A stretch of DNA of 35,582 nt from a virus. The notes beneath the pieces are model-generated. The model had not been told where the DNA came from, did no database searches, and saw only the letters and a list, made by a program, of their open reading frames with translations. The stretch's first letter is position 1. Each line of letters starts with the position of its first letter. The DNA is taken from positions 1 to 35,582 of IMG/VR virus record IMGVR_UViG_3300030329_006120; one strand, given 5' to 3'. The position numbers and the translations under genes were made by a program. Below, in pieces: positions 1-35,582 of this stretch.

Positions 1-1
1 A

Positions 2-898
2 GATATAACCATCTATAGTAACCTCCCGACGCCCATTCCGGTCGGATCCTTGGTTGTTATTCAATATGAAGATCCAATTAATAATATTAATCCTCGTATC
101 ATTTCTAACCAAGGGTCGGTGGCAATTGAGGGGGTTATGGGGAGCACCAACGCCGCAGCTGCAAGTTTGGAAGGAAGCTTCCAGGCTGTTCCATCGGGTC
201 CATTGGCGCCAGGCGATATGCAAGACTATAGGGGAAAGTTAGTACCTGGCACAATCGAAGGGTGCGCAGATACCGCTAGAACTGGCTACAAGCCCAAGGG
301 GAACATATTAGATGAGGAAATCATAACCTCCACTATTGTGCCACTGTGGACTGACAGCAGCAAGGAATGGAAGGAAGAAAACCCCGGCGCCGGTCCAGTG
401 CGCAAGCGTGGATTTATAAAGGGGAAAAAATCTTTTATTCGACGCGTCGAGAAAGCGTATACCGAGCTGAAACAAGCGGGATATACAGTAAAATCAGATC
501 ATCCAGAGATTGGCAAAGAGCCTTTCATCGTGGGAGACGCCTACCGATCGTTTGAAACACAACGTAGAGCATATATGCAGAAAGGACAGCCCGGACAAGT
601 AAAGTGGGATCCAAGGACACAGAGATCCAAAGTGGCACACCCATGCCGAGGATACCACACTGAAGGGCAGGCCATAGACTTATGGGGGGGCGCCGGCACC
701 CGCGAAGACATATTAGCTCATGGAGTACTTTACAATAAACTTTATGACGTTGGGTTGCGAAGAATTAATCGAGAGTTCTGGCATTGGTCGGTGGGAGAAG
801 CGGACGGTCACAGAGCGGATGGCACCGGTGGACACCCTCGAAACAAGATTTTTGCTGCAGGCGTAGAGGGATCGCCGGCTGATACGTACAAAGGATAA
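2..898 (+). CDS. Baseplate hub/tail-spike protein with C-terminal M15 (VanY-type) peptidase, 5' truncated
   Basis: The reading frame is open from base 2, so the gene starts upstream of the window; the TTG at 50 is only the first in-window start codon and is unlikely to be the true start. 298 residues are visible. The first ~45 visible residues (beta-rich, PVGSLVVIQYEDP) look like the end of a gp5-type OB fold, but this is weak. The C-terminal half is an M15 peptidase: RSFETQRRAY near visible residue 180, then H219-x6-D226 in GYHTEGQAID and H261 in EFWHW, giving the HxxxxxxD...H zinc ligands of D-Ala-D-Ala carboxypeptidases and phage endolysins. It would cut peptidoglycan peptide bonds. Its position just before baseplate genes argues for a virion-associated lysin used during tail penetration rather than a free endolysin, though a free endolysin is not excluded. 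Peptidase call strong; hub role inferred. Confidence 0.8.
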   Translation, partial: DITIYSNLPTPIPVGSLVVIQYEDPINNINPRIISNQGSVAIEGVMGSTNAAAASLEGSFQAVPSGPLAPGDMQDYRGKLVPGTIEGCADTARTGYKPKGNILDEEIITSTIVPLWTDSSKEWKEENPGAGPVRKRGFIKGKKSFIRRVEKAYTELKQAGYTVKSDHPEIGKEPFIVGDAYRSFETQRRAYMQKGQPGQVKWDPRTQRSKVAHPCRGYHTEGQAIDLWGGAGTREDILAHGVLYNKLYDVGLRRINREFWHWSVGEADGHRADGTGGHPRNKIFAAGVEGSPADTYKG

Positions 899-901
899 AT
901 T

Positions 902-1888
902 ATGGTTAAGAAAAAAACCAAAGCAGTAGATCTTAGCGTACTCACCAAACAAGAGCGCAGAGTTTATGACGCATTGTCCGAGGAGGAAAAGGCACAATAT
1001 TGGGGACTTGGTAAGGGCGCCCGCTCTGATGCAGATGTGCCTAAGTATATTGCCACCAAAGAAGAAAAGGTGATTGATAAAGGTAACTCCTTTATTGTGC
1101 TTGGTCTTGATCGCCCCAGTAACATATTTTCGGGCTTTGGGGGTGTAAAGGACACACATTGTGCTGCGATCGATATTGTGGCAGGACGCCTAGGTTCCCG
1201 CGCTCGACGCCGCGATGCCAAAGGCAAATTGGTTAATGTTGATCCCAACTTTAAACTAGATGCCGCGCGCATCTACCTGTCGCAGCGCTCCAACCCAGAT
1301 GGTAATTTTGGTATTCCCAGCGGTAGAGTAGGGTCCACCCACCCCGAATCACCGCGCAGTACCGTGGTGGCAAAAGCCGATACTCTAAGGTTTATTGCAC
1401 GCGAAAATATCAAACTGATTACTCGATCAGATGCTGAAAATTCCCAGGGAGGCGAAAACGGAAATGCCGACACCGCTGGCTATGGTATAGACCTGATGGC
1501 AATGAATGACGACTCAGACCTACAGCCGTTAGTAAAGGGAGATAATTTGGTGCAATGTCTTACCACTACCATCGAGGCAATCCATGATCTGCGGGAGCTA
1601 TTTAAAAACTTTTTAGAATATAACAGAACCCTCACCCAAGCTTTAATGAAGCATACTCATCGTTCCCCATTCTATGGTCAACTAACAGCCCCGGATTTTG
1701 AAGGGCTTTTGCCTCAAGGAACGGAAACTTTGGTGAACAACCTCACTAATGTAGAAAGCCAGTTAATGCTCCAAATGAAAAAGCTGGATTCTGTAGAATC
1801 TAATTATTTGTCTACCCCTGCCGGCGCGGAAGCAACTGAAGACGACAAAGGTTTATTTATTCTTAGCAAATACAATAGTACAAATTAA
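902..1888 (+). CDS. Structural protein of unknown function, probably baseplate/hub associated (328 aa)
   Basis: I cannot name the family. The N-terminus is highly charged and Lys-rich (~residues 1-50). A conserved-looking, Gly-rich segment follows around residues 64-110 (LGLDRPSNIFSGFGG, then KDTHCAAIDIV with one Cys and one His). Residues ~110-185 carry short repeating beta-like stretches (AARIYLSQ, ADTLRFIARENIKLIT) that could be a beta-helix or beta-sandwich. The C-terminal third from about residue 215 is helical (LVQCLTTTIEAIHDLRELF). The gene starts 3 nt after the stop of the hub peptidase gene and ends 2 nt before the giant 1754-codon gene, so it is almost certainly co-expressed with tail genes. 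A spike-tip or hub-accessory role is a guess from position only. Confidence 0.6.
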   Translation: MVKKKTKAVDLSVLTKQERRVYDALSEEEKAQYWGLGKGARSDADVPKYIATKEEKVIDKGNSFIVLGLDRPSNIFSGFGGVKDTHCAAIDIVAGRLGSRARRRDAKGKLVNVDPNFKLDAARIYLSQRSNPDGNFGIPSGRVGSTHPESPRSTVVAKADTLRFIARENIKLITRSDAENSQGGENGNADTAGYGIDLMAMNDDSDLQPLVKGDNLVQCLTTTIEAIHDLRELFKNFLEYNRTLTQALMKHTHRSPFYGQLTAPDFEGLLPQGTETLVNNLTNVESQLMLQMKKLDSVESNYLSTPAGAEATEDDKGLFILSKYNSTN

Positions 1889-1890
1889 TC

Positions 1891-4800
1891 ATGCCACGTT
1901 ATAAAAATAAAAAATTTAATATTCCTTTTTATGAAAAAAGTAGTCAATCTTATAGGCTGAAGATAAAGGTAAACGACCGCATTTTCGAAAATGATGATCG
2001 TATGAAAAAGAAGGCAGCAGACCTATACATTACGCATTATTTTCCTGAGTTCTATGCATTTTTATCCGACACCGAGGAATTCGAGAAGTTTGAAAACGCA
2101 GAATTAGATGTGGCAGAAGCACTGAAAGAAGTCCTAATATCAAAAACCACTATTATAAATCGATATGAAACTCAGCCACCCACGCAGATGCGCATTGTTG
2201 TATTTTCTTTGAAATACGATATAGACACTAAGCGCAAGCAATTAGAGGATAGCGGGACAATGCCGTCATTTGAGGAAAATTTATTGTTCTTCAACAGCGA
2301 AAACGAGATAGGAGACACCAGATCAGAATCGACCTTCTCGGTGGCTACACTAGGGAAGACTAATAATTCCTTGAATGATGGTCTCCGAATGTTTAATACT
2401 CAGCTTCAAGGATTTGAAGGACAGATTAGCCTTAATGTTGATTTTAATTCAATGCAGACGAGTACCCAACAGATTTTAAATCTTCTGGTAACGACGCTTT
2501 CCGCACAACTTAAAACAACAGCGTCGTCAGCTAGCTTTAGCGACGCGGACACTGTTACAATCTTTTTTGGAAAGAAAGGCGCAAAAATAGCAGTAACAGG
2601 GATGGAATACTTGCTCATTGAAGAATCAATTGAATCACAACCAATGAAGATTGGGTATTTTTCCATCATTAAATATAATCGCCTACTCAAAGATCCTCTG
2701 ACCCTAGCCACCCTTAAAAACTACCAATCTATCTTGGCGGGGGTGCAAAGCACAGCTACCAACAATACGAATTATTCATTTTTTGATTTCCTCAACGACC
2801 CGGGGGTATCGAGCGAACTTGGCGCCCCTCCGGCTACTATTCTCGACTTTAATCCGCAGCCCAAAAAGGACATGCAAAATATCCTGGTGAGCATAGCAGC
2901 AGATTATGGGTTGATCGATGTTGGAGATACCGAGGATCTTGAGAAGGGGTTCACCACGGCTCTAAGCAGTGAGGAGCTTCAGAACCTCCGACAGCGTGTT
3001 GCTGAAAATCCGGAAGTATATAAAAAGGTTTATGCGCATCAGAAAGCCAAAACCCTTAATACTGCCGTCGATGTCACCAAGAAAATAGGAGATGTGCTAG
3101 AAAATGGACCTCTTGGGCTGATTGATAAAAATTCCGCATTAGGTAAAGTCTTTCGTCAGCTTGGGGTCGATGAGTTGGCCAAGGAAGCATTTTTGTGTTT
3201 GACGTTCGGACTTTCCTTCGAGGCAGGAAGACTAAACAAAGCTGTTCAAAACGCATTAATAAAAACATCCTCAGCTACTTTTACGGGAGCGGATGGTTTA
3301 CGGTCAGCCACACCCTACCAGCCGCCCACCCCTCCGAAGCCCGCTTCGATTTCTAAGCCCGTGATTGATCCGAAGATGTTTAATCCCTTTACCATCTCGG
3401 GCTCCCCACCTATTTGGCAACAGATACAGAAAACGGTGGTTGACTCATTACAGCAAGCAGTTCTAAGTGTGATTGAGGAGCTTGCGGAACTCTTGCGTGA
3501 AAACTGTGAATTAAACAACCCAAGAGCTTCGGATTATGGTGATACAAATATTGTGGAGCTGCTGAATACAGATCTAGAGAGCAATAACCTACCATCAGCC
3601 GGCACCGGTACCCAATTGGATTCGCTAGGTCGCAAAAACGGTCTTTCTATTGATGAGATGATGGTATATCTTACGAGTTTATCGAACATCCTCAGTTCTA
3701 TCGAGATTTGCATCTTGTTCCAGAATCGCTCCGAGGCGCCTTCAAGTTTAGTTGACAGAATTATTGAATTTAATCTGGAATACCCCAATCCTCGCATTAG
3801 CGAGGATCTCGTTTCTACCTCTGCCATCATGGGCTTTTTCTCCGATTTGGCGGGAGTTGTTGACATCACTGATTTGTGCAATGAAATCGCTAACGATTTA
3901 TTCAGATTAAATCAGGATAATGTCTGTCTAACGGAGGACGATTTGGGACCCGAGGCAGACCGTTTGTTGGACCTGATAGAGAACGGACTCAGAGTGGAGC
4001 CTCCGCCCCTTAATTTTGAATGCCCAGACAAAGAGGGGTTCTTAAACGACCCCACCATCACTAAGTCTGTGCCTGAAACATTCAATACACTTGCAGAGTC
4101 AGTCGAATTACAATTCATAGCCTCAGCACAATCGATCAAAGAGATTCTGCTAGAACAGACGATGACAACCGGCGACCCTACGGGAATTCTTAAAAACGCC
4201 GGAGAGGCAACTGGTAGTTTGAGTTCTTTGGATCCAGCCTTTCTGAAGCCGATAATCACAGCCTTACAATCTTTGAGCAGTTTTGATATTAATGCATGCG
4301 ACGTTGATCCCTCAGTGATTCTGGGACCCGAAGTTATGGACGCTATTGGCAATAGCCAGACAGCCCTAGATGTAGTTTCGGAAACAGCACAAGATCCTAA
4401 TTTTAAACTAGCCATAGAGGGTATGATAGATAAATTGCAGAATATTAGTGATGGGGGCACCACCCCTCAGCCAATATATCCTTCCTATCGGTTTAATCAG
4501 CAGTTTTTAAAAGAATTTCAAGATTACATTATTATGGCTAGTGCATCCTATAATGATCCTACTCTTACGATTCCATTATATTACGAGGCGACAGCACTTG
4601 GCGCCGGCGCCGAAGTTTCTTCATATCAGTCTCAACAGATGATTTATCGCTTTCCGGATATATTTGCACCAGCGATTGCAGAACCTTCTCTTGCAGGAAT
4701 TTTTGGAAACATGTCTGTTACCAAAGGCGGCACTTCTATATGTCAGGAAGATCGAGTAGTCGGAGATGTCCTATATTTCCTCTTTACGGCAACCCAAGAA

Positions 4801-7155
4801 GACTATGATGCATACGATACGAGTGCGATGCTTCAGCCTCCTGATGAGGTTTTTAGAGATATATATCCGGAGATTTCGGAGTGGGCTTCAATACGTTTTG
4901 GTGCGACTGCTACCGCTCCCCTCGCAGACTTAACACAGGTTGCTTTAGCGGCAATGCGATTTTATCTTGATAAGTGGGCAGCCGGACAGCGTCACCGATC
5001 GCCTCGCGCCGGCAACTGGCCATCGTGGGCAAACGATGAGATTATAAGTTGGACAAAACTAGTAAATGTCATTTCTTCGGCAATGATTGACTACGACAAT
5101 CAGCGCGATTCTTGTACCGATCCTTTTATTGATAGGGCGGAGTCTGAACTTATAGATCTGGGATACACCGCCCCAAGCATCGAAGAAGGCGCCGATCGCC
5201 GATTCCTGATGGTACAGCTATTTCTTGATAGTGTTTATGGGTTTGACATTCTTAGTCTTAGAAATGGTAATTTTCTAACAATTACATATCCAAGTCAAAC
5301 TGGAGATGCGCCTCTAGAATCGCCTAATATGCTTATAGATTTTCAATCCTCGGGCGCCTATATTCCCGAAGCTAGCATCACAGGCTCTTTGTTGACGGAC
5401 GAATTATTATACACTTTTGAGAACACCACGGACACTACTCAAAACCCTTATACTAAAATCTTTGTCGACAGCTTTGAGCCTACCGACGGTGATCCGCTCT
5501 CTGTAGAGACACGCATGCGCATAGAGAATAGACACTTTCCATATGCATACGCTATTTTGACAGACGGACTTTTTGATTATATCCGCAAGAATGGCGTCTT
5601 TGATGCTGCCACACTCCAGGCGCTCAACTTCTTTCACCTCAACAATAACTGTCCTCCATCAGAAGTATCTGATTTGTTGGACGTCGAAGGTATTTTAGCC
5701 CAGATGCAGAAAGAGTTTTTGGAGTCAGCATGCAACGATAAAGATATCCCACTGCGTAAGAAGATCCGCAACATGATCAAGTACGGCATGTATCTTTTGT
5801 TAATCCAAGTAAGCATAGCTGAGTTTATAATTAAAAATATCTTTGTTTTTTCGGCTTTCCGTATTGATGAATTAATTGAAACTGAGTTTATAAAAATATT
5901 TATGCGCCAGCAAATCGTGGCGTCTGTCCTGCGTTATCTGAAATTCGAAGGATCGCGCGAAAGTACACTGCGCATGGATTTGGTAGAGTACTTTAACATA
6001 AAAATTCAGCGAGAAGAGGTTGTAGGGAAAGGCGGAATTGAGTTCAGCGATGGCTCTATTGCCTTCCCGGACGGGTTGCAGTTTTCCGTAGTGGACGACG
6101 GAGGGTTTGTCGGATTTGATGAGATTATTGATTATCTGATAACCGAGCGCCTCGAACTTGGAAAGGTTCCCGTTAATAATGCCATCAAGAACTCATTACC
6201 AGGAAGTGACCCCCAAACATTAGATGGGGTGTTTTTGCATAGCATGAGGTCATACCGCGTTCTGCAGGACACAAAGGAGGCGCTCCTCGTTGAGATACCG
6301 GGCATGAATGAGTTTGATGAAATATCAGACATGGTATTCCTTACGATTAGGGAGGACAAGTTTGACGCATCTGGTGAGTTATTCACTGCAGCGGTCCACA
6401 CTTTGGCACGAAAAGAAGCCGGTGTCCAAGAAGTTAATTACGGCGACTACGAATCATTGCCTCAATATGAAAATGGAGAAGATCAAACTCTTAAATACAA
6501 AGGACAAGGTCCTAAAGTTACACAAGATGGTGATACTTTGTATTATCATGTTAGTCGTACGAATGATGACAGCGAATTTTTGATAATACAGGAAGCACAA
6601 CAAGCACTAAGGGCAGGCGACTATTACCCCTACGACGCCGAGTCATCGCCACCTTATCCAGCCGCGGTAGCCTATGACGCGCGCCCCGAGATTAGAATAA
6701 ACATAGACTCAACATATCAGGTGGGCTGGGTAGTAGAGGCGAATAGCAAAGGGGACGTCCCTTCGATGCCCCAACCGTCGAGAATTATTATTTATTATAA
6801 ACTCTGGTATTATCGCGATACGGGGTCTTCTCGTGCTTTGTATCTTCTTCGTAATTTTGGAAGCCGTATAGTTATTCCTTCTCTTGCAGAGCGATTGGGA
6901 CAACTAGCCGGCGCCACAAAGCCTCCACGAGAAGAGCAAGATCCCTTTGGTAGTCTCAAAGATCAAGCCCCCACCGCCGCCGCCGGCGTTGATAAAGCGC
7001 CTCCGAATAGGAATGTGTGGGACACTGACGAGCCGCCACCGGCTGAACGCCCTGGCGGGGTAGATCCAGCCGACATGCCCGAGGAAGACGATGAAGATAC
7101 TGAACATGCCGTAGAAAATCCGGATGCCGGCAGTTCCGAGCAAGGATATAACTAA
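1891..7155 (+). CDS. Giant structural protein, unknown function (1754 aa)
   Basis: No named family recognised. The N-terminus (residues ~1-130) is Lys/Tyr-rich and mixed alpha/beta. The middle is long and largely helical with many Asp/Glu and scattered Cys. Residues ~1290-1325 form an unusually hydrophobic stretch (MYLLLIQVSIAEFIIKNIF) that could be a membrane-active or buried helix. The last ~65 residues are Pro-, Asp- and Glu-rich and probably disordered. It lies 2 nt after the preceding gene and 42 nt before the next, inside the baseplate block. Size and position suggest a baseplate or hub scaffold component. A tape-measure protein is less likely, because the sequence lacks the regular coiled-coil or Ala-rich repetition typical of tape measures. 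A single intact frame over 5.2 kb with no internal stop supports a real gene; function is unknown. Confidence 0.72.
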   Translation: MPRYKNKKFNIPFYEKSSQSYRLKIKVNDRIFENDDRMKKKAADLYITHYFPEFYAFLSDTEEFEKFENAELDVAEALKEVLISKTTIINRYETQPPTQMRIVVFSLKYDIDTKRKQLEDSGTMPSFEENLLFFNSENEIGDTRSESTFSVATLGKTNNSLNDGLRMFNTQLQGFEGQISLNVDFNSMQTSTQQILNLLVTTLSAQLKTTASSASFSDADTVTIFFGKKGAKIAVTGMEYLLIEESIESQPMKIGYFSIIKYNRLLKDPLTLATLKNYQSILAGVQSTATNNTNYSFFDFLNDPGVSSELGAPPATILDFNPQPKKDMQNILVSIAADYGLIDVGDTEDLEKGFTTALSSEELQNLRQRVAENPEVYKKVYAHQKAKTLNTAVDVTKKIGDVLENGPLGLIDKNSALGKVFRQLGVDELAKEAFLCLTFGLSFEAGRLNKAVQNALIKTSSATFTGADGLRSATPYQPPTPPKPASISKPVIDPKMFNPFTISGSPPIWQQIQKTVVDSLQQAVLSVIEELAELLRENCELNNPRASDYGDTNIVELLNTDLESNNLPSAGTGTQLDSLGRKNGLSIDEMMVYLTSLSNILSSIEICILFQNRSEAPSSLVDRIIEFNLEYPNPRISEDLVSTSAIMGFFSDLAGVVDITDLCNEIANDLFRLNQDNVCLTEDDLGPEADRLLDLIENGLRVEPPPLNFECPDKEGFLNDPTITKSVPETFNTLAESVELQFIASAQSIKEILLEQTMTTGDPTGILKNAGEATGSLSSLDPAFLKPIITALQSLSSFDINACDVDPSVILGPEVMDAIGNSQTALDVVSETAQDPNFKLAIEGMIDKLQNISDGGTTPQPIYPSYRFNQQFLKEFQDYIIMASASYNDPTLTIPLYYEATALGAGAEVSSYQSQQMIYRFPDIFAPAIAEPSLAGIFGNMSVTKGGTSICQEDRVVGDVLYFLFTATQEDYDAYDTSAMLQPPDEVFRDIYPEISEWASIRFGATATAPLADLTQVALAAMRFYLDKWAAGQRHRSPRAGNWPSWANDEIISWTKLVNVISSAMIDYDNQRDSCTDPFIDRAESELIDLGYTAPSIEEGADRRFLMVQLFLDSVYGFDILSLRNGNFLTITYPSQTGDAPLESPNMLIDFQSSGAYIPEASITGSLLTDELLYTFENTTDTTQNPYTKIFVDSFEPTDGDPLSVETRMRIENRHFPYAYAILTDGLFDYIRKNGVFDAATLQALNFFHLNNNCPPSEVSDLLDVEGILAQMQKEFLESACNDKDIPLRKKIRNMIKYGMYLLLIQVSIAEFIIKNIFVFSAFRIDELIETEFIKIFMRQQIVASVLRYLKFEGSRESTLRMDLVEYFNIKIQREEVVGKGGIEFSDGSIAFPDGLQFSVVDDGGFVGFDEIIDYLITERLELGKVPVNNAIKNSLPGSDPQTLDGVFLHSMRSYRVLQDTKEALLVEIPGMNEFDEISDMVFLTIREDKFDASGELFTAAVHTLARKEAGVQEVNYGDYESLPQYENGEDQTLKYKGQGPKVTQDGDTLYYHVSRTNDDSEFLIIQEAQQALRAGDYYPYDAESSPPYPAAVAYDARPEIRINIDSTYQVGWVVEANSKGDVPSMPQPSRIIIYYKLWYYRDTGSSRALYLLRNFGSRIVIPSLAERLGQLAGATKPPREEQDPFGSLKDQAPTAAAGVDKAPPNRNVWDTDEPPPAERPGGVDPADMPEEDDEDTEHAVENPDAGSSEQGYN

Positions 7156-7197
7156 GATGGAGCACTGTAGTACACGAAAAGGCGCCGGAGAATTATT

Positions 7198-8667
7198 ATG
7201 ACAACAGAACTTCCTTTAACAGATCAGTGGGACCATAATCCGGCTATTCTAAAGCAGAGTGACATTGAGAACACTTTGTTGGGTGATACATTTGGGGCCC
7301 GCCGCTCCAACCTGCGACAGCAGTGGGTTGATTTGCTATCCCAAGCAAACACAATTATAGCCGCGATACAACGTTCTTATGAAGATGTCTCGACGGATCT
7401 TAAAGAGAGTGTATATCCCCAGATCACCTCTTTTTTGAATAATTCCGCTCAAGGATTTGATTTTAGTCGCTCCAATCTGAGTAGTGTCCAGAAGCATACA
7501 GTCACAGCGGGGTATAAGGATGAATATACTTCTCTTTTTGATGCTACGAGGGAATCCACCAAGCAATTTATGTGGGAGATCGCCGGACCTGGATCCCGCG
7601 CCGACTGGCGCGGGGGGACTATTACTACCCTAACTCAGATCTACAATGCTTTCTACTACAACAACTACAATACGCCCATTACATTTTTACCTCATGGAAT
7701 CGGCACAGCAGAATATCGCCACAAAGGAATCAGCACTACACTCTTCGGGCGCGCCCTTTATGCGGTGGAACAAGAATTTGCTCGCCGCGAACAGGTGATA
7801 GCCACTGAGGTGGGTGTTGCTCAGGGAGACGATGTAGCCGAAAGCGCAGCCGCAGCTGCGGTTATGACGAAAACCGTTTTGAGCCCTACAGATATAAGAT
7901 ATTTATCACATAACACGGAATACCGTCAATACTTTTCTACTACTTTCAACAAGGATGCTATTACGTTTGTTCCCATATTGCAAAATTTCTATTTAACCGG
8001 AAAATATTTCAGCAATGTAGACACTGCCTTCGAAAGTACCAAAGACCGGGCTTTAGATATCTTAATTACCACCATCCTTAACGATGATAACTTTGATGCA
8101 TTGCCCAATTTGACACGTCCCGCGGCAGCTGCAGCTATCGCCGAAGCAACCGGTGCAGACCAAGACCCGGCTTTCAGCTCCGCGGGCAGAGATTTCCTTT
8201 TAAAGATGCTTCTTAAGACCCCTGTCGATATCTTGAAGGGGCTTGTAGAGCTTATTGATCCCCATGTGTCGATCTCAAAATTAATAAAAACCGGCACCGG
8301 TTTTGCCTTCAATGACTTGGCTACGCAAATGGACGCTCCGGCTAAGCAAATTAATGAGAATCTTAAGGGCGAAGACCTTCTTAAGCTTGTTTTGTGTGTT
8401 GTCGACCAGTCCCTCGACGCAGCGGAGGGAGGCATGCCAGACCCTCCATCCGGCACGGGAGCACAAGAATTCTTTCCTCGCATCTCTATCGACGGGGTGG
8501 ATTTCACAGGAACGGTTTCGGGAATGTTCATGGTGCCCCCGAGCCCTCTGGGGTTAATTTATTTACTCTTGGAACTACTTAAGAATGAAATTACAGACGC
8601 GGTAGAGAATGTAGATGGAGCATCAGAGAATGCGGCTGCAGAAACTGAGTGTGAAGACGAGGGATAA
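7198..8667 (+). CDS. Structural protein of unknown function upstream of gp25 (489 aa)
   Basis: Not recognised. The start is fixed by a GGAG ribosome site about 8 nt upstream of the ATG. The N-terminal ~100 residues are helical with Gln/Ser; residues ~130-170 are aromatic-rich (IYNAFYYNNYNTP). Two Ala-rich stretches occur (ESAAAAAVM near 217, PAAAAAIAEA near 307). A hydrophobic helix pair appears around residues 335-355 (LLKTPVDILKGLVELIDPH). Near the end, PPSPLGLIYLLLELL (~443-457) is followed by an acidic tail. Sitting between the 1754-aa giant and the gp25-like wedge gene, it is most probably a baseplate component; nothing in the sequence shows its exact role. Confidence 0.62.
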   Translation: MTTELPLTDQWDHNPAILKQSDIENTLLGDTFGARRSNLRQQWVDLLSQANTIIAAIQRSYEDVSTDLKESVYPQITSFLNNSAQGFDFSRSNLSSVQKHTVTAGYKDEYTSLFDATRESTKQFMWEIAGPGSRADWRGGTITTLTQIYNAFYYNNYNTPITFLPHGIGTAEYRHKGISTTLFGRALYAVEQEFARREQVIATEVGVAQGDDVAESAAAAAVMTKTVLSPTDIRYLSHNTEYRQYFSTTFNKDAITFVPILQNFYLTGKYFSNVDTAFESTKDRALDILITTILNDDNFDALPNLTRPAAAAAIAEATGADQDPAFSSAGRDFLLKMLLKTPVDILKGLVELIDPHVSISKLIKTGTGFAFNDLATQMDAPAKQINENLKGEDLLKLVLCVVDQSLDAAEGGMPDPPSGTGAQEFFPRISIDGVDFTGTVSGMFMVPPSPLGLIYLLLELLKNEITDAVENVDGASENAAAETECEDEG

Positions 8668-8670
8668 TTT

Positions 8671-9066
8671 ATGAGTTCAGGACTTTCAGTTGCCTTACCA
8701 CTAACGATAGATAGTGTTTTTGGACCTTACAACTTAAACACCACTTTTGACCAACTAGCAACTCAAAATTTGAAAATGTTGGTACTAACCATTCCTGGCG
8801 AACGGATGATGGACCCTGCATTTGGTGTCGGTCTTCGACAATACCTATTTGAATTTAACGGACAAGATACATACGCGCAAATTGCATCTGCAATTCAACA
8901 ACAAGTTCAGAAGTATTTACCCTATATTCAGATCAACGATATCAAGTTTAAGATACCCGAAGATAACCCGGATCTTTATCCTCACAATCTTTCGGTTTCT
9001 ATCTTTTTTACAATCGTGCCGCTTCAAATGAACACTGCGGTGCAAATTGACGTAGATAATAACTAA
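8671..9066 (+). CDS. Baseplate wedge subunit, T4 gp25-like (GPW/gp25 family)
   Basis: 131 residues, almost the same length as T4 gp25 (132 aa). The family signature lies at residues ~38-60: hydrophobic strand, then IPGERMMDPAFGVGLRQYLF, the GER-x-M-x-P-x-FG pattern of gp25/P2 gpW-type proteins. A helix follows (AQIASAIQQQVQKYLP) and then beta strands to the end. In T4 gp25 belongs to the conserved inner baseplate that connects the wedge to the sheath-nucleating ring. The gene follows the previous stop by 3 nt with an AGGGA ribosome site, and the gp6-like wedge partner lies 16 nt downstream, which supports the call. Confidence 0.93.
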   Translation: MSSGLSVALPLTIDSVFGPYNLNTTFDQLATQNLKMLVLTIPGERMMDPAFGVGLRQYLFEFNGQDTYAQIASAIQQQVQKYLPYIQINDIKFKIPEDNPDLYPHNLSVSIFFTIVPLQMNTAVQIDVDNN

Positions 9067-9082
9067 TTAATGAGATAATAAG

Positions 9083-10876
9083 ATGGCAAAAAAACTACAA
9101 CCCATAGATTACACAAGCCGCGATTTTGACTCTATTCGCAGAGACTTAGAGAATTTCGCGAAAAGATATTACCCTGACACCTATAAAGACTTCAACAAGG
9201 CGTCCTTCGGCTCCCTCATGCTCGATACGGTTGCTTATGTCGGTGACATTCTTTCCTTTTATCTCGACTACCAGACAAACGAGAGCTTTTTAGAGACGGC
9301 TATCGAGTACAATAATGTCGTGCGTCTCGCGCGCCAAATGGGTTATAAAATGAACACAAGCCCCTCTTCGTATGGGCTCTTAACTTTTTACATACAGATC
9401 CCAGCCGATAGCGCAGTGGGCGGTCCGGACCTTCGGTATGCACCAGTCCTGCAGGCAGGATCCACCTTTAGTTCCACAGGCGGGGGTATGTATACTCTTT
9501 TAGAAGATGTAGATTTTGCTCAGACCACAAACCAGGTAGCGGTTGGAACCGTGGTAGACCTTAGTCCTACAACTTATATCATTCGCGCCCAAGGACGAGC
9601 TATTTCGGGACGAGTGTCGTTCAAAGAGGCGGACGTCGGAGATTTCGAGCGCTTTCTACAAGTAAGCTTAGAAACTTCAAACGTAGCCGAGGTGCTCTCA
9701 GTTGTAGACACCGAAGGGCACAACTATTTTGAGGTGGATCACCTCTCTCAGAATGTAATTTACAAAGCAATTCGCAATACCGATGCTGCCACGAGCAATA
9801 GCGTCAGAAATATCCTCAAGGCTGTCCCGGTCGCTCGTCGTTTTGTGGTAGAACGCAAACAAGGAGACACCTTCCTGCAGTTTGGGTATGGTTCCGATTC
9901 GGAACTACTTTCGGATGCTGTCGCCAACCCCGCCTCGGTTGTGCTCGACATGAATGGGAGAGATTATATTACCGATAAAGACTTTGATCCCACACGATTG
10001 ATTAGTAGCGACAAGTTTGGTATTGCTCCCTCGAACACTACACTTCGTATTGGCTTCCGCGTAAATACTACTAATGATGTTAACGCAGCTGTAGGGACCA
10101 TTGTAAACAATAACAATCCCCGTCTGCGCTTCAAGTCCCAAGGATCTCTTAGCCAGACGCGCCGCAACACAGTTATTGCATCGCTAGAAGTCACCAATGA
10201 TGAAGCTTTTGTGGGAGATGTTTCGCTCCCCTCCTCCGATGAAGTCAAGCAGAGAGTCTTTGGGTATTATGCAACCCAGAACCGAGCAGTCACAATTCAA
10301 GACTATCAGTCTATCTGCTATGCGATGCCTGCCAAGTTCGGTGCAGTAAAAAGAGCTGCTATTGTGAGAGACTTCGATGAGTTCAAGAGGAATCTTAATG
10401 TATATGTGGTGTCAGAAGACACCAGCGGCAAACTCACAACTGCGAACAGCACCCTGAAAAATAACTTAAGAAGCTGGCTGCTCCAGTATAAAGTTATCAA
10501 CGATACGATTGATATTCTAAATGCAACGATTGTTAATTTTGGTATCAATTATGTGGTGGCAATTGATAGTAGTGCTAACCGCTTCTCAACGATTAGTAAG
10601 GCGAACGTAGCCTTAAATAAATACTTGATTCGAAATCAGTATGAAATTGGAGAATCTATTTTGATTACTGAATTTTATAAGGTATTGCAAAATGTTGATG
10701 GAATAATTGATGTAGTGGATTTGGAGATCGTTGACCGCAGTGGAGCTGGCTACTCGGACGCTAGCTTCTCTTTCAAGGAAATGCTTTCAGCTGATGGTCG
10801 CCGCATCCACGCAGATCAGAACTCGGTGTTTGAGTTAAAATTTCCCAATGTGGACATTAAAGGATCAATTCAATAA
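9083..10876 (+). CDS. Baseplate wedge subunit, T4 gp6-like (baseplate J family)
   Basis: 597 residues (T4 gp6 is 660). The N-terminus is diagnostic: PIDYTSRDFDSIRRDL, then KASFGSLMLDTVAYVGDILSFYLDYQ and NESFLETA (through about residue 73), the wedge start seen in gp6/J homologues. The middle is beta-rich (residues ~90-330). The C-terminal part contains a J-like region with TNDEAFVGDVSLPSSDEVKQRV, followed by RAVTIQDYQSICYAMPAKFG (~395-420). gp6 dimers form the iris-like ring of the inner baseplate that changes conformation on sheath contraction. It follows the gp25-like gene and its TAA shares an A with the next ATG, so translation is probably coupled. Confidence 0.92.
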   Translation: MAKKLQPIDYTSRDFDSIRRDLENFAKRYYPDTYKDFNKASFGSLMLDTVAYVGDILSFYLDYQTNESFLETAIEYNNVVRLARQMGYKMNTSPSSYGLLTFYIQIPADSAVGGPDLRYAPVLQAGSTFSSTGGGMYTLLEDVDFAQTTNQVAVGTVVDLSPTTYIIRAQGRAISGRVSFKEADVGDFERFLQVSLETSNVAEVLSVVDTEGHNYFEVDHLSQNVIYKAIRNTDAATSNSVRNILKAVPVARRFVVERKQGDTFLQFGYGSDSELLSDAVANPASVVLDMNGRDYITDKDFDPTRLISSDKFGIAPSNTTLRIGFRVNTTNDVNAAVGTIVNNNNPRLRFKSQGSLSQTRRNTVIASLEVTNDEAFVGDVSLPSSDEVKQRVFGYYATQNRAVTIQDYQSICYAMPAKFGAVKRAAIVRDFDEFKRNLNVYVVSEDTSGKLTTANSTLKNNLRSWLLQYKVINDTIDILNATIVNFGINYVVAIDSSANRFSTISKANVALNKYLIRNQYEIGESILITEFYKVLQNVDGIIDVVDLEIVDRSGAGYSDASFSFKEMLSADGRRIHADQNSVFELKFPNVDIKGSIQ

Positions 10877-12378
10877 TGGCTATTTTAAGACTTACGGCCA
10901 GTGCCGACAATACAATAACAAATGCTTTTGATGCCAACCTGGTTACACGAGGTTCTGGATCTAATATGGGCTATGCCGATGCTCTAGAGGTTTTTTCGAT
11001 TTACGGACAGAAAGAAGGATCAAACGGGCAGACCCAGGAACTTTCGCGAATTCTTATAAAGTTTCCCGTATCGCATCTCTCGGCATCTCGTGCAGCCGGC
11101 AACATTCCAGCTTCTGGAAGCATGTCTTTCTATTTGAAAATGTACAACGCTGAAACGCCCTGGACTCTCCCGCAAGACTTCACTTTGACAGTTGCTCCCG
11201 TATCGCAGTCGTGGACTGAGGGTGCCGGTCTAGATATGGATAACTATCAGGATCTAGGCACCTCGAACTGGATGAAAGCGGACGACAGCACTGATTGGAC
11301 CAATGTGGGCGGCGATTATTTGCCAAACAATAATTTTAATGTCTTGTTTGAACAAGGATACGAGAATCTCGAACATGATATCACCGATATTGTTGAAAAC
11401 TGGATCAAGGGCTCCGGCGCCGGCGGCTATGATAATCATGGTTTAGGCGTCCACCTGACATCCAGCCAAGAGGCATATTTCTCCAGTTCAGTGGGTGCTG
11501 ACTCCGGGAGTGTGATTCAAAATGTCAGCGGCGCCACGCAGTCATACTATACTAAGAAATTCTTTGCTCGCTCTACGGAGTTCTTTTTTAAGCGTCCTGT
11601 CATTGAAGCTCGATGGAATTCAAGAGTATTAGACGATCGCGAAAACTTCTACTATTCCAGCTCCCTCGCTCCAGCTGCAGACAATTTAAACAATCTTTAC
11701 TTTTACAACTATATTCGAGGTCGCCTGGTGGACTATGGTGGCGACATCGGGCTCACTCTATATTCCAGCTCGGCAGGCGTCCCTGAGGGATCCCCAATCA
11801 CAATGGCCAGCCCAGCCGGGACTGTAGCAACCGCATCTAAGGTGGCAACTGGAATCTATAGAGCATCTGTAGCCTTAACTGCTGCGGCTACTCCACTAGC
11901 AGCCATCAATGATGTTTGGATAGATGTTGATAGTAGCGAACAGCTGGCTACTGGGTCTTTCTATCCAGAGGTGTTTCCTACGTATGACGCTGCGCCGACC
12001 TTTAGTCGAATTACATCCTGCACTAATCTAAAGAAGTCCTATTCTACAGAAGACACGGCGCGCTTCCGGTTCTTCGTGCGCGATAGAAACTGGAGTCCCA
12101 CTATCTATACTGTTGCAACTGCAAACAATCCGACCGATATTATTGAAAGTGCATCTTACAGCGTGGTTCGTGTCACTGATAACTTAACTGCCATTCCGTA
12201 CGGAACTGGACCCGAGCTTAGTACTCTGCTATCTTATGATAAAGATGGCAATTATTTCGATTTAGACATGGGACTCCTAGAGGGTGGTTATATGTATGAG
12301 ATTAAATTATCCTATTATAATGATAGTATAGGATCCTGGCAGGAGCAACCCCAAACGTTTAAATTTAGAGTTGAATGA
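10876..12378 (+). CDS. DNRLRE-like beta-sandwich virion protein (500 aa)
   Basis: The first ~200 residues have the layout of DNRLRE-type domains: an opening ADNTITNAF, a G-x-N-MGYADALEV segment, a strand with SRILIKFPV, then long-chain ordering (SGSMSFYLKMYNAETPW), the SWTEGAGLD motif, and LEHDITDIVENWIKG leading into a beta strand. The rest (residues ~230-500) is Ser/Thr/Tyr-rich and beta-like. In bacteria such domains occur in cell-surface and secreted adhesive proteins. Here the gene sits between gp6-like wedge and the 2840-aa giant, so it is probably an exposed baseplate or fibre-attachment component. Domain assignment is by pattern, not by search. Start overlaps the gp6 stop by one base. 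Confidence 0.68.
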   Translation: MAILRLTASADNTITNAFDANLVTRGSGSNMGYADALEVFSIYGQKEGSNGQTQELSRILIKFPVSHLSASRAAGNIPASGSMSFYLKMYNAETPWTLPQDFTLTVAPVSQSWTEGAGLDMDNYQDLGTSNWMKADDSTDWTNVGGDYLPNNNFNVLFEQGYENLEHDITDIVENWIKGSGAGGYDNHGLGVHLTSSQEAYFSSSVGADSGSVIQNVSGATQSYYTKKFFARSTEFFFKRPVIEARWNSRVLDDRENFYYSSSLAPAADNLNNLYFYNYIRGRLVDYGGDIGLTLYSSSAGVPEGSPITMASPAGTVATASKVATGIYRASVALTAAATPLAAINDVWIDVDSSEQLATGSFYPEVFPTYDAAPTFSRITSCTNLKKSYSTEDTARFRFFVRDRNWSPTIYTVATANNPTDIIESASYSVVRVTDNLTAIPYGTGPELSTLLSYDKDGNYFDLDMGLLEGGYMYEIKLSYYNDSIGSWQEQPQTFKFRVE

Positions 12379-12388
12379 TAATTAGATC

Positions 12389-15300
12389 ATGAGCATCAAG
12401 AAATATTTTGAAGTTACTGAAAATATTAAATCTCTTTCTCAAAAGTCGGCTAATGCGATCGCTACCAAAGTTGAGTCAACAGGGTACCATCAGCAAGACA
12501 TCATTGCCGAAGAGAGATTTATCCCGCGAGTTAACTATAATGACCCTGCCAATTTTGCGCGGTACGGGTCAGCTGAAGAGTATTATGCTCAATCCATAAA
12601 AAGGATTTACTCTACGTATCCCTATGATGGATCTCTTCAGGAGAGCCTACAATGGCTAAACAATTCTACATACCTAGATCTTCATCTATTTGAAAACGAC
12701 TATCCACGTACAAATGGGTATGTCATTCTCTCTGCCGAAGGTTGGGGCTCCTCCCTCGGGTCGGTTGATGGGTATGGCACTCCAGAAAACGAAGAATATA
12801 TCTTCTTCGCCGGCGGGCCAAACGCCAACCCCCATGGTTCGACCCCCTTCACAACCCAGTTTAGCGGCTCAAATGTTTACGAACCATCAATGAATCGCGA
12901 GTCTAATCTTCAATTGGACATTGCGTCAAGGGGAGCATCTGTTGAGTTTTGGCTAAAGAAAGATGAATTTATTACCGGGCTCACCGAAAAGGAAGTTATT
13001 TTTGATGCATGGAATGGTGAACTATCTTCGTCGGCAGATTATGGTCGCCTTCGGGTTGAGATAAGCGGCACCGCCGATGGGTTGAACCCAGTCTATGTCA
13101 CTCTATATTCTGGATCCACCGGGTTCACACAAAGGGTCGCGTCGCCTACTTTCACAACTTCTTCCCTCGCCGATGGCAACTGGCACCACTATGCAGTTAC
13201 ACTGCTAGCCCAGAGCAGCAGTGTTCTCTCTCGTTTTTATGTGGATGGGCAACTCAACCATCAACAAACAATTGTTCGCACGATGGGCGATATAAATTCT
13301 TCCGACCTCCGGGCCAATATTGGCGCCCTGGTGGCTTCCCCTTCGGGATCCTCTGCGCCACCCAGCGCCGGCAAGCTCTCTGGCTCTCTGGATGAGTTCC
13401 GGTACTGGAAAACTCATCGATCATCCGAAGATATTGGGCTCTTCTGGTTCTCTCAGGTCGGGGGTGGAGTCAACACCGATCCCACTCCTTTTGTGGACAC
13501 TAAAGAAACTGCTAATATTGATTTAGGAGTTTACTATAAATTTAATGAAGGGATTACTGGGGTTAGGGCTACGGACGCCACCGTACTCGACTACGCTGGT
13601 CGCCTTACTAACGGGGCATGGACAGGATACACCAGCACATCTAGAAATACTGGTTCTGCTATTGTTTTATCTCATGCTGCCATCAAGGAGTTCAAGGATC
13701 CCATCATCTATTCTTTCCACCCGGCAGTGAAGGCGCTGGAGAGTCGTATGGCTCAGTCGGGCTCTGCGTATGACGCAGGAAACAACGCTGCTATCTATAA
13801 CTCGATTCCTTCTTGGATTACTGAAGAGGATACCGAAGGAGAGGGTGAGCTAAGAAAACTGACACAGATTATCTCTAGCTATTTTGACACGCTGCAGCTA
13901 CAAGTAGAAAGTCTGAACAATTTAAAAGATATTGAATACGTAAGCGGCAGCAACAAGCCACTTCCATTTGCCGAAAAACTATTAGCATCGAACGGACTGG
14001 TGGCTCCTGAGTTGTTTATTGATGCTGATATCTTAGAAAAATTGAATGATCGAAGCGAAGACAAGCTTTATGAAAAGTCTCTGGAAGATATCAAAAACAC
14101 CATTTACCAAAATATCTACAACAATCTTTCTTACATTTACAAATCGAAGGGTACTGCCAAATCTTTCCGAAACTTGATTCGCTGCTTTGGGATTGGAGAG
14201 GAACTCGTTCGCATCAATATGTACGCGGACAATGTAGAATACGAATTACGAAACAACAGAACCGAAGTCATAACAGCCGACAAGTTTGTTAACTTTAATA
14301 CTGAGCGCAACCAGTATGCCGCGGTCTATAACTACCCTGATCCTTCAAACGCCAATGCTGTAGGGTTTATTACTTCTTCTACAGCCCTGACTGCCGGTTA
14401 TGCTCTGACATTAGAGTCAGAGGTTGTGCTCCCCCTCAAGCCTGACCAGGCTGCCGAATATTATTTTGATACAAATGCAATAAGTTCGTCGGTTTTCGGT
14501 GTACACGGCGCGACAGATAATCCCACCGACACTGTGTGGAGCGCAGACGACTCTGTTAACTTCCAGGTGTATACGGTACGGGATGAATTACAATCTAATA
14601 ATGCGCGCTTTGTATTAACGAGCAGCACTGGCGGACACATCCCCCTGCTAAGCTCGGAATTATTTGAAGACATTTACAATAATACTCGATGGAATCTAGC
14701 CGTTAGGATTAAGCCAGAGAAATACCCCCTAGAGAACTTTGTCTCCGGCGCTGATAGTGGTAATTATATTGTGGAGCTGCACGGCTGTCAAGCCGAAGCC
14801 GGAGAGATATTACAAGAGTTTACGGTTTCTGGTACGATTACATCGCCGCCCGATGCCTTTATGACAGGTAGCCGACGAGTATACGTTGGCGCCCACAGAA
14901 CTAATATAACAGGCGGATTGCTGCAGACCTCCGATGTAAAGGTGAATTCGTGCCGCTATTGGCTAGATTATGTAGAAGATGAAGCTCTCCGCGGACACGT
15001 CCTCGACACTGAGAACTTTGGCGCGATGCAGCCCCATCTCTACGCATATCAGTTTGACCCCGACGCCACCTTTGGTGACATTACCAAAATGGATACTTTG
15101 GTTTTCAATTGGGAGTTCTTAACAAATACAGGATCCAATGCCTCGGGCGAGTTTTCTGTTGCAGATATCAGTTCTGGGTCGCAAGCGTTGAGTCGGTTTG
15201 GTCAGCTCGGCGATATTCTTAATAAGCAGTACACAGCTGCGGGCTCTAATTTTGAAGCCTCCTCGACTTCGGCCATCGATAAGGACTTCATTGTTTCATC

Positions 15301-18300
15301 TAAATTGAATTTACCAGAGCACATCTATTCCGAAGATATGGTTAGTGTGTTGAACCAGCAAGACCAAGATGTTTTCGTCCCCGATAGTCGCCCGATTCAC
15401 TATTACTTTGCATTCGAAAAGAGTATGTACCAGGCGATCTCGGTCGAAATGCTTAATTATTTTGCGAATTTAAAAGATTTAAATAACTTAATTGGGGACG
15501 CCGTCAATCAGTGGAGACCGGAATATAAGTCTCTGGCATTTGTGAGACAAAAATTCTTCGAGAAAGTCAGTAACAGCCAACTAGACTTTGATAAATTTTA
15601 TGAATTCTACAAATGGTTTGATTCAAGCCTCTCCGTAATGCTTGGACAGCTTGTTCCTGCCTCGGCAGATTTTGCGAGCAATGTGCGCACAGTCATCGAA
15701 AGCCATATCTTAGAGAGATCTAAGTATCAACGCAAGTTCCCCTTTATTGTTAAAGAAGGTGCACTCAACATAGGGGGCACTGAAGGTTCAATGCCTGAAT
15801 GGGATTCCTATTCGGCCCCAATGATGGCTCCTCCCCCCGGACCTGGGGGCATGCAATCTGCAGTGCATCCGACTCGTCGCCAAATCGGCACACCAGCAGT
15901 AGTTCCTCAGTTTTCTTGGGACAAAGTACATCCTCCAGTGGATGGTAAGGAAAACAAGAACCTTTATTGGCAGAGATATCTCAATAAGGACGTTGAGAAC
16001 GCAGACGCCATTAATGATATTCACAAAGCAATCAAGCAGACGTATATGCGTCGGATTGGCTCCCCGGTCAATCTCGGAGTAGAGGGTAATGTTGTTTTAG
16101 GCGGCGTCGGCAAGCACCCGGGAACACGACCAGGGTATACATTTGCAGCGACCGCTCCATGGGGACCAGTTGTGCCGCTCACCAACATTCCTACAAATGT
16201 TATGCTTTCGTTTGATACGGATGTAGAAGAGTTAATAGATACACCTGATGTTTTCAATCCAAACCTTAAACAAAGACTGGGCTTTGGAATGGACCCAAGT
16301 ATCAATATTGATGGCAATCGAAAAGGCAATGGCAACACTTTTGCTCCATTCAGCCTTTATAGCTCCTCCGTTACTACGGGCTACAACGAGCCTGTCCAGC
16401 GCCTCTATAAGTCTGGGACAATGGTTACGAATCTTCATAATGACTTTGTTGGAAATACTGATATTCCCATGCAGGGTCCGTTTACCGAGAAGTATGTGGG
16501 TGGACGTCAATATCGACACACTCCTCTAAATGATGGGACGGACACTCGTGAAAACCGTGCTGAGGGCTTCCGAGTTGAATTGGGACTTCTGGACACTGGT
16601 TCTGCGATTCCGGTACCTGCTTCTGGCTCCTTGGGAGTTGTACCTCCTAACTATCCCTTTGGTGATTCCCCTTCAGGATCGGCTCCTCACGGCTTCTTGC
16701 CTAACATTCCAATAGCCCCGCGCCTGCGAGAAGAGGCAGCAAAACGACCAGTTAACATCAAAAATATCCAGTTGCGTACAGGATCTACAATTATTGGAAA
16801 CTATGAGAAGAATTATCAGGTTGTTAACACGGCGGGCAGAATATATAACGATCCCTACTTTAATGATCAGTCGTTCGACTTCTCATTGTTCCCCGAGACC
16901 ACCGCCACCCGCGGGAGATTCCCCCTTACTGCCTCCACTGAAAATATGGGAGGCAACAGGAACTATGAACTACCAGACCGCAGCGGGGCCAATTCTAACC
17001 AAACAGTAATTGTTAACAGATTTAGTGCTCCAGGGTCCTATGAGGTTATGTCGCGCGGATACATGGATCCAGCGCACGAAGAACTGTCAGTTTATAATGC
17101 CACTCCCTATCGCAACCGCGGAGTTATTAGTTACGGACTTTCTGGATCAGCGTCTGTAGATCCCGTCGCTGCCCGGACTATAACCGTAGTCGACCAGATT
17201 GAGAAAAACCGAGGCTTAGATCAGCGCGCCAGTCTCCACTGCGGACCATTTGGTTCAGACGCTGCCTACGGCTCTGTACCGGCTCTGACGTACGTCACGG
17301 TGCCATCATGGCACAAGACCAATAGGAACGCGAGAAAGCTAATGAAGAGCGGCTCAGCGCCCTCTACGTTCGTTACAGGCGTTGTTTATGACAACTTATT
17401 CGTGCAGCACCAGATTCCGCGCTCTGAACAGCAGTATTCATGGATCACTGCCTCATTAGCTGAGGGTGAGACTATCTTTGGACTGCAGGGTCCCTCGTGC
17501 TTTAGTGCGTCGGCGTTGACGCAAATTGTGAGTTCTTCAATCGGACAAGATAATGATGGTAATCCTATAATTTTGAATTTTGTTGGTATTAATGAGTATG
17601 TTTACGAGCCCCTCTCTGCCTCATCACACATTTTAGGATATCCTCTCGGAACGGATTTGTTAGATTATCGCAATACCACTTTGCTGCCAGCCGGAATCGC
17701 GCACACATTCAATGTGTTGCAGCTCCACCGCAATGGACCTTATGGATATCCCACGTGGAAACAGATTCGCACCGGGGAGCACCCCATTGCGCGTGAACTC
17801 CGGGAAACCAACATGATTGGTCAAGTGGTGCCACCTAAGTCTATTCCTAATATTATAGGCAATAAGGTAATCGGCTATATTCATCCGGACCAGCCTAATA
17901 CATTTGTTGATTACTTCGAAGCACCGATCATGAGTCAGTATTCGCCTGTTAATTTCTATCTTGAGGACAACACCAGTCGCTCAAATACAGCCAATAATGT
18001 GATTCTATCTGTTCCGTACGGCAATGAGTTGGACTGGTTTAACCATGACGGATTAAACAACCGGCTCGGTCTCAAGATTGATCTGGACGAGGTGAGTTCC
18101 TATACCTCAGTGCTTAAGTATATCCTCGCCGGTAAGGGCAGCAATCTGAGTATGATGGCAAACCACTCACAAAGAATTTATCCCGCAGCAGTAAATGTTT
18201 ACAACGATATTGTTCGCGCACGTACAGAATTTACAATTGATGACATCTGGAATGATAATCGCAGAGAGAGAAGTGTCCTGGGTGAAGGTATAATGAATTC

Positions 18301-20911
18301 CCAAGGGGTTTCGGGTCTTTCTAGCGCTAGCGTCTGGCCATTAGACGGTCACCTTGACTTTGAGACGGTTTCTTCTCTGAATCCGGATGATGGCGCCGGC
18401 GAACTAATGAATTCGTATTCAAGATATTATTTTTCAGGATCAGAGACAGACACCCGCGCCGCCGCAGTATATGCATCTCGTGCTCTTGTATCGTGCTCTG
18501 CTGGACCTCAGATTCGGATTGGTGATAGCAAGTGGCTAGCTCCCGCTCAAGCCGGTAAAAATCCCTATGAAAATTATGTCATATACGCCGATAAGATGCG
18601 CTTAGTGGGGAAAGATCATTCTATCGTTCCTGAGTTCCGCATCAGCTCCCATATGGAAGAATACGTTGAAACTAACGAGGGAGATTTCCTTGCTGACATT
18701 GATGGTGTTCTAGAACTAACGGGGGCTGTACACGCGGACAGTTCCGACTCTAACTTCTTTACGGTCTATACAAACTCTGATTTTATGAAGTACTTTAAGC
18801 CCATCGATGAAGACTTGAATGATAAGAGATCTGGAAATTTGAGAATTCGGAGAGATAAGGTTTCGCTTAAGTGTGATGCTCTAGTTAAGTTCTTGCCTTA
18901 TAAGGGGTTTTATCCTGCGGAAAGAACTCTGGAGCTGGCAGCGCTCTTCTCCCAGTCTTACGGACCATCCACAGAGTTGCGCACAACGCCCGCCCAAGGG
19001 GGGCGCGAGGCAGCGTGGAGAACCGTACTAGAGCCCATGCTCTCACCAGGTATTTTGTATAATACGGTTAAGTCGGGAATTGCAACAAGCAACTTTATTT
19101 TGGTGAACACCCTCACAGGAACGATGGCGGGCACTGCTGTTGACGACTGGGTCACACCCGCAAAGGGTGAGCCCACAGAACTCCCCGAAGGAATTTTACA
19201 GTACAATCGCATGTTTACTTTAGGTCGAGCTACGCTCGTGTTGAATCCCTGGGATAATTATGGCATTAAGAAAATTCCTTTTGAAGCAATTGCTCAACCA
19301 GCACGCTTCTTGAACCCTAAGTCTATCACCGGCTCCGGGTACTTCTACGATACGGGAGTCATAGAGGGGTACGATGCCTTGGGTAACGACCCCGGTGATC
19401 GCCCTGTGGCGGCTAGATTTGGGGAGGGCAACAAACTCTATGAGTTAGCAATAGACAACTTTTTATGTGAAACTGTACACTTCTTTGATAATGGTTTAAC
19501 AAATTTTGTATCCAAGAGAGAGGATCAATTTGAATCTGTGATGAGCGGCACAACCTATACTATGAAGATGAGGTTGTATCGTACGCTCGATAACTCAGGA
19601 TCAGCTGACCGAACTGCATTTGACCTGTACACACGCGCGTCTGCGTTTGGGGTACCGGCGAGCACTCTGGGCAACAATAGCGGTTCTAGTACGCTGTCAG
19701 CTTCCTTCTCTCACGTTACACCAGCTTATTTTGAAGGACAAGGAAGCGCAATGTTTACCTTTACGGCACCCTCCACCGAAGTCCCCACTCTTGACACAAT
19801 TTTATCCAACCTAACCATTGAATTTGAACGCGACGATGTAGGTGCTTCGTGGGGTCGGAGTGTGGTAAACTACAACATGAGCCCGGATTTCCCTGAGTCA
19901 GATGCCCGACAACAGATAGACTCCGCATTTAATTTACGAGACTACTTCGCCGCTGTCCCCCCTGGCACCGTGGGAGAAAAGAAAACATGGCTGATTCAGT
20001 CTAAGTTTGAAACTCCCGTCCTGAATATAGCGGGGGTTTCCAATGATTCGCCACCCAACTGTGCCGTCGACCCCTCTATAACGGCACCGGCAGATGTAAA
20101 AACAACAGGAATATGGCATCAGTATGGCTCCATTCCTTCCAGCTCCACTCATGGAGTCTTCGCCGTCCTAGAAAATACTGGCTCGACTCCGTCCTTAGCA
20201 AAGATAGTCGGCTTCGACGCTGGTCGTCCTGCACGCATCGGTAGCGTGAAGAAAGAAAACCTTCTTGAAGAAGCGGTTGTAGCTGTGCCCTTCAAGGTCG
20301 TTCGAAACCGCCGAAAGTTCTTTAAAGCGCGCCAGAGAACAAACCGAAATGGGACAAACACTCAGTTCTTGCGCATTAAAGCCTTGATGGATAAGTATGT
20401 GTTCCCGCCTAAGTTTGACTTCACGCGACATCGCACAGTGGATCCAATTCTGATGTACGCATTTGAATTCTCCGCGAAACTCTCTCAACAGGATATTGCC
20501 GATATGTGGCAGAACTTGCCACCAAGTATAGGTGAAAAGTTTGAACAGAAAGAGGTTATAATAGAGGAGAAGGAAATTCTCAATCTTCTGGCGGACAACT
20601 CCGAAGACATTCAGTGGATGGTATTCAAAGTCAAGAAGCGCGCCAAGAAGAGCTACGAGAAATATCGCCGAAGCCTGGTAACAGAGGACACAAGTGCGTT
20701 CCCTGATACAATTGGGGAGTACTCCTACAACTGGCCATACGATTATTTCTCACTAGTTGAGCTAATTAAGATTGAGGAGGGAGTTCAATATTCATCGTCG
20801 GATATGGGTCAAGTAATTGATGTATCCCCAGAAGTTGTAGGAGACCCCGCACCGCGAAGGCGAGACGAGCCGCCCCCGGCATTGAATATTCCCGCAGGGA
20901 GAGATGGCTAA
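12389..20911 (+). CDS. Giant tail/baseplate protein with two LamG/concanavalin-like segments (2840 aa)
   Basis: The longest gene in the window. Residues ~178-350 look like a laminin-G/concanavalin fold: ASVEFWLKK, then GNWHHYAVTL and RFYVDGQL, ending GSLDEFRYWK. Residues ~664-877 appear to hold a second one (NTRWNLAVRIKPE, RRVYVGAHR, SCRYWLDYV). Between them (~490-618) is a helical segment, NLSYIYKSKGTAKSFRNLIR followed by CFGIG. A Pro/Gly-rich linker lies near 1144-1160. The middle is Ser/Thr/Gly/Asn-rich and fibre-like. The C-terminus contains a basic block (~2610-2660), YAFEFSAKLSQQDIADMW, a Lys/Glu-rich helix, and a Pro-rich end. It is probably a baseplate-periphery or fibre protein; T4 gp7/gp10 analogy rests only on its place after gp6. 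Carbohydrate binding is plausible but unproven. Confidence 0.75.
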   Translation: MSIKKYFEVTENIKSLSQKSANAIATKVESTGYHQQDIIAEERFIPRVNYNDPANFARYGSAEEYYAQSIKRIYSTYPYDGSLQESLQWLNNSTYLDLHLFENDYPRTNGYVILSAEGWGSSLGSVDGYGTPENEEYIFFAGGPNANPHGSTPFTTQFSGSNVYEPSMNRESNLQLDIASRGASVEFWLKKDEFITGLTEKEVIFDAWNGELSSSADYGRLRVEISGTADGLNPVYVTLYSGSTGFTQRVASPTFTTSSLADGNWHHYAVTLLAQSSSVLSRFYVDGQLNHQQTIVRTMGDINSSDLRANIGALVASPSGSSAPPSAGKLSGSLDEFRYWKTHRSSEDIGLFWFSQVGGGVNTDPTPFVDTKETANIDLGVYYKFNEGITGVRATDATVLDYAGRLTNGAWTGYTSTSRNTGSAIVLSHAAIKEFKDPIIYSFHPAVKALESRMAQSGSAYDAGNNAAIYNSIPSWITEEDTEGEGELRKLTQIISSYFDTLQLQVESLNNLKDIEYVSGSNKPLPFAEKLLASNGLVAPELFIDADILEKLNDRSEDKLYEKSLEDIKNTIYQNIYNNLSYIYKSKGTAKSFRNLIRCFGIGEELVRINMYADNVEYELRNNRTEVITADKFVNFNTERNQYAAVYNYPDPSNANAVGFITSSTALTAGYALTLESEVVLPLKPDQAAEYYFDTNAISSSVFGVHGATDNPTDTVWSADDSVNFQVYTVRDELQSNNARFVLTSSTGGHIPLLSSELFEDIYNNTRWNLAVRIKPEKYPLENFVSGADSGNYIVELHGCQAEAGEILQEFTVSGTITSPPDAFMTGSRRVYVGAHRTNITGGLLQTSDVKVNSCRYWLDYVEDEALRGHVLDTENFGAMQPHLYAYQFDPDATFGDITKMDTLVFNWEFLTNTGSNASGEFSVADISSGSQALSRFGQLGDILNKQYTAAGSNFEASSTSAIDKDFIVSSKLNLPEHIYSEDMVSVLNQQDQDVFVPDSRPIHYYFAFEKSMYQAISVEMLNYFANLKDLNNLIGDAVNQWRPEYKSLAFVRQKFFEKVSNSQLDFDKFYEFYKWFDSSLSVMLGQLVPASADFASNVRTVIESHILERSKYQRKFPFIVKEGALNIGGTEGSMPEWDSYSAPMMAPPPGPGGMQSAVHPTRRQIGTPAVVPQFSWDKVHPPVDGKENKNLYWQRYLNKDVENADAINDIHKAIKQTYMRRIGSPVNLGVEGNVVLGGVGKHPGTRPGYTFAATAPWGPVVPLTNIPTNVMLSFDTDVEELIDTPDVFNPNLKQRLGFGMDPSINIDGNRKGNGNTFAPFSLYSSSVTTGYNEPVQRLYKSGTMVTNLHNDFVGNTDIPMQGPFTEKYVGGRQYRHTPLNDGTDTRENRAEGFRVELGLLDTGSAIPVPASGSLGVVPPNYPFGDSPSGSAPHGFLPNIPIAPRLREEAAKRPVNIKNIQLRTGSTIIGNYEKNYQVVNTAGRIYNDPYFNDQSFDFSLFPETTATRGRFPLTASTENMGGNRNYELPDRSGANSNQTVIVNRFSAPGSYEVMSRGYMDPAHEELSVYNATPYRNRGVISYGLSGSASVDPVAARTITVVDQIEKNRGLDQRASLHCGPFGSDAAYGSVPALTYVTVPSWHKTNRNARKLMKSGSAPSTFVTGVVYDNLFVQHQIPRSEQQYSWITASLAEGETIFGLQGPSCFSASALTQIVSSSIGQDNDGNPIILNFVGINEYVYEPLSASSHILGYPLGTDLLDYRNTTLLPAGIAHTFNVLQLHRNGPYGYPTWKQIRTGEHPIARELRETNMIGQVVPPKSIPNIIGNKVIGYIHPDQPNTFVDYFEAPIMSQYSPVNFYLEDNTSRSNTANNVILSVPYGNELDWFNHDGLNNRLGLKIDLDEVSSYTSVLKYILAGKGSNLSMMANHSQRIYPAAVNVYNDIVRARTEFTIDDIWNDNRRERSVLGEGIMNSQGVSGLSSASVWPLDGHLDFETVSSLNPDDGAGELMNSYSRYYFSGSETDTRAAAVYASRALVSCSAGPQIRIGDSKWLAPAQAGKNPYENYVIYADKMRLVGKDHSIVPEFRISSHMEEYVETNEGDFLADIDGVLELTGAVHADSSDSNFFTVYTNSDFMKYFKPIDEDLNDKRSGNLRIRRDKVSLKCDALVKFLPYKGFYPAERTLELAALFSQSYGPSTELRTTPAQGGREAAWRTVLEPMLSPGILYNTVKSGIATSNFILVNTLTGTMAGTAVDDWVTPAKGEPTELPEGILQYNRMFTLGRATLVLNPWDNYGIKKIPFEAIAQPARFLNPKSITGSGYFYDTGVIEGYDALGNDPGDRPVAARFGEGNKLYELAIDNFLCETVHFFDNGLTNFVSKREDQFESVMSGTTYTMKMRLYRTLDNSGSADRTAFDLYTRASAFGVPASTLGNNSGSSTLSASFSHVTPAYFEGQGSAMFTFTAPSTEVPTLDTILSNLTIEFERDDVGASWGRSVVNYNMSPDFPESDARQQIDSAFNLRDYFAAVPPGTVGEKKTWLIQSKFETPVLNIAGVSNDSPPNCAVDPSITAPADVKTTGIWHQYGSIPSSSTHGVFAVLENTGSTPSLAKIVGFDAGRPARIGSVKKENLLEEAVVAVPFKVVRNRRKFFKARQRTNRNGTNTQFLRIKALMDKYVFPPKFDFTRHRTVDPILMYAFEFSAKLSQQDIADMWQNLPPSIGEKFEQKEVIIEEKEILNLLADNSEDIQWMVFKVKKRAKKSYEKYRRSLVTEDTSAFPDTIGEYSYNWPYDYFSLVELIKIEEGVQYSSSDMGQVIDVSPEVVGDPAPRRRDEPPPALNIPAGRDG

Positions 20912-20914
20912 GTT

Positions 20915-21880
20915 ATGGAATTCTTTAATAAAAAAGAAGAAGTTTTAGACTTTCAGTTAACCGAGTACGGAAAAAATCTGTTGGCTAAGGGAACATTGCG
21001 TCCTGCGTTTTATGCTTTCTTCGATGATGATATCCAGTATGATATCTCGGGATCAGGAATGTCGGAAGATCAAAACGATGCCAACCCACGAATTCAGAGT
21101 AACACCCCTCAATTGAAGGTTGCCCGCACTCGAACAGGTGCTGAGACCCGAGTCGATTCATATCTCAATCGCGTTGAGAATATCCTTCAGAACTCGGATC
21201 CTGCAACAAATGTTGCTGCCTTTGAGGTAGAGGCTTTCGAGCAAAAAGGAAAGGTAGCCACATATCCGATCGGTCGGTCGTCATTAAACACTGATTATAA
21301 TGCTTCCTGGGCGCTTGAGGTCTTATCTAACCCCGAAATTACTCACGCTATACGCTATTTGGACAACGATGGGCTCATTGAGAATATCCCCCAGGTTGAC
21401 ATAACTATAGATTATGAAACACTTTTTAAGGATGGCGAGTTTACCAGTGATAGTATTGGTGGGGATAGCACTATCCCCGTTGCGAGCGATAGTATTAGCG
21501 GATATTTTGAGAATTCAACCATATATATAGCCCTTAGAGAAAATTATTTGATGCTGGAGCTGCTAGAAAATAACACAGACTTCGAAAAGGAAAATTTCGA
21601 AATAGAGGTGTACCATTCGGGCTCCGGACCGGATGGTAAGTATATTCAACTAGCCTTCACTCCAGAGAGCGAAACGACATTTACCGCGCCGCGACGTATG
21701 GGGAATGACATCGATGGTATTGGGAATGTTGAGTACTACATGAATGTTCTAGTAGATGACGAGATTGCGTCAGAGGTTCTCTTCGAGTTGGATATCCCAC
21801 CGAAGGCAGTGAGCACTAATTCCTCGCGCCTACGCTTGAATCGCAATCTTTACGATACTGATGGGGAGGAGCCCTGCTAA
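20915..21880 (+). CDS. Virion-type protein, paralogous N-terminus with 27607-28560 (321 aa)
   Basis: No named family. The N-terminal ~45 residues (EVLDFQLTEYGKNLLAKG, then FYAFFDDDIQYD) align with the start of the product at 27607-28560, in which an LT-[DE]-x-G-[RK]-x-x-LA-x-G motif precedes an F-A-x-x-DD-x-I-x-Y motif. The remainder is mixed beta, with many Asp, Glu and Asn and no membrane segment. It begins 3 nt after the 2840-codon gene and its stop overlaps the next start (TAATG), so it is part of the tail operon. The repeated N-terminal motif suggests both proteins dock onto the same partner or share an assembly domain; this is inference. Confidence 0.65.
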   Translation: MEFFNKKEEVLDFQLTEYGKNLLAKGTLRPAFYAFFDDDIQYDISGSGMSEDQNDANPRIQSNTPQLKVARTRTGAETRVDSYLNRVENILQNSDPATNVAAFEVEAFEQKGKVATYPIGRSSLNTDYNASWALEVLSNPEITHAIRYLDNDGLIENIPQVDITIDYETLFKDGEFTSDSIGGDSTIPVASDSISGYFENSTIYIALRENYLMLELLENNTDFEKENFEIEVYHSGSGPDGKYIQLAFTPESETTFTAPRRMGNDIDGIGNVEYYMNVLVDDEIASEVLFELDIPPKAVSTNSSRLRLNRNLYDTDGEEPC

Positions 21881-24537
21881 TGTCTATAGCTTATGGACCA
21901 TATAAAGCCGAAATTCCTTTTGTTAATATCCAACAAGCGACCTTGCAAAATGTTGCCAAGAATCGTCTGATGGTGGAGTTGGTTATTTCTAATGAAACGG
22001 GCTCCCCTCGCAACGGAATGCAGTTTGGAAATTTAGTAATGTTTGTTACTAGCAAGAACGCCATTGATGCGCTAGCCTCCAACCCGGTGAACCTAAAGAA
22101 TGCAATCCGAAACCCGTCTCCGACCTCCCGTTTACAAAACTTTTCCTTGAACATGAAAGACTTTTCCCTCAAAGCATATGCTGACTCTAGTGGAAAAGAG
22201 AAGATTTACAATCACACACACGCAAAGCAATTTGCGGTGAATACTCCCCCTAATTTATATGTGTTAGTAGTTTCATATCGACAGTACAAGAACAAGATCT
22301 TTTTAGGTAACGTCTCAAAGGAGACAATTATTGAAAACGGTATTACGCCACTACATTCCAATGTTTACCTTCTTAATGAGACAGTGGATAATTATGGAAC
22401 AGCAAACTCTGTGTGGCCCGGCTCGGTGCACCGTCACGGCACCCAGCTGATGGCAGGAAATATTCACCTGTCAATCCAGCACCCCACCGTTCGACAAGAG
22501 GTCGTTCAGAACTATAAAATCAAGGATTTACGATTCCTTAGCGCTGCTGCGACCTTGGATTTCAGTAATTTTGTAATGACAAGCAATACCGAGCCGATCT
22601 TTTCTGACGCTACTCTTTCTCGCAACGATGAAGGCGATATACACGGTACATTGTCTTTTGACATGCTAAAGTATGCGCGCCAAAATGCAAGATTCGGAGG
22701 GTTAGTAAAAAATAACAAAGCTCTATTGAGCATGTCAATCCTCGAAGATATTATCTTATATCGCAAAGTGGTCAATGTCGCTTCCGCGGGTAACGCGTTA
22801 ACACCCGGTCGAGGACGACAATGCGGCTTGAAAGAGACGGATGAATTCCAACAGGTTGCCACCCTGGGCGATGGAGTTGATGTATTGACAATTGCTGCAT
22901 CGAATAATGATGGGATTCTTTCCATCTCCTTCGTAGACGATGGAACCCAAGATATCGCCTCCGGAGCAGTTGAGTATAAGATAGAAATGGTCATAAACGA
23001 CAAGACTTCCGAAGCAATTAAGGGATTTCGAGACACCCTTATGACGCAATTGAAGAACTACAGAGCAGAGACCAGCGAGAATTGGGAAGCATTAATCACC
23101 AATTATTTGTCCATCATTAATTTTATCTTTGGCAATGCGCCATTTGAAAAGTATTCGCTGCTGGTGTGGAAGAAAAACTTGATAGCACTGGTAAACTCCC
23201 CCCAAACCCGCAAAACTGATCGACAAAGAGCAATTAATACTATTCAGCTTTTCATCGATAGTTTATCGGGCTTGCTAGAGACACCCGTTGCTATTGGTTC
23301 GACCCCTTTTAACGTAGATTCAAAGATCTATAATTCAACTCGCGATCCTCTTAATCGGATTGTACAGATCCTAAAAAACAAATATACTATCACTGATAAG
23401 AAAAAGGTCGGCTTAGGATATCTCGACCGCGTGTTAAAAAACAAAAAAACAACAATGCCATCAATAGGTTCTCGGGATCTGTTAACCAGAACAAACCAAG
23501 AGGTATCCAAGTATGCGGTAGGCAACCCCGGCGCAGCGACAATTAATCAGTTTGGGTATCTCTCTCCTGAAGTTGTTAGTTTGGGGGAAGTTGAGGTCGA
23601 AACCCCAAACCTCAGCGTCCCGGAGGATCAACTTACAGAACTCCTCCGAAGCAATGCTCAGGGTAGAAATTTTGTAGCCAACGAACTTCAAAAATCTGCT
23701 CCTCTTAATAAGTCAGAGGTTCTCAATAGCTTAGGAATGGGCGCCCGTCCCCTGACGGTGCCCCTAAGGACACTCTCGGTTGCGGCAGTACAGGGAGATG
23801 ACTCAGTTGATTCGGAGTTTTATCTTTCTCCTACTTCTCGTTTTGTGAGGGACAACACACACCGCACTGGTCAATCGGGCTCATCCGATAGCATTATTGA
23901 AAAAAATCAGCAACTTGACGCGTTATTTAATTCAGATCTGGTGAATACGGTGGTGGACCAGACAAGTGTGGGATTTAAAGACAACATTGATCTTACAAAT
24001 AAGACGATTGTGGGAACTTCCTTGGCGCTAAGAAAATTTGAAGAGGGCGGTGACCCGATTACGGAGTTAAGTTCAGTCTCTAATGTAATTAATTTCAATT
24101 CACTCGCACGTGTAGAATATTTAGAGTCTTACGATGCGAACTTGCGTTGTGGAAAATTAAATTGGAAGACTCTTGATGAGGCTACTTGGCAAGCTGCCAC
24201 AAATAATGATACTTCTTTATTGTGTCGCCTCGTTCGTATTACCAACACTTTAGATGTAAAAGACACCTTAGGGCTCCATCCCATGGGGTCACTTTTTACA
24301 TTGGGGTCACCAGGAAAAGAAACTAACGGGCCAAACCATAACCGCGTATTCGCCAATATTCGTTCCACTATTACGGGTCTAGGGACTAACAATATGCCGG
24401 CTCCCATTAATATCACCATTTACTATTCAAGAAATATGCCCATAATTTCCACCCCCGCCCGTCAGACCGAAGCACAACTTAGCCCCGCGGCTAAATCTCG
24501 GATAAGCTCACTGGCTCGCCGAGGACTAGGATACTAA
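21880..24537 (+). CDS. Large structural protein of unknown function (885 aa)
   Basis: Not recognised. The product starts with a beta-rich ~250-residue region (MSIAYGPYKAEIPFVNIQQA). Aromatic and His residues cluster near 165-195 (VWPGSVHRHGTQLMAG, then IQHPTVRQEVVQ). Around residues 245-300 a pattern SDATLSRNDEGDIHGTLSFD is followed by hydrophobic helix. Residues ~380-500 are helical and Lys-rich. The C-terminus is beta-rich and ends with a basic Ser/Arg helix. One Cys-bearing segment lies near 747 (ANLRCGKLNW). Start and stop spacing (1-nt overlap upstream, 3 nt downstream) place it firmly within the tail gene series. Probably a virion component; nothing more can be supported. Confidence 0.62.
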   Translation: MSIAYGPYKAEIPFVNIQQATLQNVAKNRLMVELVISNETGSPRNGMQFGNLVMFVTSKNAIDALASNPVNLKNAIRNPSPTSRLQNFSLNMKDFSLKAYADSSGKEKIYNHTHAKQFAVNTPPNLYVLVVSYRQYKNKIFLGNVSKETIIENGITPLHSNVYLLNETVDNYGTANSVWPGSVHRHGTQLMAGNIHLSIQHPTVRQEVVQNYKIKDLRFLSAAATLDFSNFVMTSNTEPIFSDATLSRNDEGDIHGTLSFDMLKYARQNARFGGLVKNNKALLSMSILEDIILYRKVVNVASAGNALTPGRGRQCGLKETDEFQQVATLGDGVDVLTIAASNNDGILSISFVDDGTQDIASGAVEYKIEMVINDKTSEAIKGFRDTLMTQLKNYRAETSENWEALITNYLSIINFIFGNAPFEKYSLLVWKKNLIALVNSPQTRKTDRQRAINTIQLFIDSLSGLLETPVAIGSTPFNVDSKIYNSTRDPLNRIVQILKNKYTITDKKKVGLGYLDRVLKNKKTTMPSIGSRDLLTRTNQEVSKYAVGNPGAATINQFGYLSPEVVSLGEVEVETPNLSVPEDQLTELLRSNAQGRNFVANELQKSAPLNKSEVLNSLGMGARPLTVPLRTLSVAAVQGDDSVDSEFYLSPTSRFVRDNTHRTGQSGSSDSIIEKNQQLDALFNSDLVNTVVDQTSVGFKDNIDLTNKTIVGTSLALRKFEEGGDPITELSSVSNVINFNSLARVEYLESYDANLRCGKLNWKTLDEATWQAATNNDTSLLCRLVRITNTLDVKDTLGLHPMGSLFTLGSPGKETNGPNHNRVFANIRSTITGLGTNNMPAPINITIYYSRNMPIISTPARQTEAQLSPAAKSRISSLARRGLGY

Positions 24538-24540
24538 AAG

Positions 24541-26580
24541 ATGCCACAGAATAAAGCCTATAAAGATAGAATTGTTATAGTAGACGCCGACCAGGTGGGA
24601 CCAAAGGATCGGACGACAAATCCGGATGGTTTTCACCCTATGGTAAGAGATATTTGGTCAACAGGCGCCTTGCGTGGTTTTAAAAGCGTACTGAAAGACG
24701 AATTCCGCGCGGTCTTAGGAAATTATTACACCATCTACCTTAGTTCTAAAGGCAGTACCCTCTGGAATTACTCTAACCCCGGAGATGCAGTCGATCACTC
24801 TACTCCTGGGGTGGGTCGTCTTGATACTCAAGTAGAAAATATTGTGTTGGATTTAAATTACGATGCATCTGAAGTGAATCCTCGTATAGAAATTGTTGTC
24901 GACAACCACACCAACCAAGCATGGAATAATTTTCTCAATCGTTCAGATGAGTCGACATCTTATTTGGAGGAAATGCCTAATTTTGCTATATTTATGGGAC
25001 AAGTGTTCGGGGATATAGTCGGCACGTTTCTCGATGACCACACATCAACCCTCTATCTTGCATCCGAGAATCAAGAAATTAGAGAAAAATCGGGACTAGA
25101 GCTGAAGGTTGAAGGGAAATATCAATTTTATCTTAGCACTTCTCCTCCTTATGAAGAATTGATTTCGGACGCATCGCTCCCTGAGCACCTTTTGCCTAAC
25201 GCATACATTATGCAGGCTGAAAGATTAAATACGGGTTCTACTGCCGAAACCGACTACAATTTAACTTCTATTTCGTTAGATGGTAATATCCTTTGGTTCA
25301 ATGACAATACGGCTACAGAACTTAATGAAGGGGAATATTATCAGTTATATTCGGAAGCGGCACAGAACATGATCCAACAAGACACGTTGTCAACGACCGC
25401 TCAAAGTCTCAATTATCTTTCTAATGTGGGGATCTTGCATTCTGATTTGGGGATTACTGAGGAGGAACATATTTCCACCATTAGTGTGCCGTTTTATAAC
25501 AAGATCACAATAGGGAAGGATGAGGACGGCGTTACGGGACTTAATGCGGCGAACAAGGTTCTCAAAACATTAGCCAACGATCCCGAAACTAAAGACATCA
25601 TCGACTATTTGCAGCTTAGAGCTATTAACAGCCTCGCCACCGATGCTGTCGGATCTGCAAACAGATCGTTCCAAGTAACTACGCGAACTCAGAACAGTGC
25701 TACTGATGCACAAGATTTTGCCTTTAACACTCGATTGCGTGGGTATGAGGTGTTGTTCGTCGCAACAGACCATCCCTCCGCGCTACCTATCGGTACCCAG
25801 CCTGAGATTGCATCGCCCGATGAGATGGAAAGACTCACTGAATACAACAACGATAGTATGAGCCCAGATTTCATTTTACTTAGAGATTTTGCACGTGCAA
25901 GCTTTGATCTCACGCCCGACCACGTTGATAATGCGAGAGTAGAGCTAACAACAGCGGATGGCTCTGTAGCACTGAGAAACTTTATAAAGAAGTATTCTCA
26001 AATCTTAGCCGGGACTCCTTGTCATACTGAAACCTTAATGTATGTGATTGAGAAGCGCAGAGTCATCGACAATAATCCGGGCGAAGTAGTGCAGAAATTT
26101 TTTATTTCCAATCGCTTTAGCGAGGAAGAGGTACCGATAACAATATACGACACACAGGTTAAGTATGGTCAGCGCTATATTTATGATATTAAGAAGGTTA
26201 GTGTTGTGTTTGGAAATAGATATCTTTATCATGCCCCTCTTGTCGACCCAATCCCGGCTGACGAAGACTCCCCACAGGGACAGAAAAGTCTTCCGCAAGG
26301 AGAGTTTGATCCGGGCGACATCTTTACGGATTTAGGTGAGAGAATTCAAGAAGAAGCAGAAGGTCTGCTTGCCGACTATGAAACAACATTCGAGCCAACA
26401 GCCGCAGAAATCGAAGATCAGCTAAATCAAATGATAAACTTTGGTGCTTCTCTCCCTTCCGCAAGTCCGAGCGGACCTATTGGTGGTCCACGACCTACCA
26501 GCCTCGCCGGGGCAGCGACATATGTGCAGGTTGATTTGGGGCTCGAAGAATTGGCGACAAGATTTGAAGGGGAGAAATAA
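24541..26580 (+). CDS. Virion structural protein with FN3-like C-terminal segment (679 aa)
   Basis: No named family. The N-terminal ~90 residues include a WSTGALRGFKSVLKDEFRAV helix. Residues ~100-300 are mixed beta with several aromatic residues. Residues ~500-570 (VQKFFISNRFSEEEVPITIY, then DTQVKYGQRYIYDI and FGNRYLYH) have the strand spacing of a fibronectin-III-like sandwich. The C-terminal ~100 residues are acidic and Gly/Pro/Ser-rich, probably flexible. The next gene starts 1 nt after this stop, on a GGGGAG ribosome site lying inside this gene's final codons. The two proteins may work together, or represent one ancestral polypeptide now in two parts. Probable role: exposed tail or baseplate component. 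Confidence 0.62.
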   Translation: MPQNKAYKDRIVIVDADQVGPKDRTTNPDGFHPMVRDIWSTGALRGFKSVLKDEFRAVLGNYYTIYLSSKGSTLWNYSNPGDAVDHSTPGVGRLDTQVENIVLDLNYDASEVNPRIEIVVDNHTNQAWNNFLNRSDESTSYLEEMPNFAIFMGQVFGDIVGTFLDDHTSTLYLASENQEIREKSGLELKVEGKYQFYLSTSPPYEELISDASLPEHLLPNAYIMQAERLNTGSTAETDYNLTSISLDGNILWFNDNTATELNEGEYYQLYSEAAQNMIQQDTLSTTAQSLNYLSNVGILHSDLGITEEEHISTISVPFYNKITIGKDEDGVTGLNAANKVLKTLANDPETKDIIDYLQLRAINSLATDAVGSANRSFQVTTRTQNSATDAQDFAFNTRLRGYEVLFVATDHPSALPIGTQPEIASPDEMERLTEYNNDSMSPDFILLRDFARASFDLTPDHVDNARVELTTADGSVALRNFIKKYSQILAGTPCHTETLMYVIEKRRVIDNNPGEVVQKFFISNRFSEEEVPITIYDTQVKYGQRYIYDIKKVSVVFGNRYLYHAPLVDPIPADEDSPQGQKSLPQGEFDPGDIFTDLGERIQEEAEGLLADYETTFEPTAAEIEDQLNQMINFGASLPSASPSGPIGGPRPTSLAGAATYVQVDLGLEELATRFEGEK

Positions 26581-26581
26581 A

Positions 26582-27568
26582 ATGGTAGCCCCCAAAGATA
26601 CATTGCTTACACCGGCGAATGAAATATGGGAAAATGGCGGATTTGATGCGGGCGACGCCCTCCCCGATCCCCCTGCTTCGCAGCATTCTAATATTAACAA
26701 TACCGCATTAGTGGATGTGACCAACGCACCCTCTATCCGTGCTGTTATGGTACCGTATGTGATAGGAGGAATCGAGGCAGTTGTGATAGACAGACCTCCC
26801 GTCCCTCCAGAAATTTCATTTTATCCGTTCCAGGGTATTAATAACCAGGTAGAAATTCTGTTAAACTCTAGTACAGGTCGGATCGCGGCAAAACCGGTAG
26901 CCATTATGGACGGTGACGCAGAGATGTTTGAGGATCAATACCTGCAGCAATATGGAAATAGCATGTCCTTTACCGAGATGGTGGCACAAGAGAAGACCTT
27001 GGAGTTTGTTAACGACGACCCTGTAAGGTCATATCAGCTGTTTCGCCTGTCTCGGGCCCCGCAATCCTACGTAGACTTTAATAGCGCAGGGATTGTAGAT
27101 TTGGACCCTCCCTACGGTATTCCTGCAGCCTTTGTGGACATTTTGCGTCCTAACCAGAAGTACTACTATTGTGCTCGCTCGCGCGATATCCATAATAACT
27201 TATCCAACCCTACCTTTGTGTTTGAGTTGGAATTGGTAGACAATAACGGACAGATATTCTTGCGTCAAGAGGTGTATACATTCCCGACTGCCCAGGCACA
27301 GAGTACAAAACCTGGACGCCGGTTTATTTACGTAGAGCCTTCTTTGCAACAAACTGCACTCGAACAAGAACAAGTAGACGCGATCGCAGTGGTTAATACT
27401 GCGGAGGCACCCCCTGATTCAATATTGGGATCGTTTGACTTGAACGAGACCTTCGATTCGGTGTGGGAGAAAGACTTTAAATTGAGAATAACTAGCAAGA
27501 AGACTGGTAGGAAACTAGATCTAAACATTAAATTTAAAAATTCGGGAATAGTTAATCAAACCGAATAA
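26582..27568 (+). CDS. Virion structural protein with FN3-like domain (328 aa)
   Basis: I choose ATG 26582 rather than the upstream in-frame start at 26441, because 26582 has a GGGGAG ribosome site and immediately follows the TAA of the previous gene; the 26441-26581 stretch is the shadow of the preceding gene's C-terminus. Visible features: VVIDRPPVPPEISFYPFQGI (~55-75), then a strand-rich region, then DILRPNQKYYYCARSRDIHN (~183-202) followed by NLSNPTFVFELELVDNNG, a fibronectin-III-like pattern with the typical K-Y-Y-Y strand. The end reads KLRITSKKTGRKLDLNIKF, a basic beta tail. No enzyme motif. Likely tail-surface protein and partner of the preceding product. Confidence 0.65.
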   Translation: MVAPKDTLLTPANEIWENGGFDAGDALPDPPASQHSNINNTALVDVTNAPSIRAVMVPYVIGGIEAVVIDRPPVPPEISFYPFQGINNQVEILLNSSTGRIAAKPVAIMDGDAEMFEDQYLQQYGNSMSFTEMVAQEKTLEFVNDDPVRSYQLFRLSRAPQSYVDFNSAGIVDLDPPYGIPAAFVDILRPNQKYYYCARSRDIHNNLSNPTFVFELELVDNNGQIFLRQEVYTFPTAQAQSTKPGRRFIYVEPSLQQTALEQEQVDAIAVVNTAEAPPDSILGSFDLNETFDSVWEKDFKLRITSKKTGRKLDLNIKFKNSGIVNQTE

Positions 27569-27606
27569 TATATTTAAGACTATTTATATGAAGAGGATAT
27601 AACATT

Positions 27607-28560
27607 ATGGCATTCTTAGATAATTCCGGCGACATCATTTTAGATGCGGTGCTGACAGATACAGGGCGCAAAAGACTGGCGCAAGGAAACGGAAGTTTCC
27701 GCATTACCAAGTTCGCTCTAGGTGATGACGAAATCGATTACGGACTCTACGACAAAGACAACGTTAGTGGCTCCGCGTATTATGATATTAACATTCTTCA
27801 GACGCCTGTCCTCGAAGCCTTTACGAACAACATGTCAAGCATGAAGTCCCGACTTCTCTCTATTGCTCGAACCGATATTCTATACCTCCCAGTGATTCGA
27901 ATCTTCAACCAGGGTGATTCTGCATTGGAAAGTAATTTTGGCAATTATGTTGTGTTGGTAGACGAGACTACGGTCGATGCTCTCACAACAGAGAAAAATG
28001 TCTTGAGTGCCGGCATTCTAAACGGATTCCAACCTCAGAACGGTAATAGGCTCGTTCGTACCGACCAGGGCTTGGACACGAATGAGTTATCCCAAGATGC
28101 GGTCATTAGTCCCGAGTTGCTTGAGACACAATATTTTGTTCAAGTTGATAACCGTCTCGGATTTCTAGTGAACCCCTCTGTAGGTGGTCGAGGTGGAGTC
28201 GCCAGTCGCACCGTCGGATTCAGCCCCGCGTCGATCGATGATGATAATATTGCAACTTACCTGTTCACCTCTGGCGACAACGCCGGCGTGGTCAGTCAAC
28301 TCCAAACAGGCGAAGCGTCAGACATCGACGGACCTCGCGGAACCCGCGTTTCTTTGAAGCTAGCATCGAGCTTAGAACTGCGAACTAGCACGTTCCTGTT
28401 CGAGCAGCTGGGATCGCAGGGTATTGCTGACATTCAGAGCGGATCACGAACGCTAGCTGCAGCAGACTATCGATTCATCGACTCAACCATGCGAGTTTCC
28501 GGAATCACCACAGGTTATACACTGGATATTCCAGTTAGATTCGTGAAGAAGACTAGTTAA
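27607..28560 (+). CDS. Virion-type protein, paralogous N-terminus with 20915-21880 (317 aa)
   Basis: The N-terminus GDIILDAVLTDTGRKRLAQG followed by GSFRITKFALGDDEIDY is a motif I associate with structural proteins of large myoviruses, though I cannot assign a named role. It matches the N-terminus of the product at 20915-21880. The rest is beta-rich with a Gly/Arg-rich loop near residue 195 (GGRGGVASR), and ends in a basic strand (VRFVKKTS). The start has a GAGGATAT ribosome region about 10 nt upstream. The 38-nt gap before it is one of the longer ones in the structural block and is AT-rich, but I see no convincing promoter there. Confidence 0.68.
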   Translation: MAFLDNSGDIILDAVLTDTGRKRLAQGNGSFRITKFALGDDEIDYGLYDKDNVSGSAYYDINILQTPVLEAFTNNMSSMKSRLLSIARTDILYLPVIRIFNQGDSALESNFGNYVVLVDETTVDALTTEKNVLSAGILNGFQPQNGNRLVRTDQGLDTNELSQDAVISPELLETQYFVQVDNRLGFLVNPSVGGRGGVASRTVGFSPASIDDDNIATYLFTSGDNAGVVSQLQTGEASDIDGPRGTRVSLKLASSLELRTSTFLFEQLGSQGIADIQSGSRTLAAADYRFIDSTMRVSGITTGYTLDIPVRFVKKTS

Positions 28561-28574
28561 TAAGGGAAGATATA

Positions 28575-29630
28575 ATGGCTACATCGTTTAAAACTTTTGA
28601 TGAAAAAGACTCTACAGTAACAAGAAATTTGTTGCACGAGGCAATTCCTATAACCGGAACCATTGTGTCGGGCACTTACGGGGATCTTAATATTAAGAAT
28701 TTCTCTCACGGTATGTTCCAGTCAGTTTATGACTACCCGTTTTTAAGCTCTTCCGCAAACCATATCTTTGATTTAACTTGCGGCTACTCGGCTACGTCCT
28801 CGCTGAATACTGCTGGATCTACACAGAACACCAAGAAGCTAAACATTTATAATCAAATGGCCCAGGTTCTGGTAGGATTCGACGCTGCCGGTGCCATTCG
28901 TCGATTTGACGAAGACGGAGACCTTTCCGTTGGAAACAAGATTAACGAAGCCTATTTCGTTAACTTCTCTAGGCTCTTAGCCAAAGATGAAATCAAGAAA
29001 GGCAGCTTCAGTTTAACACTGGGCGCAGGATCTACTTATGCTTCTCCATGGGGAAGCACGATCGAGCTGGTAGACCTCAGCGGCTCAGACGGCTACAAAG
29101 TAAACTCTCCTGCTGGAGAATACGGAATTCTCTATGCCACCGGCTCCGCGTTGGACGCGGGGGTGATTGATTCCACCGGACACGCCCCAGCTGGATTACT
29201 TTATTATCAAGCCGGCATTGCAGTCTTGAGTGCATCAGTCTTTGGTAGTCTCCTTACGACTCCTGTAGAATTCAATGCTGCTGGAGAGGGTGTAGAAGCG
29301 GTCCTCTCCGGGACTGCTATTTCAGGCAACTGCGACGATGTTCGACATCGAACGCAGAACATTGCATTCAATAACACAGTAGAGCTAAATTCAACCATTT
29401 ACTTCTGCCGGGCTAACAACTCCGACTTCAACTACTCAAGTAACCCAACATATTTGAGCAGCAGTAAAATGGTGGTGAAGAATAACTCACAGGATCTTCC
29501 CATCTCTTATGTTACTGCGGTAGGACTCTATTCGGCAGACAATGAGCTTTTGGCGGTAGCCAAGTTGTCAGAGCCTTTAAAGAAGGATCCGGCTAACGAA
29601 TTTACCCTTAGAGTGAGACTAGATTATTAA
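28575..29630 (+). CDS. Virion-type protein, C-terminal paralogue of 29651-30871 (351 aa)
   Basis: Unnamed. The C-terminal ~70 residues contain YSSNPTYLSSS, then SYVTAVGLYSADNELLAVAK, LSEPLKK and a final FTLRVRLDY. The next gene ends with the same series (QSNNPTFVEFS, YISKIGVYDDRQNLIGIAK, VATPVKK, FTFKIKLDL). This is clear evidence of a shared C-terminal domain. The N-terminal part differs: a helix-poor stretch with GTIVSGTYGDLNIKNFSHGM and a central Ser/Gly-rich region (residues ~150-250) containing ASPWGSTIELVDLSGSDGYK. Ribosome site GGGAAG lies about 8 nt before the ATG. Likely a tail tube-, neck- or fibre-associated structural protein; which one cannot be told from the sequence. Confidence 0.66.
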   Translation: MATSFKTFDEKDSTVTRNLLHEAIPITGTIVSGTYGDLNIKNFSHGMFQSVYDYPFLSSSANHIFDLTCGYSATSSLNTAGSTQNTKKLNIYNQMAQVLVGFDAAGAIRRFDEDGDLSVGNKINEAYFVNFSRLLAKDEIKKGSFSLTLGAGSTYASPWGSTIELVDLSGSDGYKVNSPAGEYGILYATGSALDAGVIDSTGHAPAGLLYYQAGIAVLSASVFGSLLTTPVEFNAAGEGVEAVLSGTAISGNCDDVRHRTQNIAFNNTVELNSTIYFCRANNSDFNYSSNPTYLSSSKMVVKNNSQDLPISYVTAVGLYSADNELLAVAKLSEPLKKDPANEFTLRVRLDY

Positions 29631-29650
29631 TATCTTTTTACGGTAATGCT

Positions 29651-30871
29651 ATGTCAATATATAGATTTAATAGCAACGATGTTTACGTTAATACCGTAAA
29701 GCTTAACCCTAGCATTAAATTTGTAGTTTATAGTGGGTCATCGTATTATAACAATGTTCCTAATATTTCTGGTGCCTTTGCTGATCCGATTCGTTTAACC
29801 GACTCCGGACATGTTTCTTTGTATGAGTTAAACATTGACAGAACAGCCAGCGTTACGGGGAGAACTATTGGCGGCGAAGCTCCAGACACCGGACTTATCT
29901 ATCCATGGGTGGTAAAGAACGGCTCACGGATTGCGTTTCGCACCACGGACTCGGCTGTCTTCAATTCGTCTTCGTATGGCTCGCTTGTAACCAGCTCTTA
30001 CCCACTGGTCTCCAGTATCACAAAAGAGTTTTGGTCATCCACCGATCCGCGTTTTGATGCAAATCCTGTTTATGTCAGTGCGGATAATATGACGGGATCA
30101 GTCTCGCATATTCTTGCTTTAAAAAACACGATAAATAATTATGCCTACATTAATCCTCAATTTCAATATTCATCTTCAGCTAGAGATTTTAACAATATTG
30201 ACCTCGGCTTAGTGAGTATTCCTACTGTCTTTTACGGCTCTCAAATTGCCAAAGGCACGATCGATTTAAATTTTTATTTTACCGGCACCTTAATCGGGCG
30301 CGCCCAGGACACAAATCATGACGGCGTACTGTATGAAACCTACGGCGCTAACGCCGGCGCTCCTATTGGGTTAGCTTTATACAACGAGGGCTTCTTGATC
30401 CTTACCGGCGCCCACGCCCTGTCTGCCGAGCAAGACAATTATACGGGATCTTTGGACAACCCTAGGTGGATATACTTTGCTCAATCGATTTCGGGATCCA
30501 TTACGGCACCCCGGTCGACTTTCATAATGGAGATGAGTGGTACCACTCGGGTACAGACTCTCACTATGTTTGCGACAGCGCCGAAGGGACAACTTAACCA
30601 ATCGAACAATCCGACTTTTGTCGAATTCTCCACAGCGGATTATGCTGCCACAGGATCGAAGACATATTTGGAAAACAACAAGCAGGTAATTAAAAATATT
30701 GTTAGTTCCTCGTTCCCGGACCCTACTGGGTCGTTTGAAAAGACGACATATATCTCTAAGATCGGGGTATACGATGATCGGCAAAATCTTATCGGCATCG
30801 CCAAGGTTGCTACCCCTGTTAAAAAAACGGTAGAACGAGATTTTACATTTAAGATTAAACTAGATCTTTAG
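29651..30871 (+). CDS. Virion-type protein, C-terminal paralogue of 28575-29630 (406 aa)
   Basis: Shares the C-terminal ~85 residues with the preceding gene (SNNPTF, IGVYDDRQNLIGIAKVATPV, then KK and a terminal KIKLDL strand). The N-terminal and middle parts are beta-rich and Ser/Thr/Tyr/Asn-rich (KFVVYSGSSYYNNVPNIS; GTIDLNFYFTGTLIGRAQDT), as in fibre or sheath-surface proteins, with no transmembrane helix. It is the last clear structural gene; after its stop the genes become small and then turn to nucleic-acid enzymes. A duplication of the C-terminal domain with divergence of the N-terminal part explains the pair best. Confidence 0.66.
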   Translation: MSIYRFNSNDVYVNTVKLNPSIKFVVYSGSSYYNNVPNISGAFADPIRLTDSGHVSLYELNIDRTASVTGRTIGGEAPDTGLIYPWVVKNGSRIAFRTTDSAVFNSSSYGSLVTSSYPLVSSITKEFWSSTDPRFDANPVYVSADNMTGSVSHILALKNTINNYAYINPQFQYSSSARDFNNIDLGLVSIPTVFYGSQIAKGTIDLNFYFTGTLIGRAQDTNHDGVLYETYGANAGAPIGLALYNEGFLILTGAHALSAEQDNYTGSLDNPRWIYFAQSISGSITAPRSTFIMEMSGTTRVQTLTMFATAPKGQLNQSNNPTFVEFSTADYAATGSKTYLENNKQVIKNIVSSSFPDPTGSFEKTTYISKIGVYDDRQNLIGIAKVATPVKKTVERDFTFKIKLDL

Positions 30872-30899
30872 TAGAATACGATTAGCTTTGTGAGGACCC

Positions 30900-31085
30900 A
30901 TGGACACAGAAAAAGAACAACGACGTGCGCAAATTGCACTACAAAAGCAAGTCTCAGAAATGAGAGCCCTTGTTGACACACTCCAGACTGCTTTGCGCAG
31001 AGCAGAGAATGTGCTTGTAGGGCATGAAAAATACGACTATGTATTCCCACAATCTGCCAAGTGGGCAATGAATGAAAAGCTTTAG
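30900..31085 (+). CDS. Small helical/coiled-coil protein, unknown function (61 aa)
   Basis: The ATG at 30900 follows a GAGG ribosome site. The first ~40 residues are almost all helix-forming with hydrophobic positions spaced as in a coiled coil (ALQKQVSEMRALVDTLQTAL). The last 20 are aromatic-rich (KYDYVFPQSAKWAMNEKL). The gene stops 2 nt before the next start, which supports a real small gene in an operon. No family recognised; a structural or regulatory accessory role is possible. Confidence 0.55.
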   Translation: MDTEKEQRRAQIALQKQVSEMRALVDTLQTALRRAENVLVGHEKYDYVFPQSAKWAMNEKL

Positions 31086-31087
31086 AT

Positions 31088-31288
31088 ATGGAACGAGAAG
31101 AAGTAATCCGACTCGTATATCACTCATTACGCGATGCAATTAATGATTTGAATTTTGTTGAACAGAAAGGCAAAACTATCATTTGCTATAAGAAGACAGA
31201 AAAAGGCAAAGGAAAGAAAATCTCTATTAACCTTCGTCTTAAATTTGAAGATTTGGAATTTGTTACTTGGGATGACATAATGCCATGA
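31088..31288 (+). CDS. Small basic protein, unknown function (66 aa)
   Basis: The N-terminus is an acidic helix (MEREEVIRLVYHSLRDAIND), followed by a strand-like Lys-rich stretch (KTIICYKKTEKGKGKKISIN) and a beta/acidic tail ending WDDIMP. The stop (TGA) overlaps the start of the DUF2061 gene in an ATGA arrangement, and it starts 2 nt after the previous stop. That tight packing is the main evidence that it is real. No enzyme motif or known family seen. Confidence 0.55.
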   Translation: MEREEVIRLVYHSLRDAINDLNFVEQKGKTIICYKKTEKGKGKKISINLRLKFEDLEFVTWDDIMP

Positions 31289-31503
31289 CCAAGCCATCTA
31301 TTGATAGAGCGCGCCACATTCTTAAGGCTGTTACTTGGCGTATTATTGGCACCCTGGACACTATGTTCTTGGGATGGCTTATTTCAGGCGACCTAAAGGT
31401 GGGTCTTACTATAGGATCTTTGGAGTTGGTCACGAAGATGTTCCTTTACTATTTGCATGAACGCGCATGGTATCACATAGACTTTGGAGTAAACAGTAGG
31501 TAA
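31285..31503 (+). CDS. DUF2061 family membrane protein (72 aa)
   Basis: The full sequence follows the DUF2061 pattern: KAVTWRIIGTLDTMFLGWLI, SGDLKVGLTIGSLELVTKMF, LYYLHERAWYHIDFG. Two hydrophobic helices (about residues 14-33 and 37-58) are linked by a short GD-containing turn, and the family's closing HERAWY motif is present. Length (72 aa) is typical. The molecular function of DUF2061 is unknown; it is presumably inserted in the host inner membrane. It overlaps the upstream gene by 4 nt and its TAA overlaps the ATG of the RuvC-like gene by 1 nt, so it is translated with DNA-processing genes. Carrying a host-like membrane protein between tail and replication genes is unusual enough to note. 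Confidence 0.87.
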   Translation: MTKPSIDRARHILKAVTWRIIGTLDTMFLGWLISGDLKVGLTIGSLELVTKMFLYYLHERAWYHIDFGVNSR

Positions 31504-32036
31504 TGATTTTAGGATTAGACATTTCAACAAGCATAACAGGATATACTCTTTTAAGTAACGAAGGTCAAATTGAATCTGTAGGACACATCGACCTACGGAA
31601 AGAAAAGAACTTTTTTCGCAAGGCCGTCCTGGTCGAGCAGAGGCTCAACCAAATAACCAGCTATACGGAGATTGAGGCGATCTATATCGAACAATCTTTG
31701 CATTCCTTCCGAGCAGGACGTTCCTCAGCGCAGACTTTGTCATTATTATCAAAATTTAATGGCGTTGTGGCATGGATGTGTTATAATTTGTTCAGCTTGG
31801 AGCCCCAGTTTCTTGCGGCAACATCAGCTCGCAAGCTTTGCGGCATTAAGGTCCCCCGCGGCAGGAAAGCAAAAGAAGTAGTTTTTGATTTTGTGCTTGA
31901 CTATGCGGATGGGTTTGATGTAGAATATACAAGATTCGGTAATCCAAAGCCAGGATATGGTGACAGAGCCGATAGCTATGTGATTGCAAAGGCTGGACTC
32001 ATCTGTGAAAGACAAAAAGCTCAAGATCTTAACTAG
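31503..32036 (+). CDS. RuvC-like Holliday-junction resolvase/endonuclease (177 aa)
   Basis: Shows an RNase H-fold RuvC signature: D6 in ILGLDISTS at the first strand, E63 in AIYIEQSLHSF at the fourth strand, and D154/D157 in GDRADSYVIAKAG in the last helix. These are the acidic residues that bind the two catalytic metal ions. A loop S-F-R-A-G-R-S-S (67-75) matches the substrate-facing region after the second acidic residue. Length is normal for RuvC-like phage enzymes. It probably resolves branched DNA during replication, recombination or packaging, a job done by gp49 (endonuclease VII, a different fold) in T4. It overlaps the start of the primase gene by 32 nt with the start I prefer. Confidence 0.86.
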   Translation: MILGLDISTSITGYTLLSNEGQIESVGHIDLRKEKNFFRKAVLVEQRLNQITSYTEIEAIYIEQSLHSFRAGRSSAQTLSLLSKFNGVVAWMCYNLFSLEPQFLAATSARKLCGIKVPRGRKAKEVVFDFVLDYADGFDVEYTRFGNPKPGYGDRADSYVIAKAGLICERQKAQDLN

Positions 32037-32940
32037 AGTACTCGGACCGTCCTATCGGACTAATAATGAATTTCTTTTTAAGTGCCCTTATTGTGATCAT
32101 CATAAGCGCAAGTTTTCTGTTAACCTCGACAAAGGTTACTACAAGTGTTGGGTCTGTGATACGCGCGGCAAGAACATTTACCGTGTTGTTAGAAGATTCG
32201 GTACGAATCATGATAAAGGACAGTGGCGAGAGTTTACAGACGCTGTTGAATACGACAAGCTCGAAGATCTTTTCGCAGAGAAAGTCGAAGAAAAACAAGT
32301 AGTTGAGATGCCAGAGGGCTTTGTGTCCCTCGCCAACAAGGATGTTCCACCCACAGGGTTTGCAGCGCGCAACTATTTGCGCAAGCGCAGCATTGACAAA
32401 AAAGACATTGTGTGGTGGAAGATGGGATATTGCGCCAATGGCGAGTATGAAGGTCGCATCATCATTCCGTCGTTTGATGAAGAAGGCGATCTGACCTACT
32501 TTGTATCTCGCTCCTACGACAAGAAGTTTTATCCCAAATATAAGAACCCGCCAGTTAGCAAGAATATCATTTTCAACGACTTGTTCGTGGATTGGAGTTC
32601 CGATATCATTTTGGTGGAGGGTGTATTTGATGCGATTACAGCAGGCAGAAACGCCGTGCCCATCCTGGGATCTACGTTAAATCAGAACTCTGTTTTGCTC
32701 CGCAAGATCGTGAAAGAAGATGCGGGAGTTTATGTGGCTTTGGACCCTGACGCAAAGAAGAAAGAGCTTGAGATTATCAAGACTTTGCTCGATTTTGATA
32801 TTGAGGTTTGGAAGGTTGATATTGGCGACAACGAGGATGTTGGCTCGATGAACAAGAAACAATTCCGAAAATGCCTGGAAAATGCGACCCTTATCACCCC
32901 AGACAACTATTTATTGTTGACGCTCACAATGTCCGTCTAG
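32005..32940 (+). CDS. DNA primase, DnaG type with zinc ribbon and TOPRIM (311 aa)
   Basis: I place the start at GTG 32005 (MKDKKLKIL). The upstream in-frame TTG at 31984 gives 7 extra residues inside the RuvC gene; neither start has a strong ribosome site. Residues 27-51 hold a zinc ribbon: CPYC, 17 residues, CWVC. Residues ~200-282 form the TOPRIM domain with E205 in ILVEGVFDAITAG, D247 and D249 in VALDPDA, and a later GDNEDVGSM acidic stretch. This is the DnaG/T4 gp61 architecture, making RNA primers at the fork. There is no C-terminal helicase-interaction domain of bacterial DnaG length. No replicative helicase is in the window. Confidence 0.9.
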   Translation: MKDKKLKILTRVLGPSYRTNNEFLFKCPYCDHHKRKFSVNLDKGYYKCWVCDTRGKNIYRVVRRFGTNHDKGQWREFTDAVEYDKLEDLFAEKVEEKQVVEMPEGFVSLANKDVPPTGFAARNYLRKRSIDKKDIVWWKMGYCANGEYEGRIIIPSFDEEGDLTYFVSRSYDKKFYPKYKNPPVSKNIIFNDLFVDWSSDIILVEGVFDAITAGRNAVPILGSTLNQNSVLLRKIVKEDAGVYVALDPDAKKKELEIIKTLLDFDIEVWKVDIGDNEDVGSMNKKQFRKCLENATLITPDNYLLLTLTMSV

Positions 32941-32947
32941 GAGTCCT

Positions 32948-33163
32948 ATGAAAATCTCAACATCGCGCCTAAAGCAAATCATCCACGAGGAACTCTTTTA
33001 TCGAGAGTTTCATCGAGGAACACAAGAATTAGAAGAAGCCAAGAAAGCCAAGGACGAGCGCATCTCGCGAAAGATCGCCTATTTGGTTGACAAAGAAGGA
33101 AAAGATCCGAAACAGGCGACGGCAATTGCTCACTCAATGGAAGAGCGTGGAGAACTAGAATGA
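32948..33163 (+). CDS. Tagged small protein 1: MKI-tag plus short helical body (71 aa)
   Basis: First of six consecutive genes with a shared N-terminal tag (MKISTSRLKQIIHEEL here). A strong ribosome site, TAGGAG, overlaps the end of the primase gene, 5 nt before ATG. The body is short and helical: charged linker (ELEEAKKAKDERISRK), then DPKQATAIAHSMEERGELE, a helix seen in small phage proteins with a K-Q-A-x-A-I-A-x-S-M pattern. The stop (TGA) overlaps the start of the next gene by 4 nt (ATGA). Function unknown; see the tag cassette finding. Confidence 0.7.
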   Translation: MKISTSRLKQIIHEELFYREFHRGTQELEEAKKAKDERISRKIAYLVDKEGKDPKQATAIAHSMEERGELE

Positions 33164-33483
33164 AAATCACCAAACAAAGACTAAAAGAGATTATCAAGGA
33201 AGAGCTTCAATCGGAAGCACGCCCTGCTTCGGAACGCCCCGATAGAGGAGGGCCCACCTTTGACATGAGCGTTGAAGAGTTAGTCAACGAAGCTCAATTG
33301 GCTTTGAGGCAGCTTGACGAGAGCGTCCTTGATTTTAACAGCGCTATCGCTCGCCTCACAGAAGAGCCTCACAAGCTAGGAGAGTTTGTGCACCTTAGCA
33401 CTCATGGTCGGATGCTGGGGGATAAGCTAGAAGACCTCAAAGAACGATGGACGATTGCTTTGGGCAATTCTCAAAAGGAATAA
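33160..33483 (+). CDS. Tagged small protein 2: MKI-tag plus helical body (107 aa)
   Basis: Second tag gene; tag is MKITKQRLKEIIKEEL, nearly identical at DNA level to that of gene 3 (about 4 differences in 47 bases). The body begins with a polar, probably disordered stretch (residues ~17-40) and then a long amphipathic helical region (EELVNEAQLALRQLDESVLD; HLSTHGRMLGDKLEDLKERW). GGAG lies upstream in the end of gene 1, with an ATGA overlap. No enzymatic motif is visible and it is not related in its body to the other five. Confidence 0.7.
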   Translation: MKITKQRLKEIIKEELQSEARPASERPDRGGPTFDMSVEELVNEAQLALRQLDESVLDFNSAIARLTEEPHKLGEFVHLSTHGRMLGDKLEDLKERWTIALGNSQKE

Positions 33484-33488
33484 TCAAA

Positions 33489-33989
33489 ATGAAAATCACC
33501 AAACAAAGACTTAAAGAGATCATCAAAGAAGAGCTGGATGCCATGCGCGGCTCTGTCCGTCTCGGCGCTGACATTGATGAACTGCCGGAGCCGGAGGAGG
33601 AGGAAGATCTTTCTCGGGAAGGTGGAACTTCTCTGGAGCGTCTCCTCAATAAGCTATTAATTAGAGTAGAGGTAGACCGCTTTGAAAGCGCCGAAGAAGC
33701 CGCAGAATGGCTGGGCGTTGACGAGACTGACGAGGAGCTAATGGGCTATCTTAGAAAGGTTATGGACGATTCCTTCTTGGCTCCGATGGAAGAAGGTTGG
33801 GGACAAGGAGATCGCGCATACCAGCAGGCTACCCAGCTTTTGGGCAAGCACGCACAGATGCATGGACTTCGCAATGCGGTTGCCACTGCGCTTCGTCAGA
33901 AGAGGATCAGCCCCCAGCAGGTTCAAAGAGCCGCTCAGGGTGCAGTCTCATCTTATCAGGTAGCCCAGCGACTAGGTTTAGGAGAATAA
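33489..33989 (+). CDS. Tagged small protein 3: MKI-tag plus ~150-aa body (166 aa)
   Basis: I choose ATG 33489 because it produces the tag MKITKQRLKEIIKEEL found in the neighbouring genes and has an AAGGA site 9 nt upstream; an earlier in-frame ATG at 33447 lies inside gene 2 and would put 14 extra residues before the tag. The body has an acidic stretch of mostly Glu, Pro and Asp (residues ~30-45), then helical modules: RLLNKLLIRVEVDRFESAEE, AAEWLGVDETDEELMGYLRK, and a C-terminal Gln/Ala-rich helix bundle (RISPQQVQRAAQGAVSSYQV). The stop is 1 nt before gene 4. No known family. Confidence 0.72.
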   Translation: MKITKQRLKEIIKEELDAMRGSVRLGADIDELPEPEEEEDLSREGGTSLERLLNKLLIRVEVDRFESAEEAAEWLGVDETDEELMGYLRKVMDDSFLAPMEEGWGQGDRAYQQATQLLGKHAQMHGLRNAVATALRQKRISPQQVQRAAQGAVSSYQVAQRLGLGE

Positions 33990-33990
33990 A

Positions 33991-34281
33991 ATGAAGATTT
34001 CAAAAGCAAAACTACGACAGATCATCCGCGAAGAGCTTAACGAGAGCGAGTGGGACGACCCCTCGACGGCTCGGTCCTCGGCCGAAGCGGCTCACGATCT
34101 AACTAAGGGCGCTCCCATTGACGCTCTTCTTCGGGCTCTGCGTGTAGTATCCTCCCCGATGTTAGACGCAACAATTCGTAAGCTAGCCTTCGATGTCGTT
34201 AAAGATTTGGAAGAGGCGGATTTCAATGATTTTGTTGCAGCTCTGCAGTATGCACGCGACCCTCACGGCGAAGGTTTTTAA
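33991..34281 (+). CDS. Tagged small protein 4: MKI-tag plus helical body (96 aa)
   Basis: The tag is MKISKAKLRQIIREEL, with AGGAG 8 nt before the ATG. After a polar Asp/Ser stretch (~17-38) the body is a compact helical domain: GAPIDALLRALRVVSSPMLD, ATIRKLAFDVVKDLEEADF, NDFVAALQYARD. It ends GEGF-stop, 1 nt before gene 5 begins. Not recognised; the body differs from those of the other tag genes, while the tag is almost identical to that of gene 5. Confidence 0.7.
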   Translation: MKISKAKLRQIIREELNESEWDDPSTARSSAEAAHDLTKGAPIDALLRALRVVSSPMLDATIRKLAFDVVKDLEEADFNDFVAALQYARDPHGEGF

Positions 34282-34282
34282 A

Positions 34283-34756
34283 ATGAAGATTTCAAAAGCA
34301 AAGCTGCGGCAGATTATCAAGGAAGAGCTACACGAAGCGCGCTACTCGCGCCCCGATGCCACCGAGCAGGACATCCGCGACGCCGAGGAGGTTTTGGTTG
34401 AGTTAGCAGAGCAGTATCCCGGCTTGATCGCTCAGTTTGACAAAGAACAGATCCTCCAGGGCCTGATCTGGTGGTCCTCCAACATCGGCGGCGGCAAGCA
34501 TTGGACCAAATGGCAGCCGGCTCTCCTCAACGTTTTAGAAGAGTTGTCATCGGGAAGCCTCAATGAGGGCGCCGACCGGGTTCACTGGCGCGAATCACGC
34601 AATAAAGAAACTGGCAAGACCTTAGAGGAGATGCTGCAGTGGCTGTCGCAATGGGCCACCAGCTTAGAGGCCCATCATGCTGATACCCCCGAGGACAAAG
34701 AGAGGCTTAGACTAGTCCATCTTACAATAGAAGAAGCTGCAGCTTTACTAAAATAA
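34283..34756 (+). CDS. Tagged small protein 5: MKI-tag plus Trp-rich helical body (157 aa)
   Basis: I place the start at ATG 34283, since it gives the tag MKISKAKLRQIIKEEL and has an AAGG site upstream; an in-frame ATG at 34193 lies within gene 4 and adds 30 unlike residues. The body is helical and Trp-rich: DIRDAEEVLVELAEQYPGLI, QILQGLIWWSSNIGGGKHWT, LEEMLQWLSQWATSLEAHH and a closing Leu/Ala helix. An acidic, Gly-bearing loop separates the halves. No family recognised; the body is unlike the other tag genes. Confidence 0.72.
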   Translation: MKISKAKLRQIIKEELHEARYSRPDATEQDIRDAEEVLVELAEQYPGLIAQFDKEQILQGLIWWSSNIGGGKHWTKWQPALLNVLEELSSGSLNEGADRVHWRESRNKETGKTLEEMLQWLSQWATSLEAHHADTPEDKERLRLVHLTIEEAAALLK

Positions 34757-34760
34757 TAAA

Positions 34761-35153
34761 ATGAAACTAACCAAAGCAAAACTAAAGCAAATTATTAGAG
34801 AAGAACTGGAAGAAGTGGAAGGTCTTGGTGGCACCTACGACTTTCTAATATACTCCGCGGGTCACCACCGGGGCGATCGCTCGCGTCCAGTGGCGTATGT
34901 GACCGGTGTGCCTCTCGACAAGATAGACACATCAAGCTATGTTAGCCACAAAGAAGACGGCTATCGCAGCCCGGAAAGATTCTTTGAATTAAAGCCAGAA
35001 TTTATGGAAGAGTTGGGGTTCACGGGACTTAGGGCTCGGTGGCTTGAGGAAGGTCCACCCGAGTCCATCCAAATTACCGCCAATTACAATCTTGATACCG
35101 GAGAACTTACGGCGCTTGACGAGCCCCCTCGGATTATAGATTACACATCTTGA
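34761..35153 (+). CDS. Tagged small protein 6: MKL-tag plus mixed alpha/beta body (130 aa)
   Basis: The last tag gene. Tag MKLTKAKLKQIIREEL, slightly divergent (Leu at position 3). The ATG follows an AT-rich stretch with no good ribosome site, so translation may depend on reinitiation after gene 5, whose stop is 4 nt upstream. The body is not helical like the others: YDFLIYSAGHHRGDRSRPVA starts a beta-rich domain, followed by PERFFELKPEFMEELGFTGL and a C-terminal strand pair (SIQITANYNLDTGELTALDE). No known family. It ends 77 nt before the next gene, where the operon seems to finish or restart. Confidence 0.68.
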   Translation: MKLTKAKLKQIIREELEEVEGLGGTYDFLIYSAGHHRGDRSRPVAYVTGVPLDKIDTSSYVSHKEDGYRSPERFFELKPEFMEELGFTGLRARWLEEGPPESIQITANYNLDTGELTALDEPPRIIDYTS

Positions 35154-35230
35154 CAGCAAAATTACTAAAATAATCCTTGACACCACCTACACGTCCTGTA
35201 TACTAGTGTTATAGCTTAGGGGATAACTAC
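35154..35230 (+). promoter_or_regulatory. Intergenic region with near-consensus sigma70 promoter and ribosome site
   Basis: TTGACA at 35177-35182 and TATACT at 35199-35204 are separated by 16 nt, and TG directly precedes the -10 box. A transcript would start near 35211. AGGGGA at 35218-35223 lies 7 nt before the GTG at 35231. This is the best promoter in the window and would drive the recombination nuclease independently of the upstream late-type operon. No terminator hairpin is seen between the upstream stop and the promoter, so read-through is possible. Confidence 0.75.
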
Positions 35231-35582
35231 GTGTACAAGATCGCTCATATTGCGGACACGCATATAAAAAACTTAAAATTTCATTATGAATACAAGAAGG
35301 TATTCGAACAACTTTACGATATCCTTCGTAAAGAGAACGTGGACTACATCGTTCACTGCGGCGACATCGCCCACACCAAGACACAGATTTCACCAGAGTT
35401 CGTTGAGCTTTGCTCCGACTTTTTCGCAAACCTGGCGTCCATCGCACCAACCTACATCATTCTGGGCAACCACGACGGCAACCTAAAGAACAGTACGCGC
35501 CAGGACGCGCTGTCGCCGATTGTGAAGGCTTTGGACCTCCCGGACCTACATCTGCTCAAGAACGCGGGTGAAACCGTTCTAG
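35231..35582 (+). CDS. SbcD/Mre11-type recombination nuclease subunit (T4 gp47-like), 3' truncated
   Basis: 117 codons are visible from a GTG start; the frame is open at the window end. Metallophosphoesterase motifs in order: D9-x-H11 in IAHIADTHIK, G44-D45 in VHCGDIAH, and G79-N80-H81-D82 in IILGNHDG. These are motifs I-III of Mre11/SbcD nucleases. The partner in T4 is gp46 (Rad50/SbcC-like), which should be encoded downstream outside the window. The pair processes double-strand ends for recombination-dependent replication and degrades host DNA. Start chosen because of the AGGGGA site 7 nt upstream and because the family begins directly with this first strand. Confidence 0.92.
   Translation, partial: MYKIAHIADTHIKNLKFHYEYKKVFEQLYDILRKENVDYIVHCGDIAHTKTQISPEFVELCSDFFANLASIAPTYIILGNHDGNLKNSTRQDALSPIVKALDLPDLHLLKNAGETVL

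What the first reader, a model, noticed from the sequence alone, without database searches (positions are those of the whole stretch)
32948..35153. Cassette of six genes sharing one N-terminal 16-residue tag fused to unrelated bodies
Six adjacent small genes open with MKI[ST]K[AQ][RK]L[KR][QE]II[KRH]EEL and then diverge completely in length, composition and predicted fold. In all six, I12-x-E14 is invariant, with positive charges at K2, at 5 or 7, and at 13 in most. T4 internal proteins (IPI-IPIII, Alt) carry a short N-terminal capsid-targeting leader cut by the prohead protease gp21 after [LI]-x-E. The tag's position, length and motif fit the same logic. Inference: a modular signal that sends different effectors into the prohead for ejection into the host. 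Other options are a common docking tag for a scaffold, nucleus or membrane, or an expression-related leader.
Basis: partly seen in the sequence, partly recalled or inferred. Interest (0 to 1): 0.88.

Follow-up and report, generated by a model that had tools for sequence, protein, structure and literature searches.

The report
Phage leader peptides for head cargo
Six unrelated small phage genes share one 14-16-residue start that also heads over two hundred other unrelated proteins in uncultured, mostly large phages, and it looks like an address label that puts assorted effector proteins into the virus head to be injected into bacteria, as in phage T4 but with a different label and many more passengers.

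Summary
All six ORFs (32948-35153, + strand) open with the same leader, M-K-[IL]-[ST]-x-x-x-L-[KR]-[QE]-I-I-x-E-E-L, on unrelated bodies. The leader is widespread. The contigs hold 218 distinct leader proteins in 174 body families, essentially always N-terminal. In three close relatives the cassette sits at the same locus (primase to SbcCD), with different bodies. There it lies 13-15 kb upstream, on the same strand, of a gp21-type (S77) prohead protease that follows terminase and portal; one also shows a gp22-like scaffold and a gp23 capsid protein with an LL[RK]E|[AS] site. The same phages carry a second leader, MKLLLENWRKFLNE. It aligns without gaps to the first and matches the T4 IPII/IPIII capsid-targeting sequence MKTYQEFIAE at the mapped determinants. 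Some bodies occur under either leader. Second-leader cargo includes ADP-ribosyltransferases (as T4 Alt), GNATs, AAA/zeta-type kinases and nucleases. Best explanation: modular capsid-targeting leaders, cut by the S77 protease after [LI]-x-E, that load effectors into the prohead. Packaging, cleavage and ejection are untested. New variant of a known kind.

The parts
32948..33163 (+). Leader gene 1 (71 aa): MKISTSRLKQIIHE|EL... ; body weakly matches phrog_2423
   Evidence: a G015 gene at 26297-26512 has the same leader and a clearly similar body
33160..33483 (+). Leader gene 2 (107 aa): MKITKQRLKEIIKE|EL...
   Evidence: 61% identical homologue in G015
33489..33989 (+). Leader gene 3 (166 aa): MKITKQRLKEIIKE|EL...; mosaic C-terminal half
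   Evidence: homologues in G015, G068, G071, G072; low-confidence model: leader helix 5-20, then a disordered linker, then helical body
33991..34281 (+). Leader gene 4 (96 aa): MKISKAKLRQIIRE|ELNE...
   Evidence: no body relatives among the tagged proteins compared
34283..34756 (+). Leader gene 5 (157 aa): MKISKAKLRQIIKE|ELHE|A...
   Evidence: IMG/VR scan finds relatives of the leader only
34761..35153 (+). Leader gene 6 (130 aa): MKLTKAKLKQIIRE|ELEE...
   Evidence: one 100% identical relative in IMG/VR (G068), 97.6% nt identity over 454 nt against 73% in the adjoining backbone; low-confidence single-sequence model: leader helix 5-20, then beta-rich body
31984..32940 (+). DnaG-like primase: conserved left border of the cassette locus
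35231..35582 (+). SbcD-like phosphoesterase (cut by the record end): conserved right border of the cassette locus

Best explanation
The 14-16-residue N-terminus is a capsid-targeting leader (propeptide) of a T4-type head. During prohead assembly it docks its protein onto the internal core or scaffold. The phage's gp21-family (S77) protease then cuts after [LI]-x-E, at E14 and/or the second site at E21/E22. This frees the bodies inside the head, to be injected with the DNA. The cassette between primase and SbcCD is a locus where bodies are exchanged under a constant leader. Shown here: the leader, its N-terminal position, its spread, the fixed locus with changing bodies, co-occurrence and proximity with the S77/gp20/gp22/gp23 head module, and a second T4-CTS-like leader on enzymatic cargo. 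Inferred: docking to the core, cleavage, packaging and ejection.
For: 1) N-terminal only: 218 of 220 relaxed matches follow a start codon, with 174 body families. 2) [LI]-x-E14 is near invariant, and a second [LIVMF]-x-E peaks at E21/E22 (24% + 35%, against about 2% elsewhere). 3) Peptide-level selection. 4) S77 protease in 25/35 long leader contigs against 3/32 random ones (Fisher 2.6e-7; 25/35 against 1/7 for contigs of at least 70 kb, p = 0.008); nine of the ten S77-negative contigs also lack the terminase and the tenth is cut just after it. 5) gp23 MCP in 20/35, with a predicted LL[RK]E|[AS] delta-domain site. 6) 54/110 listed leaders within 15 kb of S77, 25.1 expected; several abut it. 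7) Relatives of the window: cassette, SbcCD, terminase, portal, S77 (G015, G071, G072), then core, scaffold, MCP, neck, sheath in G071. 8) Second leader MKLLLENWRKFLNE: 60/3136 ORFs in these contigs against 0/1350 in controls, 1.3 expected. Its W8/F11/L12/E14 and the first leader's L8/I11/I12/E14 match the spacing of T4 IPII/III Y4/F7/I8/E10, the positions mapped for targeting (4, 7) and processing (8, 10) (PMC9026906). 9) Second-leader cargo: ADP-ribosyltransferase, GNAT, NUDIX, GIY-YIG, AAA/zeta, kinase domains. 10) Bodies found under either leader: L082/L051 and L002/L059, partly L010/L019.
Against: There is no proteomic or biochemical evidence. The window record itself ends before the head genes. 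The first leader's core is aliphatic where the T4 CTS is aromatic. Bodies are mildly acidic, whereas T4 IPs are basic. Many first-leader bodies have no recognisable effector domain. The proximity test treats leaders in one cassette as independent. Two long records with many leaders (G003, G019) contain no detectable head genes, probably through truncation.
Confidence: 0.8

Rival explanations
1. An uncleaved docking tag: an amphipathic helix that gathers the proteins onto some other phage structure (replication compartment, membrane, tail) without proteolysis.
For: The leader is predicted helical and separate from the body in two low-confidence models, with a hydrophobic stripe at about 90 degrees. 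The cassette lies next to replication/repair genes (primase, SbcCD).
Against: The invariant [LI]-x-E, the second [LI]-x-E, co-occurrence and proximity with S77, and the exchangeable T4-CTS-like second leader point to the prohead.
Confidence: 0.1
2. An expression-related leader: the shared start improves or regulates translation, or marks co-regulated genes.
For: It is at the extreme 5' end of the genes; codon entropy is slightly below that of the bodies.
Against: Synonymous positions vary nearly freely while the peptide is fixed; MCP, scaffold and portal genes, which should be highly expressed, lack it; conservation stops at residue 16-22 with a protease motif.
Confidence: 0.03
3. Recent paralogues: the six genes are ordinary duplicates whose bodies diverged, and the leader is merely the conserved part or a recombination handle without a targeting role.
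For: DNA of the leader regions is 80-94% identical over 50-76 nt even between genes with different bodies; gene 6 moved recently (97.6% against 73%).
Against: 174 body families with different lengths and domains and bodies moving between two different leaders cannot be simple divergence. A handle role may coexist with targeting.
Confidence: 0.06

Closest known systems
T4 capsid-targeting sequence (CTS) of internal proteins IPI, IPII, IPIII and Alt, cut by gp21
   Same: Short N-terminal leader on unrelated, fast-changing proteins; [LI]-x-E at its end; gp21-family protease, gp23 capsid protein and scaffold encoded in the same genomes; ADP-ribosyltransferases among the cargo; same Phi-x-x-Phi-[IL]-x-E spacing (PMC9026906, PMC3012670).
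   Different: The window's leader is a different sequence (aliphatic helix MKITKSQLKQIIKEE, 14-22 residues against 10-19 in T4). 9-15 leader genes occur in several long contigs against four cargo proteins in T4. Two leader classes coexist. Leader genes sit in variable cassettes upstream of the head operon. The bodies are not homologues of the T4 internal proteins.
phiKZ/SPN3US-type giant-phage head propeptides and ejection proteins
   Same: Head proteins with N-terminal propeptides cut after a short x-x-E motif by a gp21-related protease; some short propeptides (20-24 residues); redundant cleavage sites (PMC10052503, PMC9026906).
   Different: Motif is S/A-x-E or A-x-E and most propeptides are over 100 residues; no shared leader sequence across cargo is described in the passages read.
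Flavobacterium phage immuto_2-6A gp080 (nearest cultured phage found here that carries a leader)
   Same: Starts MKKSQLRQIIKE|A on a 252-residue protein; the phage has gp20, prohead protease and gp23.
   Different: Only one such gene was found, its leader is two residues shorter at the start; virion presence unknown to me.

Membership tests
T4-type CTS leader system | One short N-terminal leader shared by otherwise unrelated proteins | tested here: met
T4-type CTS leader system | Leader ends in the gp21 site [LI]-x-E | tested here: met
   I12-x-E14 invariant in the window; E14 invariant and position 12 I/L in all but one of 174 representatives (E14 was part of the search pattern); second site at E21/22 in most, which was not part of the pattern
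T4-type CTS leader system | Determinant residues in the spacing Phi-x-x-Phi-[IL]-x-E (T4 positions 4, 7, 8, 10) | tested here: met
   First leader L8-I11-I12-E14; second leader W8-[FY]11-[LI]12-E14. The aromatic character is met only in the second leader.
T4-type CTS leader system | Genome encodes a gp21-family (S77) protease, gp23-type MCP and core/scaffold | tested here: met
   In relatives; not testable in the window record, which ends before that region
T4-type CTS leader system | Leader removed and body present in the mature head | not testable with these tools
   needs virion proteomics
T4-type CTS leader system | Body ejected into the host | not testable with these tools
   needs an infection assay
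T4 IPI/IPII/IPIII/Alt protein families | Bodies homologous to these proteins | tested here: not met
   No Pfam/PHROG match of the six bodies to internal-protein families; so they work like, but are not members of, these families

The most novel reading that the evidence does not exclude
A large group of uncultured T4-superfamily phages runs a general two-label system for loading interchangeable effectors (ADP-ribosyltransferases, acetyltransferases, kinases, nucleases, LRR proteins, many unknowns) into the head, with cassettes in which bodies are exchanged under a constant leader. The leader alone then identifies the injected protein set of these phages from sequence.
Probability: 0.65. Interest if true: 0.85.

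Novelty: new variant of a known kind. Interest (0 to 1): 0.76.

Why it matters
If right, a 14-residue N-terminal signature is enough to list, from raw metagenomes, the proteins that a large group of uncultured phages injects at the start of infection. Such proteins are usually invisible because their bodies have no relatives. It would also show that the T4 CTS principle evolved at least one different leader sequence, scaled from four cargo proteins to a dozen or more, and is organised in exchangeable cassettes. It offers new, naturally diverse leaders for packaging foreign proteins into phage heads.

Tried and rejected
Short tblastn of the leader against annotated phages found nothing (possibly a limit of short queries), so relatives were reached through the capsid protein. 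G003 and G019 (many leaders, no S77) first looked like counter-examples; local HMMs and a terminase search showed that they lack terminase and portal too, so the head module is probably off-contig. PHROG scans of these two found mainly replication, GroEL, baseplate and accessory genes. Internal leader-like copies (8) all begin with M inside longer ORFs and are most simply fused genes or wrong starts, so they were not used as evidence. IMG/VR scans with genes 5 and 6 returned only leader matches and one identical copy. AlphaFold models were too weak for a fold search. Papers: several searches found no description of this leader in the held library; the paper that I expected to cover the immuto phages was not held.

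Full report
Observation. A leader search of the record finds these six places and no other. The proteins (71-166 aa including the leader) do not match each other beyond it and have no useful Pfam or PHROG assignment, except a weak PHROG match for gene 1. The window is a 35.6-kb viral record with T4-superfamily baseplate genes (baseplate wedge PHROGs), RuvC, primase, the cassette and the start of SbcD.

Not chance and not a DNA element. The same pattern with its codons reversed hit none, and 32 long contigs picked by a random 14-mer contained none. In the DNA fetched, 218 of 220 relaxed matches stand directly at a start codon. 218 distinct leader proteins fall into 174 body families, 150 of them singletons. 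Conservation is near complete at M1, K2, I3, T4, K5, L8, I11, I12, E14 and E15, continues weakly to residue 22, and then vanishes (several of these positions were part of the search pattern, the stretch after E15 was not). Synonymous codons vary nearly as much as in the bodies, so the peptide is what is selected.

Protease signature. Besides [IL]12-x-E14, a second [LIVMF]-x-E is concentrated at E21/E22 (24% and 35% of families, against about 2% at other positions), as in KVLNE|A or AVLSE|G. T4 gp21 cuts C-terminal to L/I-x-E, T4 internal proteins carry 10-19-residue N-terminal propeptides, and related head proteases use redundant sites in propeptides (PMC9026906).

Head module. Of 35 long leader contigs, 25 encode a Pfam S77 (gp21-type) protease and 20 a gp23-type capsid protein above the cut-off. 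Random long contigs give 3/32 for S77 (Fisher 2.6e-7; 1/7 for contigs of at least 70 kb, p = 0.008). Nine of the ten S77-negative contigs lack the terminase as well, and the tenth ends just after it, so absence is best read as truncation. The capsid proteins have an N-terminal delta region ending in LL[RK]E|[AS] (LLRE|T in one). Of 110 listed leaders in S77 records, 54 lie within 15 kb of the protease against 25.1 expected. Neighbours in one cassette are not independent, but the pattern recurs in 20 different records. A conserved gene just after S77 also starts with a leader-like helix, M[KN]K[SA]ELKxxIKPxVKEC.

The window's own locus. Record G015 is syntenic with the window over the whole tail region and has five leader genes between primase and SbcCD: genes 1-3 recur, the others differ. 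G071 and G072 have three each at the same place, and G068 has at least five, including gene 6 at 97.6% nucleotide identity where the adjoining backbone is about 73%. In G015, G071 and G072 terminase, portal and S77 follow on the same strand, with the protease 13-15 kb downstream of the cassette. G071 continues through core protein, scaffold, gp23-type MCP, neck and sheath. The locus is therefore a variable cassette of bodies under a constant leader, upstream of a T4-type head operon.

A second leader. Comparing bodies revealed the same body under a different start: L082 (MKITKQRLKEIIKEE...) against L051 (MKLILENWNNFVNEE...), L002 against L059 (MSNSTSKWFKYLTEA...), and in part L010 against L019. 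The second leader, consensus MKLLLENWRKFLNE, heads 60 of 3136 ORFs in leader contigs, 0 of 1350 in controls, 1.3 expected. Both leaders run from M1 to E14 with no gap, with K2, hydrophobic 8, 11 and 12, and E14. T4 IPII and IPIII begin MKTYQEFIAE; mutational work places targeting at residues 4 and 7 and processing at 8 and 10 (PMC9026906), which correspond to W8, F11, L12, E14 of the second leader and L8, I11, I12, E14 of the first. Cargo of the second leader includes ART-PolyVal ADP-ribosyltransferase domains, GNAT, NUDIX, GIY-YIG, AAA_33/zeta-type and protein-kinase domains. This recalls T4 Alt, an ADP-ribosyltransferase. The first leader's longer cargo includes LRR, LysM and DUF6321 domains. 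Some long contigs carry a dozen or more leader genes of both kinds.

Mechanism and confidence. Most likely the leader docks the protein onto the prohead core, the S77 protease removes it, and the body stays in the head to be ejected. Targeting plus processing I rate about 0.8, ejection somewhat lower (about 0.65). None of the steps is shown experimentally. The T4 literature already states that diverse internal proteins share only a conserved CTS (PMC3012670). New here are the different leader, the coexistence of two leaders, the scale, and the cassette organisation.

Noticed in passing
L285, L295, L307, L309, L005, L052, L347 and others: Second N-terminal leader MKLLLENWRKFLNE on unrelated enzymes (ADP-ribosyltransferase, GNAT, AAA, NUDIX, GIY-YIG), often in runs of adjacent genes.
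   Followed up: yes
L337:3505-5826 (uncultured 484-kb phage LR756508): Run of about six adjacent genes with divergent leader-like starts (e.g. MRLSGRKLKKLVIEELRGVLSEA, MNIKKSKLRKIIREEITRVLGG) a few kb upstream of scaffold and capsid genes.
   Followed up: partly
L132:10298-12443, L143 and L148 (positions on the reverse strand), L334:18725-19966: Scaffold and several genes inserted beside the protease end in a shared C-terminal motif R[MW]xxLAGI[KI] or similar; may be a second (C-terminal) head-docking signal.
   Followed up: no
L131-L150, gene directly or closely after the S77 protease: Conserved ~140-aa gene starting M[KN]K[SA]ELKxxIKPxVKECIxExLxEEG, a leader-like helix; candidate core protein and possible origin of the leader.
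   Followed up: partly
window 34753-35206 and G068 (L344:1-454): Gene 6 is 97.6% identical at DNA level in a phage whose neighbouring backbone is about 73% identical: recent transfer of one cassette module.
   Followed up: partly
L012:853-1305, L041, L116:1327-2384, L120, L019, L023: Small recurring modules (xSEKQRRxxCAMxD..., DYLSNIYKWCPxGxKCxPEKxKTKWWKG, ...) are shuffled among leader proteins at different positions.
   Followed up: no
L068:406-1608, L284:9455-10573: ORFs with a complete leader starting at an internal Met (residues 304 and 191); may be fused cargo with an internal cleavable leader or wrong start calls.
   Followed up: no
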